This document shows positions 1 to 64,000 of a stretch of 64,000 nucleotides of DNA, piece after piece. The position numbers and the translations under genes are program-made. Source of the stretch: Pseudomonadota bacterium (GTDB taxonomy: Bacteria; Pseudomonadota; Gammaproteobacteria; Xanthomonadales; SZUA-38). Each line of letters opens with the position of its first letter. Positions within the stretch are counted from its first letter, which is position 1. The stretch is taken from positions 62,001-126,000 of the forward strand of contig JBCCCR010000011.1 in assembly GCA_039033415.1 (NCBI GenBank), read 5' to 3'. The notes beneath the pieces were generated by a model. The model saw only the letters and a program-made list of their open reading frames with translations, was not told the DNA's origin and ran no database searches.

Positions 1-231
1 AACCGAGAAGATGCCATTGCGGACCGGCACCTGAAGAATCGAGAGCGGCCCGGCTGTCAGCAGGCCAGTACTCGGATCCGGCGAGTCAAACAGAGCAAAC
101 TCAAAATCAAAGCTGCCGTTGGCCAGCTCGCCTTCGAGCTCGAGCTGTCCCTGATAGGAGAAGGTCGAAGTCACCTGGCCATAGGCTAGCGCCGGCAGGA
201 TCAGCGCGAGGGCCAAAACGAGGCGGATCAC
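1..231 (-). CDS. Secreted protein, N-terminal part only (runs off window start)
   Basis: A GTG at 231-229 overlaps the ilvA stop codon by one base (TAGTG) and opens a frame that continues past base 1, giving 77 residues here. The first ~19 residues form a signal peptide (basic residue, Leu/Ala-rich core, Ala-Tyr-Gly). After it comes a 'FSYQGQL...ANGSFDFEFALFD' pattern, which I recognise from large secreted bacterial proteins of unknown role that begin with a beta-rich YQG-L repeat. The TAGTG junction suggests translational coupling to ilvA, but a secreted protein has no obvious link with isoleucine synthesis, so the proximity may be incidental. The C-terminus and function cannot be seen. Confidence 0.7.
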   Translation of the reverse strand, partial: MIRLVLALALILPALAYGQVTSTFSYQGQLELEGELANGSFDFEFALFDSPDPSTGLLTAGPLSILQVPVRNGIFSV

Positions 232-1925
232 TAGTGTCCAGTCGCTCGAAGGTCGGTGGCGGACACGGCAAGAGGGGTGTCCGCGGCGACGGTCTTGCTG
301 CTGCGGTCCGCGATCGCGGGCGCGAGAAACTCGCGGTACGCCGGATTGTCCGTTTCGTCCGTAAAGCCGTAGCCGGTAGCAACGAGGAACTCGCCGAAAG
401 CGTCCTGCTCCCGTTCTTCGACAAAAAAACCGGCCAAGACCCGGCCGTAAGCGGCACCGTGATTACGATAGTGGAACAGGCTGATCGACCAGCGGCCCGC
501 GAGCTTGCCCAGGAAATCGAGCAGGGCGCCGGGTCGTTCGGGAAACTCAAAGCGAACGACTCGCTCGCTGGCGACCCGGCGTTCCAGCGGCGGTTCAGAC
601 GACGAGTTATCGGCAGCGTCATGATCGGCAGCGGAGGGGGGTCTACCGCCCACCATGTGGCGGAGGTGCAAGCGGGCCAGCTCGTTGTGGCTCAGGTCTC
701 TTACCGGATAGCCCGCCTCGCTAAGCCGCTGCACGGTGCCGTCGGGTTCATCGCGGGTGCCGTCCAGCGACAGCCCAATAAAGACTCGCGCTTGCTCCGG
801 GTCGCTGTAGCGGTAGTTGAATTCGGTCACCGCCGGTGAACCGAGTACCTTCAAAAACGCCAGGTAGCTGCCGCGTTCCTCCGGGATCATCACGGAGAGA
901 AGCGCCTCCTCGCCGCGCCCCATGGCCGCTCGCTCGACGACGTGACCCATCCGCGAGAAGTTGATGTTGGCGCCGCTGTTAATCGCGATGGTATCGCCGG
1001 TCAGCTCACCGCCGTCTTCCAGGTAGCGTTTGATGCCGGCCACCGCCATGGCGCCGGCGGGCTCCACCAGTGAGCGGGTATCCTCGAAAATGTCCCGCAT
1101 GGCCGCACAGATCTCGTCGGAGCCCACGGTCACCAGCTCGTCGACCAGGCCTTGCGCTACCGCAAACGTGTTGTCGCCCACCCGTCGCACCGCGGCACCG
1201 TCCGCGAAGATGCCGACCCGGTCCAGCGTCACCGGGTGCCCTGCAGCCAGCGCTGCCTTGAGGCAGGCGGCGTCCTCGGGTTCCACGGCAATGATCCGCG
1301 TTTCCGGGCTCAGTGCGCGAATAACCGCCCCCGCGCCGGCGAGCAGCCCGCCGCCGCCGACCGGCATAAACACGGCTCCGGGCGGGCCCGCGGACTGGTT
1401 GAGAAGCTCCAGCCCGATGGTGCCCTGGCCGGCGATGACGTCGGGGTTGTCGAAGGGGTGGACAAAAGGCCGGCCACGTTCTTCGGATAGCGTCTGTGCA
1501 TGGCTGCACGCCTCGTCGTAGTTGTCTCCGACGAGATGAACCCGGGCGCCCAGCTGGCGGACCGCTTCGACCTTGATACTCGGGGTGGTCCGAGGCATGA
1601 CAATGTCCGCCTCGAGGTCGAGGCGAGCGGCGGCGCGAGCGACGCCCTGCGCGTGGTTGCCGGCCGACGCGGCGATGACGCCGCTGCGCAGGCCCTGCTC
1701 GCTGACCAGTCGATGAATGCACGTATAGGCGCCGCGAACCTTAAACGAGAAGCTGGGCTGCAGGTCCTCCCGTTTCAGCCAGATGGCTTTACCGAGGCGC
1801 CGGGTGAGGTTTTCGGCGGGCTCGAGGGGTGTTCGTTTGGCGATGTCATAGACGGGCGCTGAGACCGATCGGCGGAGGTAGTCCAGCAGCGGGTCGGTCT
1901 CCGGAAGGGGCCCGTTGTCAGCCAC
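231..1925 (-). CDS. ilvA: Threonine ammonia-lyase (threonine deaminase), biosynthetic
   Basis: Converts threonine to 2-oxobutanoate, the first step of isoleucine synthesis, in the cytosol. From the GTG at 1925 the protein is 564 residues. The PLP lysine is K62 in SFSFKVRGAY and the phosphate-binding loop is GGGGL at 190-194. The C-terminal third is the paired ACT-like regulatory region (IPEERGSYLAF, then FEFPERPGALLDFL), so allosteric control by isoleucine is expected. A longer frame upstream is only leuB shadow. The chosen start makes the N-terminus line up with E. coli IlvA and overlaps leuB by 8 bases. An Ala/Asp/Ser-rich insert of ~20 residues lies between the two ACT-like repeats, and the C-terminus has a ~30-residue tail not typical of the family. 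Confidence 0.95.
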   Translation of the reverse strand: MADNGPLPETDPLLDYLRRSVSAPVYDIAKRTPLEPAENLTRRLGKAIWLKREDLQPSFSFKVRGAYTCIHRLVSEQGLRSGVIAASAGNHAQGVARAAARLDLEADIVMPRTTPSIKVEAVRQLGARVHLVGDNYDEACSHAQTLSEERGRPFVHPFDNPDVIAGQGTIGLELLNQSAGPPGAVFMPVGGGGLLAGAGAVIRALSPETRIIAVEPEDAACLKAALAAGHPVTLDRVGIFADGAAVRRVGDNTFAVAQGLVDELVTVGSDEICAAMRDIFEDTRSLVEPAGAMAVAGIKRYLEDGGELTGDTIAINSGANINFSRMGHVVERAAMGRGEEALLSVMIPEERGSYLAFLKVLGSPAVTEFNYRYSDPEQARVFIGLSLDGTRDEPDGTVQRLSEAGYPVRDLSHNELARLHLRHMVGGRPPSAADHDAADNSSSEPPLERRVASERVVRFEFPERPGALLDFLGKLAGRWSISLFHYRNHGAAYGRVLAGFFVEEREQDAFGEFLVATGYGFTDETDNPAYREFLAPAIADRSSKTVAADTPLAVSATDLRATGH

Positions 1926-2979
1926 CGGACTGACCAAGCTGCTGGCGGACTGCGCTCGCGACCTCGCTGGTGCTGAGCGTGCCGCCAACGTCCGCGGTGG
2001 TTTGCTTCGCGGCGATACAGCGGCTGACGGCCGCGCGGAGCTCGTCCGCGAGGTCGGCCCGCTGAACGTCGCGCTCGAGCCACAGCGCGGCGCTGAGCAT
2101 GGTGCCCATCGGGTTGGCTTTGCCAAGACCTGCGATGTCCGGCGCTGAACCGTGGATGGGTTCGTACAGGCCAGGGCCATCAGCCGCCAGCGATGCAGAG
2201 GGCAATACGCCGAGGGAGCCCGCCACCGCGGCGGTCTCGTCGGTCAGGATGTCGCCGAACATGTTCTCCGTGACCATCACGTCAAAAAACGCAGGGCGGG
2301 TCACCAGCGTCATGGCGGCCGCGTCGACGAGCATGGTGTCAAACGTGAGGTCCGGATACTCGTCGCCAACGATGGCGGTCGTCAGCGAGCGCCAGAGTCG
2401 GGAGGTTGCCAGCACGTTGGCCTTGTCGACCAAAGTCAGGTGGCCGCGGCGCTGACGCGCCAGGTCACCGGCCAGGCGAACAACCCGCTCGATCTCGCCG
2501 GCGTGATAGCTGCAGAGGTCCGAGGCAGACTGGCTGCCCTCCGTTTTCTCGCCGAAGTAGATGCCGCCGGTCAGCTCGCGCACGACCAGCAGGTCGACGC
2601 CCTCAAGCCGATCTGGCTTGAGCGGACTGGCGTCAGCCAGAGCGGGCTCCATGCGGGTGGGTCTTAGGTTCGCGAAAACCTCCATCCCCTGGCGCAGCCG
2701 CAGCAGACCCTGCTCAGGCCTGACGCTGGCGGTGGGGTCGTCCCACTTCGGTCCGCCCACCGCGCCGAGAAGGACACCGTGGCTTTCGATGCAGGCCTTA
2801 AGCGTTGCCGCCGGCAGGGGATCGCCCGTTTCGTCGATCGCCGCGCCGCCGATCAGATGGCGGTCCACCGCCAGCTCCAGCCCGTTGCCGTCAGCCAGCG
2901 CGCTTAACACCTCGATGGTCGCATCGACGACCTCCGGCCCGATACCGTCACCCGGCAGCGCAACCAGCCTGACGGTCAT
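1918..2979 (-). CDS. leuB: 3-isopropylmalate dehydrogenase
   Basis: Oxidatively decarboxylates 3-isopropylmalate to 2-oxoisocaproate with NAD, the third leucine-specific step. The 353-residue protein opens MTVRLVALPGDGIGPEV and carries the substrate-binding LRPTR segment, the metal-binding DAAAMTLV region and the nucleotide-binding HGSAPDIAGLGKANPMG segment near the C-terminus, as in decarboxylating dehydrogenases of this family. The open frame extends 77 codons further upstream, but those codons are leuD read out of frame. The ATG at 2979 overlaps the leuD stop as ATGA, so translation is probably coupled. The 3' end overlaps the ilvA start. Confidence 0.96.
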   Translation of the reverse strand: MTVRLVALPGDGIGPEVVDATIEVLSALADGNGLELAVDRHLIGGAAIDETGDPLPAATLKACIESHGVLLGAVGGPKWDDPTASVRPEQGLLRLRQGMEVFANLRPTRMEPALADASPLKPDRLEGVDLLVVRELTGGIYFGEKTEGSQSASDLCSYHAGEIERVVRLAGDLARQRRGHLTLVDKANVLATSRLWRSLTTAIVGDEYPDLTFDTMLVDAAAMTLVTRPAFFDVMVTENMFGDILTDETAAVAGSLGVLPSASLAADGPGLYEPIHGSAPDIAGLGKANPMGTMLSAALWLERDVQRADLADELRAAVSRCIAAKQTTADVGGTLSTSEVASAVRQQLGQSGG

Positions 2980-3548
2980 GCGCGCTCGCTCTCGAAACGG
3001 CTGATGGCGGCGTCCTGCTCCAGCAGAAAGCCAAGCGCGTCGACGCCGTTCAAAAAGCAGTGCTGCGCAAAACCGTCCAGCGGGAACGTTTCGACGTGAG
3101 GGCCAGCCTCGATCCGTCGCCGCTCGACGTCGATCATCACCTCTGCACCCGGGTTGGCCAGCAGCCACCGGTGCAGCTCTTCGGATACCACCACCGGCAG
3201 CAGACCGCACTTCTGGGAGTTAGAGGAAAAGATATCAGCGAGCTTGCTGGAAACCACAGCCTTGAAGCCGAAGTCGCGAATGGCCCAGGGCGCGTGTTCT
3301 CGCGACGAGCCACAGCCGAAGTTGCGCCCGCCGACTAAGATCCCAGCGGTCCGTGCGGCCGGCTGGTTCAGCACAAAATCTTTGCGAGGCTGATCGTTTT
3401 CATCGAAGCGCCAATCCCGGAAAAGGGCGTCGCCAAAACCTTCGGAAGAGGTGGTGGTCAGAAAGCGCCCGGGAATGATTTGGTCGGTGTCGACATTATC
3501 CTGAGGAATCACGACGGTGGTCTCCGCCAGATGGGTGATTTTCTGCAT
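2976..3548 (-). CDS. leuD: 3-isopropylmalate dehydratase small subunit
   Basis: Small (swivel-domain) subunit of isopropylmalate isomerase, which with LeuC interconverts 2- and 3-isopropylmalate. At 190 residues it has the usual length. Signature segments are 'IPQDNVDTDQIIPGRFL' near the N-terminus and GGRNFGCGSSREHAPWAI in the middle, the substrate-binding loop of the aconitase-family small domain. The start ATG shares one base with the leuC stop (TGATG) and the stop overlaps leuB (ATGA), so leuC-leuD-leuB form a translationally linked block. Confidence 0.96.
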   Translation of the reverse strand: MQKITHLAETTVVIPQDNVDTDQIIPGRFLTTTSSEGFGDALFRDWRFDENDQPRKDFVLNQPAARTAGILVGGRNFGCGSSREHAPWAIRDFGFKAVVSSKLADIFSSNSQKCGLLPVVVSEELHRWLLANPGAEVMIDVERRRIEAGPHVETFPLDGFAQHCFLNGVDALGFLLEQDAAISRFESERA

Positions 3549-4957
3549 CAGGCCGCCTCGCTGGTGTTGATCCGCGGATCGGCGACACAGCCGGCGACCG
3601 CTGCCGCCGCCGCCGCCGCGGGGCTGGCGAGCAGGGTTCGGGAGCCAGGACCTTGGCGCCCCTCAAAATTGCGGTTGCTGGTGCTGATCGCGAGCGCGCC
3701 ATCCGGCACGATGTCGCCGTTCATGGACAGGCACATGGAGCAGCCGGGTAAGCGCCACTGAGCGCCGGCATCGATGAATATCTGATGCAGGCCCTCCTTC
3801 TCGGCGGCCCGATACACCTGTTCCGAACCCGGCACCACCAGCATGGTGACTTCGGGATGGACCTTGCGTCCCTTCAGCTGCGCTGCGGCTGCCCGCAGAT
3901 CGGAGATCCGGGAATTGGTGCAGCTCCCGACAAAGACCACGTTGACCTTGGTACCGATCATCGACTGGCCGGCGTCCAGCCCCATGTACTCCAGCGCCTT
4001 CTCCTCCGACGCGTCGGCCGGCGAGGGGATTGCTTCGGTGATGGGGACCACCATCCCGGGGTGTGTGCCGTAGGTGATGGTCGGCGCGATATCGGCAGCA
4101 TCGATCTTCACCTCGCGGTCGAACGTCGCGCCCTCGTCGCTGCGCAGGGTTTGCCAGTCTTTCACCGCTGCATCAAACGCCTCACCCTCGGGGCTCAGCG
4201 GCCGACCGCGCAGGTAATCGAAGGTTTTCTGGTCGGGCGCGATCATGCCGGCCCGCGCACCGGCTTCGATGCTCATGTTGCAGACGGTCATGCGCTGCTC
4301 CATGTCCAGGCCCTCGATGGTGCTGCCGGCATACTCGATGACGTGACCGGTACCACCGCTGACGCCGATGGTGCCGATGATATGGAGGATCAGATCTTTG
4401 GCCGTCACGCCGGCGCCGAGCTCGCCGTCGATGGTGATCCGCATCGACTTGGGCTTGCGCTGCAGCACGCACTGGGTTGCCAGGACATGGCCAACCTCGG
4501 TGGCACCGATGCCGAAGGCCAGTGCCCCGAACGCGCCGTGTGTGCTGGTGTGGCTGTCGCCGCAGACAATGGTTTTTCCCGGACTCGTGGCACCCAGCTC
4601 CGGCCCGATCACGTGCACGATGCCGCGATAGTCGCTGTCCCAGTCGTGAAGGGTGATCCCGAAGTCGCGGCAGTTTTCGCGCAGCGTGGCGACCTGGGTC
4701 CGAGCCTGCTCGGTCACGTAGGGGCGCCGCCCGTCCCGGGCCGGCAGCGTTGGGGTCGAGTGATCGATGGTGGCGAGCGTCAAGTCCGGTCGACGCACTT
4801 TCAGGCCACGTTCGCGCAGCATGGCGAAGGCCTGCGGGGAAGTCACCTCATGGGTCAGGTGCAGATCGATAAAGAGCACCCCCGGGGTCGCCGGCGTCTC
4901 GCTGACAACCTCATGGGCTGCCCAGATCTTTTCAAACAGAGACTGCGGACTGGCCAT
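3548..4957 (-). CDS. leuC: 3-isopropylmalate dehydratase large subunit
   Basis: Catalytic large subunit of isopropylmalate isomerase, an aconitase-family [4Fe-4S] enzyme. From ATG 4957 it is 469 residues. The cluster ligands are C346 (GSCTNSR), C406 and C409 (GCSMC), and [14 protein letters not shown] at 131-144 is the family active-site segment. An in-frame codon 11 residues upstream is possible, but [12 protein letters not shown] matches the family N-terminus. The gene begins inside the last 26 bases of ilvE, so the upstream gene must be read through to reach it. Confidence 0.96.
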
Positions 4958-5903
4958 GAACGGCGGACTCCTTGGTGGGCAGGGTTTCAAGCCAGCCGTG
5001 CTGGTCAGAGGTTTGTCCGGTGAACAGGCCGAAGAAGAGTTCCTGGAGGCGTTTTGTGATCGGTCCGCGCCCTTCGCTGCGCACGTTGATCCGGTCGACG
5101 GAGCGCACCGGCGTAATCTCGGCGGCGGTCCCGGTGAAAAAGATCTCGTCAGCCAGGTAGAGGAGTTCCCGAGGCATATCCTGCTCGATCACCTCGATGC
5201 CTTCATCAGCCGCGAGCTTGAACACCGTGTCACGGGTGATACCGTAGAGGATCGACGCGCCGGCCGGCGGCGTATAGATCTTGCCGTCGCGAACGACAAA
5301 CAGATTTTCGCCGGAACCCTCGCTCAGCATGCCGTTGCTGCTGAGCGCAATGCCTTCGCTGAAGCCGAGGCGATGAGCCTCTTCGGCGATCAGCTGGCCC
5401 GACAGGTAGTTGCCGCCGGCCTTCGCCATGGCCGGCAGCGTGTTGGGGGCATAGCGCTGCCAGCTGGACATGCAGACGTCCACGCCGTTGGCCATCGCCT
5501 CCTCCCCGAGATAGGCGCCCCACTTAACCGCCGCAACCGCCACCTCAACCGGCGTTTCCGGCGTGGGCGCCACTCCGAGGGTCCCGGCGCCGCGGAACAC
5601 GATCGGCCGGATGTAGGCTGCCGGCAGCTCGTTGGCCGCCACGAGGCCACCGCAGGCGGTCAGCAGCTCATCGACCGTGTACGGCACTGGCATGCGGTAA
5701 ATCTTTGCCGAATCATGCAGCCGCTTGAGGTGGTCGGTGATGCGAAAGCCCCTCGGGCCATCCGGCGTCTCGTAGACCCGAATACCCTCAAAGACACTCG
5801 ACCCGTAATGCAACGCGTGGGTCATTACGTGCACCCGCGCATCGTCCCACGGCATCGTGCTGCCGTTGAACCAGATGAAGGGTGGGGGGGTCATTTTTGG
5901 CAT
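4932..5903 (-). CDS. ilvE: Branched-chain-amino-acid aminotransferase
   Basis: Last step of leucine, isoleucine and valine synthesis: a PLP-dependent fold-type IV transaminase using glutamate. The 323-residue protein has the Schiff-base lysine at K161 in [11 protein letters not shown], the class-IV signature around [18 protein letters not shown], and the N-terminal [14 protein letters not shown] segment. A second Met at residue 4 is an alternative start. It lies third in the operon, separated from leuA by 62 bases, the largest gap in the cluster. The 3' end overlaps leuC by 26 bases. Confidence 0.95.
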
Positions 5904-5965
5904 GCTACTGTCCTGTTATGTCAACTGATAGTCGGGAGCGGGCCCACGATGGGTGAATCAGCCCG

Positions 5966-7528
5966 CTAGACGGAGTTTCTCGCGGGCGCGTCTTCTCTCG
6001 GGGTGGTCTGGCGATTCACCTGGCGGCTGGCCGCATTGATGATCTCCAGCAGGCCCTGCGTGGAGGCCGCAATGATATCAGTGCTGACGCCGGTGCCTTT
6101 GAGCTCACTTTCGCCCCACTGCGCCCGAACCTCGGCTTCGCCTTGCGCATCCTCACCCTGCGTCACGCTCCGAACGGCCAGGCCGCTGACCCTCAGAGCC
6201 AGGCCGGTGGCGCGGATCATCGCCTTGAAGGCCGCGTCCAGCGGACCGTCGCCATGGCTCTCCTCGCTGTGGACTTCGCCCGACTCGTGGGTCAGCGACA
6301 CGCTGGCTGACGCCTCCTCTTCGCCGCTGCCGCTCACCACCCGCAGCGCGCTCAGCTGCCAGGGGCCGCTGCGCGCTGCCTGGCCGGTCACGAGGGCCTC
6401 CAGATCGGCATCGTAGATCCGCTTCTTGCGGTCCGCCAGCGACTTAAACGATTTGAAGACGCTCGCCATGTCGACGTTTTCCACGTCAAAGCCCAACGCC
6501 TTGATACGATCGGACACCGCGTGGCGGCCGCTGTGTTTGCCCAGCACGAGGTCAGACTTCTGCACGCCGACGTCTTCGGGCTTCATGATCTCGTAGGTTT
6601 CAGCGTGCTCCAGCACGCCGTGCTGGTGAATGCCGGCTTCGTGCGCGAAGGCGTTGTCTCCGACAATAGCCTTGTTGCGCGCCACGAAGGTGCCGGTAAT
6701 CCCCGCCAGCAGGCGGCTGGCCGGATGGAGTTTGGTGGTGTCGATGTTCGTCTGGCGCCCATAGTGGTCCGCGCGGGTTCGCAGGGCCATGACGATCTCC
6801 TCCAGTGAGGCGTTGCCGGCGCGCTCCCCGATGCCGTTGATCGTGCACTCGATCTGCCCGGCGCCGGCCTCCACCGCCGCCAGGGAGTTGGCCACCGCCA
6901 TTCCGAGGTCGTTGTGGCAGTGGGTGCTGATCACGGCCTGGTCGACATTGGAAACCCCTTGGCGGATCTGGCTGACCAGCCGACCCATTTCCCCGGGCGT
7001 GGTATAGCCTACGGTGTCGGGGATGTTGATTGTGCCCGCACCCGCGGCGATCACCGCCTCGAAGACTTCAATCAGGAATTCCGGTTCGGTGCGGATGGCG
7101 TCCTCGGCCGAAAACTCCACGTCCTCCACCATCTCGCGGGCCATTTTGACCCCGCCAACCGCCTGCGCCAGCACCTGTTCGCGGCTCATCTTCAGCTTGT
7201 GCTCGCGATGGATGGGGCTGGTGGCGATAAACACGTGGATGCGCTTCGCCGGGGCTGGCTCGAGCGCACGCCCGCTGGCTTCGATGTCGCCGGGATTGCA
7301 GCGCGACAGTGAACAGATCGTTGGCCCCTCAATTTCGCTGGCGATCGACCGCACGCAATTGAAGTCGCCGTCGGAGGCTGCGGCAAAACCCGCTTCGATT
7401 ACGTCCACCTTCAGCGCGGCGAGCATCTGAGCCATCCGCAGCTTCTGCGGCTGGGTCATCGAAAAGCCAGGGCTTTGTTCGCCGTCGCGAAGCGTGGTGT
7501 CGAAGATTCGGACAGGATGACTACTCAT
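5966..7528 (-). CDS. leuA: 2-isopropylmalate synthase
   Basis: Condenses acetyl-CoA with 2-oxoisovalerate, the committed step of leucine synthesis. The 520-residue protein has the N-terminal TIM-barrel motif [13 protein letters not shown] (metal ligand D10, catalytic R14) and the metal-binding [11 protein letters not shown] segment. The ~130-residue C-terminal regulatory domain (about 390-510) normally binds leucine for feedback inhibition, so control is likely at both enzyme and attenuator level. It follows ilvM with an ATGA overlap at 7525-7528. Confidence 0.96.
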
Positions 7529-7791
7529 GATGCAATCGCCTCAATCGATGTTGGTTGCCGGGTCTCTGGACCGTTTGTGATGTCGATAACGTCCCGCAGC
7601 TGGCGCAGTGCCTGTGTCAGCGCATTGACCGAGCGGCCCTGGCCGCGAAGCTCGACACTGAGCAGCTGGCCGTCTGTCGCCGGCTCAAGCACCATTCGCT
7701 CGAGGCCGAACCCGTGCCGCTCGATCAGCCAGATCGCCTGTACCGCGCTGCCGCTGATCGATGCCAGGCGCAATTGTAATGCGTGATTCAT
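7525..7791 (-). CDS. ilvM: Acetolactate synthase small (regulatory) subunit, IlvM type
   Basis: An 88-residue single ACT-domain protein of the IlvM class (E. coli IlvM has about 87 residues). The family supports and regulates the acetolactate synthase catalytic subunit. The start ATG at 7791 is chosen because the longer open frame runs back through the attenuator hairpin and its U tract. A short AAGCACCG-free leader of ~40 bases separates it from the attenuator, and GGAGACTGACT lies just before the ATG. It is the first gene of the operon. Unusually no ilvG or ilvB catalytic subunit adjoins it. Confidence 0.88.
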   Translation of the reverse strand: MNHALQLRLASISGSAVQAIWLIERHGFGLERMVLEPATDGQLLSVELRGQGRSVNALTQALRQLRDVIDITNGPETRQPTSIEAIAS

Positions 7792-7831
7792 AGTCAGTCT
7801 CCAGTCATCCGTCGTTTCCCGTGAGCGGCGC

Positions 7832-7862
7832 AAAAAAAAAGCCCCGCTTCGGCGGGGCTTTT
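7832..7862 (-). terminator. Intrinsic terminator (attenuator 3:4 hairpin) before ilvM
   Basis: Read on the minus strand, GCCCCGC (7858-7852) pairs with GCGGGGC (7847-7841) around a short CGAA loop and is followed by nine U residues (7840-7832). It lies between the leader peptide and the first structural gene, the position of a biosynthetic attenuator rather than an end-of-operon terminator. Confidence 0.92.
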
Positions 7863-7990
7863 GCTGTTTGAACCGTGTTTGCTGCTCAAAAGCCCCCGCT
7901 ACCGCTTCGCGCGATAATAAGGAGAGCAAGTACAAGCAGCGCGCCGACGACAGCCGGCACCAGATTGGTGGGGCGGGAGGCGGCTTTTGC
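7832..7990 (-). promoter_or_regulatory. Branched-chain amino acid transcription attenuator (1:2:3:4 architecture)
   Basis: Four segments can be placed on the minus-strand RNA. Segment 1 is AAAAGCC plus CCCGC (7988-7982 and 7977-7973), inside the leader ORF just before the Leu/Val/Ile codon run. Segment 2 is GCGGGGGCUUUU (7899-7888), the last leader codons. Segment 3 is AAAAGCCCCGC (7862-7852) and segment 4 is GCGGGGC (7847-7841) plus the U tract. Segments 1:2, 2:3 (one bulged G) and 3:4 are mutually exclusive, as in enterobacterial ilv and leu attenuators. Predicted behaviour: stalling at scarce charged Leu/Val/Ile tRNA frees segment 2 to form the antiterminator 2:3, and otherwise 3:4 terminates. 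Confidence 0.85.
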
Positions 7991-8032
7991 CACCAGCTTT
8001 CGGCGCTGTTTTGCGGGTCGTCGCTGTTTCAT
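7886..8032 (-). CDS. ilvL: Leader peptide of the ilv-leu operon (48 aa)
   Basis: An ATG at 8032 opens a 48-codon frame ending in TGA at 7888-7886, too short for usual gene callers. The N-terminal half is basic (MKQRRPAKQRRK). Codons 24-40 read LVPAVVGALLVLALLII, in which 12 of 17 codons are Leu, Val or Ile, a typical control-codon run. Its last codons are antiterminator segment 2. An in-frame ATG at 8050 is an alternative start. A small single-pass membrane protein would look similar in composition, but the position directly before an attenuator makes a leader peptide much more likely. Confidence 0.82.
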   Translation of the reverse strand: MKQRRPAKQRRKLVAKAASRPTNLVPAVVGALLVLALLIIARSGSGGF

Positions 8033-8038
8033 CCCTCG

Positions 8039-8067
8039 ATCCTCTGCCATGCTTTCTTTGGTGTCAA
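8039..8067 (-). promoter_or_regulatory. Candidate sigma-70 promoter of the ilv-leu operon
   Basis: On the minus strand a perfect -35 TTGACA (8067-8062) is followed after exactly 17 bases by GAGGAT (8044-8039), a weak -10. Transcription would start close to 8032, at the leader ATG itself, implying a leaderless or nearly leaderless leader mRNA. The -35 is convincing and the -10 is not. Confidence 0.5.
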
Positions 8068-8071
8068 GCCC

Positions 8072-8085
8072 AAAACCCGGGTTTT
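8072..8085. terminator. Perfect palindrome AAAACCCGGGTTTT with T run, possible weak terminator
   Basis: A 14-bp perfect palindrome just downstream of the 67-residue gene at 8106 and just upstream of the candidate operon promoter. With only three G-C pairs per arm and no loop it would be a weak terminator, or an operator. It would separate the small-protein genes from the ilv operon. Confidence 0.35.
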
Positions 8086-8105
8086 TTGTTTCAAACTGTG
8101 GCGGT

Positions 8106-8309
8106 TTATTCGCTCAGCGCCTTAATGAGCAGGTCGCGCTCCAGCGTCGCCGCGGCCCGGTCGGGAAACTTGAGCTGCAGCTTCGAGTCCCCCAACAGCT
8201 GGATATTGAACTGAGCACCCTCTTCGTTCTTCGCTTCGAAGACCCGCGTGATGTGGATGATCTTGTCGAGCACCACCACATACCCTTTTACTTCGTGAAT
8301 CCTGGCCAT
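8106..8309 (-). CDS. Conserved-looking small protein, 67 aa, unknown function
   Basis: I do not recognise a named family. The 67-residue protein (MARIHEVKGYVVVLDKIIHI...) alternates short hydrophobic strands with charged turns and looks like a small soluble beta-rich domain ending in a helix (DRAAATLERDLLIKALSE). It has no signal peptide or membrane segment. Its ATG follows the stop codon of the DUF4389 gene with no gap (TAGATG), so the two are almost certainly cotranscribed and coupled. Confidence 0.7.
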   Translation of the reverse strand: MARIHEVKGYVVVLDKIIHITRVFEAKNEEGAQFNIQLLGDSKLQLKFPDRAAATLERDLLIKALSE

Positions 8310-8966
8310 CTATCGGTTGTCATCCCCTGTTTGGTTTTCGTCATCGACTGGCTCTGGATCAACGGCGCCCTCCGGTTGGGGGGCCTCACCCTCGAACGAG
8401 CTCTCCGCCGGCGCTGCGGTTTCAGCTTCGGGCTGCCCGGCGTCGTCTTCTGCCGCAGTGCTCGCCGCCTCAGGCTTTGAGACCCGCTTGCCGGTTTTCT
8501 TCTTTCGTTTCTTTCGCGTTCCAGGCTTCTTGCTGCGTTTCTTTTTGCTCGGCGAGGGGCTCTTAGCCGCAGCGGGTTCCGGCCCGTTGGCGGGGGACTC
8601 AGCAGCTATGTCTGATGCCGGCGCCGCTTGGGCGTCATCGTCGGGATTAGGCTGCTGGGGCGGCAGCGGTTCGCCGAAGGGAAACGGCCGGCGGCTGGTG
8701 GCCTGGCTGGCGAAGAGCGCCATTTCGCGCTGATAGTCGATAAGCTGGCGCGTAAACCCCGTAATCCCTTCGTTGCGGCTTCCGGTGAAGATCAGAGCGC
8801 CCAGATTGATGACCACCGCCAGCCCAAGTAGCCACAGCGACAGCCAGAAAATGACCAGGTAAACGGCGGTGAGCAGCAGCCTGAGCCAGGAGTCGGTGTT
8901 GGACCAGGGGTCAGGGCTTGGCGCGGTTGAGGTCTGCTCGGCGCCAGAATCGGGGTTTTCAGCCAT
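8310..8966 (-). CDS. DUF4389 membrane protein with long basic/acidic tail
   Basis: Residues ~25-105 match the DUF4389 pattern: a hydrophobic pair of helices (WLRLLLTAVYLVIFWLSLWL) followed by an amphipathic region ending in RRPFPFGEPLP. The remaining ~110 residues are low complexity: an Ala/Pro/Asp stretch, then a strongly basic block (Lys/Arg-rich, about residues 135-165), then an acidic Glu/Asp/Pro tail. The basic block resembles histone H1-like tails of AlgP-type proteins and might touch nucleic acid or anionic lipid at the inner membrane face, which is speculation. It is the first gene of a two-gene unit with the 67-residue protein, divergent from the lipoprotein gene at 9076. Confidence 0.82.
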   Translation of the reverse strand: MAENPDSGAEQTSTAPSPDPWSNTDSWLRLLLTAVYLVIFWLSLWLLGLAVVINLGALIFTGSRNEGITGFTRQLIDYQREMALFASQATSRRPFPFGEPLPPQQPNPDDDAQAAPASDIAAESPANGPEPAAAKSPSPSKKKRSKKPGTRKKRKKKTGKRVSKPEAASTAAEDDAGQPEAETAAPAESSFEGEAPQPEGAVDPEPVDDENQTGDDNR

Positions 8967-9075
8967 TGGGGATCCTCATTGGTTGAATTGCCGGGAAAAA
9001 AACCATATATCTCGTTCAGGCTCGATTCACGATCAGTGCTTATACTGAGCCTGCTAACTAGCGGGAGACCGTAAC

Positions 9076-10737
9076 ATGATCCGACACATATCCATCGTCC
9101 TGATGGTCACAGCGCTGCTCGGCGGCTGCGCCAGCTATTCCGACCGCTATGACGAGCTGGATGTTTACGGGTACGGCAACAGCTACGGTTATGACGACAG
9201 CTATGTGGTGGACGAGGTGGTTTACGGCGGCCACAGCTACGGCGGGTTTGGCGGCTTCGGCGCCCCCCTGGCTGGCGGCTTTGTCGGAGGAGCTGGGTTA
9301 GGTCCCGGATTTGGCCCAGGTTTTGGGCCTGGCTTTGGGTCCGGCTTCGGTTTTGGCTATGCCCACGATCCGTACTGGCGCAGCAGCGCCTTCGGCCTGT
9401 TCTATCAGGATTTCCCCAGCTACTTCGTTTGGTCGCCGTACCGCCGTTTTTATCCGGGCTTTGGCCACAACTTCGGCTTTGGTTTCGGCAGCACGTTTTT
9501 CGGCCCCTACCGCTACGCCGACTTTGGGTTTGGGCACTTTTCGCCCTTCTTTGGCTACACCTACCGGCCGCGGTTCAGCTACTTTGGCTTCCACAGTCCG
9601 ACGTACTACAGCCCGTCCTATTTCTATGACTATGGACGTCGCGATCGGCGCTTTGCGGTCCGGACACCCCGGGCCGGGGCTGCACGGAATGAAGCTCGCC
9701 GGCTCGCCGGTGGCGCGCGCCCGGGTGTCTTCGCCAATCGCGCACAGACCGGTCGAGCCAAGCAGGAATTCCCGGTCAACGCCCGCAACAGCCGGACCTT
9801 CAGCAACGGCCGCACCGTTGGCGCCGCTGGATCCTTTAATACTCGCGGGGCGGCGAGCGGCAGCAGCCGTACGTTCACTGACCGAGGTCAGGGGTTAAGC
9901 CGAACACAGAGCGCCAGCCGAGCCACTACCGGCGGCCGCTCGCAGCGCGTTAACCGGGCTGGCAACGCCTTTAGCGGCACACGCAGCGCCGCTGGCGACC
10001 GCCAGCGAATTAATCGAAGCGCCAGCCGTTCGAACGCCGTCCGCCAGCCGGCGGCCGCGGCCTCGCGATCGACGCGGTCCTTAAGCCCCAGCGCACGGAG
10101 CACGGCGAGAACGTCAGCGACCTCGCGCCAGCGGTCGGCCGCCGCCAATCGACCGGTGAAGATAGAGCAGAACGGACGCTCGTTGGTGACGCGCCCGTCA
10201 GCCAGCCGCCAGGGAAGCTTCCGCACCCTCAACAGCCGGCCGCAGTCGCGGACCCGTCCCCAGGCGCGCACGTTTGGGACGACAACCCAGCGGAACGCCG
10301 GTTTTGCGTCGCGCACGCCGGCGAGATCCCAGGCCAGCTCTCAGCCTCGAACGCAGGCCAGAACACAGACCAGGTCTCAGCCCAGGACGTCCCAGCGAAA
10401 TTCAACGAATCGTCGCAGCACGGTGCCGGTCAACCGAACGCCGGTGGTGCGCTCTTCCGCCGGACGAGTGCCTACCCGGTCGACCACTCGATCGACCAAT
10501 CGCAGCAGCGGCGCCCGGAAGCCGGGCGCGGTGAACCGCCCGGCCGCACGGTCCCCCGTCCGCTCGGCCCCGCAGAGCCGCAGCTACCGGCAGTCGACGC
10601 CGCGTCAGCCCGTGCGCCAGCCGGCACCTCGCACGCAGCAGCGTGCACCGGCTCCGCGTCAGTCAGCGCGTTCCGCGCCGCCCCGGCGCAGCTCTGGCGG
10701 CCGCAGTCGCTCAGGCAGCCGAGGCGGCCGCAACTAG
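9076..10737 (+). CDS. Low-complexity lipoprotein: Gly/Phe/Tyr-rich half plus Arg/Ser-rich half
   Basis: A 553-residue protein with a lipoprotein signal (lipobox LGGC, lipidated C18, Ala at +2 favouring the outer membrane). Residues ~30-200 are dominated by Gly, Phe and Tyr, with tandem PGFG repeats around 75-95 and many FGFG/YYSP patches. From ~200 to the end the composition switches to Arg, Ser, Thr, Gln, Ala and Pro with almost no hydrophobic residues, and the protein ends SGGRSRSGSRGGRN. No domain is recognisable. The two halves together resemble intrinsically disordered adhesive or condensate-forming proteins. GGGAG lies at a suitable distance before the ATG. A stem-loop follows the stop. 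Confidence 0.85.
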   Translation: MIRHISIVLMVTALLGGCASYSDRYDELDVYGYGNSYGYDDSYVVDEVVYGGHSYGGFGGFGAPLAGGFVGGAGLGPGFGPGFGPGFGSGFGFGYAHDPYWRSSAFGLFYQDFPSYFVWSPYRRFYPGFGHNFGFGFGSTFFGPYRYADFGFGHFSPFFGYTYRPRFSYFGFHSPTYYSPSYFYDYGRRDRRFAVRTPRAGAARNEARRLAGGARPGVFANRAQTGRAKQEFPVNARNSRTFSNGRTVGAAGSFNTRGAASGSSRTFTDRGQGLSRTQSASRATTGGRSQRVNRAGNAFSGTRSAAGDRQRINRSASRSNAVRQPAAAASRSTRSLSPSARSTARTSATSRQRSAAANRPVKIEQNGRSLVTRPSASRQGSFRTLNSRPQSRTRPQARTFGTTTQRNAGFASRTPARSQASSQPRTQARTQTRSQPRTSQRNSTNRRSTVPVNRTPVVRSSAGRVPTRSTTRSTNRSSGARKPGAVNRPAARSPVRSAPQSRSYRQSTPRQPVRQPAPRTQQRAPAPRQSARSAPPRRSSGGRSRSGSRGGRN

Positions 10738-10796
10738 GGTACCTGGCGGGGCGTCTAGCGAAAGCGCGTTAGGAAATTACTGGCTTCAAGGACAAT

Positions 10797-10827
10797 CCCT
10801 CCACCCGGCCTGAGGCCGGGCGGAGGG
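10797..10827. terminator. Strong stem-loop between convergent genes
   Basis: CCCTCC-A-CCCGGCC (10797-10810) pairs with GGCCGGG-C-GGAGGG (10814-10827) across a three-base loop. The single A/C mismatch becomes a G-U pair on the minus strand. There is no U tract on either side, so it is either a factor-assisted or RNA-stabilising 3' structure shared by the genes at 9076 (+) and 10856 (-). Confidence 0.5.
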
Positions 10828-10855
10828 CGCCTTTGAGGGAGGAAGAATCGCAGTC

Positions 10856-11038
10856 TCAGCGGGACAGCTGATCCAGTTCGCAGCGCAGCTCCGACCTTCT
10901 TGTCTTGAGCGCATCCACATCTGGCTTGCCGCTGGGCATCCGTTCCAGCTCAAGCTCAATCTTTCCCAGTTCGACCATCAGGTCGTGTAGCGTGGCGACG
11001 CGCTGGGTCCGATTGCCTGCTTGAGTCACGGCTAACAT
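10856..11038 (-). CDS. Possible small protein, 60 aa
   Basis: A 60-codon frame from ATG 11038 encoding a charged, heptad-like helical peptide (LHDLMVELGKIELELERM ... KTRRSELRCELDQL), consistent with a short coiled coil. There is no signal peptide and no family I recognise. The Shine-Dalgarno match is poor, with AGG abutting the ATG. Support is the coding-like amino acid pattern and the absence of any other gene in 10738-11247. Confidence 0.4.
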   Translation of the reverse strand: MLAVTQAGNRTQRVATLHDLMVELGKIELELERMPSGKPDVDALKTRRSELRCELDQLSR

Positions 11039-11166
11039 CCTGTGTAGCTACCCATCCGATCCTGCGGTGATAACAAAGCAATTGCTGTGCCAATCTGAAG
11101 TATTGCCGACAAACGTGGCAGTCGAGGCGCTCAGCGACAACATTGGGGTGGTTTGGCGCCCAAATA

Positions 11167-11178
11167 GTGACGCGTCAC
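11167..11178. promoter_or_regulatory. 12-bp perfect palindrome GTGACGCGTCAC
   Basis: A perfect dyad in the ~210-bp gap between the 60-aa frame and the 3' end of the M23 gene. It could be a dimeric regulator site for the small gene at 10856, but no regulator is known for it. The remainder of 11039-11247 shows nothing recognisable. Confidence 0.25.
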
Positions 11179-11247
11179 GTCAGTTTTTGCCCCACTTAAA
11201 CCGGCTACCGCGTCCATAAATGCAGGAGTGAACGGCCTTGCTGGACG

Positions 11248-12111
11248 TCAGGGTGTCGGCTGCTTTTCCAGCCGCTGCCCGCTGCGGGGTTTCCGAAGCA
11301 CCTTGCCGCCATTGCCGAAACGAAAGGGCAGGGATCGGGTTCGACCCCAGGTATCGGCCCGATAGACCGCAAAGTGAAGATGGGGCATCGTGCTGTGGCC
11401 GGTGTTGCCCGACAGGGCGATGGGCTGACCGGCGCTGATCCGGTCCCCGACATCCACCAGCGCCCCGTCTTTTTTCAGGTGGTAATACTCGCCGGTAGTG
11501 CCGTCGTCGTGCAGGATCACCACAAAATTGGCGTAGCGGCCGCAGCCTTTCTCCCAGCAAGCCTTGTTGTGGCGCTCGCGGACCCTCACTACGACGCCCC
11601 CGCGCGCCGCGTTGATCTGACTGCCGACGGGCATATCAAAATCCACCGCGTAGTGCTCCCGGCCGGTATGAGAAAAGCGGGATCCGAATCCCTGCACAAT
11701 CCGCCAGCGCTCGCCGACGGGAAACGGCAGCTGGTAAAGAAATTGGTCGTCGTGATCGACGGTTTGCAGGCCCACCGTCCAATCGAACCAATACTGGTAG
11801 CGGTAACGCTTACCTTCCTGCTGGCGGGTGTAGGCGGCCAGCTTGCTGCGCTCCTCACCCTGTAGCGACACCGTGACGCTACCGTTCGGCCCTTTCAGGT
11901 TGCTGGTCTCAGCGCGGAAGCTCAGGGTCAAAGGCCAGGGCTTTAAGTTTCGCGCAAAGAAGTTGATGCCGTCAGCGTGTTCCTCCGGCTCGACGCAAAC
12001 CCAATCGTCCATGCAGGAGGGATCCGCGGCGTTCGCGCCCCAGCTGAGCAGGAGGAGAAGAAAAACCGCCAGGGAAGCGTGGCGATAAGCTGAATGACTG
12101 ATAGCATGCAC
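11248..12111 (-). CDS. Periplasmic M23 family metallopeptidase (LytM domain)
   Basis: A 287-residue exported protein with a signal peptide (Leu-rich core, cleavage after ANAA near residue 29). The N-terminal ~115 residues form a beta-rich domain of unknown type. The M23 domain covers ~130-255 with all zinc/catalytic positions present: H153 and D157 (HYAVDFD), H211, and H244/H246 (HLHF). Such enzymes usually cut peptidoglycan cross-links. Four cysteines around 33-39 and 185-190 could form disulfides. It is divergent from rep with only 26 bases between the starts. Confidence 0.88.
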   Translation of the reverse strand: MHAISHSAYRHASLAVFLLLLLSWGANAADPSCMDDWVCVEPEEHADGINFFARNLKPWPLTLSFRAETSNLKGPNGSVTVSLQGEERSKLAAYTRQQEGKRYRYQYWFDWTVGLQTVDHDDQFLYQLPFPVGERWRIVQGFGSRFSHTGREHYAVDFDMPVGSQINAARGGVVVRVRERHNKACWEKGCGRYANFVVILHDDGTTGEYYHLKKDGALVDVGDRISAGQPIALSGNTGHSTMPHLHFAVYRADTWGRTRSLPFRFGNGGKVLRKPRSGQRLEKQPTP

Positions 12112-12137
12112 CGCGTTCTTCTGACACCACCGCTATC

Positions 12138-14075
12138 GTGAAGTTTCAGCTCAACCCTCAACAGCAGGCCGCCGTCGACTGTTGCGACAAGCCGCTGCTG
12201 GTGCTGGCCGGTGCCGGCAGCGGCAAGACCGGCGTGATCACCCGTAAGGTTGTCCACCTGGTCCGCGGGCAGGCGCTGCTGCCTGAAAAGATCGCTGCGA
12301 TCACGTTCACTCGCAAAGCCGCCCGTGAGATGCGTCAGCGCGTCGCTCGACAGCTCGGCGACCAGGCTGCCCAGGTCTGGATCTCGACCTTTCACGCGCT
12401 GGGCCTGCGGATTTTGCGGGAGGAGGCTGAACGCCTCGGCTATCGGCCGGGTTTCAGTATCTTCGATCCGCAGGACAGCCTCACGCTGCTGCGGGAGATC
12501 CTGCCCGACAGCGCCAGCCGGGATGATCTGGAGCGCATCCGCTGGCAGATCAGCGCCTGGAAAAACGAGGGGCTCGGGCCGGACGACGCACCCGGCGAGC
12601 CGAATACGCTCGAGGTATTTCGTGGCTATCAGGAGCGGTTGAAACACTACAACGCGTTTGACTTTGACGATCTCGTGGCGCAGCCCGGGGCTCTGCTGGC
12701 GAGCGATGCCGACTGCCGCGAGCGCTGGCAGTGGCAGTTTCGCCACGTGCTCGTCGACGAATGTCAGGACACGAACAGCTGCCAGTATCGGCTGCTGCGG
12801 CTTTTGATCGGCGCGCGCACGGGCCTGACTGCGGTGGGTGACGACGACCAGTCTATCTACGGCTGGCGGGGCGCCCGGCCGGACAACCTCGAGCAGCTGC
12901 AGCGCGATTTTCCTGAACTGTCGATCATCAAGCTGGAGCAGAATTACCGGTCGAGCGGGACTATTCTCAAGGCCGCCAACGCGCTGATCGCACACAACCC
13001 TCACACCCTTAGCAAGGCGCTGTGGAGCGAACTCGGCGTCGGTGATCCGGTGGCGCTGCGCCCCTGTCAGGACCCGGCTGACGAGGCTGATCAGGTGGTG
13101 GCCGCCATTCTCGAACGAAAGTTTGCCCGCAAGGCGCAGCCTGGCGACTTCGCCATCCTCTATCGATCCAACCATCAGGCGCGAGCGCTGGAGCAGGCGC
13201 TGCGCGGCCACCGGCTGCCCTATCGGGTATCAGGCGGCCCCTCGTGGTTTGAGCGTGGCGAGATCAAAGATCTGATCTGCTACCTGCGGCTGCTCGCCAA
13301 CGAGCGGGATGACGCGGCGTTCCTGCGCGTGATTAATCGTCCGCGACGGGAAATCGGTGCGGGTACGGTCGACAAGATCGCCGAGGCTGCAGCCCGTCGG
13401 GGCGGCGCTCTACTTGCCGCGAGCCGTCACCTGCCGGCCAGGGTAGCCGCTCGTCCCGCCGCCCGCGTGCGTGATTTTGTCGAGTGGCTCGACGAGCTCA
13501 AGGAGAGTTCCCTGACACCCGGCCAGATGCTGGAGCGCGTTGTCGATGAAACCGGCTTTCGCGATTTTGTTGCCCGCGAGGCCGGTGATGAAGCGACCGG
13601 ACGATCTCGAGCCCGCTCGGTGGACGAGTTTGTTAAGTGGGTTTCGGGGATGGAGGGCGGCCTGACCGAGGTCATCCAGCAGCTCTCCCTGGGTGATGAA
13701 GATTCCTCGGACGATAACGACGATCGCGTGCGGCTGATGACGCTCCATGCCGCCAAGGGTCTGGAGTTTCCTCACGTCTTTATGGTCGGCGTGGAGGAGG
13801 GGGTGTTACCGCATCGAAACTCGCTGGACGATGGCCAGCTCGAGGAAGAGCGTCGGCTGATGTACGTCGGTATCACGCGGGCCCAGCAGAGCCTGACGAT
13901 CAGCTGGTGTCAGGCGCGCCGGCGTTTCGGCGAGGTGTCCGACGAGGGCGTCAGTCGATTTGTGGCGGAGATTCCCGAAGAGCTGGTGCACCGTCACGGC
14001 GCACAGGACGTCAGCAGCCCGCAGACCGCCAAAGCTCACCTGGCCGGACTGCGGGACATGCTCGGAGACCTTTAA
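12138..14075 (+). CDS. rep: ATP-dependent DNA helicase Rep
   Basis: Superfamily I 3'-5' helicase that helps replication forks pass bound protein. The 645-residue protein carries motif I AGAGSGKT (24-31), motif Ia ITFTRKAAREM, motif II DECQD (207-211, with Cys where most have Tyr), motif III GDDDQSIYGWRGA (234-246), motif IV QNYRSS, motif V LMTLHAAKGLEF and motif VI YVGITRAQ. Length and sequence follow E. coli Rep rather than UvrD or PcrA. The C-terminal Tudor-like tail of UvrD is absent. A hairpin cluster follows the stop. Confidence 0.95.
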   Translation: MKFQLNPQQQAAVDCCDKPLLVLAGAGSGKTGVITRKVVHLVRGQALLPEKIAAITFTRKAAREMRQRVARQLGDQAAQVWISTFHALGLRILREEAERLGYRPGFSIFDPQDSLTLLREILPDSASRDDLERIRWQISAWKNEGLGPDDAPGEPNTLEVFRGYQERLKHYNAFDFDDLVAQPGALLASDADCRERWQWQFRHVLVDECQDTNSCQYRLLRLLIGARTGLTAVGDDDQSIYGWRGARPDNLEQLQRDFPELSIIKLEQNYRSSGTILKAANALIAHNPHTLSKALWSELGVGDPVALRPCQDPADEADQVVAAILERKFARKAQPGDFAILYRSNHQARALEQALRGHRLPYRVSGGPSWFERGEIKDLICYLRLLANERDDAAFLRVINRPRREIGAGTVDKIAEAAARRGGALLAASRHLPARVAARPAARVRDFVEWLDELKESSLTPGQMLERVVDETGFRDFVAREAGDEATGRSRARSVDEFVKWVSGMEGGLTEVIQQLSLGDEDSSDDNDDRVRLMTLHAAKGLEFPHVFMVGVEEGVLPHRNSLDDGQLEEERRLMYVGITRAQQSLTISWCQARRRFGEVSDEGVSRFVAEIPEELVHRHGAQDVSSPQTAKAHLAGLRDMLGDL

Positions 14076-14128
14076 TCAACCGTTGAAAAAAGCCATCCAT
14101 GGCCCATGCTCATAACGATGGCAACGAC

Positions 14129-14243
14129 GCCAAGTGAAAAATGTGATTTTCACTTGGCTCACATTTTCAATGGCTCTTAGCCATCGAAAATGCCGGCACA
14201 TCCCTGTGCCGCTGTAGCGCGCCGAAGAACTCGGTTCTTCGGC
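14129..14243. repeat. Cluster of four to five perfect hairpins between rep and the patatin gene
   Basis: Perfect inverted repeats follow one another: GCCAAGTGAAAA/TTTTCACTTGGC (14129-14140 / 14147-14158), AAAATGTGA/TCACATTTT (14138-14146 / 14159-14167), ATGGCT/AGCCAT (14170-14175 / 14179-14184), CGGCAC/GTGCCG (14194-14199 / 14206-14211), and GCCGAAGAAC/GTTCTTCGGC (14221-14230 / 14234-14243). The first two share bases and cannot form together. The gap lies between convergent genes, so terminator function in both directions is plausible, but the array is more elaborate than needed. A REP-like repeat or a structured small RNA are alternatives. Confidence 0.7.
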
Positions 14244-14246
14244 TCG

Positions 14247-16490
14247 CTAATTGGAAAAGACGTCGCCCAGTCGGATGAAAAAGGTGCCGTCCCCTTCCTC
14301 GCCCATACCGACACCTATGTACAGCGGTCCCAGCGGCGATCGGTAGCCAAAGTACAGGCTGCCGTGGAGCAGGGCGGAGTCGAAGCTGATGTCGGAGCGA
14401 TCGTCCCAGACGTTGCCGAGCTCCACCGTGCCACCCAGGTAGGCGGGGAACAGGCCGCCGCTGTTGAGGGCGTAGCGATAGCCGGCGATGCCCAATGCCA
14501 GGTGCTGGCCAGACAGCTCGTTGAATTCCAAACCCGACAGGTTGCCGAATCCGCCGGCGCGGAACTCACCGTAGATCGGCGCGTTGCTGTCGATGGTGGT
14601 GTTGAAGGTGCCCCCCAGCAGGAGATGGTGACGATCGCGCAGGAGCCAGTTGTAGAAATAGGTGGAGGTGACCTGGCGGAAGTTGGTGTCCGCACCGAGG
14701 GCACCGGATTCGCCGAGCATCTCGATCTCTCCAAAGCCCCCCGTGTCGGGAAAAAACAGATCGTTCAGATGGTCGTAGCGAAAGCGGGCAAACCACTCAC
14801 CCAGGTCGAAATCCACGTTGGGGATTCCGAGGTCGCCCACGCTGACCTCGCTGTCTCCGGTGCCGAGCCTCAGACCCACGCTGAAGTCGGCTGAGTTGCC
14901 GAACTCTTTGCCCGCGCTGAATTCCAGCTGAGCCTGATCGACCAGGATTTCAGCCTGCCGCTCGCCGTCTTCAAAGACGCGAAACTGGTCGCGCCGGATT
15001 TCCGCCCGTGCCGTCAGATACCAGGGCGCGCGAGCCTGGAAGGGTTTGTACAGCTCGGTGAACAGCGCCGGCTCCTCGCCGATCTGGACGACAGTCCGCC
15101 AGTCCCCGCCGAGCTCGTCAATATCGGTCTTCAGTAGGCCGAACCGAAGATTGAACGCATTGTCGTTGGCGTCAGAAATAAAGGTGAGGCCGTATTCGAT
15201 GAAATTCGGCGCGCGCGGGTCTGGCAGAACGTCGAGCACTACGCCGAGCTCGCCGTTCTCCTCGGTGAGGCGGTAGCGGACCTCGCGGAGAAATCCCAGT
15301 CCATAGATCTGCGCCAGCTCACGATCGAGCTCGTCAAAATTCAGTGGCTCTCCCGTGGCGATGCCCAGCCGACTGAGAATCATGTCGTCGGAGTACACCG
15401 ACTGATTGTTCAGACGAACCCACTGGATAACGCCGGCTGGATTTCGGCAGTCGAGCAGTGCTCGCCGGTAGGCCCGGTAGTCGGCTTCGCTGAGGCTGTA
15501 GGGGCGCAGGCGATCAGCCTGCGCCAAGGCGGTCGCTTCGCCGACGGGGATCGCATCGCGAAATTTCTCGAAATCCACCGAGGTCAGCGTGTCTGACAGA
15601 TCGGGAACCAGCAGCGTGTCTTCCGCCCGCAGCAGCCGGGTCTGCGCGGCGGCACCCTGCACGACCAGCAGGTTGGTCAGCTGCTCGACCATGTCAAACA
15701 GGTTGCCGAGCTCGTCGCGCCCGAACAGCGGCGTACCCACGTCGACGGCGATAATCACATCCGCCCCCATATCCCGCGCAATGCCCACGGGCAGGTTGTT
15801 GACAATCCCACCATCCACCAGCAGCTGGTTGCCGCGGGGAACGGGTGAAAACGCGCCGGGAATTGACATGCTGGCCCGCATAGCTGCGGCCAGATCGCCC
15901 TCCTTCAGCACCACCTCCCGGCCGGTGATAATGTCCGCCGCCACGGCGCGAAAGGGGATGGGGAGGCGGTCAAATTCTTCCTGCTGAGTTTGTCCCAGGG
16001 TGATCCGCTTGAGCAGCAGGTTGACCTTTTGGCCGGCCAGCACACCGCCTGGCAGGACCAGCTCTCCCTCCCGGTAGCCGAGTTTTGGTCCGAACAGGTC
16101 CAGGTCGTCGTCCCGCTTGCGTCGAAAGCGGCGCTCGATACGGCTCGGCTGGTCGACAAAGAGGTCGTTCCAGTTGAGCTGGTTCATCTGCTGTTCGATC
16201 TGCGCGCTGGTCATGCCGGTCGCGTAGAGCCCCCCGATAACCGATCCCATCGAAGTGCCGGTGATGAAGTCGATGGGGACGCGCATGGCCTCCAGCTGTT
16301 TCAGCACCCCGATGTGGGCCGCGCCGCGGGCGCCGCCCCCGCCGAGGACCAGCCCGATCCGAGGCCGCTCATCGCTGGTCAGCCGGCAGAAACCGGGTGA
16401 TGGCTCAGGCGTCTCGGCCCCGCTGACTGGGCTGAGCCAGGTCAGCAGCAAGGTGAGCCACAAAACGAATTTTCGGAAAAAAATACGCAC
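14247..16490 (-). CDS. Patatin-like phospholipase with POTRA and outer-membrane barrel (type Vd-like)
   Basis: A 747-residue exported protein. Signal peptide to about residue 24. Patatin domain ~44-330 with oxyanion motif GGGGARG (50-56), nucleophile S80 in GTSMG and catalytic D226 in DGG. A POTRA-like segment (~355-425, WVRLNNQSVYSDDMILSRLG...) leads into a ~320-residue beta-barrel of the BamA/Omp85 surface-antigen type that ends in Phe-Ser-Asn. This is the layout of PlpD-type type Vd autotransporters, where the lipase is delivered to the cell surface. Catalytic residues are intact. It is a monocistronic minus-strand gene. Confidence 0.9.
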   Translation of the reverse strand: MRIFFRKFVLWLTLLLTWLSPVSGAETPEPSPGFCRLTSDERPRIGLVLGGGGARGAAHIGVLKQLEAMRVPIDFITGTSMGSVIGGLYATGMTSAQIEQQMNQLNWNDLFVDQPSRIERRFRRKRDDDLDLFGPKLGYREGELVLPGGVLAGQKVNLLLKRITLGQTQQEEFDRLPIPFRAVAADIITGREVVLKEGDLAAAMRASMSIPGAFSPVPRGNQLLVDGGIVNNLPVGIARDMGADVIIAVDVGTPLFGRDELGNLFDMVEQLTNLLVVQGAAAQTRLLRAEDTLLVPDLSDTLTSVDFEKFRDAIPVGEATALAQADRLRPYSLSEADYRAYRRALLDCRNPAGVIQWVRLNNQSVYSDDMILSRLGIATGEPLNFDELDRELAQIYGLGFLREVRYRLTEENGELGVVLDVLPDPRAPNFIEYGLTFISDANDNAFNLRFGLLKTDIDELGGDWRTVVQIGEEPALFTELYKPFQARAPWYLTARAEIRRDQFRVFEDGERQAEILVDQAQLEFSAGKEFGNSADFSVGLRLGTGDSEVSVGDLGIPNVDFDLGEWFARFRYDHLNDLFFPDTGGFGEIEMLGESGALGADTNFRQVTSTYFYNWLLRDRHHLLLGGTFNTTIDSNAPIYGEFRAGGFGNLSGLEFNELSGQHLALGIAGYRYALNSGGLFPAYLGGTVELGNVWDDRSDISFDSALLHGSLYFGYRSPLGPLYIGVGMGEEGDGTFFIRLGDVFSN

Positions 16491-16569
16491 AACTGTTTCT
16501 CGCTGGCAGGTTAAGGGGGCATGTTAGCGGGGCAAATCCAGGCGAACGAGCCTAAATATGACCACAGGC

Positions 16570-16595
16570 TGTAACCTCAGCTTCGCTGGTCCGTA
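16570..16595 (+). promoter_or_regulatory. Candidate ECF-type promoter upstream of the sigma factor gene
   Basis: TGTAAC (16570-16575) and CGTA (16592-16595) are separated by exactly 16 bases, the AAC/CGT arrangement of many ECF sigma promoters. It lies just before the sigma factor gene, suggesting autoregulation. The predicted start would leave only a few bases before the chosen ATG, which weakens the call. Confidence 0.35.
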
Positions 16596-16605
16596 TGATG
16601 GGGTA

Positions 16606-17109
16606 ATGAAACGACGTTTCCGCCGCCTGGTGAAAGAACACCAGGGCCAGCTCTTTTCGCTGGCTTACCATTTGCTGGGCAATTCGGCCGAAGCCGAAGA
16701 CGTGGCGCAGGACGTGCTCGTCAAGCTTTGGCAGCACCTGGCTGGGCTCGAAGCCGAGCGGGTAAAACCCTGGCTGCTGCGGGTCACCCGCAACGCCTGC
16801 CTGGACCTGCTGCGCCGGCGCCGCTACAGCCAGGCTTACGTTGCCGAAACCGTGGGTGGTGAGCCCCTGGCGGTCACCGAGACCCCGCTGGATCGACTGT
16901 CAAGCAGCGATCTCGGGCAGCGGCTGGCCCAGGCGATCCGGGAGCTGGACGAGCCGTTCCGGTCGCTGGTGGTTTTGCGCGACGTCGAAGAACTGAACTA
17001 TCAGGAAATTGGTCAAACGCTGGATCTGAGCGACAGCCAGGTCAAGGTTTACCTTCACCGAGCGCGTCGCAAGCTGCGCAAGCGCCTTGGGAGTGAATTG
17101 GATGACTGA
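16606..17109 (+). CDS. ECF-type RNA polymerase sigma factor
   Basis: A 167-residue sigma-70 family protein with region 2 (LFSLAYHLLGNSAEAEDVAQDVLVKLW, the -10 recognition helix) and region 4 (EELNYQEIGQTLDLSDSQVKVYLHRARRKL, the -35 helix-turn-helix), and no regions 1 or 3. Two upstream in-frame starts are possible, but the ATG at 16606 gives the family N-terminus. Its last 8 bases overlap the next gene, whose product is membrane anchored, so this is an ECF/anti-sigma pair. The signal sensed is not visible. Confidence 0.9.
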   Translation: MKRRFRRLVKEHQGQLFSLAYHLLGNSAEAEDVAQDVLVKLWQHLAGLEAERVKPWLLRVTRNACLDLLRRRRYSQAYVAETVGGEPLAVTETPLDRLSSSDLGQRLAQAIRELDEPFRSLVVLRDVEELNYQEIGQTLDLSDSQVKVYLHRARRKLRKRLGSELDD

Positions 17110-17635
17110 CAAACAACTGCCGACGTGGTTTGACGAACGGATTGAAGCCTGGCTCGACGACGAGCTGAGCGGCAGCGAGGCGGCGCTGTTCGAGGCCCGG
17201 CTCGCCACCGATCCACTGCTCGAGCGTGAGGTTGAACGCGCGACTCGGCTCGGCGCTCAGCTCCAAGACCTGCCTGCTCTTCAGGCGCCCAGCTCGCTGA
17301 GCCGGAACGTCATGGAGATCACCGGCAACACGTTTGCGCTGCCCAAGCTCGCGTTCCCTGCCTGGGGCTGGTCGCTCGGCGGTGCCTGCGCTGCGGCGCT
17401 GGCACTGATGGTCACGCTGGGCCCCGGGGTTCTCCCCGGGGGTGAGCCGGAGCTTCAGCCGACGGCACAGGAGCTGGCCAAGGCCCGAGCGGATCTGGCG
17501 CTGGCGCTGGGCTATGTGGATCAGGCTGGAGACATGGCGGCCCGTCAGCTGGGCGGCCAGGCGGGCGCGCTGACGGTGCGGGGTCTGCTGGAGCCGGCCC
17601 GGCGACTGAACAGTGACGGTGCCGACACGATATGA
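17102..17635 (+). CDS. Putative single-pass anti-sigma factor
   Basis: A 177-residue protein whose N-terminal ~75 residues form an anti-sigma-like helical domain (WFDERIEAWLDDELSGSEAALFEARLATDP...). One membrane segment (~90-110, WGWSLGGACAAALALMVTL) and a ~65-residue outer part follow. No zinc-binding HxxxCxxC motif is present. Position and topology indicate the partner of the sigma factor at 16606. The ATG at 17102 lies inside the sigma gene. A GTG-frame start 15 bases earlier is less likely. The 3' end overlaps the DUF4252 gene (ATGA). Confidence 0.82.
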   Translation: MTDKQLPTWFDERIEAWLDDELSGSEAALFEARLATDPLLEREVERATRLGAQLQDLPALQAPSSLSRNVMEITGNTFALPKLAFPAWGWSLGGACAAALALMVTLGPGVLPGGEPELQPTAQELAKARADLALALGYVDQAGDMAARQLGGQAGALTVRGLLEPARRLNSDGADTI

Positions 17636-18162
17636 GGCGACTGGCCAAACTACTGCTGACGGCCCTGCTGCTCGCGCCGCTGGCCGCGGTTGCCCAGGGC
17701 TTGACCGACCATCCGGGATTTGTCGACTTTGGTGACCTCGACGGGATCGCCGACGTTGAGCCCACGGTCGAGGTGTCGCTCGGGCCTGCGCTGCTCGGGT
17801 TTCTGCGCAAAACGGTTGCCAACGAGGACCCGGAACTCTCCAGCACGCTGGGCAAGCTTCGCGGTATCGAGCTCCGGGTCTTCGAACTGCGCGCCGACCA
17901 GCTCGACAACGCCCGCGATCAGGCGCTGTCGATTTCCAAACGTCTGAAGTCGGCAGACTGGGAGCCGGCGCTCCGCGTTCGCGGCGGCGATGGGACGGTC
18001 CACATGTTTATGAAAACCCGCGACGAGATCGTAGAGGGCATGGTGGTGATGATCGTGGAATCAGGCGGCGACGCGGTGTTTCTGAACATTGTCGGTGAGA
18101 TCGATCCGGAGCAGCTCGGCAGCGTTGCCAGTCGCTTCGGCGTTGACCTGGACGACCTATAA
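17632..18162 (+). CDS. DUF4252 exported protein
   Basis: A 176-residue protein with a signal peptide (RRLAKLLLTALLLAPLAAVAQ, cleavage near residue 21) and a domain of the DUF4252 type (V-E-V-SLG-LL-FLRK ... GIELRVFEL ... FMKTRDEIVEGMVVMIVE). DUF4252 proteins commonly sit behind ECF sigma/anti-sigma pairs in Xanthomonadales and Bacteroidetes, with unknown function. Its ATG overlaps the anti-sigma stop. It may be a periplasmic cofactor or output of the sigma circuit, which is inference from position. Confidence 0.87.
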   Translation: MRRLAKLLLTALLLAPLAAVAQGLTDHPGFVDFGDLDGIADVEPTVEVSLGPALLGFLRKTVANEDPELSSTLGKLRGIELRVFELRADQLDNARDQALSISKRLKSADWEPALRVRGGDGTVHMFMKTRDEIVEGMVVMIVESGGDAVFLNIVGEIDPEQLGSVASRFGVDLDDL

Positions 18163-18166
18163 CGCA

Positions 18167-18358
18167 CTACTCCGGCGTCTTGCCTCGTCGCGCTGGCCGA
18201 CTGGGCTGCCGGCTGCGGTCCGAAACCCCTGGTCGAGGCGATTCGCAGAGAGACCAGCGAAAGCACGGGTGGTCCACCTGGTAGGGGACAAGCTGCCAGT
18301 GATTCGGCAGATTCGGGCTCTCGATCAGATCGTCCGTAGCGGGTACAAACTGCAGCAT
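18167..18358 (-). CDS. Possible small protein, 63 aa, divergent from hemL
   Basis: An ATG at 18358 preceded by AGGAGG (18372-18367) with an 8-base spacing, one of the best ribosome-binding sites in the window, opens a 63-codon frame. The product begins MLQFVPATDDLIESPNLP and ends in an Arg/Ser/Pro-rich tail, with two Cys in the middle. No family is recognised. A TTG 6 bases upstream is a poorer start. The unusually good Shine-Dalgarno site is the main support. The rest of 18163-18539 holds only the hemL upstream region. Confidence 0.5.
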   Translation of the reverse strand: MLQFVPATDDLIESPNLPNHWQLVPYQVDHPCFRWSLCESPRPGVSDRSRQPSRPARRGKTPE

Positions 18359-18487
18359 CAGCAAATCCTCCTTGATGAATGAGCCTCCGTTTTACCGGGG
18401 CGCAATGGCCGGCTCGTAACGTCGTTCTGACATTTTTCTGGCAACAGATATCGCTGCAGCTCCGGGTTCTGCTAATCTCGCCGCTGG

Positions 18488-18507
18488 GCGCGCGCTCCGG
18501 CGCGCGC
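18488..18507. promoter_or_regulatory. GC-only hairpin upstream of hemL
   Basis: GCGCGCGC (18488-18495) and GCGCGCGC (18500-18507) flank a TCCG loop 32 bases before the hemL ATG. It could be the end of an upstream leader RNA or a structure affecting hemL translation. There is no U tract. Confidence 0.35.
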
Positions 18508-18539
18508 AGTCTCCAGAATTTCGAATACTGAGGTAGCTA

Positions 18540-19832
18540 ATGCAATCCAGCGTCGACCTTTTCGCTGCGGCCTGTGAACGGATCCCCGGCGGCGTCAATT
18601 CGCCCGTGAGGGCCTTCAAAGGTGTGGGCGGGGACCCAATTTTTATGCGCCGCGCCGAGGGCTGCCGGCTTTACGACGAGGACGGCAAGGAATACATCGA
18701 TTACGTGGGTTCCTGGGGTCCGATGCTGGCTGGCCACAACCATCCGAAGGTTCGTGAGGCGGTGGTGGACGCGGCGCAGCAGGGTCTGAGCTTCGGGACC
18801 CCGTGCGCCCGTGAGGTCGTGATGGCTGAGCTTCTGTGCCAGCGAGTGCCGGGGCTGGAACTCGTCCGCATGGTGAACTCGGGCACTGAAGCGTGCATGA
18901 GCGCGCTGCGTCTGGCCCGCGGGTTCACGGGCCGGGATCGGCTGATCAAGTTTGAGGGTTGCTATCACGGCCACGCGGACTCGTTTCTGGTTAAGGCCGG
19001 CAGCGGCGCGCTGACCCTCGGGCAGCCCAATTCCCCCGGCGTGCCCGCCAGCCTCGCCGATCTGACGCTGACGCTGAACTACAACGACATCGATCAGGTA
19101 CGCGAGGTGATGGCGGAAGTCGGTGACCAGGTCGCCTGCATCATCGTTGAGCCGGTGGCGGGCAATATGAACTGTATTCCGCCGCAGCCCGGCTTTCTTG
19201 AGGGCCTGAAAGAAGTCTGCGAGGAGCACGGCTCGGTGCTGATCTTCGATGAGGTCATGACCGGCTTTCGGGTGGCCAAAGGCGGCTGTCAGGAGCGCTT
19301 CGGTGTCACCGCCGATCTCTGTACCTTTGGCAAGGTGATCGGCGGCGGCATGCCCGTCGGGGCTTTTGGTGGCCGTCGGGACATTATGGAGCACATTGCG
19401 CCGACCGGACCGGTCTACCAGGCCGGCACCCTGTCCGGGAACCCGGTGGCCATGGCGGCCGGCATCGCCAATCTAGAGGTGCTGGCGGAACCGGCGTTCT
19501 ACGAGCGGCTTGAAGACAAGATCAACTATCTCACCAAGGGCCTGAATGAGGCGGCCGCGGCTGCGGGCATCCCGTTCATGACCCAGCAGGTGGGCTCAAT
19601 GTTCGGCATGTTCTTCACCGACCAGCCAGCGGTGACTACGTTCGCTGACGTTGAGCGATGTGACGGCGAACGGTTCAAGCGTTTTTTCCATCTCATGCTT
19701 GAGCAGGGGGTTTACCTCGCGCCTTCAGCGTTCGAAGCTGGGTTTCTATCGCAGGCCCATGATCATGCGGCCCTCGATCAAACGATCAAGGCTGCGGCGG
19801 GAGCGTTTTCCACGCTGGCTGACGGGGCCTGA
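18540..19832 (+). CDS. hemL: Glutamate-1-semialdehyde 2,1-aminomutase
   Basis: Makes 5-aminolevulinate from glutamate-1-semialdehyde in the C5 haem pathway. The 430-residue class-III PLP enzyme has its Schiff-base lysine at K265 in [11 protein letters not shown], the same number as in E. coli. [15 protein letters not shown] at the N-terminus and [15 protein letters not shown] are family segments. Start supported by GAGGTAGCTA before the ATG. No hemA or hemB neighbour is present. The gene ends 9 bases before the inverted-repeat element at 19842. Confidence 0.97.
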
Positions 19833-19841
19833 TTAACGAGC

Positions 19842-20100
19842 GTCCTGGCACGGTAATTCGTTGAGTTTCAGCGCGCGTCCACAAGGCCTGGGGCAAGGCG
19901 CGAGCCGCCGGCCAGGGTGGTTCCCTGGCCAAGGTTCGCAACGCCGCCCCAGGCCTTGTGGTGCGCGCCCGAAGGGAGCCCCCTTGCCAACCATAACCGC
20001 GTTGCACCGCTTGCCAAGGGCGACGGCCATGGTTGGCACGATGCGCCTTGTTCTTGGCGGCAAGGGGGCTCTGAAATGCAACGAATTACCGTGACAGGAC
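19842..20100. repeat. 259-bp nested inverted-repeat element with 30-bp terminal inverted repeats
   Basis: Terminal repeats 19842-19871 and 20071-20100 match at 27 of 30 positions in inverted orientation. Inside lie two further hairpin arms. Arm A: CCACAAGGCCTGGGGC (19879-19894) pairs with 19946-19961 over 16 bp, capped by GGCCAGGG/CCCTGGCC (19910-19917 / 19923-19930). Arm B: AGCCCCCTTGCC (19977-19988) pairs with 20059-20070 over 12 bp, capped by GCCAACCAT/ATGGTTGGC (19986-19994 / 20029-20037). The whole can fold as a stem with two side arms. No convincing target duplication flanks it and it holds no credible gene. It looks like a MITE-like or structured-RNA element. Confidence 0.85.
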
Positions 20101-20107
20101 CCTAGCC

Positions 20108-22021
20108 ATGCCGGATTGGCTGTCGGCGATCCTGGAATGGCTGCGGCTTAATCCTCAGCTAGCCGGTCTTGTCATCGGCGCGGTCGCTTTCTTAGAGGGG
20201 CTGGCGGTGGTCGGGATTATCGTTCCCGGCATTGTCATTCTCTTTGGGTTCGGGGCGCTCGTGGGCTACGGCGTCCTTGAACTCTGGTCGGTGTGGCTGT
20301 GGTGCAGCGCTGGTGCGATCGCCGGCGACGGGTTGAGCTTCTGGCTCGGCCATCACTTCAAAGACCGGGTCCGCGACGTGTGGCCGTTCACCCGCTACCC
20401 GAGCCTGCTGCGTCAGGGTGAAATGTACTTTCGACGTCACGGCCTGAAGAGCGTGGTGATCGGTCGATTTATCGGACCTATCCGGCCGATCATCCCGGTG
20501 GTTGCCGGGATGCTCCACATGCCGATCAAACACTACCTGCCGGCCAATATTGTGGCTGGCCTTCTCTGGGCGCCGGCCTACCTGCTGCCCGGCCTGATTT
20601 TTGGCGCGTCGGTTGAGCTGGCCCAGGCGGTCGCCTGGCGGCTTGCGCTGCTGCTGCTGCTCGTCGGTGGCGCCGTCTGGCTGTTGTCAGCCCTGATCAG
20701 CGGTCTTCACTTGGTGGCGGCGCCGTTCACGCGCCGCTGGACAGCCGGTCTGCTGGCCTGGTCGGTCAATCATCCGCGGCTGGCGGTGGTCGGCCGCAAC
20801 CTGGTCGACCCGAAGCGTCCGGAATCAGGGTCGCTCGTGATGCTGGCTGTGGTGCTGCTGCTGGCCGCCGCCGGCAGTCTGTGGCTCTTGATCACGGTCC
20901 CCCTTCGCTTTCATGCAGGCGTCGATCTCAGCGTGGCCGCGGCCGTGGAGCAGCTCAGATCACCCTGGACCGACTACTGGATGGCGATGTTTGCGGGACT
21001 GAGCTCGCTGCGGGTGGTCGGGCCCTCATGTGTTGCGGTGCTGCTGTGGCTCCTGCTGCGTCGGCAGCGGCTGGCTGCCGGCCACCTCGTTGTGGCCTTT
21101 GGCTTCGGCGTTCTGCTGGCGGGGGCGATGGTGCTGATTGATGCGCTGCTGCGGGACCAGCAGAATTTTGTGGTTAGCGCCTCCGTAGGACACGTTGCGT
21201 TAGCGGTTTCGGGCTACGGCTTTCTGAGCATCCTGCTGACCCGTCAGCTCCCGCTGCGTGGTCGAGTCTGGCCCTACGTGGCGTGCGCCATGCTCGTACT
21301 GCTTGCCTCAGCCGGACATGTGTATCTGGGTATCTATGAGGTCAGTGAGGTCCTGCTGGGGATCAGCCTGGGCGCCGTCTGGGTGCTCGCGGTTGGGATC
21401 GCCTATCGGCGTCGGGCCCGGCGTCATTTTCTGCTGAGCCCGGCCGCGGGAATCTTTTTTGCTGCGCTGCTGGCGGCGCTGGTCCTGGAGGGCCGGACCC
21501 GGAGTGGCTCCATTGTCGCCGCCTCTTTCCCGCCATCTCCGCCCGATCTGCTGACCCCGAGTCAGTGGGTCACCGAGGACCGCTACAATGCGGATGAACC
21601 GGTGAGCTTCTGGTATCGGGGGCCGGTAGGACTGCTGCTGGAGCGCCTCGAGCGTGACGGCTGGTCTGAACCGCCTGCCGCGAGCTGGCAGACGCCCATC
21701 GCTATGCTGCAGCCGGATCCGAGCATCGAGACCCTGCCGCTGCTGCCTGCTACCGTCGGCAACTACCAGGACTTTACGGCCCGTGTACTGGCCCCCGATG
21801 GCGCTGAGGAGCTCGTCGCGCTCCGTCTTTGGCCAACGCACCTCGTCTACCTGGGTGATGGTCGGGCGCCGCAGCCGATCTGGGCGGGCAGCGTCGCCCG
21901 TTACCGGGTTCAGCGTGTGTTGTACTTCTTTCATTTCTGGCGCTGGGAGGCGTTTCAACCGCTGCCGCCGGCGCTGCTGCCCCTGGAACGCGCCGGCGAG
22001 CTCAGGTCTTTCGACCGCTGA
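20108..22021 (+). CDS. DedA - PAP2-like - LssY C-terminal membrane fusion protein
   Basis: A 637-residue polytopic membrane protein. Residues ~10-170 are a DedA/SNARE-associated domain (FLEGLAVVGIIVPG ... GRFIGPIRPIIPVVAGM), a family of lipid-scrambling or transport proteins. Residues ~235-450 have the helix pattern of a PAP2 phosphatase, but its motifs are degenerate: SASVGH stands where PSGH is expected, and SAGHVYLGIYEVSEV where SR-x5-H-x3-D is expected. Residues ~485-625 resemble the LssY C-terminal domain. Such three-part proteins are known, usually with an active PAP2 domain. The Shine-Dalgarno AGGA (20096-20099) lies in the right terminal repeat of the preceding element. Confidence 0.87.
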   Translation: MPDWLSAILEWLRLNPQLAGLVIGAVAFLEGLAVVGIIVPGIVILFGFGALVGYGVLELWSVWLWCSAGAIAGDGLSFWLGHHFKDRVRDVWPFTRYPSLLRQGEMYFRRHGLKSVVIGRFIGPIRPIIPVVAGMLHMPIKHYLPANIVAGLLWAPAYLLPGLIFGASVELAQAVAWRLALLLLLVGGAVWLLSALISGLHLVAAPFTRRWTAGLLAWSVNHPRLAVVGRNLVDPKRPESGSLVMLAVVLLLAAAGSLWLLITVPLRFHAGVDLSVAAAVEQLRSPWTDYWMAMFAGLSSLRVVGPSCVAVLLWLLLRRQRLAAGHLVVAFGFGVLLAGAMVLIDALLRDQQNFVVSASVGHVALAVSGYGFLSILLTRQLPLRGRVWPYVACAMLVLLASAGHVYLGIYEVSEVLLGISLGAVWVLAVGIAYRRRARRHFLLSPAAGIFFAALLAALVLEGRTRSGSIVAASFPPSPPDLLTPSQWVTEDRYNADEPVSFWYRGPVGLLLERLERDGWSEPPAASWQTPIAMLQPDPSIETLPLLPATVGNYQDFTARVLAPDGAEELVALRLWPTHLVYLGDGRAPQPIWAGSVARYRVQRVLYFFHFWRWEAFQPLPPALLPLERAGELRSFDR

Positions 22022-22075
22022 GTCGGGAGGGAGCGTCGCGGCGGATCGCGTCGCGAGAGACACTCGAGTACGGCG

Positions 22076-22687
22076 TCAGTCGGAACCCTGGTCGGACTGT
22101 AGCTGCGGCACAATTTCCAGCAGACGATCGAGCCGACGACCGGGATCATCGAGTTCCAGCAGCATCTGCCGGGTCGTGCCGTCGAGCGGCAGCAGTTCCG
22201 ACAGCCGGCTGCCGACCCAGTCGGCGTCCTCGATCAGGACGGGTTGCGGGTTGTAGTGCTCGCTGACGCTGTCGAGCAGGCGTTCCAGCAGCGTGCGGAG
22301 CAGCAGATGCTCCGTTTTGAGGGACTGAGCGGGGGCGGGCGCCACCAGCGCAACCTCGGCGGTAAGCAGGCCGTTGTCCCGCAAAGCGGTCTTGAGAATC
22401 CGGTACCGCTGCACCCCAACCGCGGTGATCCCGAGCAGCCCATCGTCCATCGTGTAGAAGTCCTGGATTCGGGCCGTTGTGCCCATGACCACCGTCGACG
22501 GGGTCTCTCCCGCCTCTTTGCCGTCAACGATGAGGTTGACGCCGAACTCCCCGTCCTGTGCCGCGCAATCGCGAACCATGTCCAGATAACGTGGCTCAAA
22601 AATCCGAAGGCTCAGCGGGCCGCCCGGAAAGAGCACCGTGTTGAGCGGAAAGATGGGGATCTGCTGGGTAGGCTGGTCGATGCTCAT
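22076..22687 (-). CDS. LON N-terminal (substrate-binding) domain protein
   Basis: A 203-residue stand-alone LON-substrate-binding-domain protein, recognisable from IPIFPLNTVLFPGGPLSLRIFEPRYLDMV at the N-terminus and the following beta-rich core. There is no ATPase or Ser-Lys protease domain. Stand-alone proteins of this kind are widespread but their role is not established. It follows mpl by 8 bases on the same strand and is the last gene of the 24045-mpl unit. Confidence 0.88.
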   Translation of the reverse strand: MSIDQPTQQIPIFPLNTVLFPGGPLSLRIFEPRYLDMVRDCAAQDGEFGVNLIVDGKEAGETPSTVVMGTTARIQDFYTMDDGLLGITAVGVQRYRILKTALRDNGLLTAEVALVAPAPAQSLKTEHLLLRTLLERLLDSVSEHYNPQPVLIEDADWVGSRLSELLPLDGTTRQMLLELDDPGRRLDRLLEIVPQLQSDQGSD

Positions 22688-22695
22688 GGTGTGAC

Positions 22696-24048
22696 TCAGG
22701 TGGCTGTCCAGAGGCGGGCCGTCTCTCTGGCAACGCCGCCGAACCCGCCGTTACTCATGAATACTAACTGATCGCCCGGTTCGAGGTGTGCTGCCAGCGT
22801 TTCGGGCAGCTTGTTAAGTTCACTGACAATACTCGATCGACCGTGAAGGGCCTGTTCAAAGGTCTCGGTATCCCACTGAAGATCGGGCGCCGCGTAAAGC
22901 CAGACGCGGTCGGCCAGCTTCAGCGCGGCCGGCAGACGGTCGACGTGAATGCCGAGCTTCATCGTGTTGCTGCGGGGCTCCAGGACCACAATCAGTCGAC
23001 TCTGCGGCCGCGCTGCCGCAAGTCCTTCCAGCGTGGCGGCGATGGCGGTGGGGTGATGGGCAAAATCGTCGATGATTCGCACGCCTTTGTGTTCAGCAAG
23101 CAGCTGCTGACGTCGCTTGGGGAGCTCGAAGGTGTCGAGCGCCGCAGCGGCCTGCTTCACGCTGAAACCCGCCGCATCGCAGCTGCAAAGCGCCGCCAGA
23201 GCGTTTTGCAGGTTGTGCTGACCCGACAGAGACCAGCGGCCCTCGACCCGAGTATCGGGCGTCTCGAGCGCAAAGCTGCTTTGATCAGGTGCGGTAAACG
23301 CGGCTTGCCAGGCGGTGCCCTGGCCGATGCGAATTGCGTGACACCAGAGGCCGCGTTCGAGCACCTCGTTGAGCGCTTGGCTGTCCTCGGGCGCAATCAC
23401 CACGCCGGACCGCGGCACCAGCCGCAGCAGGTGGTGAAACTGGGTCTGGATGGCCGCGAGATCGGGAAAAATATCGGCGTGATCAAACTCCAGGTTGTTT
23501 AGCAGCGCAATGGTTGGGTGGTAGTGCACAAACTTTGAACGCTTATCGAAGAACGCGGTGTCGTATTCGTCGGCCTCCACCACAAACCAGTCGCCCTCGC
23601 CGAGTCGGGCGGAACGGTCGAAGTTGCCGGGGACGCCGCCAATCAAAAAGCCCGGGCTGGCGCCGCAGCTTTCGAGCAGGTGAGCGACCATGCAGGCTGT
23701 CGTGGTTTTGCCGTGGGTTCCGGCAACCGCAATAACCTTGCGTTCGCGCAGGACCTCATCCCCGAGCCACTGCGGGCCAGAGCAGTAGCGAAGCCCCGAC
23801 TCCAGCACATGTTCAACGGCCGAATTGCCGCGCGACAGCGCGTTGCCGATGATGACCAGGTCGCAGTCGTCCGGCAGTCCCGCCGGATCCCAGCCGCTGG
23901 TCAGCTCGATACCGGCGTCGCTCAGCTGGGTGCTCATGGGTGGATAAACGTTTTGATCCGATCCGCTGACGTGATGCCCCATCTCTCTAGCCAGGAGCGC
24001 TAGTGATCCCATAAAGGTTCCGCAGATGCCGAGGATGTGCAGCTTCAT
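22696..24048 (-). CDS. mpl: UDP-N-acetylmuramate:L-alanyl-gamma-D-glutamyl-meso-DAP ligase
   Basis: Recycles murein tripeptide by joining it to UDP-MurNAc, bypassing MurC, MurD and MurE. The 450-residue Mur-ligase family protein starts MKLHILGICGTFMGSLALLA, has the ATP loop VAGTHGKTTT, the EADEYDTAFFD segment and the C-terminal DDFAHHPTAI segment. The start at 24048 is chosen over a longer frame because it matches the family and overlaps the previous stop (ATGA). With ampG and anmK further along, the window encodes three recycling steps. Confidence 0.95.
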   Translation of the reverse strand: MKLHILGICGTFMGSLALLAREMGHHVSGSDQNVYPPMSTQLSDAGIELTSGWDPAGLPDDCDLVIIGNALSRGNSAVEHVLESGLRYCSGPQWLGDEVLRERKVIAVAGTHGKTTTACMVAHLLESCGASPGFLIGGVPGNFDRSARLGEGDWFVVEADEYDTAFFDKRSKFVHYHPTIALLNNLEFDHADIFPDLAAIQTQFHHLLRLVPRSGVVIAPEDSQALNEVLERGLWCHAIRIGQGTAWQAAFTAPDQSSFALETPDTRVEGRWSLSGQHNLQNALAALCSCDAAGFSVKQAAAALDTFELPKRRQQLLAEHKGVRIIDDFAHHPTAIAATLEGLAAARPQSRLIVVLEPRSNTMKLGIHVDRLPAALKLADRVWLYAAPDLQWDTETFEQALHGRSSIVSELNKLPETLAAHLEPGDQLVFMSNGGFGGVARETARLWTAT

Positions 24049-24551
24049 GGAAAGATCAGTGCCCGGATGACGGCCAGCAAGGCAAAGGTCAGGGTCGTCA
24101 GGGCGAAGCCCGCCGTAAAGGTGACATTCAGCGCGTGGCGAAAAATGTGGGCATCGACCACAAAGCTCCATGCCAGCAGAAACAAAAAGGCAATTCCGGT
24201 AAGCGGATCAACCGGTCCCGCCTCTGTGGTCTTAGGAATCGACAGATGCAGGGGTAAGACCACGAGGTAGATCAGCGCGCCGCAGCCGGTAAAGGCGGTC
24301 CAGGTTTGGGTGAAGCGCGCTCCCATGCCCGCCAGCCGGAGAATGATCGCCAGCGCCAGCAGCGACAGCAGCAGGCTGACCAGTGACTGAGTCGGGAAAT
24401 GGGCGGGGCTGACGATCCGGCCGGCGATCAGGTCCAGCAGCAGGTAGACGCCGGTGGTCACGACCGCCAGGCCCTGGGAAGCGGGGAGGTCAGCCGGCGA
24501 CCTGCGCAGCAAACAAATATCGACAAACCCGTTGATCAGAGGCCAGATCAT
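24045..24551 (-). CDS. Small polytopic membrane protein, unknown function
   Basis: A 168-residue protein with about five hydrophobic segments (around residues 28-45, 58-73, 88-105, 118-133 and 142-165), reminiscent of Yip1-like small membrane proteins but without a motif I can name. It is translationally coupled to mpl (ATGA overlap), which hints at a link to envelope or peptidoglycan recycling. That is positional inference only. Confidence 0.75.
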   Translation of the reverse strand: MIWPLINGFVDICLLRRSPADLPASQGLAVVTTGVYLLLDLIAGRIVSPAHFPTQSLVSLLLSLLALAIILRLAGMGARFTQTWTAFTGCGALIYLVVLPLHLSIPKTTEAGPVDPLTGIAFLFLLAWSFVVDAHIFRHALNVTFTAGFALTTLTFALLAVIRALIFP

Positions 24552-24676
24552 CAGCGGCGCCGGGTGGCGGGATCCCGGGTATGATGACGCGATGCAGCAC
24601 CGTACCGCGTCCGAACGCTCGCTCGGAAGCCATCAAGTGGGGGGCGGCGCAGCGACAGCGCGGGCGCGGCAGACCG

Positions 24677-24916
24677 GTGACTAGTTCCTTGACTCGGGTC
24701 GACGCGAGAGGCCTCTGGTGTCCGGAGCCCGTTGTTCGCGCTCGCATCGCGCTGCAAGCGCTGGCGCCCGGCGACCGCATCGAGCTCGTTGCCACCGACC
24801 CTCACGCAGAGCTGGATATCGAGGTATTTTGTGCAACCAGCGGTCATCAGCTGCTACAAGTTGAGCGTCGCGATGACGAGTGGCGCTTTGAGATAGCCCG
24901 GGCGGCAAGCCCCTGA
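24677..24916 (+). CDS. TusA-like sulfurtransferase (SirA/YeeD family)
   Basis: From GTG 24677 the product is 79 residues with the family signature DARGLWCPEPVVRAR, the sulfur-carrying cysteine being C15 of the CPxP motif, followed by the beta-alpha-beta core ending LLQVERRDDEWRFEIARA. TusA-type proteins relay persulfide sulfur to tRNA thiolation or other acceptors. Which of these applies cannot be told. The open frame starts 32 codons earlier, but that part is not family-like. Convergent with adk, 7 bases apart. Confidence 0.85.
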   Translation: MTSSLTRVDARGLWCPEPVVRARIALQALAPGDRIELVATDPHAELDIEVFCATSGHQLLQVERRDDEWRFEIARAASP

Positions 24917-24923
24917 CGGGCAG

Positions 24924-25490
24924 CTAACGGTCGGCCAGCACACCCACGATCCGCGCGTTCACTTCCTCTACCGTGCCGACACCAAAGACCTGAGACAGCT
25001 TCTCCTGGTCGGCGTAGAAACCGACCACCGGTGCGGTCTGCTCTTCGTAAACGCGAATCCGATTGCGAACGGTTTCTTCGGTGTCGTCGCTGCGACCCTC
25101 TTCTTCGGCCCGCTTCGCAAGCCTTCCGACAATAACCTCGGGATCGATTTCGATCTGGACCGCTTCTTCCACCGGCTGGTTCATGTCCGCCAGCAGCGCG
25201 TCGAGCGCTTCAGCCTGAACGAGATTGCGCGGGAAGCCGTCGAGGATGAAGCCGCCGTCGACGTCGTCATGCTGCAGACGCTCCCGCAGCATGCCGAGGA
25301 CCAGTTCGTCCGACACCAGCTCGCCGGCATCCATCACCGATTTCGCTTTCAGGCCAAGTTCGGTTTGCGCCTTTACAGCGGCTCGAAGCAGGTCTCCGGT
25401 AGAGATATGGGGGATGTTAAAACGCTCAGCCAAAATTGTTGCCTGAGTCCCTTTGCCAGACCCGGGCGCGCCCAGGAGCACAATGCGCAT
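24924..25490 (-). CDS. adk: Adenylate kinase
   Basis: Interconverts ATP + AMP and 2 ADP. The 188-residue protein has the P-loop GAPGSGKGT (7-15), the AMP-binding STGDLLRAA and GFPRN segments, and a short region instead of the ~27-residue LID insert found in E. coli Adk (214 residues), so it is the short, LID-less form. Divergent from the phosphofructokinase gene with an 80-bp shared upstream region. Confidence 0.95.
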   Translation of the reverse strand: MRIVLLGAPGSGKGTQATILAERFNIPHISTGDLLRAAVKAQTELGLKAKSVMDAGELVSDELVLGMLRERLQHDDVDGGFILDGFPRNLVQAEALDALLADMNQPVEEAVQIEIDPEVIVGRLAKRAEEEGRSDDTEETVRNRIRVYEEQTAPVVGFYADQEKLSQVFGVGTVEEVNARIVGVLADR

Positions 25491-25570
25491 TAGCGTCTTC
25501 CCGCCATGAATAAAGGCCGGTAAGCTACCAGCCTTCCCGCCGTGACGTCAATGAAGGAGCCCGCCTGTCC

Positions 25571-26830
25571 ATGTCCCGGAAAAACGCGCTGTATGCTCAG
25601 TCCGGCGGCGTGACCGCCGTCATCAACGCGACCGCCGCTGGCGTGATCAGTGAATGCCGTTTGAACCCGGACCGGATCGGTACGGTCTTCGCTGCACGCA
25701 ACGGAATTCTCGGCGCGCTGCGCGAGGAGCTGGTGGATACCGCAGCGTATGCCGACGAGCAGATTGAGGCGCTGCGCCACACCCCCGGAGGGGCTTTCGG
25801 CTCTTGCCGATTCAAGCTCAAGGGGCTGGAGGAGAATCAGGCCGAGTATCGCCGCCTGATCGAAGTGCTGGCAGCGCACGATATTGGCTACCTCTTTTAC
25901 AACGGTGGCGGGGACTCGGCAGATACGGCCTACAAGGTTTCGAAGATCGGCGACGAGCTCGGTTACCCCGTGGTCTGCGTTGGTGTCCCGAAGACGATCG
26001 ACAACGATCTGCCCGTCACCGACTGTTGCCCGGGCTTCGGCTCGGTCGCCAAGTACGTGGCCGTTTCGATGATGGAGGCCAGCCTGGACGTGGAGTCCAT
26101 GGCGGAGACATCCACCAAGGTTTTTGTCATGGAAGTGATGGGCCGGCATGCCGGGTGGATTGCTGCCGCCGGCGGCCTGGCCGGGCAAGGGCCGGATGAG
26201 CCGCCGCAGATCATCCTGTTTCCGGAGATCCCGTTTGACCAGGAGGCGTTTCTCACTAGGGTGCGCCAATCGGTTGAGCAGACCGGCTATTGCTCGATTG
26301 TGGTTTCGGAAGGGGTGCGATGGCCCGACGGCAGGTTCCTGGCAGATTCTGGCGTGAAAGACGCTTTTGGTCATGCCCAGCTCGGCGGTTGTGCGCCGGT
26401 CGTGGCCGGGATGGTCAAGGCGGAGCTCGGCTACAAGTACCACTGGGCGGTGCTGGACTACCTTCAGCGCTCGGCGCGTCATCTGGCGTCAGCGGTAGAT
26501 CTGGAGCAGGCCACGGCGGTTGGCCAGGAAGCGGTGCGCCTGGCCCTGGCCGGCAAGAATTCGGTGATACCGGTCATCGAACGACTCGCTGATGAGCCCT
26601 ACCGCTGGCAGGTTGTCGAAGCACAGCTCGCGGACATGGCCAACGTAGAGAAAATGATGCCGCGGTCGTTCATCACCGAGAATGGTTTTGGTATCACCGA
26701 CGAGTGCCGGCGCTACCTGGCGCCGCTGATCGAGGGGGAAGCCTATCCGCCCTACGAACGCGGGCTGCCGCAGTACATTCGACTGCCGCTGACGATCGTC
26801 GACCAGAAGCTGGGCGCTTTCGAACCCTGA
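25571..26830 (+). CDS. pfp: 6-phosphofructokinase, pyrophosphate-dependent type
   Basis: A 419-residue phosphofructokinase. The phosphate-donor region reads GGGDS at 112-116, and the following loop is PKTIDND (140-146). Lysine in place of the glycine of ATP-dependent enzymes marks PPi-dependent PFKs, which run glycolysis reversibly. Substrate-contact segments MEVMGRHAGWIA and the C-terminal region are intact. This form is usual in Xanthomonadales and methylotrophs. A GC-rich stem-loop follows 6 bases after the stop. Confidence 0.92.
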   Translation: MSRKNALYAQSGGVTAVINATAAGVISECRLNPDRIGTVFAARNGILGALREELVDTAAYADEQIEALRHTPGGAFGSCRFKLKGLEENQAEYRRLIEVLAAHDIGYLFYNGGGDSADTAYKVSKIGDELGYPVVCVGVPKTIDNDLPVTDCCPGFGSVAKYVAVSMMEASLDVESMAETSTKVFVMEVMGRHAGWIAAAGGLAGQGPDEPPQIILFPEIPFDQEAFLTRVRQSVEQTGYCSIVVSEGVRWPDGRFLADSGVKDAFGHAQLGGCAPVVAGMVKAELGYKYHWAVLDYLQRSARHLASAVDLEQATAVGQEAVRLALAGKNSVIPVIERLADEPYRWQVVEAQLADMANVEKMMPRSFITENGFGITDECRRYLAPLIEGEAYPPYERGLPQYIRLPLTIVDQKLGAFEP

Positions 26831-26836
26831 CGTTGT

Positions 26837-26863
26837 GCTGCCCGCAGCCCGAACGCGGGCAGC
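26837..26863. terminator. Bidirectional stem-loop between pfp and the DUF2333 gene
   Basis: GCTGCCCGC (26837-26845) pairs perfectly with GCGGGCAGC (26855-26863) around a 9-base loop, filling the 33-bp gap between convergent genes. No U tract on either strand. Confidence 0.5.
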
Positions 26864-27889
26864 TCAGCCCTGCTGCAGCAGATTCCGCAGGTCGATGATC
26901 GCCGCGTTGGCCTGCGAGATATAGGAAGCCATGACCAGCGAGTGGTTGGCCGTGAAGCCAAAGCCACCACCGTTAAGAACCATGGGGCTCCACATCATGC
27001 CCTGTGTCGCCTCCAGGTCGCGAATGATCTGCCGCAGGCTGGCGGTGGCGTTTTTCTTTTCCAGCACCGACGCAAAGTCGACCTGCACCGCTTTCAGCAG
27101 ATGTATGAGTGCCCAGCAAGAGCCGCGCGCCTCGTAGAACACGTCGTCGATCTCCAGCCAGGGCGTCTGCACCCGGACTTCGCTGGGCGCATTGGTGGCC
27201 TGCTGGGCTGCGGCGTCGCCACTCAGATCCGTGTTGACACGTTTTGCACCGACGCTGGCATTGAGTCGCGTGGCGAGGGAACCCAGCTGCTTTTCCACCA
27301 CGGCCAACCATTCCCGTAGGTTGTCGGCGCGGGCGTAAAACTGCGCGTCGCTCTGCTGCGGATCAACCAGGCGTTCCAGATAGCGGTCCAGCGCCTCCAC
27401 GGCCTCGCCGTACTCGGTCTCCGCCCGGGGCAGCAGCCACTTTTCGGAATCGATGTTGAGCTTCGGCTGCGCAAGCTGCAGATCGGTGTCTTCCAACGAC
27501 TGACTCTGCGAGCGGCTGAGGTCGTAGCGGAGGATCAGCGCGAGATCTCGGGCCTGCCGCAAGACGCCCCATTCCCAGTTGGGCACGTTGTCCATAAAAA
27601 TGCTCGGCGGGGTCACGTCGTTGGATAGATAACCCCCACGCTTCTCCCATAGGCTGCGGGTGACCCGCTGGAGCGTAGCGACCGTGACATAGCCCGTGAC
27701 CGGCGTGTGTCCTCGCTCTGCGGCCTGGGCGGCGGCGCTGCGCTCGACGTCGAAAAGGTCGGGCGTGCTGTCGTAATAGAACATCAGCACAACCATCAGC
27801 ACAGCCAGCACCGCCGGCAGGATCACCAGAAATGACTTCTTCAGATCCGCAAGCAGAAAAAATTCGCGAATGCGCTGGCTGATGCTCAT
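26864..27889 (-). CDS. DUF2333 membrane-anchored protein
   Basis: A 341-residue protein with one membrane segment near the N-terminus (~20-41, SFLVILPAVLAVLMVVLMFYY) and a helical, probably periplasmic remainder. It matches the DUF2333 pattern (GGYLSNDVTPPSIFMDNVPNWEWG ... GSCWALIHLLKAV ... NGGGFGFTANHSLVMASYISQANAAIIDLR). Function is not established for the family. No operon partner on this strand. 27890-28035 shows nothing I can call. Confidence 0.87.
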   Translation of the reverse strand: MSISQRIREFFLLADLKKSFLVILPAVLAVLMVVLMFYYDSTPDLFDVERSAAAQAAERGHTPVTGYVTVATLQRVTRSLWEKRGGYLSNDVTPPSIFMDNVPNWEWGVLRQARDLALILRYDLSRSQSQSLEDTDLQLAQPKLNIDSEKWLLPRAETEYGEAVEALDRYLERLVDPQQSDAQFYARADNLREWLAVVEKQLGSLATRLNASVGAKRVNTDLSGDAAAQQATNAPSEVRVQTPWLEIDDVFYEARGSCWALIHLLKAVQVDFASVLEKKNATASLRQIIRDLEATQGMMWSPMVLNGGGFGFTANHSLVMASYISQANAAIIDLRNLLQQG

Positions 27890-28035
27890 GCGTTGAGTCC
27901 CGGCTTTTGTGGGGGTTGGCGACGGCGGTAGGCACGCGGATGCAGACCGAGCGCCCGACGGTTGCGAGTCGCTATTTTACCAGCTCTGTGAGGTGAAGCT
28001 ATGGGCCATCAGGCAGGTGCGGTCCTTGGCGTGAG

Positions 28036-28533
28036 TCAGGCCTTGGAGGCATCCACCAGTGCGCCTTTAAGTTTCTCGCGTGCCCGGAACAGCTGGGTCA
28101 TGACCGCGCTGCGGGTCAGCCCCAGCTCGGTCGCAATCTCCTCGCAGCTCATGCCGACGACAACCTGCAGGACGATCGGCTCTCGGTATTTGGCGTCCAG
28201 TTCCAGCATCGCGGTACGCAGGAGTCGCATCTCTGAGTCGTCCTCCGGTGTTCCCGTGCCGGTATCGGGGATTTCTAGACCATCGATGTCGGTCAGGTCC
28301 GGCACCTTTCTCTCAAAGGTGCGGGCGAACTCTCGCCGAAGGATGGTGATCAGCCAGCTCTTCGCGGCCTTTTGGTCGCGGAGCTTGTCGAAAGACCGCC
28401 ACGCGCGCAGGTAGGTCTCCTGGACCAGGTCGTTGGCCAGCGTTGGGTCCTTACAGAGCCAAATGGAGTAACGTTTGAGGTCATCGGCATACTCGCGAAC
28501 GAGCGCTTCAAATTTGGACGGGGTCGAGGCCAT
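28036..28533 (-). CDS. ECF-type RNA polymerase sigma factor, no adjacent anti-sigma
   Basis: A 165-residue sigma-70 family protein with region 2 (YADDLKRYSIWLCKDPTLANDLVQETYLRAWR) and region 4 (MSCEEIATELGLTRSAVMTQLFRAREKLK). Unlike the sigma at 16606 no membrane or zinc-finger anti-sigma gene adjoins it. The closest neighbours are DUF2333 (downstream, 146 bases away) and pcm (divergent). It resembles the sigma-70 group usually followed by a zf-HC2 protein, which is not visible downstream here. Confidence 0.9.
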   Translation of the reverse strand: MASTPSKFEALVREYADDLKRYSIWLCKDPTLANDLVQETYLRAWRSFDKLRDQKAAKSWLITILRREFARTFERKVPDLTDIDGLEIPDTGTGTPEDDSEMRLLRTAMLELDAKYREPIVLQVVVGMSCEEIATELGLTRSAVMTQLFRAREKLKGALVDASKA

Positions 28534-28737
28534 AGAGTCGTAGGGTGGCAGTGCCGAGATTTAAGTCCAGCGGGGGGACCTGCGTCAAGTCGGGCCGCTG
28601 CAGCGCGGCGGGTGGATGACCTATGGCACTCGCTGCCGAAATGCACCTGGCAGACCATACTCCTGGCTTGTTTCACCCCTGCATTGTGCTTACCCTCTTG
28701 CCTCCTTAACTAGACTTGGCCCCTGACGGTGGCGTTT

Positions 28738-29412
28738 ATGGGAATGAATTACGAGGTAGCGCGGCGCAACATGGTAGAGCAGCAGGTGCGGACCTGGGAA
28801 GTGCTCGAGCCTAGGGTGCTTGACGTGCTGGGGGCGGTTCCCCGAGAAGATTTTGTCAATCCACGGTATCGCAAAATGGCGTATGCGGACACCGCGCTGC
28901 CGCTGGACCACGATCAGCGGATGATGAAGCCGGTGGTTGAAGCGCGGTTGATGCAGGCGCTGAATCCTCAGCCGTCGGAGACGGTGCTGGAGATTGGCAC
29001 CGGAAGCGGCTACCTGGCGGCCTGCCTGTCCCGGCTGGCTGGACAGGTAACTTCCATCGACTGTGTGGAGGCGTTTGTCAATTCCGCGCGCCGACGTCTT
29101 GAGAGTGTTGAGGCTGACAACGTAGGCGTCCATCACCTGGATGTGTTTAGTCAGGAGGCGGTCGCGCAGCAGCTGGCGGGCCAGACATTCGATGCGATTG
29201 CGGTGACGGGCTCGGCGCGGACGCTGCCGGAACAGTTCCATCACCTGCTGCATGCAGAGGGTCGGTTATTTATGGTTGTTGGAGATGAGCCGGCGATGGA
29301 GGCCTGCCTTTTCCGGCGCGTGGGAACCGGCGGTTGGGCGGTGGAGAGTTTATTCGAGACCGACCTCGGCCGCCTGATCGGCGCTGAAGATCAGCCCACG
29401 TTTGAGTGGTAG
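28738..29412 (+). CDS. pcm: Protein-L-isoaspartate O-methyltransferase family protein
   Basis: SAM-dependent methyltransferase of the PCMT family, normally repairing isoaspartyl residues. From ATG 28738 it is 224 residues. ARRNMVEQQVRTWEVL at the N-terminus and the SAM-binding VLEIGTGSGYLAACLS loop are clear. A GTG 9 bases earlier and an ATG 6 bases later are alternative starts. This subgroup commonly sits directly before tolC and may act in another reaction. The canonical substrate-loop is less conserved (TGSARTLPE). tolC follows after 66 bases. Confidence 0.87.
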   Translation: MGMNYEVARRNMVEQQVRTWEVLEPRVLDVLGAVPREDFVNPRYRKMAYADTALPLDHDQRMMKPVVEARLMQALNPQPSETVLEIGTGSGYLAACLSRLAGQVTSIDCVEAFVNSARRRLESVEADNVGVHHLDVFSQEAVAQQLAGQTFDAIAVTGSARTLPEQFHHLLHAEGRLFMVVGDEPAMEACLFRRVGTGGWAVESLFETDLGRLIGAEDQPTFEW

Positions 29413-29478
29413 CCCGGCGTCGCCGGCCAAGACAGCCGAAACCGGACGAATCAGAAAAAATAGATAAGGTTGAGCGGG

Positions 29479-30798
29479 ATGAAAAATACCATACGGATGA
29501 TGGCAGCTTGCCTCGGGCTTGGCACCGCGGCGGTGCAGGCCGAGGACCTGATGGAAGTTTACCGGCTGGCGGTGCAGAGCGACCCCCAGCTGGCGGCCGC
29601 GGGAGCGCGTCTTCGAAGTACTGGAGAGGTAAAGCGCCAGGCGTGGGCAAGCTTTTTGCCGAGCCTCACCGCTAGCGCGAGCTACAACGACACACAAGGT
29701 AGCTTCACCTTGGTCGACGGTCGGGGCGACGATATCGACCAGTCTCAGGAGCAGCTCCGGGTGCAGCTCAGTCAGCCCATTTATCAGCGCGAAAACTATA
29801 CGCGGCTGGACGCCTCCCGTGCGCAGCTGGCGCAATCTGAAGCGGACTACGAGCTGGCGCTCGACAACCTGATGATTCGGGTCTCGGAGGCATACTTTAA
29901 CGTGCTGACCGCGGAAGACGCGCTGCGCTTTGCGACCGCGGAAGAAACCGCCAACGCGCGTCAGCTTGAACAGGCGGAGCAGCGTTATGAGGTCGGCCTG
30001 ACGGCCATCACCGACGTCCACGAAGCCCAGGCGGCGTACGACCGGGCTCGGGCCAACGTCATTGTGGCGCAAAACAGCCTCGACGATTCCAAAGAAGCCT
30101 TGCGCGAGCTCACCGGTGTCGAAATCTCCGCCGTACAGCCGCTGCGCGACGATTACGCGATCAAGCCGCCGCCGGCAGACCCGATGTCCGTGTGGGTGGA
30201 CTCGGCAACGATGGGCAACCCCAGCGTGCTCAGCCGGAAATTTGCTGCTGACGCTGCGTATCACAACATTCGCACGCAGCGCGCCGGGCACTACCCATCC
30301 GTAGATTTGAGCGTCACTTATCAAGACAGCACGAACAGCGGTGACCTCGGCGCATTCGCCACCGAAACCCAGGATTTCACCACGCTAGGCGTCACCCTGA
30401 CGGTGCCGGTGTATGCCGGCGGGGCCGTCGCCTCACGCGGTCGCCAGGCCGCCGCGGACTACGACGCCGCGCTCGACCAGCTGGAGCAAGAAAAGCGTGG
30501 GGTAACGCGCACCACCCGCAACAGCTATCGAGCGGTGCTTGCGGGCATCAGCCAGGTGGAAGCGTTTCGCCAGGCGGTGGTCTCCGCCCAGAGTGCGCTC
30601 GAGGCCACCGAAGCCGGCTTTGAGGTTGGGACCCGGACCATTGTGGATGTCCTGCTGGCGCAGCGGACCTTGTTTCAGGCGCAGCGCGACTTTTCCCAGT
30701 CGCGGCACGACCTGGTCGTCAACCGGCTACGCCTGCGCGCTGGTGCCGGGACGATCGAGGTCACCGACCTCGAAACGGTGAATCAGTTTCTGAAATAG
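29479..30798 (+). CDS. tolC: TolC family outer membrane channel protein
   Basis: Trimeric outer-membrane efflux duct used by type I secretion and tripartite pumps. From ATG 29479 the protein is 439 residues with a signal peptide (cleaved near AVQAE, residue ~22) and the two repeated outer-membrane-efflux domains (around 25-215 and 240-430), rich in long heptad helices. The TTG 9 bases upstream is rejected. pcm-tolC-waaA order is typical of this lineage. No pump gene is in the window. Confidence 0.93.
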   Translation: MKNTIRMMAACLGLGTAAVQAEDLMEVYRLAVQSDPQLAAAGARLRSTGEVKRQAWASFLPSLTASASYNDTQGSFTLVDGRGDDIDQSQEQLRVQLSQPIYQRENYTRLDASRAQLAQSEADYELALDNLMIRVSEAYFNVLTAEDALRFATAEETANARQLEQAEQRYEVGLTAITDVHEAQAAYDRARANVIVAQNSLDDSKEALRELTGVEISAVQPLRDDYAIKPPPADPMSVWVDSATMGNPSVLSRKFAADAAYHNIRTQRAGHYPSVDLSVTYQDSTNSGDLGAFATETQDFTTLGVTLTVPVYAGGAVASRGRQAAADYDAALDQLEQEKRGVTRTTRNSYRAVLAGISQVEAFRQAVVSAQSALEATEAGFEVGTRTIVDVLLAQRTLFQAQRDFSQSRHDLVVNRLRLRAGAGTIEVTDLETVNQFLK

Positions 30799-30836
30799 CG
30801 GTCGTGTCGGCCGCGGTGAACGCGGCCGCCAGGACA

Positions 30837-32159
30837 CTACGTCCGCGCTGAGGCTGGCGGTTCGACGCTACGGGCGGTTGACCGGAGCGGTTGTAGATCC
30901 TGAACCGCCGTTTCGACCAGTTCGAGCGTTCGCGTCAGGGCGCCCCGATTCTCCTGCACCAGCTCAAAGCCACAGCGTCCCATCTGCTGCCTCTGCGCCG
31001 GATTCTCAGCGAGCTCGAGCAGGCGCCGAGCCAGCGTCGCCTGATCCTCCACTCGCAGAGCACCGTTGCGGCTGAGCAGCATCTCAGTGATCTCCGCAAA
31101 ATTGAATGTGTGAGGCCCAACCAGCACCGGTACGCCCAGCGCAGCGGGCTCGAGCACGTTGTGGCCGCCAACCTGCGCGATGCTGCCGCCGACAAACGCG
31201 AGGTCAGCGGCGGCAAAGTAGTTCAGCAGCTCCCCCATGGTGTCCAGCACAAACACTTCCGTCGTCGTGCTGGCCGCCAGATCCTCGCTGCGGCTGGCGG
31301 TGGCAAGACCCAGCGCCCGGCAGCGAGTGATCACGCGGCCGAATCGCTCCGGATGTCTAGGGGCGATGATCAGCAGCGCGTCGGGATGGCGCCGCAGCAG
31401 ATCCATGAAGGCCGGCAATAGCGCCTCCTCGTCATCTTCGTGGGTACTGGCCGCCACAACCACGAGGCGCTCAGGCCCCCAGTCGCTGCGGATTTCTCGC
31501 CCAAACTGCTCCAGGCCGGGCGGCAGCTGCAGGTCAAATTTCAGACTGCCCACCACGTGAAGCAGTTCGGGGCGTCCGCCGAGCTTGGCGAGACGCTGAC
31601 GGTCCGTTTCGGTCTGCGCCGCCACCGCGGCCGCGCAGTTCAGCGCATTCGCGACCAGCGGTCGAACCGGCCGATAGCCCTGCAGCGACCGCTCGGACAA
31701 TCGCGCGTTCGCCACCACCAGCGGAATCCCCCGTTCCTTGCAGACAAAAAACAGGTTGGGCCAGATCTCCGTTTCCATCACGACCGCAAACAATGGATTG
31801 GTTCGTTTCAAAAATCGGCTGATAGCCGCCGGCAGGTCATAAGGCAGGTAGACGTGAAAGACGTCGTCTCCCAGGTTCCGCAAGACCTGTTCTGATCCGG
31901 TTGGCGTGACCGTGGTGACTACCAGCGCATGATCAGGATAGCGGGTTATCAGCTGACGGATCAGCGGCAGCGCGGCGTTGAATTCCCCGACCGACACCGC
32001 GTGCACCCAGATGCTGCTCTTGAATGGTGGTGCCGGGAAAAAACCGAAGCGCTCACGCCACCGCCAGAAGTATGCTCTGGCCCTGAAACCCCGAATCACC
32101 AGTCGGTAAAGGATGACCGGCGTCAGCAGGTACATCACCAGGGTGTAGAGTCGAGTCAC
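30837..32159 (-). CDS. waaA: 3-deoxy-D-manno-octulosonic acid (KDO) transferase
   Basis: Inner-membrane glycosyltransferase adding KDO to lipid IVA. From GTG 32159 the protein is 440 residues, starting VTRLYTLVMYLLTPVILYRL, which lines up with E. coli WaaA. The longer frame upstream crosses into the divergent gene and is rejected. The acceptor-site acidic pocket (WVHAVSVGEFNAA), the METEIWPN segment and the C-terminal FVGGSIAQVGGHNVLEPA nucleotide-sugar site are intact. Convergent with tolC, divergent from a lipid A acyltransferase, so the two LPS genes share a 53-bp upstream region. Confidence 0.94.
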   Translation of the reverse strand: MTRLYTLVMYLLTPVILYRLVIRGFRARAYFWRWRERFGFFPAPPFKSSIWVHAVSVGEFNAALPLIRQLITRYPDHALVVTTVTPTGSEQVLRNLGDDVFHVYLPYDLPAAISRFLKRTNPLFAVVMETEIWPNLFFVCKERGIPLVVANARLSERSLQGYRPVRPLVANALNCAAAVAAQTETDRQRLAKLGGRPELLHVVGSLKFDLQLPPGLEQFGREIRSDWGPERLVVVAASTHEDDEEALLPAFMDLLRRHPDALLIIAPRHPERFGRVITRCRALGLATASRSEDLAASTTTEVFVLDTMGELLNYFAAADLAFVGGSIAQVGGHNVLEPAALGVPVLVGPHTFNFAEITEMLLSRNGALRVEDQATLARRLLELAENPAQRQQMGRCGFELVQENRGALTRTLELVETAVQDLQPLRSTARSVEPPASART

Positions 32160-32212
32160 GTCGTTTGGGGCGAGGGCCGATATCAGCCGGCGTTTGAGTA
32201 TATCATCGCGCC

Positions 32213-33112
32213 ATGCAGCCGCTCTGGCACCCTCGATTCTGGCCGACCTGGTTCGGCTTTGGCTTACTCTACCTCTGGCAGCTGCTGCCCTGGCGCTGGT
32301 CAATGTGGCTGGGTGCGCGGCTCGGTGGGCTCCTGAGACGGGTCCTGAAGTCGCGGGTCAAGATCACGCGCCGAAATCTCGAGCTGTGTTTCCCCGAGCT
32401 GGATCCGGCCGCCCGCGAGACGATGCTGCGGGGCAGCTTTGCATCGGCGGGTTGTATGGTGCCCGAGGCGGGGCTGGCCTGGTATGGGTCCGCGGCGCGG
32501 ATCGCACGACTGTCGACGTTGAGCGGCACCAAACACCTGGATGAGGCGCTGGAGGCTGGGCAGGGTGTGCTGCTGCTGGCCGCACACTTCACCACGCTGG
32601 AGATTGTGGGCCGGATCGTTTGCCAGCATCACCGGGAAAGCAAAGGCGTACTCTATCGAGAGCACCGCAATGCAGCGCTGGAATATCTGGTGCGTCGTGG
32701 CCGCGGGGGTTATTCCGGCGCCAGCTTCAATCGTCAGCAAACCCGGGGAGCCGTGCGTCACCTGCGCAAAGGCGGCCTGCTTTGGTACGCCCCGGACCAG
32801 GATTACGAGCGTGGTCAGAGTGTTTTTGCTCCGTTTTTTGGTCGCCAGGCTTCTACCTCCGTGTCCGCGCACCAGCTGGCAGCCATGGGGCGTGCCCGCG
32901 TCTTGACGCTGCGTCAGCGTCGTCACAAAAACGGTTACGAGGTGGTGCTGGAGCCCGCGCTGGAGGGGGTGCCCAGCGACGACGCGCTTGCTGATATGAC
33001 TCGCATCAACGCCGAAATGGAGCGGATCATCCGGGAATGCCCGGAGCAATATATGTGGCTTCACCGTCGCTTCAAAAATCGACCGCCCGGTGAGGCGTCC
33101 GTTTACGATTGA
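32213..33112 (+). CDS. LpxL/LpxM-family lipid A biosynthesis acyltransferase
   Basis: A 299-residue Kdo2-lipid IVA acyltransferase family protein with the catalytic HX4E motif HFTTLE (H125, E130), an N-terminal membrane-association segment (FWPTWFGFGLLYLWQLLPW) and the family C-terminal WLHRRFKNRP. Acts at the cytosolic inner-membrane face, adding a secondary acyl chain. Whether it is the first (LpxL) or second (LpxM) acyltransferase cannot be decided from the sequence alone. Confidence 0.92.
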   Translation: MQPLWHPRFWPTWFGFGLLYLWQLLPWRWSMWLGARLGGLLRRVLKSRVKITRRNLELCFPELDPAARETMLRGSFASAGCMVPEAGLAWYGSAARIARLSTLSGTKHLDEALEAGQGVLLLAAHFTTLEIVGRIVCQHHRESKGVLYREHRNAALEYLVRRGRGGYSGASFNRQQTRGAVRHLRKGGLLWYAPDQDYERGQSVFAPFFGRQASTSVSAHQLAAMGRARVLTLRQRRHKNGYEVVLEPALEGVPSDDALADMTRINAEMERIIRECPEQYMWLHRRFKNRPPGEASVYD

Positions 33113-33162
33113 CGGGTCCCCGGCGACAAGCCATCCCGCTATGTCTCGATCCCGTAGTGCGG

Positions 33163-33825
33163 CTAGAGCCGGCCGTGCTCAGCGAACGAGAAACATCGCT
33201 GGCCTGCCACGATCAGGTGATCGAGCAGCCGGATGTCCAGCAGGTCCAGGGCATCCTTGAGGCGGCGGGTCAAGGAGAGGTCCGCATGGCTTGGAGCCGG
33301 ATCACCCGATGGGTGGTTATGGCCCACGATCACCGCGCTGGCGTCTCGTTCCACGCATTGCCTAAGGATTTCTCTGGGGTACACCGCGGCGCTGTCGATC
33401 GTACCTTCAAAAAGGATCTGGAAATCGACCGGGCGGTGTCGGGTATCCAGGTACAAACAGCCGAAACACTCGCGTCGTCGGTGACCCAGCCGGGCGCCAA
33501 AGTAGCGGCGGCTGTCCGCCGGGCTGGCGACGGTGTCCGGCGGCCGCAGCGGCGCCGCCAGGCGAGCCGCAAGCTCGGTGACGCAGAGCACGCGAGTCGC
33601 GCGTGCCTCGCCGATCCCGCGCAGGCGTCGCAGGTCCCAGCCGCTGGATCGGGCGACTCCAGCGAGGCCGCCGAGACGGTATAGCAGGTCTTCCGCCAGG
33701 CCCAGTGGATCGCCACCAGGCCCCAGGAGCAGCGCCAGGAGTTCGGCGGTCGACATCGAATGTGCACCGCGGTGCAGCAGCAGCCGACGCAGTCGGTGCA
33801 GGGAACGATCGGCGGCTGCCGTCAA
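33163..33825 (-). CDS. radC: RadC family JAB/MPN domain protein
   Basis: A 220-residue RadC-type protein: an N-terminal helix-hairpin-helix region (RLLLHRGAHSMSTAELLALLLG ... LRRLRGIGEARATR) and a C-terminal JAMM metal site HNHPSGDPAPSHAD. The function of the family is unsettled despite the name. No ATG lies far enough upstream. The TTG at 33825 gives a family-like length and N-terminus, while the ATG at 33756 would remove the first conserved helix. Divergent from coaBC. Confidence 0.85.
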   Translation of the reverse strand: MTAAADRSLHRLRRLLLHRGAHSMSTAELLALLLGPGGDPLGLAEDLLYRLGGLAGVARSSGWDLRRLRGIGEARATRVLCVTELAARLAAPLRPPDTVASPADSRRYFGARLGHRRRECFGCLYLDTRHRPVDFQILFEGTIDSAAVYPREILRQCVERDASAVIVGHNHPSGDPAPSHADLSLTRRLKDALDLLDIRLLDHLIVAGQRCFSFAEHGRL

Positions 33826-33957
33826 GAGCGCGATCTCAAAAGCGCTAAGGATACGAAGAACATCCGCTGATCCTAGGGGGATGGGCGTGGCCGGGGAACG
33901 GACAACCGACCCAATTGCCTGTAAGCTTAGAGCCAGACAGATCAAGGCCTTAGACGC

Positions 33958-35190
33958 TTGGAACTTACCCTGGAAGGGCGCCGCATCGTGCTGGGAATCG
34001 GCGCGGGCATCGCGGCCTACAAAGCGCCGCAGCTGGTGCGACGGCTGACCGAACGGGGCGCCTCCGTGCGGGTTGTGCTGAGTTCCTCGGCAGCGCAGTT
34101 TGTCACTCCGCTGAGCCTTCAGGCGGTGTCGGGTCTGCCGGTGGCCAGCGATCTGCTGGATCCTGCCGCTGAAGCCGCCATGGGCCACATCGAGCTCGCC
34201 CGCTGGGCTGATCTGATCCTCATTGCGCCCGCAACGGCCAACCTTATGGCCCGGTTGCGCGGCGGCATGGCCGACGACCTGCTGACCACCCTCGTGCTGG
34301 CCGGCGCGGCTACGGTGGCGGTAGCGCCGGCCATGAATCAACAGATGTGGGCTCATCCGGCCACGGCGGAGAACGCCAGAGCGCTGGTCGGCCGGGGCGT
34401 GCGCGTACTAGGTCCGGCTGCTGGCCAGCAGGCCTGTGGCGATGAGGGCCCAGGACGCATGCTGGAGCCGGAGCAGCTGGCCGACTGTGTCGAACACCTC
34501 CTTTACGGCAGCGAGCCGCGGCTCAGCGGACTGCGGGTGGTCATCTCAGCAGGGCCCACCTTCGAAGATCTCGACCCCGTCCGGTTTCTCGGCAACCGCA
34601 GCTCGGGAAAGATGGGTTTTGCCCTGGCGGGTGCGGCGGTTGCCCACGGTGCTTCGGTCACGCTGGTGGCCGGACCGGTGACGCTCAGCACACCTGCGGG
34701 CGTTGATCGCATCGACGTTCGCAGCGCAACGCAGATGCACGATGCGGTGCATGAGGCGGTGGCGAGAGGCTGTGATCTGTATGTCGGAGCCGCCGCGGTC
34801 GCTGACTTTCGGCCGTCTGAATATGCGCTCAACAAGCTCAAGAAATCCGGCGACGAAGGCATGGCGCTGGCGCTGGCGCAAAATCCAGACATACTTGCCA
34901 GTGTGGCGGCGCTGGATGGCGGCCCATTTACGGTTGGCTTCGCCGCCGAGACCGAAGCCCTCGAGCAACATGCGCAGAGCAAGCTCGAGCGCAAGAAAGT
35001 CGACCTGCTGGCCGCCAATCGGGTGGGGCGACCAGGGTGTGGTTTCGACGCCGACTGCAACGCGCTGACGGTGTTTAGCCAATGCGGGCAGACCACCTTG
35101 GAGCAGCAGTCAAAAGTCAGCCTTGCCCACCGGCTGCTGGGGCTCATCGCGGACGCAATGGGTGGGGCGACGGAGAGCAACCAGCGTTGA
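33958..35190 (+). CDS. coaBC: Bifunctional phosphopantothenoylcysteine decarboxylase/phosphopantothenate-cysteine ligase
   Basis: Two steps of coenzyme A synthesis in one protein. The 410-residue product starts at TTG 33958 (no ATG fits) and has the flavoprotein CoaC half (~1-185: [36 protein letters not shown] with the substrate-loop cysteine) and the CoaB half (~190-400: [28 protein letters not shown]). Its last four bases overlap dut (TTGA), so coaBC and dut are coupled. Confidence 0.95.
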
Positions 35191-35654
35191 GAGAAGGGTT
35201 ACGAACCATCCAGCTGAAGGTGCTGGATCCACGGATCGGGGACAGCATCGCGCTGCCCGAATACGCCACCGACGGTTCCGCCGGGATGGATCTGCGCGTG
35301 GTGCTGGATGAGCCCCTGGAAATCGAGCCGGGTGCAACGCACCTGCTGAATACCGGCATCGCCATTCATTTGGGTGATCCGGCGCTGGCGGCGGTGCTCC
35401 TTCCGCGGTCTGGCCTCGGGCACAAGCACGGTATCGTGCTGGGCAATCTGGTGGGTCTGATCGACGCCGATTATCAGGGGCCGTTGATGATTTCCTGCTG
35501 GAATCGTTCGGCGGAAACCTTTACCGTTAACCCGGGAGAACGGATCGCACAGCTGGTGATCGTGCCGGTCGTGCAGGCTCAGTTTGAGCTGGTGACAGAT
35601 TTTGAAGAGAGCTCAAGAGGCGCGGGAGGTTTTGGCCACTCGGGGCGTGGATGA
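35187..35654 (+). CDS. dut: Deoxyuridine 5'-triphosphate nucleotidohydrolase (dUTPase)
   Basis: Cleaves dUTP to dUMP and PPi, keeping uracil out of DNA. From TTG 35187 the protein is 155 residues, close to the usual 151. All five trimeric dUTPase motifs can be seen: [44 protein letters not shown] and the flexible C-terminal [11 protein letters not shown]. The TTG is supported by GGAGAG 8 bases upstream and by overlap with the coaBC stop. A longer ATG frame is coaBC shadow. Confidence 0.95.
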
Positions 35655-35701
35655 GCTGTGGGAGACTTTTTTGCTGAAACGGCACCCATTGGGGGGGCGT
35701 C

Positions 35702-38110
35702 ATGGCGGGTAAGATGACCGCTCTGGAGCGGGCGCAGCGCGAGCGTGAGCGCAGTGCTAAGCCGACGCTGGACTGGCGGTTGCTCATGTTTCCGGCGATC
35801 CTTACGCTGCTTGCCGCGGCGACGCTCTGGTGGCTTTACCAGGCCGCCAGCCACCTGTGGTTTGACCGGCAAACTGAGAACCTCAAGAGCCAGGCCACGG
35901 AGATCCGTGCGGCCATGGTCAGGGATTTCCGCGAAAAGGAGTCACAGATTCTGCTCGCGGCAGAGTCGGAGCAGGCGCTGCTGGCCGCCGAGGATGGCAG
36001 CAGCGGCATCATGGCGTCTGCGGCCCTGGATCTGCGCGGACGCCTCGACGGCGCCGAGTGGGTTCGCATTTTTTCGCCGGCCGTTGAGGGGCTGCAGCCC
36101 GAACCGCATCCGGGGCTTGGCTGGGCCGGGATCTATCTGCTGCTCCGGGCCAAAGATTCGGGTTTCCCCGCTGGCCCGGGCGGCGGTCTGGTGCGAACCG
36201 AAAACGCCCACTACAGCTGGGCTGCACCGATCACCCAACGGGTCTCAAACAACGACCGGCGCCTGTTCGGCTTCCTGCTGGTGCGCTATCCCATGACCGA
36301 CAGCAAGGCCATGGTCGAGGCCACGGACGTCGGTGGCGGGTATCTGGATTTGCGGGTTTACTCGCAGCTGGGTTCCGGTCTGATCGCGGCCGCCAGCGGT
36401 CGTCAGCGGACCACCAACGAGTTTCTCGAGCTGGTGGACGTCGGAGATAGCGAGTTTAAGCTGGCGTACCACTATCCTGAGCTGCCCCTGCAGAATCGCT
36501 TCAGCTGGTGGATCAACCTGGTGGCGGCAGTGGTGACCGCTCTCTTGCTGGCCTGGACCCTGCGCCAGCGCAGTAAGGTGATCAAGGGGATGGCCGAGGC
36601 CGCAGGCACGCTGGAGCCGATTATCCTCGACGATCTGGACGACGAGCCAACCGAGGGCGCCGAGGACGGTCTGGGTGAGGCCATGGCGTTCGCGGACTCA
36701 GGAGCCGCCGGTGGCGGTGAGGCCGTCGGCACGGCCGATCACCCGCCGGCCAGCATCTTTCGCACCTACGACATTCGAGGGGTTGTCGGCGACACGCTGA
36801 CGCCCGCTTATGCCTCCATGATCGGCCGCGCCATCGGCAGCGAGGCTTTGGCGCGTGGCCAGTCGCAGCTGGTGGTTGCCCGCGACGGCCGGCTGTCAGG
36901 GCCGGAAATGACCGAGTCGCTGATCGCGGGCCTCACCCGCTCCGGCATTGACGTCATCGATATCGGCGCCGTGCCGACCGGCGTGCTCTACTACGCCACC
37001 CACAGCCTGGAAACCGGCACCGGCGTGATGGTGACCGGCAGCCACAACCCGCGCGACTATAACGGTTTTAAGATCATGATCGGCGGCGACACGCTGTCGG
37101 GGAGTGATATCAAGCTGCTGCATCAGCGGATTGTCGACGGAGATCTCAGCGAAGGCGAAGGCGGTGTCCAGGAAATGGACCTGCTGGATGACTACGTCGA
37201 TCGCATCGCCTCGGACGTCCAGATGGAAGAGCCGCTCAAGGTGGTGGTCGACTGCGGCAACGGTATCGCCGGACGGGTGGCGCCCTGGGTGCTGGAGGAG
37301 ATCGGCTGTGAGGTGATCCCGCTGTACTGCGAGGTCGACGGCGAGTTTCCGAATCACCACCCCGATCCGTCGGAGCTGAAGAACCTTCAGGATCTGATTT
37401 TGACGGTCGAGCGGCTCGACGCTGATCTAGGCGTGGCGTTTGACGGCGACGGCGATCGCCTGGGCGTCGTCACGCGGGATGGGGAGGTGGTTTTTCCGGA
37501 CCGGCTTATGATGCTGTTTGCCGAGGATGTGCTGACCCGCAACCCCGGCGCGGCGATCATCTATGACGTCAAGTGCACCGGCCATCTGGCTAAGGTGATT
37601 CTGGCGCACGGCGGCAGCCCGATCATGTGGAAAACGGGCCATTCGCTGATCAAGGCCAAGATGAAGGAAACCAGCGCAGCGCTGGCGGGCGAGATGAGCG
37701 GGCACTTCTTCTTCCAGGAGCGCTGGTACGGTTTTGACGACGGTATTTACGCCTGCGCGCGGCTGCTGGAGATTCTGGCGGCCAATCCCGACGGCGCCAG
37801 CGCGATGCTCGACGCGCTGCCAAGCTCGGTGAGCACGCCCGAGATCAAGGTCGAGATGGCCGAAGGTGAGCACTACGCGTTTGTGGAGCAGTTCGTTGAA
37901 AAGGCCAGCTTTGAGGGCGCTCGGCTGACCACAATCGACGGTATCCGGGCGGACTATGACGACGGCTGGGGCCTGGTGCGGTGCTCAAACACCACACCCT
38001 GTCTGGTGATGCGATTCGACGCTCAGTCTGAAGGGGCGCTGGCCCGAATCCAGGGCACCTTCAAAGAGCAGCTGCTCAAGGTACGCAGCGATCTGGAGCT
38101 GCCCTTCTAG
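35702..38110 (+). CDS. algC: Phosphomannomutase/phosphoglucomutase with membrane-anchored N-terminal extension
   Basis: An 802-residue protein whose C-terminal ~450 residues are an AlgC/XanA-type alpha-D-phosphohexomutase, supplying mannose-1-P and glucose-1-P for LPS and exopolysaccharide. S447 in TGSHNP is the phosphoserine, DGDGDR (581-586) the magnesium loop, GEMSGH the sugar loop and RCSNTTP the phosphate site. The first ~350 residues are an extra module: membrane helices at ~27-48 and ~269-289 flanking a ~220-residue, probably periplasmic, sensor-like domain, then an acidic linker. Catalytic motifs are all intact. Similar long forms are known in pseudomonads. Confidence 0.92.
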   Translation: MAGKMTALERAQRERERSAKPTLDWRLLMFPAILTLLAAATLWWLYQAASHLWFDRQTENLKSQATEIRAAMVRDFREKESQILLAAESEQALLAAEDGSSGIMASAALDLRGRLDGAEWVRIFSPAVEGLQPEPHPGLGWAGIYLLLRAKDSGFPAGPGGGLVRTENAHYSWAAPITQRVSNNDRRLFGFLLVRYPMTDSKAMVEATDVGGGYLDLRVYSQLGSGLIAAASGRQRTTNEFLELVDVGDSEFKLAYHYPELPLQNRFSWWINLVAAVVTALLLAWTLRQRSKVIKGMAEAAGTLEPIILDDLDDEPTEGAEDGLGEAMAFADSGAAGGGEAVGTADHPPASIFRTYDIRGVVGDTLTPAYASMIGRAIGSEALARGQSQLVVARDGRLSGPEMTESLIAGLTRSGIDVIDIGAVPTGVLYYATHSLETGTGVMVTGSHNPRDYNGFKIMIGGDTLSGSDIKLLHQRIVDGDLSEGEGGVQEMDLLDDYVDRIASDVQMEEPLKVVVDCGNGIAGRVAPWVLEEIGCEVIPLYCEVDGEFPNHHPDPSELKNLQDLILTVERLDADLGVAFDGDGDRLGVVTRDGEVVFPDRLMMLFAEDVLTRNPGAAIIYDVKCTGHLAKVILAHGGSPIMWKTGHSLIKAKMKETSAALAGEMSGHFFFQERWYGFDDGIYACARLLEILAANPDGASAMLDALPSSVSTPEIKVEMAEGEHYAFVEQFVEKASFEGARLTTIDGIRADYDDGWGLVRCSNTTPCLVMRFDAQSEGALARIQGTFKEQLLKVRSDLELPF

Positions 38111-38199
38111 CGGAAAGGTTTGCCAGTGGTATGGGCCAGCTTGGCTGACCACTAAAGCTCGCGAGAAGGATGCAACCACCGGGTGGCGTGAACGCCGCC

Positions 38200-38847
38200 T
38201 TAACCGTTGCCGCCGCGACCCTGCATCACCCGACGAAATCTAGCGAGTTCCTCGTCAAACTCGGCTTTCAGCAGCAGCTTTTCCGCCTCGCGGTCCATGA
38301 TCTTCTGCTCCTGCTGGGCAATCTGCTCCTGCAGCAGCGCGATCGTTGCCCGGAGATCGTCGCTCACCTCCAGGCCCTGGCTCTCCTGCTCGGAGGCCCG
38401 CTTGGTCAGGCCCTCCAGTGAGCCGGTATGGCTGTCGATGACCGTTTGCGCTGACTGGATCTGTCGGTTCATGGCGTCGATACGCTGATCGCGCATCGCG
38501 ATGATGTCGTCTTCCGAGTTGTACTGGGACTTTAACTTTCGCTCCTCGCGAAGTCTCGCTTCCTCAGCTTCCTCCATGGCCTGCTTCTCAGCCAGCAGCT
38601 TGGCCTCCTCAGCGAGCTCCTGAGGGGTTTTGGCTCGATCGACCTTGTCAATCACCACACCCTGATCGTTGAGCTCCTCACGGCCGCGTTTGACCTGCGC
38701 GGGCGGCACCTGGTCGCTGTAGTAAACGTTGCCGTCTGCGTCCACCCACTTATAAAGCTTCTGGGCGGCGGCGGGCATCGACACAGCGGCCACCAGGGTC
38801 GTTGCGAGCAGGCCGCGGAGCAATTGAGTGGAACAGCGTTCGGTCAT
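38200..38847 (-). CDS. DUF4124 exported protein with coiled coil
   Basis: A 215-residue protein with a signal peptide (cleaved near AAAQ, residue ~29) followed by the short DUF4124 domain (KLYKWVDADGNVYYSDQVPP). A long charged coiled coil (~75-205) is rich in Glu, Gln, Lys and Arg. Such proteins are common periplasmic components of unknown role in this lineage. Single gene, convergent with algC. Confidence 0.88.
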   Translation of the reverse strand: MTERCSTQLLRGLLATTLVAAVSMPAAAQKLYKWVDADGNVYYSDQVPPAQVKRGREELNDQGVVIDKVDRAKTPQELAEEAKLLAEKQAMEEAEEARLREERKLKSQYNSEDDIIAMRDQRIDAMNRQIQSAQTVIDSHTGSLEGLTKRASEQESQGLEVSDDLRATIALLQEQIAQQEQKIMDREAEKLLLKAEFDEELARFRRVMQGRGGNG

Positions 38848-39044
38848 GGCAGATCTCTACGTGAATAGGTGGGCCGGGAGCACGCACAGCCCCCCAGCCG
38901 CATACATTAATAACCTCGAAGCGCCTCAGCTCCCAGACACAGATTGTTAATTTTTGTGTAACGCCTGGGCAAGCTCACACTTTTTTTGACGCGGTGAGCG
39001 CCGGAGGGTTCCCCCAGCGGCGCGGCAGCCCGACCGGCGGTTCA

Positions 39045-39704
39045 TCAGCCCGGGTCAGCGTTGGTGCCGTAGAGCGCCCGGTACTGAACAATCTGCTTGC
39101 GGCGTTTCTCCGCGCCCCGCGTGCGTCCAAGGTATTCGATAAGCGTATCGAGACTCAGGATGCTGATCACCGGCACCTCATAACGACGCACGATCTCCGC
39201 GCTGGCTGACTCTTCGGTCAGGCCTCGCTCCTGCCGGTCCAGCGCGAGCGCCACGCCTGCCAGCGTGGCACCGGCAGCATCGATCTGTTCCGCCGCCAGG
39301 CGGATGGAGGTGCCGGAGGAGATCACGTCGTCGATGATCACCACCCGCTTGCCGGCCAGCGGGGCGCCGACCATTTGACCGCCTTCGCCGTGATCCTTGA
39401 CCTCTTTCCGGTCGTAGGCAATCGGGACGTCCATGCCGAAATGTCGGGAACACGCGATCGCGGTGGCGCAGGCCAGCGTGATGCCTTTATACGCTGGCCC
39501 GAAAAGCAGATCGAAATCCAGCTCGGAATCCGCCAGCGTATGCGCATAGGCGTTGCCCAGCGCGTCCAGCGAAAGGCCCGTATAAAACAGGCCAGCGTTA
39601 AAGAAGTAGGGGCTCTCGCGGCCGGATTTGAGCGTGAACTGGCCAAATTTCAAAATCTCCAGCTCGACACAAAGCTCCAGAAAAGCTGCCTGATAGTTTT
39701 TCAA
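39045..39704 (-). CDS. pyrE: Orotate phosphoribosyltransferase
   Basis: Makes orotidine 5'-phosphate from orotate and PRPP in pyrimidine synthesis. The 219-residue protein has the family N-terminus (LKFGQFTLKSGRESPYFFNAGLF), FGPAYKGI, and the PRPP-binding motif VVIIDDVISSGTS. Regulation of pyrE by upstream pairing is known in some bacteria, but no leader is apparent here. Separated from the flotillin gene by a 176-bp gap holding a stem-loop. Confidence 0.96.
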   Translation of the reverse strand: MKNYQAAFLELCVELEILKFGQFTLKSGRESPYFFNAGLFYTGLSLDALGNAYAHTLADSELDFDLLFGPAYKGITLACATAIACSRHFGMDVPIAYDRKEVKDHGEGGQMVGAPLAGKRVVIIDDVISSGTSIRLAAEQIDAAGATLAGVALALDRQERGLTEESASAEIVRRYEVPVISILSLDTLIEYLGRTRGAEKRRKQIVQYRALYGTNADPG

Positions 39705-39819
39705 GGCTGCGCTCCTGTGGATAAAGCGCCTATTCTAACCGGTTGCCATGACCTTGCTGCCGGTTTAGCGCTGCCGCCACGCTGGCGAACGGCCAAAGGG
39801 TGCCAGGCCAAATGTGCCA

Positions 39820-39850
39820 AACCGGCGGCGGGGAGACCCCGTCGCCGGTT
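39820..39850. terminator. 14-bp stem-loop downstream of the flotillin operon
   Basis: AACCGGCGGCGGGG (39820-39833) pairs with CCCCGTCGCCGGTT (39837-39850) across an AGA loop, with a single G-T pair. It lies 30 bases past the flotillin stop on the minus strand, where the stem is followed by a short T-containing stretch. Probably the operon terminator. Confidence 0.55.
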
Positions 39851-39880
39851 CAGCGGAGCGGTTACCGCAGATGGGTAAGC

Positions 39881-41677
39881 TTAGCTGGAGGGGCTGGCCT
39901 TCGGCGCCTTGCCGTTCGGAGTCAGATCCCTCACCTGCGCCAGGCCGTCCAGAGATTCGCCGGACAGGCCCACCTCACCGAGGATCGACTCGATCAGCGG
40001 CGCCTGGGCCCGGTAGCGCAGCGCGCTGTTCACCACCTGATCGGCCAGGCCGGCCCGCGTGCCGTTCGCGGGCGCAGCGCCGTTGGCTGCGGTCTCACCA
40101 TCACCTCCGCCGTGCTCGCCGGCACCGTTGAGGCCGGCAACCTGGACGATCTTGATGCCGTCGATCTGCTCCATCGGCTTGACGCTCTGCCGGATGATCT
40201 CCGGGAGCTGCTCGACGATCGACAGCTTGACCTGCATCGCAATCTGCTCCGGCGACAGCACGTTGGCCGATTCGTTAATCGCCCGCTTGCCATCCGCGTC
40301 GACCCGATACCGTTCGGCGGCACCTTCCGCCCGGAGCCGCTCAGACTCGGCCGCCGCTGTTGCCTCGATGCGGATCCGGTCGGCTTCCGCCTCAGCGCGC
40401 GTCCGTACCGCCGCCGCTTCATCGTCAGCGGCTTCGCTGACGGCCTGCGCCTTAACGGTTACGTCGATCTTGTCACGCTCGGCTTCTTTGGTTGCCTCGA
40501 CCAGTTCGATCGACTTCAGACGCTCAGCCACCTCTACCTCGCGTACGGTGGTCACCTGCTCAGCGGCCCGCACGGCTTCAGCGCGCGCTTCGTCTGCCAG
40601 CTTCTCCGCCAGCGACTGATCGCGAGACTTCTCCGCCACCGCAATTTCGCGGTCCTGCTCGGACAGCTCGATGGCCCGCTGGCGCTCGATGTCCGCCGTC
40701 TGAACGGCCTTTTCCCGGGAGAGGTCGCGTTCGCGGATCTCCTGCTCTTTGGCGATGCGCTGCTGTTCGACGGCGCGCTCCGACTCGATGCGGGATTGTT
40801 CCACCTGCTGCTGCGCAACGATGTCGGCCCGCTCGGCTTCCTGGCGTTTGGCGGCTCGCTCGAGCGCAATCTCGGCCTGCTGGCTGGCGCGCCTCACTTC
40901 CACCTCACGCTCCTGCGCCAGCTTGGCGTACTCCTCTTCCCGGTCGATTTCCAGCTGCTGCTGGGCCGCCTCGAGGTTTTTGCGCTGAATCAGTACCTGG
41001 GTCTCCTGCTCGATGTCATTGCGCTTCTTACGCCGCGCCTCGATGGCCTCGGTCAACTTGGTCAGACCCTCCGCGTCGAACGCGTTGTCCGGGTTGAAAA
41101 ACTCTTTGCCGGTCTGGTCCAGGCCCGTCAGGGAGACAGTTTCCAGCTCCAAACCGTTTTTCAGCAGGTCTTCGGAAACCACCTGTTGCACCTTCTGCAC
41201 GAAGTCGGTGCGCTGCTCGTGGAGCTCCTCCATCGCCATTTCGGCGGCCACGGATCGCAGCGCGTCGACAAACTTGCCTTCGACCAGCTGCTTCAGGGCG
41301 TCCGGCTGCATGGTTCGCTGACCGAGCGTCTGGGCGGCATTGGCAATCGCGTCAGCGGTCGGCTGCACCCGAACGTAAAACTCGGCCGCCACGTCGACAC
41401 GCATCCGGTCCTTGGTAATCAGCGCCTGGTCGTCGTTGCGGTGCACGTCTAGACGCAGCGTGTTCATGTTGACCGGGATCACCTCGTGAAAAACCGGCAG
41501 CACCAGCGCACCGCCGTTCATGATCACCTTCTGTCCACCGGCACCGGTCCGGACAAAAGAGATTTCTTTTGACGCCCGCGTGTAGAGTCGGGCGATGACT
41601 AATACCAGCAGGATGACGGCAACCAAAATGGTGCCTGCCACCAGCAGAATGTCGAGATAGGTTGTGAATTGAGACAT
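39881..41677 (-). CDS. yqiK: Flotillin-family SPFH protein (YqiK type)
   Basis: A 598-residue membrane scaffold protein. One N-terminal membrane helix (~9-31), an SPFH domain (~35-215: FVRTGAGGQKVIMNGGALVLPVFHEV, RVDVAAEFYVRV), a very long Glu/Ala/Arg-rich coiled coil (~225-470) and a C-terminal oligomerisation region (QIAMQVKLSIVEQLPEIIRQSVKPM). Flotillins organise membrane microdomains. YqiK is the E. coli homologue and is paired there with YqiJ as here. An AGGAGG-type ribosome site precedes the ATG. Confidence 0.93.
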   Translation of the reverse strand: MSQFTTYLDILLVAGTILVAVILLVLVIARLYTRASKEISFVRTGAGGQKVIMNGGALVLPVFHEVIPVNMNTLRLDVHRNDDQALITKDRMRVDVAAEFYVRVQPTADAIANAAQTLGQRTMQPDALKQLVEGKFVDALRSVAAEMAMEELHEQRTDFVQKVQQVVSEDLLKNGLELETVSLTGLDQTGKEFFNPDNAFDAEGLTKLTEAIEARRKKRNDIEQETQVLIQRKNLEAAQQQLEIDREEEYAKLAQEREVEVRRASQQAEIALERAAKRQEAERADIVAQQQVEQSRIESERAVEQQRIAKEQEIRERDLSREKAVQTADIERQRAIELSEQDREIAVAEKSRDQSLAEKLADEARAEAVRAAEQVTTVREVEVAERLKSIELVEATKEAERDKIDVTVKAQAVSEAADDEAAAVRTRAEAEADRIRIEATAAAESERLRAEGAAERYRVDADGKRAINESANVLSPEQIAMQVKLSIVEQLPEIIRQSVKPMEQIDGIKIVQVAGLNGAGEHGGGDGETAANGAAPANGTRAGLADQVVNSALRYRAQAPLIESILGEVGLSGESLDGLAQVRDLTPNGKAPKASPSS

Positions 41678-41730
41678 AAAAATTCCTCCTAAAGGGTTGG
41701 CAAAATGTGGGGGTTAAAGGGGTTTAAGAG

Positions 41731-42390
41731 TCAGGGCCGGGCGGCCCTGACGACAAAGCTGTTGCCCACGAGCTCGACGATGACCACCTCGCTGCCACTG
41801 GCGAGCTCAGGCCCGCCGGCCTCCGGCTCCACCATCACGTAGTGAGTCTGGCCGTGCACGTCGGTGAGCCGCGCCTGCGCCGGCGAGCCGGGGCGGGCCG
41901 TGCCCAGGGTGATGACGGCGTTGGTGCCGACGAAGCTGGAACGATCCACCGCCTCGGTTTCGTCCCTCGGCATCACCTTGGCGATTCCGCTCAGCAGCGG
42001 CCGCATCACCGGCAGCGTCAGCGGCAGGGTGATGATGGCCGCCAGCGAGGCACGCATCGGTTCACCAACCTGGCTCGCGATCACGCTCTGCAGGGTTAAA
42101 CCCAGCAGGCCAAAGCTGGCCAGGAAGACAATCAACACGACCAGCGCCGGCAGCTGGTCCAGCTTGAGCCAGCTGAGAAAAGCCGCCAGCGACAGCTGGC
42201 TGCCCAGCTCGGCGTCCATCTCCACGTCAAGCTCAGCGCCGGTCGCCAGATCCGGCAGCGCGCCGTCGACCAGCGACGATAGGGCGGTCCCGAAGGCCAT
42301 CGTGATCAATTCCATGATCAGCAGCAGCGCCATCAGCGCCAGCGAAACGGCAAACGGAAACGCTTTTTCGTGAGTCAGTAGTTCGATCAT
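41731..42390 (-). CDS. yqiJ: YqiJ-type OB-fold membrane protein (NfeD-like partner of flotillin)
   Basis: A 219-residue protein with about three membrane segments (~13-33, ~83-105, ~118-140) and a C-terminal OB-fold-like domain (FVGTNAVITLGTARPGSPAQARLTDVHGQTHYVMVEPE), the arrangement of YqiJ/NfeD proteins that accompany flotillins. From ATG 42390 its start overlaps the previous stop (ATGA). The longer upstream frame is not protein-like. It probably acts with YqiK in membrane organisation. Confidence 0.88.
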   Translation of the reverse strand: MIELLTHEKAFPFAVSLALMALLLIMELITMAFGTALSSLVDGALPDLATGAELDVEMDAELGSQLSLAAFLSWLKLDQLPALVVLIVFLASFGLLGLTLQSVIASQVGEPMRASLAAIITLPLTLPVMRPLLSGIAKVMPRDETEAVDRSSFVGTNAVITLGTARPGSPAQARLTDVHGQTHYVMVEPEAGGPELASGSEVVIVELVGNSFVVRAARP

Positions 42391-42899
42391 TGTTTTCCTC
42401 CTTGTTCGGCCAGCAGCTTCGCGAGCGCCAGCGTCGGGCCCAGCCTGCGGCTCACCGCATTGGGCTCGTAGCACGGGTTCGGTTCGGTCAGCGCCAGGCG
42501 CAGCACCGCTTCGATCAGACGGAACACCCGTTCCGAGATGCCCGCCTCGAGCTGCGACAGTTCGATAACTTCTTCTGAGTCCGGCTCCTGGTCGATGCCC
42601 GCCAGCAGATAACCCAGCATGTCGGGCAGCCACTCGTACACCCGGGCGAGAAGCTCGGAGTGCACCTGTTCGCGCCGCTCCTGATCGAGCAGGCCGAGGC
42701 GCACCGGATCCAGCAGCTCGTCGACCATCCGCAGCGCCGCGGGGTAGCTGTGCGTTCCCTCTTCCCGACGCCGCGCCCGATCGATGATGTGGCGCAGCTT
42801 TTCGCTCACCGTATCAGCGCCCGGAAGGCTCAGATGTTTGAGGAAGCGCGCCTCATCGCTGCTTAGACGAACGCTCAGGTTGACGCTTTTTTCTGACAT
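42387..42899 (-). CDS. Ribbon-helix-helix-like protein heading the flotillin operon
   Basis: A 170-residue protein from ATG 42899. Residues ~1-45 (SVNLSVRLSSDEARFLKHL...VSEKLRHIIDRARRR) have the strand-helix-helix pattern and basic residues of a ribbon-helix-helix DNA-binding domain. The rest is helical (LLARVYEWLPDMLGYLLAGIDQEP ...) and may sense or oligomerise. It is coupled to yqiJ. Either an autoregulator of the flotillin operon or a membrane-associated scaffold partner, and I cannot tell which. An ATG 9 codons upstream is a poorer start. Confidence 0.72.
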   Translation of the reverse strand: MSEKSVNLSVRLSSDEARFLKHLSLPGADTVSEKLRHIIDRARRREEGTHSYPAALRMVDELLDPVRLGLLDQERREQVHSELLARVYEWLPDMLGYLLAGIDQEPDSEEVIELSQLEAGISERVFRLIEAVLRLALTEPNPCYEPNAVSRRLGPTLALAKLLAEQGGKQ

Positions 42900-43026
42900 G
42901 TCGTGACTTCCCCAAAGTTGATGCACAATAGTTTACAGATGTAATACAAATGTAATGCAGTGCTGGAAGTCATGGTCGCGACGGACCCTGCTAAGATGCG
43001 CCGCTCACCGACTGGGATCGAAGATC

Positions 43027-43794
43027 GTGCGAATCATCTCGCTGAACGCTAACGGCATTCGCGCCGCGGAAAAGAAAGGCGTTTTCAACTGGCTGCGGCG
43101 GCAAAAGGCTGACGTGGTTTGCATCCAGGAAACCAAGGCCCAGGAGCATCAGCTCGAGGGGAACAAAGCCTTTTTTCCCACGCCGTATACCTACTATCAC
43201 GACGCCGAAAAAAAGGGCTACAGCGGCGTTGCGCTCTACTGTGCGCGCGAGCCGGATCGGGTCCGCAGTGGTCTCGGCGTTGCGTCTTTTGACGCGGAAG
43301 GGCGCTGGATTCAGGCGGATTTCGACAACCTCTCGGTCGTTTCGCTGTATTTACCGTCGGGGTCCTCCAGCGAAGAACGTCAGCAGGTAAAGTTTTCCGT
43401 CATGGACTGGCTGCTGCCGAAGCTGCGAAAGATGGCTGGGGATGGTCGCGAGTACATCATCTGTGGCGATTGGAACATCGCTCACACGCAGCAGGATCTC
43501 AAAAACTGGCGCGGCAACCGAAAGAACTCCGGGTTCCTGCCGGAGGAACGCGCGTGGATGGACGAGCTGTTCGGCGACGCCGGCTGGGTCGACACCTTTC
43601 GTCAGCTCGACCAGCGCGATGAGCAGTACACCTGGTGGTCCAACCGCGGCCAGGCGTGGGCCAAAAACGTGGGCTGGCGGATCGACTATCAGGTGGCGAC
43701 ACCCAAGGTCGCCGCTACGGCCCAGAGCACCAGCATCTACAAGCGCAAGCGATTCTCTGACCACGCCCCGCTGGTCATCGACTACGACTGGTGA
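43027..43794 (+). CDS. xthA: Exodeoxyribonuclease III / AP endonuclease
   Basis: Base-excision repair nuclease. From GTG 43027 the protein is 255 residues and holds the exonuclease III family landmarks: NANGIRAA, the metal ligand in CIQETKA, catalytic CGDWNIAH, and the C-terminal RFSDHAPLVIDY. The 24 codons upstream of the GTG do not resemble the family. The stop overlaps the ampG start (GTGA). Confidence 0.94.
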   Translation: MRIISLNANGIRAAEKKGVFNWLRRQKADVVCIQETKAQEHQLEGNKAFFPTPYTYYHDAEKKGYSGVALYCAREPDRVRSGLGVASFDAEGRWIQADFDNLSVVSLYLPSGSSSEERQQVKFSVMDWLLPKLRKMAGDGREYIICGDWNIAHTQQDLKNWRGNRKNSGFLPEERAWMDELFGDAGWVDTFRQLDQRDEQYTWWSNRGQAWAKNVGWRIDYQVATPKVAATAQSTSIYKRKRFSDHAPLVIDYDW

Positions 43795-45122
43795 GTCGTT
43801 GGCGCAGCAAGCTGCCCGTCGGCGTCAGGCCTTACCTTGAAGGCGCGCCGCTGGCCGCCTTCTTTCTCGGCGTTTCCTCCGGCTTTCCCTACGCGATGAT
43901 CGGCGCCACCCTGACCACCCGGCTGGCTCAGGATGGCATCGATAAACGTTCCGTCACGGCGTTCTCCCTGGCGTTCCTGGTCTACAACTTCAAATGGATC
44001 TGGGCGTTTGCGGTCGACACGGTGAGGCTTCCCCTCCTGGGGCGCCTGGGCCAGCGGGTCTCCTGGCTCATCGCCTCGGGGCTGGCCGTGATCGCTGCCG
44101 TGGTCAATCTGGCGCTGGTCGATCCCGCGGCGAGCCTGCTGACCACCGCTTACGCCGCGGTGGCGGTCGGCGTTGCCGGAGCCACCTTTGACATCGTGAT
44201 CGACGGCTATCGGATCGAACTCCTGTCTCCTCGCCAGCTCGGCGCCGGGTCCGGCATGTCTCAATACGGCTGGCGCATCGGATCGGCCGGTGCAGGCGCC
44301 TTGGCGCTGCTGCTGGCGGCGCCGCTCGGCTGGGAAATCGCCTATCTCGCCTGCGCGGCGCTGGCGCTGCCCGCCATGCTTACAGGCCTCGTTATGGGAG
44401 AACCCACGAGGCGCGAACGGGTCGAGCAGCGTCAGGGCCTGGCGCACATGGCCAACGCCGTGGTCGCACCCATCGCGGAGTTTCTTAAGCGCCGCGGGGC
44501 CTGGCTCATCCTGGCGTTTATCCTGCTGCACAAAATCGGCGACACCCTGGCCAACCTAACCTTTCGGCTGCTGTTCGACGACCTCGGCTTCAGCAATGCG
44601 GAAATTGCTGTCTATGACGTGGCCGTCGGTTTCTGGGCGTATCTGATCGGCATCTTTGCCGGCGGCATTCTCTACACGCGGCTGGGCATGCAGCGTTCGG
44701 TGTTGATCAGCCTGGTACTGATGGCGGTGTCCAATTTCAGCTTTGCCGCCCTGGCTGCGGCAGGTGACAGCAATCTCGGTATGGCGGCGGCCATCGGTTT
44801 CGAGAACGCCGCCAGCGGCATCGGCGGTGTGGTGGTGGTGGCCTATTTCTCCGCCCTGTGTGACCTGCGGTTCACCGCCTCGCAATATGCGCTGATCTCA
44901 GCGGCGGCCAGCATTGTGGGGCGCGTCCTGACCGGCACGACGGCCGGTGGTCTGATTCAGTCGATGGGATACGTGAATTTTTATCTGCTCACAACGCTGG
45001 CGGCGGTGCCGGGGATTGTACTTTTCCTGCTGATGATGCGCGCGGGCATGATGGGGACCACCGAACACTCGGCCGGGACCGCCTCCGCGGACCCCGTTCA
45101 GGGAGAGAACCGCACGCCATAA
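43791..45122 (+). CDS. ampG: AmpG family muropeptide permease (MFS)
   Basis: A 443-residue major facilitator protein of the AmpG type, with about 12 membrane segments. Early residues GFPYAMIGATLTTRLAQDGIDKRSVTAF and the DIVIDGYRIELL segment are characteristic. AmpG imports anhydro-muropeptides from the periplasm. GTG start overlaps the xthA stop. Its last 25 bases overlap the convergent anmK gene, which acts on the sugar released from those muropeptides. Confidence 0.9.
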   Translation: MSRWRSKLPVGVRPYLEGAPLAAFFLGVSSGFPYAMIGATLTTRLAQDGIDKRSVTAFSLAFLVYNFKWIWAFAVDTVRLPLLGRLGQRVSWLIASGLAVIAAVVNLALVDPAASLLTTAYAAVAVGVAGATFDIVIDGYRIELLSPRQLGAGSGMSQYGWRIGSAGAGALALLLAAPLGWEIAYLACAALALPAMLTGLVMGEPTRRERVEQRQGLAHMANAVVAPIAEFLKRRGAWLILAFILLHKIGDTLANLTFRLLFDDLGFSNAEIAVYDVAVGFWAYLIGIFAGGILYTRLGMQRSVLISLVLMAVSNFSFAALAAAGDSNLGMAAAIGFENAASGIGGVVVVAYFSALCDLRFTASQYALISAAASIVGRVLTGTTAGGLIQSMGYVNFYLLTTLAAVPGIVLFLLMMRAGMMGTTEHSAGTASADPVQGENRTP

Positions 45123-46240
45123 ATGTGGGCGGGCGCACCGGTCACCGCCTCCAGATCGGTCAAGCCGCCGCGCAGCGCCTCCCGGGCCAGCCAGGCGAAC
45201 AGGACCGCTTCCACCCAGTCCGCCGGCAGCCCGTAGCGGTCGGTGGGCTCAACCACCATCGGCGCCAGCAGATCATCGAGACGCTCCATCAGGTGGGTGT
45301 TGTGGACCCCACCCCCGCAAACCATGAGCCTTGCGCAGCCGGGGAGCTCGCGCCTGAGCGCGTCGGCCACGCTCCGGGCCGACAGCTCGGCGAGGGTCGC
45401 CTGAACGTCCTGCGCGGAAAGCTCAGCGGCGCCGGCCGCCTTGATGCCGGCTTCCAGCCAGCCCAGCTCGAAGTATTCGCGGCCGGTGCTTTTCGGCGGC
45501 TGTCGCCCAAAGTAGGCATCCGCCAGCAGCAGCTCCAGCAGCGACTCCTTGGGCGTCCCGCCCGCGGCCCAGGCGCCTTCGGCATCAAACGCCTGTCCGC
45601 GGTGACGCTGAACCCACTCGTCCATCAGACAGCTCGCGGGGCCGGTATCGAAGCCGGTCACCGGCGCCACCGGGCCAGCCGGCAGCAGCGTCAGGTTCGC
45701 AATGCCGCCGAGGTTCAGCACCGCGCGGTGTTCTCCGGCATGGGAAAACAGCCGCCGATGCAGCGCGGGGGCGAGCGGCGCCCCCTGGCCGCCGAGCGCC
45801 ACATCACGTCGTCGAAAGTCGGCGACGGTGGCGATCCCGGTGCGTGCTGCGATGACGTGGGGGTTGCCCAGCTGCAGGGTGCTCGGCGCATCGGCGAGCG
45901 CCGCACCGATCGGGCCGTGGAAAATGTTTTGGCCGTGGCTGCCCAGCCCCGCGATAACCTGAGGGTCGGTGCCGTGCTTATCCAGCAGAGCCAAGGCTGC
46001 CGCAGCGAACGCCTCACCGATCTGCGTATCGAGCGTCGCCAGGTCTCCCGGCGTGCAGTGTGTTCCTGAACACGCTGCCGCGATGGCGTCTCGCAGCGTC
46101 GGCTCATAGCGATAGGTTTCGCCGCCCAGCAGCCGAGGTTCGGAACCGGAAAAACCGACCAGGGCGGCGTCGATGCCGTCCATGCTGGTGCCGGAAATCA
46201 GGCCGAGAAACAGGTTGGGAGGATCAGACGCTGGCGCCAT
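45098..46240 (-). CDS. anmK: Anhydro-N-acetylmuramic acid kinase
   Basis: Phosphorylates 1,6-anhydro-MurNAc to MurNAc-6-phosphate while opening the anhydro ring. The 380-residue protein has the family opening LGLISGTSMDGIDAAL (ATP-binding and catalytic region), LNLGGIANLTLLP, GFDTGPASCLMDEW and VCGGGVHNTHLM. Convergent with and overlapping ampG by 25 bases, a tail-to-tail pairing that fits the pathway. Confidence 0.95.
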   Translation of the reverse strand: MAPASDPPNLFLGLISGTSMDGIDAALVGFSGSEPRLLGGETYRYEPTLRDAIAAACSGTHCTPGDLATLDTQIGEAFAAAALALLDKHGTDPQVIAGLGSHGQNIFHGPIGAALADAPSTLQLGNPHVIAARTGIATVADFRRRDVALGGQGAPLAPALHRRLFSHAGEHRAVLNLGGIANLTLLPAGPVAPVTGFDTGPASCLMDEWVQRHRGQAFDAEGAWAAGGTPKESLLELLLADAYFGRQPPKSTGREYFELGWLEAGIKAAGAAELSAQDVQATLAELSARSVADALRRELPGCARLMVCGGGVHNTHLMERLDDLLAPMVVEPTDRYGLPADWVEAVLFAWLAREALRGGLTDLEAVTGAPAHIYGVRFSP

Positions 46241-46282
46241 GACAAACGTCCGCTGCGAACCGCGGCGTGCCGACCTCCCCCA

Positions 46283-47884
46283 TCAGTCTTTGGCGGCAAG
46301 CAGGGTTCGACCCTGGATCAGCTCGAGCTGATTGAGGAGCGGCGTGGCAACCTGCTGGAACGCGGCCAGCTCCGCTTTCGGCAGCGGGTCGGCCTTGGGC
46401 AGATCGACGGTCCGCGGATTGCGGTGCACGCCGTTGACAAGAAACTCGTAGTGGAGGTGCGGCGCCTGAGCCAAACCCGTCATCCCGACGTAGCCGATGA
46501 CCTGGCCTTGCTTCACCCGCTGGCCTTTGCGAACGGCGCGTTTGGTGAAATGCAGGTACTTGGTGACGATGTTGTTGCCGTGTTGGATAAAGACGTAGTG
46601 ACCGTTGTACTTGTTGCGCGCTGAGGCGACCACCTTTCCATGGCCTGCGGCAAATACCGGTGTACCGGTGGGGGCACGATAATCGGTGCCGTTGTGCGCT
46701 TTCACCCGCTGAAGGATCGGATGGAAGCGGCTGGGGTTGAAGTTAGAGCTGATGTAAGAAAAGTTCAGCGGCGCCCGGAGAAACGCTTTGCGCATGTTGC
46801 GGCCGTCCGGTGAAAAGTATTCCTCACCATTTTCCGTCGTGAAGCGAACGGCCTGAAAGTTCTCGCCTTGGTTGATAAAAGTGGCGGCGACGATGTCCCC
46901 GGCCCGCAGAAACTCGCCGTTGCGATACAGCTCCTCATAGATCAGGTGAAACTCATCACCGCGGCGGATATCCAGCACAAAATCGATGTCCCAGCCAAAC
47001 AGACCGGCCATGTCCATGATCAGCCTATCGCTCAGGCCCGCCTCGCGGCCGGCGCGAAACAGGGAGCCACGGATCACGCCGCCGGTGTGTCTCAGCTGCG
47101 TCACCAGGTTCTCTTGCTGAATTTCGCTGGTCAGCTTGCCGTCGACGCGATGGATTCGCAGGCGCTGGTCCTCGCTGAGCTGATACTCCAGCGCCGCCAG
47201 CTCGCCGCTGTCATTCAGCTGAAATGCCAGCTCGTCACCGGGATAGATTCGCGTCAGGCGTTCGGTCGTCTCATTTAAATGCACGACCCGATGCACAACC
47301 CCGGGACCCAGGCCCAGCCGCTGAAAAACCGCAGCGAGCGTATCGCCTTTGCCGACGCGCTGGATGTCCCAGGTCGCCTCCGTAGATTCGGTCCCTGAGG
47401 GTAATGCTGGTGTCTGCTGGTCGGGAAGCGCCAGCGTTTGGGTTATCTTGAGTTCCGCTGCTTTGGCGGCTGACCGATTGCCCAGGCCCTCGAGCGCCAG
47501 GGACAGCAGCGGAAGCACCAGTAAGAGCACTCCGGTCGCCAGCCACTGCCGGCGCGATCCGGGGACGCCGGGAAAGGCGCGCTCCGAGCTCGGTTGGCCG
47601 GTGATCAGGGCAGACGTTGTTCGATGGGTGAATTGAGCAATCCGCCGGGCGGCGCCTTTCAGCGCCGTCGCGGCGCGCGTTCTGATATCGGTGAGAATCG
47701 CCCGCGACGACCGGACGGTTAGGCTCTTGGTGGATTCACTCGCTCTGGACGCCGCGCCGTGCTTAATCCGACCCAGCCGCCCACGGTTGGCCTTGGGCTG
47801 GCGCCGGCGAGCACCGGCAATCCGAGGACGCCGGCTGGGTGCCGAGTGTTTGTGATCTCGCGGCAGCTTGTGTCTCGACGGCAC
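46283..47884 (-). CDS. MepM-like M23 murein endopeptidase
   Basis: A ~530-residue membrane-anchored murein hydrolase. After a long Arg/Lys-rich cytosolic N-terminus (~110 residues) comes one membrane helix (about LATGVLLLVLPLLSLALEGL), a LysM-like/OapA segment (VGKGDTLAAVFQRLGL), a Csd3-type domain, and an M23 domain with HNGTDYRAPTGTPVFA and HLHYE zinc ligands. MepM-type enzymes cut cross-links during wall growth. The start is uncertain. GTG 47884 is used; TTG 47950 is also open, and no ATG is available. It sits 42 bases after anmK's start, in the recycling neighbourhood. Confidence 0.85.
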   Translation of the reverse strand: MPSRHKLPRDHKHSAPSRRPRIAGARRRQPKANRGRLGRIKHGAASRASESTKSLTVRSSRAILTDIRTRAATALKGAARRIAQFTHRTTSALITGQPSSERAFPGVPGSRRQWLATGVLLLVLPLLSLALEGLGNRSAAKAAELKITQTLALPDQQTPALPSGTESTEATWDIQRVGKGDTLAAVFQRLGLGPGVVHRVVHLNETTERLTRIYPGDELAFQLNDSGELAALEYQLSEDQRLRIHRVDGKLTSEIQQENLVTQLRHTGGVIRGSLFRAGREAGLSDRLIMDMAGLFGWDIDFVLDIRRGDEFHLIYEELYRNGEFLRAGDIVAATFINQGENFQAVRFTTENGEEYFSPDGRNMRKAFLRAPLNFSYISSNFNPSRFHPILQRVKAHNGTDYRAPTGTPVFAAGHGKVVASARNKYNGHYVFIQHGNNIVTKYLHFTKRAVRKGQRVKQGQVIGYVGMTGLAQAPHLHYEFLVNGVHRNPRTVDLPKADPLPKAELAAFQQVATPLLNQLELIQGRTLLAAKD

Positions 47885-48101
47885 AGAAAAATCCAGGCGG
47901 GGCAGGCATTTGTTGGTCGCTAAGATAACGGTGCGGCCGCTGAGCGTCAATTTTGACCAGCCGCCTCAAGAAAGCAGGAATCTGTCTAAAAACTGGTCGT
48001 GGTCCCGTGCCACCGTTATTCGGTATCATGCGCGGCGCCCGCTGGCATCAGCGAGCGTCTTGCACGAAGCCGCCCGACCTGCAACAGGAAACGAATGAGC
48101 C

Positions 48102-49553
48102 ATGCTGATATTTGACCAGTCCGCCAGCGGCCGCCAGGCCGCCGCCCAGCATCCGGAGCCAGTGGCGCTCGGTGACGCCATCCCCCAGCATCTGCGTCGC
48201 GCCGGGTCGGCCCGGCTGCCCGAGGTCTCCGAACTGCAGGTGGTTCGCCACTACACCCGCCTGTCGCAAAAGAATTTTGCCATCGACACGCACTTCTATC
48301 CGCTGGGTTCCTGCACCATGAAATACAACCCGCGCGCGTGTAACAAGCTGGCGATGCTCGATGGATTCCTGGGCCGCCACCCCGCAGCGCCAGACTCGCT
48401 GTCTCAGGGATTTCTTGGGGCCATGCACAACCTGCAGCAGATCCTGGCCGAGGTCACCGGAATGCGAGGTATCTCGCTGACCCCGATGGCTGGGGCGCAG
48501 GGCGAGTTCACGGGGGTTGCGATGATTCGTGCCTATCACGCGGCTCGCGGCGACCTGGACCAGCGCACAGAGATTATTGTTCCCGACGCCGCACACGGTA
48601 CCAACCCGGCCACGGCCATCATGTGCGGCTTCAAGGTCCGGGAAATACCGACCGCCGCTGACGGCGACGTCGACTTTGCGGCGCTCGAAGAAGCGGTGGG
48701 CCCGCAGACGGCCGGCATCATGCTCACCAATCCCTCCACGCTGGGTGTCTTTGAGCGACGCATCACCGAAATCGCGGACCTCGTCCACGATGCGGGGGGG
48801 CTGCTTTACTATGACGGTGCCAATCTCAACGCGATCCTGGGCAAGGCGCGCCCGGGTGATATGGGTTTTGACGCGATCCATATGAATCTGCACAAGACCT
48901 TTTCCACACCCCACGGCGGGGGTGGACCCGGGGCCGGTGCGGTTGGGGTGTCTGAGCGTCTGCTGCCGTTCCTGCCAATTCCCATGGTCGGTCAGAATGA
49001 CGACGGCGGCTTTCGCTGGCTGACCGAGGAAGATCGGCCGCAGTCGATCGGTCGGCTGTCCGGCTTCGCCGGCAACGCCGGCGTGCTTTTGCGAGCGCTG
49101 ATCTATGCGCTGATGCTCGGTCGACAGGGGATGCCCAGAGTTGCCGAATACGCCACGCTCAATGCCAACTACCTGGCGAAGCGGCTGGCGGCCGAGGGTT
49201 TTGACCTGGCGTTTCCCACCCGGCGAGCCAGTCACGAGTTTATTGTGACGCTCAAGCGGGAGGCGAAAGCGTTTGGTCTGACCGCCACCGATCTGTCAAA
49301 GATGCTGCTGGACCGGGACTTCCACGCGCCGACCAACTACTTCCCGCTGCTGGTGCCCGAGTGCCAGCTGATCGAGCCGACCGAGACCGAAAGCAAAGAG
49401 GTGCTGGACCGGTTTGTCGAGGCGATGGTCGAGATCCGCCGTAGCGCGGAGGAAGACCCCGAGCAGGCGAAGGCGGCCCCGTTCACCATGCCCGTGCGGC
49501 GCCTGGACGACGTGAAAGCGGCGCGCCAGCTCGACCTGGCCTTTTCTGACTGA
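48102..49553 (+). CDS. gcvPB: Glycine dehydrogenase (decarboxylating) subunit 2
   Basis: Half of the two-gene form of the P-protein of the glycine cleavage system, which releases CO2 from glycine and passes aminomethyl to lipoyl-H. The 483-residue protein includes the PLP lysine K265 in [26 protein letters not shown] and the DGANLNAI segment. Its partner gcvPA and gcvH/gcvT are not in the window. Divergent from the M23 gene and convergent with the ABC permease. Confidence 0.94.
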
Positions 49554-49564
49554 GAGCAGGCGCG

Positions 49565-52054
49565 TCAGGCGCCGTGCCGAAGCGTGACCATCGGAGGCGT
49601 GCGTAGCACGCTGCGTGAGCCGACCAGCCCCGTAAGCCCGATGGCGAGGGCGCCGCTGGCAAGACCAACCGCCGGCAGCCACCAGCTGGGCTGGTAGGCG
49701 ATGTTGAACACCTGGGTTGCCAGCACGCCGCCGGCGACGACCGCTGCGGCTGCGGCCAGTACGCCGGCAACCGCCCCGATGACCGCAAACTCGGAAAAGA
49801 TGGCTGCCCGCAGCTGGCGACCCGATCCGCCAAGCGTCCGCATCACCGCCCCTTCGTGCTGTCGCTGCGCAAGCCCCGCGCCGAGCGCCGCCAGCAGCAC
49901 AACGACCCCCGCCAGCAGCGTGAACACAAACACCACCTGCACCGCCAGGGAGACCCGCTGAATCATGGTTCGCACCCGCTCCATAATGGTACCGATGTCC
50001 AGCACAGACACGTTGGGCGTTTGCCTGACCAGATCCGCGACGACGTCGAACCGTCCGCCGGGCAGGTACAGGCTGCTGATATAGGTGTGCGGAAAACCGC
50101 CGCCCAGCGTGCTGTTGAAGACGATAAAAAAGTTGGGCTGGAAGGAGTCCCAGTCCACTTCGCGAATGGAGGTGATCGTGCCGCTGATCGTTTGACCGCC
50201 AGCCGTGAACGTCAGCTCGTCCATCAGCTGGAAACCCATCGATTCAGCCCAGGACTGCGCCAGGGAAATCTGCAGACCGTTCACGTCAGGATCGCGCCAC
50301 TTTCCTTGGATAATTGTGTTGCCGACCGACAGTTCGTCCGACCAGGAAATGTTGATGTTGCCGTCCACGCGGCGCCGGGCTCGATTGCTCGGCAGACTGG
50401 CGAGGTCGGGCGCTGCCCCGTTGATTTCCGACAGGCGACTGACAGCCAGCGGGAACAACCCCTGGCTGGCGACGCCGTTGGCCGCAAAGTGCTGATCGAC
50501 CGTCGCCACCTGGTCGGGCTGGATGTTGATCAAGAAGTAGTTCGGCGCATCAGCCGGCAGGGTGTCGCGCCAGCCGCTCAAAAGATCGCGCTGAATCACG
50601 CCGAGCAGAAAGATGGCCGTGAGGCCGAGACCCAGGCCGGCCACCTGCATCAGAACCCCGCGGTTTTGCCGGGCGAGATTGGCCACCCCGTAACGCCAGC
50701 CCAGCGTGCGGCCGCGGGCCAGGCGCCGAGCCAGGCGAATCAATAGGAACGCGCCGCCGGCCAGTGCGAGGCCGGCACCCAGGGAGGCGCCGGCCATCAC
50801 CGCGCCAAGCTTGATGTCTGCCGAAAGCCACCAGATCAGGGCGAGCGAAAAGACGAGCGCAAGTCCGTCGCCGACAAACTGGCTCGCGGGCGCGTCGCCC
50901 AGCTGGCGGTTGAGTACCCGGACCGGCGGCACGTGACGGAGGCGCAGCAGCGGCGGCACGCCGTAGCCCAGCAGGGTCAGCAGGCCAATACCCATGGCCA
51001 CCAGCACCGGCTGCAGGCCCGCGCTTGGAATGGTTCCCGGCAGCAGGTCTCCGAGGGCCAGTACCAGCAGGTGCTGACTCAGGTAGCCAAGGCCGGCGCC
51101 CAGCAGCAGGGCGGGCAGCGCGGTCCACAGCAAAACCAGCGCAAAAGCGAGAATGATCGCATTCTGGCGACTGCCCAGGCAGCGCAGGATGGCGACGGTA
51201 TCGAGGTGACGCTCCACAAACTGCCGTGCGGCGATCACGATGGCGATGCCGGCCAGCAGCACGGCGGTAAGCGCTGCCAGCATCAGGAACTGCTGCGCCC
51301 GATCCAGAGCCCGGCCGATCTGCTGCTGCGATTCAGCGATGGTCTGGATGGATTCGCCGGGCTTCAGGTTCGGCACCAGCCAGTCCTTAAACGCGGCCAT
51401 AGCCTCCGGCTCACCAGCTACGAGGGCCCGATATTGAACTCTCGCGCCGGGGCCCAGCAGGCCGGCGGACTCGATGGCGGCAAACGGCAGCATGACGCGC
51501 GGCGCCAGGTTGAAAACGCCGCCACCCGCGTCGGGTTCCAACGCGATGGTCTCCGTCACCACAAACGACTGGTCGCCAAGCTCCAGCGCCCCGCCGACCG
51601 CCAGGTTGAGCTCGGCGACCACCCGCGGGTCGACCCAGGCCTGGCCTGGCTGCGGAACGCCCGTCGCGGTGCGGGCGGGTCCATAGAGTTCGCTGGCAAC
51701 CTCCAGTCTTCCACGCAGCGGATAACCGTCGCTGACGCCTTTGACCTGAACCAGCAGCGACTGATCGCCGGCGAACGCCACGGTAGGAAACTCGATGGTC
51801 CGGGCCGTCTGCAGCCCTCGATCGCGCGCTTCTTCGAGCCAGGCGGTGCTGACCACCTGGCGAGACTGAATGACCAGATCGGCCGCGAGCAGCTCGTTGG
51901 CCCCCATCGTTAAGGCTTTGCTAACCCGCTCGGAGAAAGCACCAACCGAGGTTAAGGCCGCTGCGGATACCGCGAGCGCCAGGGCCAGCGCCCGAAGCTC
52001 GCCCGCCCGCCACTCTCGGCGAACCTGACGCAGCGAGAAGCTGATCACCTTCAC
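49565..52054 (-). CDS. FtsX-family ABC transporter permease (YbbP type)
   Basis: An 829-residue permease with one N-terminal helix followed by a large periplasmic domain and two blocks of FtsX-type helices (about 250-400 and 700-829), ten membrane segments in all as in YbbP-like proteins. GTG start overlaps the ATPase stop (GTGA), so it is translationally coupled to it. The YbbA-YbbP type is linked to envelope or lipid handling and lies next to tesA in E. coli too. Substrate unknown. Confidence 0.91.
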   Translation of the reverse strand: MKVISFSLRQVRREWRAGELRALALALAVSAAALTSVGAFSERVSKALTMGANELLAADLVIQSRQVVSTAWLEEARDRGLQTARTIEFPTVAFAGDQSLLVQVKGVSDGYPLRGRLEVASELYGPARTATGVPQPGQAWVDPRVVAELNLAVGGALELGDQSFVVTETIALEPDAGGGVFNLAPRVMLPFAAIESAGLLGPGARVQYRALVAGEPEAMAAFKDWLVPNLKPGESIQTIAESQQQIGRALDRAQQFLMLAALTAVLLAGIAIVIAARQFVERHLDTVAILRCLGSRQNAIILAFALVLLWTALPALLLGAGLGYLSQHLLVLALGDLLPGTIPSAGLQPVLVAMGIGLLTLLGYGVPPLLRLRHVPPVRVLNRQLGDAPASQFVGDGLALVFSLALIWWLSADIKLGAVMAGASLGAGLALAGGAFLLIRLARRLARGRTLGWRYGVANLARQNRGVLMQVAGLGLGLTAIFLLGVIQRDLLSGWRDTLPADAPNYFLINIQPDQVATVDQHFAANGVASQGLFPLAVSRLSEINGAAPDLASLPSNRARRRVDGNINISWSDELSVGNTIIQGKWRDPDVNGLQISLAQSWAESMGFQLMDELTFTAGGQTISGTITSIREVDWDSFQPNFFIVFNSTLGGGFPHTYISSLYLPGGRFDVVADLVRQTPNVSVLDIGTIMERVRTMIQRVSLAVQVVFVFTLLAGVVVLLAALGAGLAQRQHEGAVMRTLGGSGRQLRAAIFSEFAVIGAVAGVLAAAAAVVAGGVLATQVFNIAYQPSWWLPAVGLASGALAIGLTGLVGSRSVLRTPPMVTLRHGA

Positions 52055-52758
52055 GATTCAGCCACCAGGCGTGGCTGGGATTCCGACTGAATTTGTCCTG
52101 CCTCCAGCCGGATGACCCGGGCGCAGCGGTCTGCGAGGCGCTGTTCGTGGGTCACGAGCACCAGCGCCGTCCCGGCCTGCTGATTGAGGTCGAAAAGCAG
52201 ATTGATGATCTCCTGACCCGTCGCGCTGTCCAGGTTGCCCGTCGGTTCGTCGGCGAACAGGATCTGCGGCTCACCAGCGTATGCGCGGGCGATCGCGACC
52301 CGCTGCTTTTCGCCGCCGGAAAGCTGGTTGGGATAGTGATCGAGGCGGTCGCCAAGGCCGACGCGGGTAAGAATGTCTCGCGCCTGCGAAACGACGCTCG
52401 CGGCGCCGGCGAGCTCGAGCGGCAGCATGACGTTTTCTTCGGCGGTGAGGCTGTCCAGAAGGTGGAACGACTGAAAAACGAAGCCCACGCCCTGGCCCCG
52501 CAGCACGGCGCGTTCGTCCTCGCTCATCGCGCCCAGGTTGTTGTCCAGCAGCTCAACCGATCCGGCGCTGGGCTGATCGAGGCCGGCCAGCAGGCCCAGG
52601 AGAGTGGTCTTGCCCGAGCCCGAAGGCCCGACGATCGCTAGCGAGTCGCCCTGCGCCACGGCCAGGCTGGTGGGCTTGAGGATCGTGAGTTCGCCACCTG
52701 GCCCGCTGACCGCTTTGCTTATATCCTTGGCATTGAGTATGAAGCGTTTATTCAACAT
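52051..52758 (-). CDS. ABC transporter ATP-binding protein (YbbA/LolD type)
   Basis: A 235-residue ATPase with Walker [10 protein letters not shown] (44-52), signature [14 protein letters not shown], Walker [12 protein letters not shown] and the H-loop TH. Most similar in sequence pattern to YbbA. From ATG 52758, with AGGAAG 5 bases ahead of it, the start overlaps the divergent tesA start region by 20 bases. Forms a unit with the permease at 49565. Confidence 0.93.
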
Positions 52759-53428
52759 CGAGTCTTCCTGGCTCCTAGCCCTTGGTTTGGTGAGTGCGCT
52801 GTTCTGCGCGTCTGCCTCGGCAGATAGCTCGGGCGCTGCGCCGGGACCGGTATTGGTACTGGGTGACAGCCTTGGCGCCGCCTACAACCTGCCGCTTGGG
52901 AGCGGCTGGGTCGATCTGCTGGAGCAAACGCTGACCGAGTGCCAGGTGGGTGTCGTGAACGCCAGCATCAGCGGCGACACCTCAGCCGGTGGCCTGGCCA
53001 GACTACCCGACCTGCTGGAGACCTACCAACCGTCAATCGTCCTGGTTGAGCTCGGCGGAAACGATGGCCTGCGTGGTCTCCCCACCTCAAAACTCTATGA
53101 AAATTTGCGTGAGATCGCGGTGAAGTCGGAGCGGACAGGCGCCCGCGTGGTGCTGGCGGGAATGCAGATTCCCGGCAACTATGGTGCTCGCTACCGCCAG
53201 GCGTTCAGCGACGTCTATCCCGAGCTCGCAGCGGAACTGGAGATTGCCCTGATCCCGTTTCTGCTCGAAGGGGTCGCCCTCCAGCCCGGCATGATCCAGG
53301 GCGACGGTATCCACCCCACGGGTGCGGCACAGCCGGTGATTCTCGAAAATGTGCTTCCCTATGTGTCATCTCAGCTTGACAGCTGCGCCGTCGGCGAGGC
53401 GAAAAAGGCGGGAATGACAGCCCAGTAA
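52739..53428 (+). CDS. tesA: Arylesterase/acyl-CoA thioesterase (TesA family GDSL hydrolase)
   Basis: A 229-residue periplasmic SGNH hydrolase. Signal peptide of ~27 residues (LLALGLVSALFCASASA), block I GDSL with nucleophile S44, block III GGND, and the C-terminal DGIHPT with catalytic Asp and His. Acts as thioesterase, esterase and lysophospholipase. The ATG at 52739 lies inside the 5' end of the divergent ABC ATPase gene, so the two starts face each other across 20 bases. The longer frame is ABC shadow. Confidence 0.92.
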   Translation: MKRLFNIESSWLLALGLVSALFCASASADSSGAAPGPVLVLGDSLGAAYNLPLGSGWVDLLEQTLTECQVGVVNASISGDTSAGGLARLPDLLETYQPSIVLVELGGNDGLRGLPTSKLYENLREIAVKSERTGARVVLAGMQIPGNYGARYRQAFSDVYPELAAELEIALIPFLLEGVALQPGMIQGDGIHPTGAAQPVILENVLPYVSSQLDSCAVGEAKKAGMTAQ

Positions 53429-53429
53429 T

Positions 53430-53451
53430 CGCCTCGCGGTCGGGCGTTTTT
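53430..53451 (+). terminator. Possible weak terminator after tesA
   Basis: CGCCT (53430-53434) can pair with GGGCG (53442-53446), followed by five T residues (53447-53451). A short stem but a proper T run, at the right distance from the tesA stop. Confidence 0.4.
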
Positions 53452-53492
53452 GGCGCTGACTGTCAACGCAAAATGACGACCTGAACTTCACA

Positions 53493-53520
53493 CCGACGTC
53501 ATTAAAAGGCCTAATATACT
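53493..53520 (+). promoter_or_regulatory. Candidate promoter of the two-component operon
   Basis: A good -10 TATACT (53515-53520) lies 40 bases before the response regulator ATG. The -35 CCGACG (53493-53498), 16 bases upstream, is weak, so an activator may be needed. GGAG before the ATG supports the start. Confidence 0.35.
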
Positions 53521-53559
53521 TGCCGGCTGATTGCACCAGTCTCCAACGGAGTCAATATT

Positions 53560-54273
53560 ATGGGAGCAGATGACCAAGGCTTGATCCTCATGATTGAGGA
53601 CAACCACGACATCGCAGAGATGGCCTCCGAGTACCTCGAGCGCCGCGGCTATCGCATGGACTTTGCCGCTGATGGCTTGACGGGCCTGCATCTCGCGGTC
53701 ACCAACACCTACGACTGCATCGTACTCGACCTTATGCTGCCCGGCATGGACGGCCTCGCGTTGTGCCGACGCCTGCGGCAGGACGGCAAGAGCTCGACGC
53801 CGGTCATTATGCTCACCGCGCGAGACACCCTCGACGATAAGGTTCAAGGTCTGGACGCTGGCGCGGACGACTACCTGATCAAGCCGTTTGAAATCCGCGA
53901 GCTGGCAGCGCGGGTCAGCGCGCTGATCCGCCGCTCACGCCGGCAGGTCAGCCACGAGGTGCTGACGGTGGGTGACATGACGCTCGACACCTCCACGCTG
54001 CAGCTCAAGCGCGGCGGCAAAGACCTTTCGGTTTCCCCGATCGCCCTGAAGCTGCTCACCATTTTGATGCGTGAGTCGCCGAAGGTAGTATCGCGCCGCG
54101 ACATCGAGCACGAGGTATGGGGTGACGTGCTGCCCGACAGCGACACCCTCCGGAGCCACCTCTACAACCTGCGGAAGGTAATCGACAAGCCGTTTGACCG
54201 GCCGTTGCTGCACACGATTCACAGCGCCGGTTACCGCCTGGCCGACCTGGAAGTCGAGGCCGCCGAGAGCTAA
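53560..54273 (+). CDS. OmpR-family response regulator
   Basis: A 237-residue two-domain regulator: receiver ~1-125 with acidic pair E13/D14, phosphoacceptor D57 (VLDLMLPGMDG), T86 and K108 (LIKPFE), and a winged-helix DNA-binding domain ~135-232 of the OmpR/PhoB type (VVSRRDIEHEVWGD ... LRSHLYNLRKVID). The kinase gene follows after one base. Target genes are unknown. The metB unit downstream has its own promoter. Confidence 0.94.
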   Translation: MGADDQGLILMIEDNHDIAEMASEYLERRGYRMDFAADGLTGLHLAVTNTYDCIVLDLMLPGMDGLALCRRLRQDGKSSTPVIMLTARDTLDDKVQGLDAGADDYLIKPFEIRELAARVSALIRRSRRQVSHEVLTVGDMTLDTSTLQLKRGGKDLSVSPIALKLLTILMRESPKVVSRRDIEHEVWGDVLPDSDTLRSHLYNLRKVIDKPFDRPLLHTIHSAGYRLADLEVEAAES

Positions 54274-54274
54274 G

Positions 54275-55633
54275 GTGGCGTCCCGCGACGTCCAGCGCCG
54301 CGGCGTTCGCCGCCGCCTATTCTTCAGCTTTGCGCTGCAGGCCGGGGCTATCTCGCTGGCAGTGATTCTCGGCGTGGCCGGGACTTCCTGGGTGCTGCAG
54401 GAGTCGCTGGTCGAGCGCGCCATGTTTGAAGAGGCTGACACCCTGACGGAACGGCTTCGCGCGGATCCACTGGCCTCGATGCCCCACACCACTAATCTAC
54501 GCGGCTACGTCAAGCGCTCGGGCGGTGACCAGCTGCCGAGTTATCTCGCGGCGCTGGGCGAGGGGTTCCACAGCCTCGATCCAGCGGTTCCGGGGGCCAT
54601 CGCGTTTGTCACTCGCCGCGACGTCGGAACCCTCTACCTGGTCTTTCAGCAGCAAAACGTCCTGTCCCTGTCGCTGCTGTTTGGCGTGGTGCCCCTCGGG
54701 TTGGTGCTGCTGACCATCTACCTGATTACCTGGTGGACGTACCGCATGTCGCACAGTGCCGTATCGCCGCTGGTGCAGCTGGCACGGCGGGTTGAGAATC
54801 TCAATCTCAACCGTCTCGATGAGGCGGAGTTCCAGCCCGAACAGTTCGCCAACAGCGACGACGAGGTGTATGTGCTGACCAGTGCCCTCAATCAGCTTGG
54901 CGGGCGGATTCAGCGTTTTGTAGAGCGCGAGCGCAATTTCACGCGCGACGCGAGCCACGAGCTCCGAAGCCCGGTCACGGTGATCCAGATGGCGGCTGAC
55001 ATGCTGCTGGAGGAGGGCGATCTCGCGCCTTATCAGGAGCGGACCGTTCGGCGCATCCAAAACGTCGCGCGGGATATGCAGGCGCTGATCGAAGCGCTGC
55101 TGATGCTGGCGCGCGAGAGCGGTGAGGGGCTGGCCGTCAAAGAATTTAAGGTGAATACCATCGTCGCTGACGAGCTCGACCGCTATGGTTTCCTGGTCCG
55201 CAACAAGGCGGTACAACTGACCCAGAGTGATCGCGTTCAGCTTCATGTGGTCGGGCCGCCGAGCGTGCTGGCCGTCATGGTGGGCAACCTGATTCGCAAC
55301 GCCTGTGCCTACACCAGCGACGGGGAGGTCAAGGTGATCGTGGGCCGCGGCTTTGTCTCGGTCGATGATTCGGGTGTGGGCATGTCGGAGGACGCGATTG
55401 CCCGCGTGTTTGAGCCGTTTTATCGCGCCGGGCGAAACGGCAAGGGCGGCCACGGGGTGGGTCTGACCATCGTCAAGCGCTTGGCCGACCGGTTTGGCTG
55501 GCCGGTGGAAATCCAGTCTGAGCTCGGAGTCGGCACCTGCGCCACAATCTATTTCCCGGAGTTCACGGTGGATGACGAAGCCGAGAAAGCCGCACTTGCC
55601 GCATCGCAGTCCGAGGCCGCCACGGGAACGTGA
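54275..55633 (+). CDS. Two-component sensor histidine kinase
   Basis: A 452-residue kinase from GTG 54275. Two membrane helices (~17-42 and ~131-155) flank a short ~88-residue periplasmic sensor, then a HAMP-like linker, the HisKA domain with H228 in FTRDASHELRSPVTVI, and the HATPase domain (NLIRNACAYT, DDSGVGM, GGHGVGLTIV). Layout is that of a classic OmpR-system kinase. The GTG is one base past the regulator's stop. The longer upstream frame is regulator shadow. Confidence 0.93.
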   Translation: MASRDVQRRGVRRRLFFSFALQAGAISLAVILGVAGTSWVLQESLVERAMFEEADTLTERLRADPLASMPHTTNLRGYVKRSGGDQLPSYLAALGEGFHSLDPAVPGAIAFVTRRDVGTLYLVFQQQNVLSLSLLFGVVPLGLVLLTIYLITWWTYRMSHSAVSPLVQLARRVENLNLNRLDEAEFQPEQFANSDDEVYVLTSALNQLGGRIQRFVERERNFTRDASHELRSPVTVIQMAADMLLEEGDLAPYQERTVRRIQNVARDMQALIEALLMLARESGEGLAVKEFKVNTIVADELDRYGFLVRNKAVQLTQSDRVQLHVVGPPSVLAVMVGNLIRNACAYTSDGEVKVIVGRGFVSVDDSGVGMSEDAIARVFEPFYRAGRNGKGGHGVGLTIVKRLADRFGWPVEIQSELGVGTCATIYFPEFTVDDEAEKAALAASQSEAATGT

Positions 55634-55661
55634 CGCATCTCTCTATTGAGATAAAAAGATA

Positions 55662-55690
55662 TTGACATTCGGTTTGGCAACGGTTTCAAT
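55662..55690 (+). promoter_or_regulatory. Promoter of the metB riboswitch transcript
   Basis: A perfect -35 TTGACA (55662-55667) and -10 TTCAAT (55685-55690) are spaced by exactly 17 bases. Transcription should start near 55697, immediately before the SAM aptamer at 55699, which strongly supports both calls. Confidence 0.8.
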
Positions 55691-55698
55691 AAGTGAGT

Positions 55699-55809
55699 AC
55701 TCATTGAGACCGGCTGAGGGAAAGGCCCTTTGAAGCCGGGGCAACCTACGAACCTAACCCGTTCGGAAAGGTGCCAAATCCTGCGGAACCTAAGTTCCGG
55801 GAAATGAGT
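55699..55809 (+). ncRNA. SAM-I (S-box) riboswitch upstream of metB
   Basis: P1 is formed by ACTCATT (55699-55705) and AATGAGT (55803-55809). Between them lie the conserved S-box blocks: GAGACCGGC, TGAGGGAAAGGCCC, TTGAAGCCGGGGCAACC, then GGTGCCAAATCCTGC and a GGAACC/GGTTCC-like P4 region closing with GGGAAATGAG. After the aptamer a second AATGAGT (55871-55877) repeats the P1 3' strand, and GTCGGT (55810-55815) can pair with ACCGAC (55879-55884) next to the ribosome site GGAG (55889-55892). There is no terminator, so control is probably of translation start. High SAM should switch metB off. Confidence 0.9.
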
Positions 55810-55902
55810 GTCGGTAAAAGCGGTAGTGCTAAGGACCCGACGCCCACCTGAAGCCTGACGGCCCAGGACCAATGAGTCACCGACTAACGGAGAACATTGG
55901 AA

Positions 55903-57174
55903 ATGAGCCAGCAACCGAATCAACCCGCCACCGTCTCGGCAACGCCGATCAGCGCCCTGCAGGACCGTCAGTCAGGGCCCAAACGCCGTTCTGCCGCCAC
56001 CACCGCTGTGCGCACCGGCATCGAGTGTGATCAGGAGCACGGCGCGGTTGTACCGCCGCTTTATCTGTCGAGCAACTTTGCTTTCAAGGGCTTCGACGAC
56101 AAGCGTCCCTATGACTACACCCGTTCGGGTAACCCGACTCGCGATCTGCTCGGCGAGGCGATCAGCGAGCTTGAGGGTGGGGCGGGCGCCGTGATCACCT
56201 CGTCCGGCATGTCGGCGGTTTACCTGGTCACGCACCTGCTGGCGGCGGACGACCTGGTTTTGGCGCCGCACGATTGCTACGGCGGTTGCTACCGGCTGCT
56301 GGAAAATCTTGCCAAGCAGAAGAAGCTGCGCCTCAAGTTTTGCGACTTCTCCGATACCGCTGCGGCCCGGGAGGAGATTCTCCGTTCCAAGCCTCAGCTC
56401 GTCTGGCTCGAAACGCCCAGTAATCCGCTTCTGCGAGTCAGCGATATCAGCGCCTTGAGTGAAGCGGCCCGGGAGGTGGACGCGCTGGTGGTGGCGGACA
56501 ACACCTTTCTGTCGCCCGCGCTGCAGCAGCCGCTGGCGCTTGGCGCAGACATTGTGGTCCACTCGACTACCAAGTATCTCAACGGTCACAGCGATGTTGT
56601 CGGTGGGGCGGTGGTTGCGAAGACGTCCGAGCTGCATGAGCAGCTGACCTGGTGGGCCAACTGCATCGGCGTGACCGGCGCTCCGTTTGACAGCTTCCTG
56701 ACTCTGCGCGGTATCCGTACGCTGAAGGTTCGTGTAGCCCAGCACGAGAGCAACGCGCGGCGGCTCGTTGACCTGCTGACCTCACACGCCGCCGTGTCGC
56801 GGGTCTACTACCCGGGGCTGAACAACCATCCGGGCCACGCTGTCGCTCGCCGCCAGCAGTCCGGCTTCGGGGGCATGATCAGCTTTGAACTTCGCGGCGA
56901 CGTTGGTGAAGTGACCGAATTCCTGCGCAGCCTGGAGCTGTTTTCGCTGGCGGAATCACTCGGTGGCGTCGAGTCGCTGGTGGCCCACCCGGCGACCATG
57001 ACCCACGCCGCCATGAGCAAAGCGGCGCAGCGCGAGGCGGGTATCGAGCCGACGTTGGTCCGGCTGTCGGTCGGCATCGAGGACGCCGACGACCTGGTGT
57101 CGGACGTTCAGGCTGCGCTGGATGCAGCGCTGGAGATCTCGCTGGAGAATGAAGCTCAGGCCGTCGGCGGCTGA
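55903..57174 (+). CDS. metB: Cystathionine gamma-synthase
   Basis: Joins O-succinylhomoserine and cysteine to cystathionine in methionine synthesis (a PLP-dependent trans-sulfuration enzyme). The 423-residue protein has PLP lysine K224 in HSTTKYLNGHSD and follows E. coli MetB through PPLYLSS, DYTRSGNPTRDLL, APHDCYGGCYRL and SLGGVESLVAHPATMTHA. A ~35-residue N-terminal extension precedes the domain. ATG 55903 with GGAG at a 10-base spacing is preferred to TTG 55897. Controlled by the SAM-I riboswitch. Confidence 0.94.
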   Translation: MSQQPNQPATVSATPISALQDRQSGPKRRSAATTAVRTGIECDQEHGAVVPPLYLSSNFAFKGFDDKRPYDYTRSGNPTRDLLGEAISELEGGAGAVITSSGMSAVYLVTHLLAADDLVLAPHDCYGGCYRLLENLAKQKKLRLKFCDFSDTAAAREEILRSKPQLVWLETPSNPLLRVSDISALSEAAREVDALVVADNTFLSPALQQPLALGADIVVHSTTKYLNGHSDVVGGAVVAKTSELHEQLTWWANCIGVTGAPFDSFLTLRGIRTLKVRVAQHESNARRLVDLLTSHAAVSRVYYPGLNNHPGHAVARRQQSGFGGMISFELRGDVGEVTEFLRSLELFSLAESLGGVESLVAHPATMTHAAMSKAAQREAGIEPTLVRLSVGIEDADDLVSDVQAALDAALEISLENEAQAVGG

Positions 57175-57188
57175 GCTGAGCTTCAAAC

Positions 57189-57226
57189 AAAAAAATGCCC
57201 CCAAAACGGCTTGCGCCGCCGGGGGC
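57189..57226 (-). terminator. Intrinsic terminator of the DUF1800-DUF1501 operon
   Basis: On the minus strand GCCCCC (57226-57221) pairs with GGGGGC (57202-57197), with an inner GCCG/CGGC helix, and is followed after one base by seven U residues (57195-57189). It lies 15 bases after the DUF1501 stop and within the 66-bp gap behind metB. Confidence 0.75.
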
Positions 57227-57240
57227 CCCGGTTTCTGCGC

Positions 57241-58524
57241 CTAAAGCAGATTGATGGGTGAGTAGTTGTAGCCGGGGAATACGCTGCCGACCACCCCACT
57301 GCCGTTGCCCAGAATCACGTCCATGACGGTGCCGTGAACCTGGCGGAAATCGGTGGTTGGGATCACCCCGTCGCCCTCCCGGTCGACCGCCGCGATGCTC
57401 GGGAACGTGCCGTAGAGTCCACCGGCGACCCGCCCGCTGATCACGGTCATCGGATCCCCGTAGCCGTGGTCGGTCCCGTTATTGCCATTTTCACTGACCT
57501 GACGTCCAAATTCGCTCTGGATTACCAGACACATATCGTTGGCGCTCTTGTTCGGGTCGTTCGCAATATCGAGGTAGAAGGCCGTGACGGCCTCGCTCAC
57601 TTCCCGTATGTTCCGCCCGAAGCCAGTATTGGGGTTCACCGGCTGCTGGTTGTTGTGTGTGTCCCAGCCGCCTTTGTTCAGCGCCGCTGCCGCAATTCCC
57701 AGGTCCAGCTTCCAAAGCTGGGCAATGAGCGCGAGGTCTTCGCCGATGCCCGTATCGGGGTAGGTGACACCGCCAGCCGGCACGTAGTTGTCCAGATCGA
57801 AAGAATCGATGAGTTCGACCGCGTCTACGGCCGCCTGTCCTGCCAGATCGAGTGTCCCGGAGCCGTTGCCGTACATATCGGCAAGGCCGGCGAGGTGAGT
57901 GTCCTCATATCGACCGGTGTTGGGGCTGAAGCCGCCGGCCGAGTCCAACGTTGCTACATCGGCGTAGCCCGAAAGACTGACGGGCGTATTTGAGTCAGAC
58001 GCTAGTCCTGTGAAGACCGCGTCGCTGCTGTGTGGGATAGCGGCGAGGTACCGACCAAGAAAGCCGCCGCCGGCGGCGGACTGGCTGCCGGGTGTTCCCA
58101 GCTCGATCTCTTCCTGCGCGTCGAAGTGACTCCGGGTGAGGGCGTCCAGGGGATGACCGCAGGAGTGAACGAACGCCACGTTGTTGCGGATGCTATGCAG
58201 GTCTGGGCACAGCGGGTTAAGCCCCCAGCCGCTGCCCCCTGGCATATCCACCATGCTCAGCGTAGTGCCGGGATCGATAAACGTATTTCCCCGGTCCTGG
58301 GCATAGTTTGTCAGGTTGGCACCGCTCGTGGGCACCAGATAGCTCAGACCGTCCATCCCCCCTCTGAGAAACAGATAAACCAGCAGTTTTGTCGGCGCGG
58401 TGCCGACACTCCCGGCGGTCACGCGTTGGGTGAAACCCAGCCCCAAAGTTCCGGTACCCAGGGCTCCCGCCCCGGCGCCCATGCCGGCCAGCAGGCGACG
58501 GCGATTACGATTAATCTTATCCAT
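57241..58524 (-). CDS. DUF1501 domain protein (Tat-exported, sulfatase-like)
   Basis: A 427-residue protein with a twin-arginine signal (NRRRLLAGMGAGAGALG) and the DUF1501 pattern: VYLFLRGGMDGLSYLVP, SHFDAQEEIELG, GGWDTHNNQQ and SEFGRQVSENGNNGTDHGYG. The family is related to the alkaline-phosphatase/sulfatase superfamily but its reaction is not known. The upstream DUF1800 gene is its usual partner, 11 bases away, and the pair is generally coexported and cotranscribed. Confidence 0.9.
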   Translation of the reverse strand: MDKINRNRRRLLAGMGAGAGALGTGTLGLGFTQRVTAGSVGTAPTKLLVYLFLRGGMDGLSYLVPTSGANLTNYAQDRGNTFIDPGTTLSMVDMPGGSGWGLNPLCPDLHSIRNNVAFVHSCGHPLDALTRSHFDAQEEIELGTPGSQSAAGGGFLGRYLAAIPHSSDAVFTGLASDSNTPVSLSGYADVATLDSAGGFSPNTGRYEDTHLAGLADMYGNGSGTLDLAGQAAVDAVELIDSFDLDNYVPAGGVTYPDTGIGEDLALIAQLWKLDLGIAAAALNKGGWDTHNNQQPVNPNTGFGRNIREVSEAVTAFYLDIANDPNKSANDMCLVIQSEFGRQVSENGNNGTDHGYGDPMTVISGRVAGGLYGTFPSIAAVDREGDGVIPTTDFRQVHGTVMDVILGNGSGVVGSVFPGYNYSPINLL

Positions 58525-58535
58525 TGTCCGTCTCC

Positions 58536-60518
58536 TTATCGCTGCATGAACTGAGGTGACCAGAGGATCAGCTTGACCAGTCCGGTCAGCCTCGAGCGCC
58601 AGCGGTCGTTGCCGCTGTCCTGGGTCAGACGATTGCGCTGGATGGGCTCGTCGGCGCCCCAGCCGTTTGCGTCAGCGAGGTCACCCGGGTAGTCCTGGGT
58701 CATGAACTGCAGCGCCGCCCGACCGACGGCGGTGGGTGCCGACTGGTAGTCACCATTCCCGGCCCAGCCGCCGGCTGGAGTGAAGCCCAAGGCCCAATTG
58801 CACCAGAACTCCACCAGCTGCCTCGGCGTCGGGTCGCCGGACAGACTATTCAGGGTAATGTCGATGGCCCGCATCGTCCGCGTTGCAGAATTCGACGCGT
58901 TACGATCCAGAAGAAAGTCGATGGTTCGCCAGGCCTGAACCAGCGAATTGGAACCCTCCCAGTGGGATCGCTCATCCGGAAACCCGTCTGGAGTGCGCCA
59001 GTCGAACAGCCTTTGGCCGGCGGCATTGAAGGCGCGAAGCATATTACTGGTGGTGTTGTCACTCATGCGCCAGGTGTGGTCACATCCGGCGGCGCGCATT
59101 GCGGCCACCACATAATCGAAGGGGCGCCGCACCTTTTCACCCCAGTAGCTGGGGCTTTTGAATTCCGAGGACAGCAGAATTGTCCGCAGCGTTCGAGCGA
59201 TCTGATCCGGGCTTTTGCGATGCGCGTAGAACGTCGCCGCTGCTGCGTCGACCACCGACTGCGGCGGCTCGTCCGCGATCAGGCGTTGGCAGAGTTTGCG
59301 GGCAATGTGCCGAGCCGTCGCGGGATGGTAAGCGGCGAGCTTCACGATCAGTCGGCCTTCGGTTTCGGCATCCAGCCCCGAGGGGATCGCCGCAACCCCG
59401 AGCGTCAGCACCGCTTTGGTAGAGTCCTTGTTGTGCTCGTCCTCGCGTGTAAAAAACAGCCCCGTACCGCAGCTGGTGTCCGTATCCTGGTCACCGTAGC
59501 GCCAGCCGGTCATGCTCTGGGCGGCGGTGAGCACATCGTCGTCGGTGTAAACCGCGGCGATCGGCAGTGACGGGTCGGCGAGGAAACCCAGGTTCTGGCT
59601 GTCCAGCTCTGGATCGTTGAGCGCGGTGTAGGGGTTTTCGGGGAGTGCTTCGACAAAGCGCGGGTTCGCGTTGCCGGCGTAGTCTTCTGAGCCGATGCAG
59701 TGCAGCTCAAAAAGCTCGCGACAGTAGTTTTCGTTGATCGCGCCGTCACGACCGTTAACGTAATTGTCTAGGTACCGCAGCATGGCCGAGTGCTGGCTGG
59801 AGGCGTAGATCAGCTCATAGAAATTGCCGAAGACGTTGCTGCGAATCACGTCGCGGTCCCAGCCAACCCAGGACACATAGACGTCTCGGTTGAGGCGCGC
59901 AAATACGTTGAGGTGGTTGTGCCAGAAATCCACCACCAGCTCGCGAAGCTGCCAGCGACTGTAGCACGCGGCGTTAAAGGTGAACTTTTCCACCTCGGCG
60001 TAGGGGCGTGAGTACTCGCTGAACGAACCACATTCATACTGTGAAAACAGGGCAGTGTGCGACTGATCCAGCTGAGTGAAGTCCGCAGCGTGCTCGGCCA
60101 TGCGCGCGTCCAGCTCGGGGTCTTCGCTGCTCGGCGCCAGCTGTTCCTCGACGTAAGCGGCCAGGCGCGCGTCGTCCGTATTGCCCAGTGATTCAAAGTA
60201 GGCGAGGTCGCCCGTGGCGGCAAAGTTGGTATTTACCGACTCAAAGCCGTTGGCCAGAATCGTGTCTGGGTTGGCGCCGCTGGAGCCGGTAATGCCCCGA
60301 TTGATGCCGAAGCCCATTTTGCTCAGAACCCGCACGGCAAAAGGCGGCGTCAGCGTGGAATCTGAACCCGATTTGCTGGCGCTGCGGCGCTCGCCGACGG
60401 CGGTTTCGGGCGGCTTGGTTTCGGCGTTGACTTGCGTTGTGGCGAGCCCGGCGAGCGATCCTGCTCCGGTCGCCTTGAGAAAGGCGCGACGTCCTGTCTG
60501 AGGTTCATGAAGTGGCAT
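58536..60518 (-). CDS. DUF1800 domain protein (Tat-exported)
   Basis: A 660-residue protein with a twin-arginine signal (GRRAFLKATGAGSLAGLA). The DUF1800 region covers most of the chain: WQLRELVVDFWHNHLNVF, ENYCRELFELHC, AQSMTGWRYGD, FSSEFKSPSYWGEKVRRPFDYVV. Function of the family is unknown. It heads the two-gene operon with DUF1501, and a CRP-like palindrome lies 56 bases upstream. Confidence 0.9.
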   Translation of the reverse strand: MPLHEPQTGRRAFLKATGAGSLAGLATTQVNAETKPPETAVGERRSASKSGSDSTLTPPFAVRVLSKMGFGINRGITGSSGANPDTILANGFESVNTNFAATGDLAYFESLGNTDDARLAAYVEEQLAPSSEDPELDARMAEHAADFTQLDQSHTALFSQYECGSFSEYSRPYAEVEKFTFNAACYSRWQLRELVVDFWHNHLNVFARLNRDVYVSWVGWDRDVIRSNVFGNFYELIYASSQHSAMLRYLDNYVNGRDGAINENYCRELFELHCIGSEDYAGNANPRFVEALPENPYTALNDPELDSQNLGFLADPSLPIAAVYTDDDVLTAAQSMTGWRYGDQDTDTSCGTGLFFTREDEHNKDSTKAVLTLGVAAIPSGLDAETEGRLIVKLAAYHPATARHIARKLCQRLIADEPPQSVVDAAAATFYAHRKSPDQIARTLRTILLSSEFKSPSYWGEKVRRPFDYVVAAMRAAGCDHTWRMSDNTTSNMLRAFNAAGQRLFDWRTPDGFPDERSHWEGSNSLVQAWRTIDFLLDRNASNSATRTMRAIDITLNSLSGDPTPRQLVEFWCNWALGFTPAGGWAGNGDYQSAPTAVGRAALQFMTQDYPGDLADANGWGADEPIQRNRLTQDSGNDRWRSRLTGLVKLILWSPQFMQR

Positions 60519-60573
60519 GGCAAAAATCCTTACATCTCAGACAATGTTGAAATGTACGCGGTGGTGCGCGGTC

Positions 60574-60597
60574 AAAGTGTGACTTAGATCATGCTTT
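60574..60597. promoter_or_regulatory. CRP/Vfr/Clp-like palindromic site before the DUF1800-DUF1501 operon
   Basis: TGTGA (60578-60582), six bases, then TCATG (60589-60593), inside the wider dyad AAAGTGTGA ... TCATGCTTT. This is close to the CRP-family consensus TGTGA-N6-TCACA, with two mismatches in the right half. The position suits a regulator of the minus-strand operon. The rest of 60519-60703 shows nothing else I can call. Confidence 0.4.
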
Positions 60598-60703
60598 GGT
60601 TACGGCGTTTCCCGTCATGAGTGCCGACGGCGCCAAGCACCTGCCATCTCGTCAAAAGCGCACCGGAATGGTGCAAAAATCAGAGGGTTACGCTAGGGGA
60701 GAA

Positions 60704-61996
60704 CTAGCGGGAAGCTGACTTGAGCCGGCTGCTGATCTGGTCTCGGGCGTCAGCCAGGATCGAGGTGCGGTCGAGTGAATCAAGGATCGCGCGCACCGTC
60801 TGCTTGGGGCCGTTGGTGCCCCACGATTTGCCGTTCACCAGATAAGCCTCCGCGGACCGCCCCACGAGGTAGGTGGCGTAGTAAGCGAGCGCGCCCTGCG
60901 CCGCGCCCGTGACGGCAACCGACAGTCCGACGCTAACCGTTTTCAGCGCTGAAGAAACCAGGTTGACGCCCCATACGGCGCCCATCAATGCCGCGAGCTG
61001 GGCCATGATGGTGGCCAGCAGCTTGCCGCTCTCATGGCGCCCCATGGGCAAGCCGTAAACCCGGCTGAGCTGCACCACCAGGGCCACGTCCAGAGCGGCG
61101 GCAGCCAGCAGATCCGCGACCGGCACCGGATTGAGCGCCACGGCGACACCCTTGGTCAAGCTGTAGCTGCGCAGCACCTTCTCCGCGATCTGGCGCCTCG
61201 CCTTGACCATGCGGGCAGCCACCTGGTCGGTGAGCTTGCCGGCAAACAGGGCCGCGTTGAGCGCCGCCAGGGTTTTGCCTTCCGCTTCGAGCACGCGCCA
61301 GATCCGCTCCTTGAGTTCCTGGATCTGCGGTTCGCGCTGCCGCTGGCTCTCCGTTTCCCGCCCGTTCTCGTCGACCGTAACCACCAGCTGTGGGCGCGGG
61401 CTGGCCGCAATGGGCACGATGTTCTCCGGCTTGACGAGGTCCTGGCAGCGTTCGCGCAGCGCGCTGAGCAGCTGGGCCTGCTCTTCGGGGGTGTATCGAT
61501 CGGTTTTGTTCAGCGCGGCGATCACGGGCCGGTGGGCGGCGGTCACAATGCGCATGGCGTTGATTTCGGATTCGGAGATATCGCCATCGAGCACAAAGAT
61601 CACCAGATCGGAACGCTCGGCGACCTCGAAGGCCAGCTTTTCTCGCTGCTCGCCGTCCAGTTCATTGATGCCCGGCGTATCGATGAGATGCACGCCCCCC
61701 GCGTGGCCTTCATCCCATCGCGCGGTCTGCGCCTGCCGCGTCTCGCCGTGCAGCGGACTGACCGAGAAAACTTCCCGTCCGACCAGCGCATTCAGTAGCG
61801 ACGACTTGCCGGCGCTGACCTTGCCGAACACGGCGAGATGGATCTCGCCCCGCGCAAGCTTTTCGGTCATGGCTTCCACCTGGTGGTAGTCAGCCTCCAG
61901 CTCCTCCCGAACGTCCTGGGGAATCGAGCTGTCGGCGAGCAGGTCACGGAGGTTTCGTGAGGCGCTGAGCAGGTGCTCCTGGCCGTCTTCAGTCAT
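60704..61996 (-). CDS. DUF697-type GTPase, downstream member of a tandem pair
   Basis: A 430-residue protein with a Ras/Era-like GTPase domain (~50-215: G1 GKVSAGKSSL at 58-67, G3 DTPGINE, G4 NKTD) and a C-terminal hydrophobic DUF697-like region (~275-390) with several membrane-spanning or membrane-inserted helices. The start overlaps the previous gene by 8 bases, so the two GTPases are cotranslated. Likely an envelope-associated GTPase. Function unknown. Confidence 0.85.
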   Translation of the reverse strand: MTEDGQEHLLSASRNLRDLLADSSIPQDVREELEADYHQVEAMTEKLARGEIHLAVFGKVSAGKSSLLNALVGREVFSVSPLHGETRQAQTARWDEGHAGGVHLIDTPGINELDGEQREKLAFEVAERSDLVIFVLDGDISESEINAMRIVTAAHRPVIAALNKTDRYTPEEQAQLLSALRERCQDLVKPENIVPIAASPRPQLVVTVDENGRETESQRQREPQIQELKERIWRVLEAEGKTLAALNAALFAGKLTDQVAARMVKARRQIAEKVLRSYSLTKGVAVALNPVPVADLLAAAALDVALVVQLSRVYGLPMGRHESGKLLATIMAQLAALMGAVWGVNLVSSALKTVSVGLSVAVTGAAQGALAYYATYLVGRSAEAYLVNGKSWGTNGPKQTVRAILDSLDRTSILADARDQISSRLKSASR

Positions 61997-63452
61997 TGCG
62001 ATCTTCAGCCTTCCAGCGGGTCAGCGCCAGGCGGGCATAGCCCAGCGCTTTCTCTTCGACGGATTCGTCCAGTTGTTTCTCAAACCGATCTGCGGCCCAC
62101 ACGGGGTCCAGCGACTTTCGCTCCTCCAGCGAGGCGCAGATCGACCGGCCCAGGCTGTCGAAGATCATGCCGTAGGCCGCTGCATGGATCACACCGCCGG
62201 TGAGGGTGCCGATGCCTGGAAAAGCCTTGAAGGCATTGCCGGTCACCGCGAGGACCAGGGCGGTGGTCTTTTTGAGCCGGTCGCCGGCGAGGGTGAGAAA
62301 ACGGTCGATCTCGATTTCCCGCACGGGGATTTCGTACAGCTCCCCAAGCTCTCGCAGAAAGCGCGTGGCGAGGGCAGCCTGAATCACCAGGTCGGATCCG
62401 GGAGTGATGGCGGCCAAAGCTCCGATCACGGCCCGGCGCGCATATTTTTCGGTGAGGGCCTGGCCCGCCTCGCTGCGCTGGTCAGCTTCGGCGCGCTGGA
62501 GTTTTTCGCTGGCCAGCTTCAGCGAGCTGCGCTCGCGCTCACCCTCAAGCTCCTGACGCGCAAGCTGGCGGTCGACGGCCTGCCACAGGGTATCAACCTG
62601 GGCTGGTCGCTCCCGGGTGGTGAGCTTCTCGTTCCCACTCTCCTGCAGGACGACCTGCTCTTCGCCGCCGGCACTGACGGTGACGACCGACGCAACGTCG
62701 GCACCGCTGCGTTCGGCCAGCCGCTCGGACAACGCCGCCAGTTCCTCGGCGGTGTACCGATCGGATTTGTTGAGTGCAACAATCACGGGCTTGCCATAGC
62801 CGGCCAGGCGTTTGAGCTCAACCCCATCATTGCGGTCGAGGTCGCCGTCAGCCACGTAGATCACCAGGTGCGCCCGAATCGCCTCATCCCGGGCCGCGTC
62901 CATCAACTCCTCCGTCGCCGCGTGGCCAAACCCGGGAACATCAGCCAGCTGCACCGGCCGGCCTGCGCGGTCGCCCGCGTAGTGGGCAATGCGGCGGGTC
63001 GTACCCAGGGTCACGCCGGCGGTCAATTGATGCTGTGGGAGCAGGGCTTCAATCAGCGAGCTTTTGCCGGCTGACGCGCCGCCGAACATGGCCAGATACA
63101 CCTCGCCACTGTCCTTGCGCTGATCCAGGCGACGAAGCTCTGCCTGAGCCGTGCCGATCGCGACACCTCGCTGGTCCGCGTGGTCGATTCGCTCGCGCAG
63201 CGTTTCGGCATCCACCACCGAGGGCGAGGGAGGTTGAGAGTGCGCCGGGCCGCGCAGCAGCCGGATTCCGACCAGCGTGCCAGCACCGGCAAAGAGCACC
63301 ATGACTGCAGCAAAGGCCGGCGGTGCCCAGGGCCCTACCTCACGCAGCCGCTCCCACACCGACAGCAGGAGATCGGCCGACATCATCAGCGCGATCATGA
63401 GCAGCAGCACCAACAGGCCAACGAGAATGGCTGCCAGGGAACGAACGGTCAT
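61989..63452 (-). CDS. DUF697-type GTPase, upstream member with N-terminal membrane anchor
   Basis: A 487-residue protein with two N-terminal membrane helices (~8-28 and ~45-66), a GTPase domain (~115-270: G1 GGASAGKSSL at 124-133, G3 DVPGFG, G4 NKSD) and a C-terminal DUF697-like region with hydrophobic helices (~340-450). It differs from its neighbour by the anchor. Tandem membrane GTPases can act as heteromers, as dynamin-like pairs do, but no dynamin stalk is evident. Confidence 0.85.
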   Translation of the reverse strand: MTVRSLAAILVGLLVLLLMIALMMSADLLLSVWERLREVGPWAPPAFAAVMVLFAGAGTLVGIRLLRGPAHSQPPSPSVVDAETLRERIDHADQRGVAIGTAQAELRRLDQRKDSGEVYLAMFGGASAGKSSLIEALLPQHQLTAGVTLGTTRRIAHYAGDRAGRPVQLADVPGFGHAATEELMDAARDEAIRAHLVIYVADGDLDRNDGVELKRLAGYGKPVIVALNKSDRYTAEELAALSERLAERSGADVASVVTVSAGGEEQVVLQESGNEKLTTRERPAQVDTLWQAVDRQLARQELEGERERSSLKLASEKLQRAEADQRSEAGQALTEKYARRAVIGALAAITPGSDLVIQAALATRFLRELGELYEIPVREIEIDRFLTLAGDRLKKTTALVLAVTGNAFKAFPGIGTLTGGVIHAAAYGMIFDSLGRSICASLEERKSLDPVWAADRFEKQLDESVEEKALGYARLALTRWKAEDRND

Positions 63453-63567
63453 GGCCCATTATCGCATGAGCCGGCGGCACATCGGGTTTGCGGGTAGCAA
63501 GCGTGTCAACCGCGGGCGGCACAACCTGGCCGAGGAAACACGGGGCAGGGCCGGACGGCCCGTGGGA

Positions 63568-64000
63568 TCAGCCGAAGGCGAGCTTTCGCCAGGTCGGCCG
63601 CTGAGCCTCGTAGGCCTCCATAATCACGTTGGGGTCGAGGCCAAACTCGCCCGAGGCAAGGCCGCGGTTGATGCTGACCGGCTTGTCCTCGTGGGTGCTG
63701 TTGTAGTTTCGCAGATCGACTCGCTCCAGCTTGTCCAGCGGCCGCTTGTCGCTTCCCAGCACCATCAGAACCACCGGCTGAATTCGCTGTGACACGTTTT
63801 GCTCTTTGATCAAAGCAACCTCGCCGGTGCACAGCTCGACCAGCGTGCCGGTCGGGTAGATGCCTAGGGCCTGAATAAACTCCTCGACCAGCTGGCCCTG
63901 AAACAGCACTTCCCGATGGTCATAAAGGAAGTCGGTCGCCTCAGCCGCGGTATAGACCTTGTCGGTGTGAGGTCGCAGGCTGGTCATCGCGTCGTAGGTA
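63568..64000 (-). CDS. HD-GYP domain protein, C-terminal part only (runs off window end)
   Basis: The frame stays open to the window end, so the ATG at 63987 is internal. The visible ~144 residues begin TYDAMTSLRP, the conserved C-terminal part of the HD-GYP phosphodiesterase domain, and continue with LVEEFIQALGIYPTGTLVELCTGEVALI, typical of HD-GYP proteins with an N-terminal DUF3391. Such proteins degrade cyclic di-GMP. The HD and GYP motifs would lie beyond 64000 and cannot be checked. Confidence 0.85.
   Translation of the reverse strand, partial: TYDAMTSLRPHTDKVYTAAEATDFLYDHREVLFQGQLVEEFIQALGIYPTGTLVELCTGEVALIKEQNVSQRIQPVVLMVLGSDKRPLDKLERVDLRNYNSTHEDKPVSINRGLASGEFGLDPNVIMEAYEAQRPTWRKLAFG

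Follow-up and report, generated by a model that had tools for sequence, protein, structure and literature searches.

The branched-chain amino acid operon in the window (the whole stretch of 64,000 nucleotides that was analysed) is preceded by an element that, judged from its sequence, is most likely a leaderless leader-peptide attenuator, dependent on translation and read from a transcript with AUG at its 5' end. On the minus strand, it runs from a TTGACA box (8067-8062) and a GAGGAT box (8044-8039) through the ATG at 8032 and the leader ORF, which ends in a TGA stop at 7886, to a hairpin (7862-7837), a run of nine U (7840-7832) and the genes of the operon. The leader ORF (7886-8032) has 48 codons, as do its counterparts in G001 and G003, and codons 24-40 (7913-7963) contain 12 Leu, Val or Ile (L/I/V) codons in a stretch of 17. 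Both the coordinates and the count had been put forward in an earlier note on this DNA and are borne out by the sequence. Attenuation by a leader peptide, as proposed there, is strongly supported, with the leader being kept before branched-chain genes in relatives and with both the antiterminator (2:3) and the terminator (3:4) pairings covarying. What the note missed is the probable leaderless layout, as well as the operon in the window being, as its distribution suggests, a shortened form of a longer operon of sister families.

Relatives were collected with a LeuA search of 101 genomes, 99 of which matched at a loose cut-off and 69 strongly (E <= 1.4e-82). Sixty-three of the 69 were taken in, while G033, G061, G072, G075, G094 and G099 were left out. 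All 63 loci of the order contain leuA; the other branched-chain loci of the window's own genome are L116-L118. A strict scan for an L/I/V-rich ORF with a terminator before a branched-chain gene identified the element in 39 of the 63 loci, after four of its 43 matches had been set aside (three antisense copies of a leader's own terminator and one without a branched-chain gene behind it). A blind scan, based on the promoter spacing, an ATG ORF of 12-110 codons and a terminator, ignored amino-acid content and yielded a leader before branched-chain genes in 53 of the 63 loci, all 53 of these leaders being L/I/V-rich. By family, such leaders occur in 3/3 loci of f1, 12/14 of f2, 6/6 of f4, 1/1 of f5, 2/2 of f6, 13/14 of f7, 4/4 of f9, 0/1 of f10, 1/6 of f11 and 11/12 of f12, counts which do not represent independent observations. 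Applied to both strands of L115-L180, the blind scan gave 54 matches with a branched-chain gene behind each; in 60 shuffled windows, it gave eight matches. The signature of a promoter locked to an ATG, followed by a terminator, can detect unannotated leader peptides without recourse to amino-acid content.

Dyella, Lysobacter, Thermomonas, Steroidobacteraceae and Woeseiaceae are among the named records that carry such a leader. The full signature is absent from 10 of the 63 loci, two of them at contig edges and five in f11. Relatives keeping the terminator without an L/I/V-rich ORF in front of it would have counted against the earlier note. Most relatives do keep the ORF, but f11 shows the full signature in a single locus out of six, and L127 and L133 retain a terminator before leuA without a leader recognisable by the scans. 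Separately, genome G040 has distinct leu and ilv operons, each apparently with its own leader of this layout (L145, 8360-8506, minus strand).

The leaderless layout is suggested by the position of the promoter. The first T of the -35 box TTGACA (8062-8067) lies 35 nt upstream of the A of the leader ATG, and a standard sigma-70 promoter with its -35 box at this distance starts at approximately that A. After a 17-nt spacer follows the -10-like box GAGGAT (8039-8044), 6 nt before the ATG, which matches TATAAT poorly and whose GAGG also resembles a Shine-Dalgarno sequence. Among relatives, 38 of 39 leaders, L142 being the exception, have TTGAC[A/T] at 35-38 nt before the ATG, compared to one of 761 control ORFs from these loci; for TTGACN at this distance, the count is two of 497 non-overlapping ORFs. 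No other position is repeated in the histogram of -35 spacings, and the best -10-like box of the relatives ends 4-8 nt before the ATG. Because of this spacing, the transcript is predicted to begin at the A of the leader AUG (8032). A start downstream of 7886, which the earlier note had named as evidence against its proposal, is not what the promoter spacing predicts.

On average, the first 36 nt of the leaders are rich in A and C (0.63 vs 0.47) and the first 45 nt are weakly folded (-5.5 vs -9.3 kcal/mol), and 34 of 38 leaders have C or T directly before the ATG. The window is not the cleanest case, having a poor -10 box (GAGGAT), a G before the ATG, a fold of -9.7 kcal/mol in its first 45 nt and a segment 2 which, as scored, starts 16 nt past the last L/I/V codon.

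An ordinary attenuator with a 5' leader would need another promoter, with the ribosome binding to the GAGG before 8032 and the TTGACA being secondary or unrelated. This GAGG (8044-8041) is indeed well spaced for the ATG of the window, and 5' leaders do precede E. coli leader ORFs whose Shine-Dalgarno matches are just as weak. However, this GAGG falls within the -10-like box and is missing from most relatives, while the TTGACA spacing is fixed in the relatives mentioned above, making such a leadered arrangement unlikely. The absence of a Shine-Dalgarno sequence was dropped as evidence for leaderless transcription: an anti-Shine-Dalgarno match of at least 4 nt is present in 10 of the 53 leaders and missing in 43, but the four E. 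coli leaders reach no higher values (3, 3, 3 and 4 nt).

Translation of the ORF is supported by its codon content across relatives. A 12-codon stretch with at least six L/I/V codons occurs in all 53 leaders of the order and in 5.4% of 6424 control ORFs. This enrichment is frame-specific, with a mean of 9.0 in frame compared to 3.7 (maximum 8) and 1.6 in the other frames, in leaders which had been picked without using amino-acid content. Within the control run, rare synonyms prevail: GTA makes up 64.1% of 92 Val codons (vs 6.3%) and ATT 85.5% of 69 Ile codons (vs 16.2%), figures that are confounded by the relatedness of the leaders and by the possible pairing of these codons as segment 1. The leaders of G000 and G001 differ by eight substitutions in 147 nt without third-position bias (five codons non-synonymous, three synonymous). 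Since this codon-substitution comparison gave no support, the evidence for translation is taken from the frame-specific content. The first half of the leader varies among relatives and the L/I/V run near its end is kept, as in G003, which belongs to the same family as the window (...SLLVLVLLIIVSRLSGVG).

The same observations bear on two readings in which the ORF is no sensor. It might be the gene of a small membrane protein with one hydrophobic helix, placed in front of a genuine terminator and antiterminator, as NLVPAVVGALLVLALLIIA resembles a transmembrane segment. This is highly improbable given the variable N-terminal half, the lack of any family match for the peptide in Pfam (E <= 1) or NCBIfam (E <= 0.001), and hydrophobic residues that are Leu, Val and Ile in rare synonyms such as GTA and ATT, with the confounding by pairing and relatedness noted above. 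Alternatively, the ORF might be fortuitous and the terminator factor-dependent or regulated by a protein (e.g. an Lrp- or tRNA-type sensor). Nothing specific speaks for this reading, the Rfam matches being sub-threshold only, and the frame-specific enrichment in all 53 leaders argues against it, leaving it with a minimal probability. The locus was rejected as a member of any Rfam family, with no family reaching its cut-off (RF00512, Leu_leader, scores 26.1 bits against a gathering cut-off of 50). Elsewhere in the window, a SAM riboswitch is present at 55698-55810 on the plus strand (RF00162, 92.8 bits).

Turning to the switch of the proposed leaderless attenuator, the hairpin consists of the arms 7862-7852 and 7847-7837 with a 4-nt loop, followed by nine T (7840-7832). 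Segment 3 (7852-7862) has two alternative partners: its own 3' arm, segment 4 (7837-7847), and segment 2 (7888-7900, AGCGGGGGCUUUU) at the end of the leader ORF. Segment 2 forms the 5' arm of the antiterminator and extends over the final codons of the leader and the first base of its stop. The arrangement described earlier, with the leader ORF running into the antiterminator segment ahead of a hairpin and nine U, is present in the sequence. Folded alone, the 3:4 hairpin reaches -19.4 kcal/mol and the antiterminator stretch -19.9 kcal/mol, and the whole leader folds with a z of -2.52 relative to shuffled sequences. An ORF with at least eight L/I/V codons in 12, followed within 110 nt by a hairpin with a T run, was encountered once in 40 dinucleotide-shuffled windows (both strands) and twice in the real window, namely at the leader (8032, minus strand) and at about 61838 (plus strand), the latter being taken for chance.

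Changes in segment 3 are often matched in segment 2: GGTGCGGG occurs with CCCGCACC in many relatives, GTAGCGGG with CCCGCTAC in f9 and GGGGCTTT with AAAGCCCC in the genus of the window. Among 26 distinct arms, the own 2:3 pairing exceeds all of 20000 swaps. In alignment A2, which holds 51 of the 53 leaders (L124 was left out and L131 is a duplicate), double-change cells number 12 for 2:3 (2.7 when shuffled) and 25 for 3:4 (5.9 when shuffled), neither value being reached in 500 shuffles, although such double-change covariation may be inflated by kinship. The covariation score of 2:3 is likewise reached by 0 of 500 shuffles. By the counts of pairs and pair types in A2, which are less inflated by relatedness, 2:3 is not above shuffles (280/500 and 158/500 reach them), and 3:4 is above them in pairs (1/500) but not in pair types (124/500); the misalignment of segment 2 from the window and from G001 in A2 puts 2:3 at a disadvantage there.

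The third helix of the complete four-segment attenuator claimed by the earlier note fared differently. A possible segment 1 (GCUGCUUG, 7933-7940) can pair with UGAGCAGC (7888-7881) and folds in the window and G001. Across relatives, however, own segments 1 and 2 are no more complementary than swapped ones (p 0.56 and 0.22). On that account, we regard the 1:2 helix as optional. Of the covariation sought for all three helices, that of 2:3 and 3:4 was found and that of 1:2 was not, and a four-segment attenuator was rejected as a conserved feature. The conserved core, as far as the comparison of relatives indicates, is a three-segment switch of a 2:3 antiterminator and a 3:4 terminator. Segment 2 starts 9-12 nt past the last L/I/V codon in 36 of the 53 leaders, a distance which approximates the leading edge of a ribosome stalled at that codon, and a segment 2 placed in the last leader codons would be covered once the ribosome has reached the stop codon.

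In the scheme that we infer for the start of transcription, the stalling of the ribosome and the regulation, RNA polymerase would start at 8032, with the A of the leader AUG as the first RNA nucleotide, and ribosomes would load directly onto the 5' end of the RNA. When charged Leu, Val and Ile tRNAs are ample, the ribosome would reach the stop codon and cover segment 2, allowing the 3:4 terminator to form and transcription to end near 7832. When any of the three charged tRNAs is scarce, the ribosome would stall within codons 24-40, leaving segment 2 free just ahead of it to pair with segment 3, and the polymerase would continue into ilvM-leuA-ilvE-leuCDB-ilvA. One attenuator would thereby be placed over Leu, Ile and Val genes jointly.

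All genes of this operon lie on the minus strand. The first structural gene encodes an IlvM-like ACT-domain protein (7525-7791), followed by leuA (2-isopropylmalate synthase, 5966-7528), ilvE (branched-chain aminotransferase, 4932-5903), leuC (3548-4957), leuD (2976-3548), leuB (1918-2979) and ilvA (threonine ammonia-lyase, 231-2180). The starts of leuC (ATG 4957) and leuB (ATG 2979) are inferred, and the coordinates of ilvA are those of the longest ORF; since its family match begins at about residue 94-100, the true start is expected inside this ORF. IlvA, LeuB, LeuD, LeuC, IlvE and LeuA each score above the curated cut-off of at least one NCBIfam model. The putative identity of IlvM is based on a weak match to PF13710 (ACT_5, 19.2 bits, below the cut-off of 27) and on 39% identity to an ORF of G003 that is placed after an IlvG-type synthase. 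This IlvM-like regulatory subunit is retained in the window although the operon has no IlvG partner for it, whereas G003 has an IlvG-type gene beside its counterpart.

In f5, f7 and f9, the leader heads long operons, with ilvC-ALS-(ilvM)-leuA-ilvE-leuCDB-ilvA in this order in 12 leader-bearing loci. In the eight loci inspected, the 1.8 kb from the leader to the next gene hold a frame of 560-608 residues that is IlvD-like by its ends, and in L179 this frame was confirmed as IlvD. G003 lacks ilvC at this place and keeps the IlvG-type synthase (PRK08978, 847.6 bits) before ilvM. In the genus of the window, the operon begins at ilvM, and the IlvC and acetolactate synthase of the window genome are located elsewhere, without such a leader. 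Because leaders of sister families head longer operons while this genus starts at ilvM, the operon in the window is read as a shortened form of a larger pathway operon.

On 80 named loci, the blind scan gave 22 matches. Fourteen of these were counted as preceding a branched-chain gene, with Myxococcales and Mariprofundus/Ghiorsea represented and several being single weak cases, and eight were set aside as not lying before a branched-chain gene or not being L/I/V-rich. In the Myxococcales loci L085 and L090 (about 6212-6340, plus strand), an acetolactate synthase gene is preceded by a terminator and an L/I/V-rich leader whose ATG has TTGACN 38 nt upstream. Possible attenuators, each an L/I/V-rich ORF with a terminator, were also observed before leuA in a Planctomycetota locus (L049, 9794-9919, plus strand) and before an acetolactate synthase gene in a Blastocatellia locus (L074, 12922-13053, plus strand); we know of no attenuators in these phyla. 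A covariance model of the 3' half found the window locus alone below E 0.001 in its own genome and mostly plain terminators beyond the order. Ten of its 30 class-wide loci pass the L/I/V scan (at least 7 of 12), five of these being known members of the order and five lying outside it; the leaderless spacing is seen in one of the outside five, the candidate leader of G464. The L/I/V leaders of G164 and G346, of the same class but outside the order, lack the promoter-ATG spacing. Judging from such loci, the predicted leaderless layout is not universal outside the order.

For other amino acids, a candidate leaderless Phe attenuator was noted in a Steroidobacteraceae MAG (L066), where a 21-codon leader with three Phe (MCMNRLFGLFFTTTQRCGPTA; 17289-17354, plus strand), a TTGACA 36 nt before its ATG and a terminator stand directly before pheA (prephenate dehydratase, 17445-18524). 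The first threshold of the pheA and hisG scans would have missed this leader, and the results given are from a lower one. Together with the blind scan, it revealed no attenuator at 30 pheA loci of the order and, at 29 hisG loci of the order and the window genome's own hisG locus (L185), only two weak His frames that were taken for chance. In the window's own genome, no attenuator was found at the his, thr and trpE loci by the criteria used; six short Trp-containing frames, spread over the his, thr and second trpE-like loci, were likewise taken for chance, as were two GTG frames at the second trpE-like locus. At the loci scanned in the order, no leaderless design was thus apparent in operons for other amino acids.

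In textbook attenuation, the ribosome must start in step with the polymerase, a coordination generally attributed to the 1:2 pause hairpin. A conserved family with an RNA predicted to start at the start codon and a 1:2 helix that is not conserved offers a testable alternative for this synchronisation. A joint reading, to which we give about even chances, is that of a distinct gammaproteobacterial attenuator architecture: leaderless, with some 28 codons of 5' spacer, on average weakly folded, in place of a conserved 1:2 pause helix, and with direct ribosome loading at the 5'-AUG setting the coupling. This architecture would be ancestral in the Xanthomonadales-like order, where it would originally have controlled most of the Leu/Ile/Val pathway as ilvD-C-G-M-leuA-ilvE-leuCDB-ilvA, and would recur in Woeseiaceae, Chromatiales, Mariprofundus/Ghiorsea and Myxococcales and once before pheA.

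The ilvL and leuL attenuators of E. coli belong to the same pathway and likewise comprise control codons, an antiterminator and a terminator. In contrast to the window, E. coli has separate ilv and leu operons according to its annotation, and the nearest TTGACA-like site lies 61 (ilvL) and 63 nt (leuL) before the leader ATG rather than 35 nt. With at most one mismatch, the corresponding range for ilvL, leuL, hisL and thrL is 61-94 nt. A transcribed 5' leader of the ilvL/leuL type, with its -35 box well upstream, is not predicted by the 35-nt spacing of the window. Branched-chain attenuators were reportedly predicted in Xanthomonas by Vitreschak et al. in 2004, and these we take to be probably the same element. 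No report of a leaderless attenuator in Gammaproteobacteria was found in the open-access literature that was searched.

Closer parallels for the layout come from other bacteria. In the ilvBNC attenuator (IlvL) of Corynebacterium glutamicum, transcription starts one nucleotide from the leader start codon (PMC11857589), and a 2000 paper cited therein is titled as describing leader peptide formation without a ribosome binding site. This system is alike in its leader with Ile, Leu and Val codons and its antiterminator/terminator, and unlike in belonging to an Actinobacterium, in its 15-codon leader, its other operon and a 3-hairpin model in which H1 shields initiation. The IlvL, LeuL1/2 and TrpL leaders of Streptomyces lividans, also an Actinobacterium, are described as transcribed leaderless before amino-acid or tRNA-ligase genes (PMC8079986), but have 12-18 codons and in some cases no clear terminator. 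In the trpL attenuator of Sinorhizobium meliloti, the RNA starts at the ATG of the leader ORF (PMC7298713); here, the host is an Alphaproteobacterium, the amino acid is tryptophan and the 14-aa peptide also acts in trans. Leaderless leader peptides are known from Corynebacterium, Streptomyces and the Sinorhizobium trp system, and the element of the window is most likely a gammaproteobacterial case of this kind.
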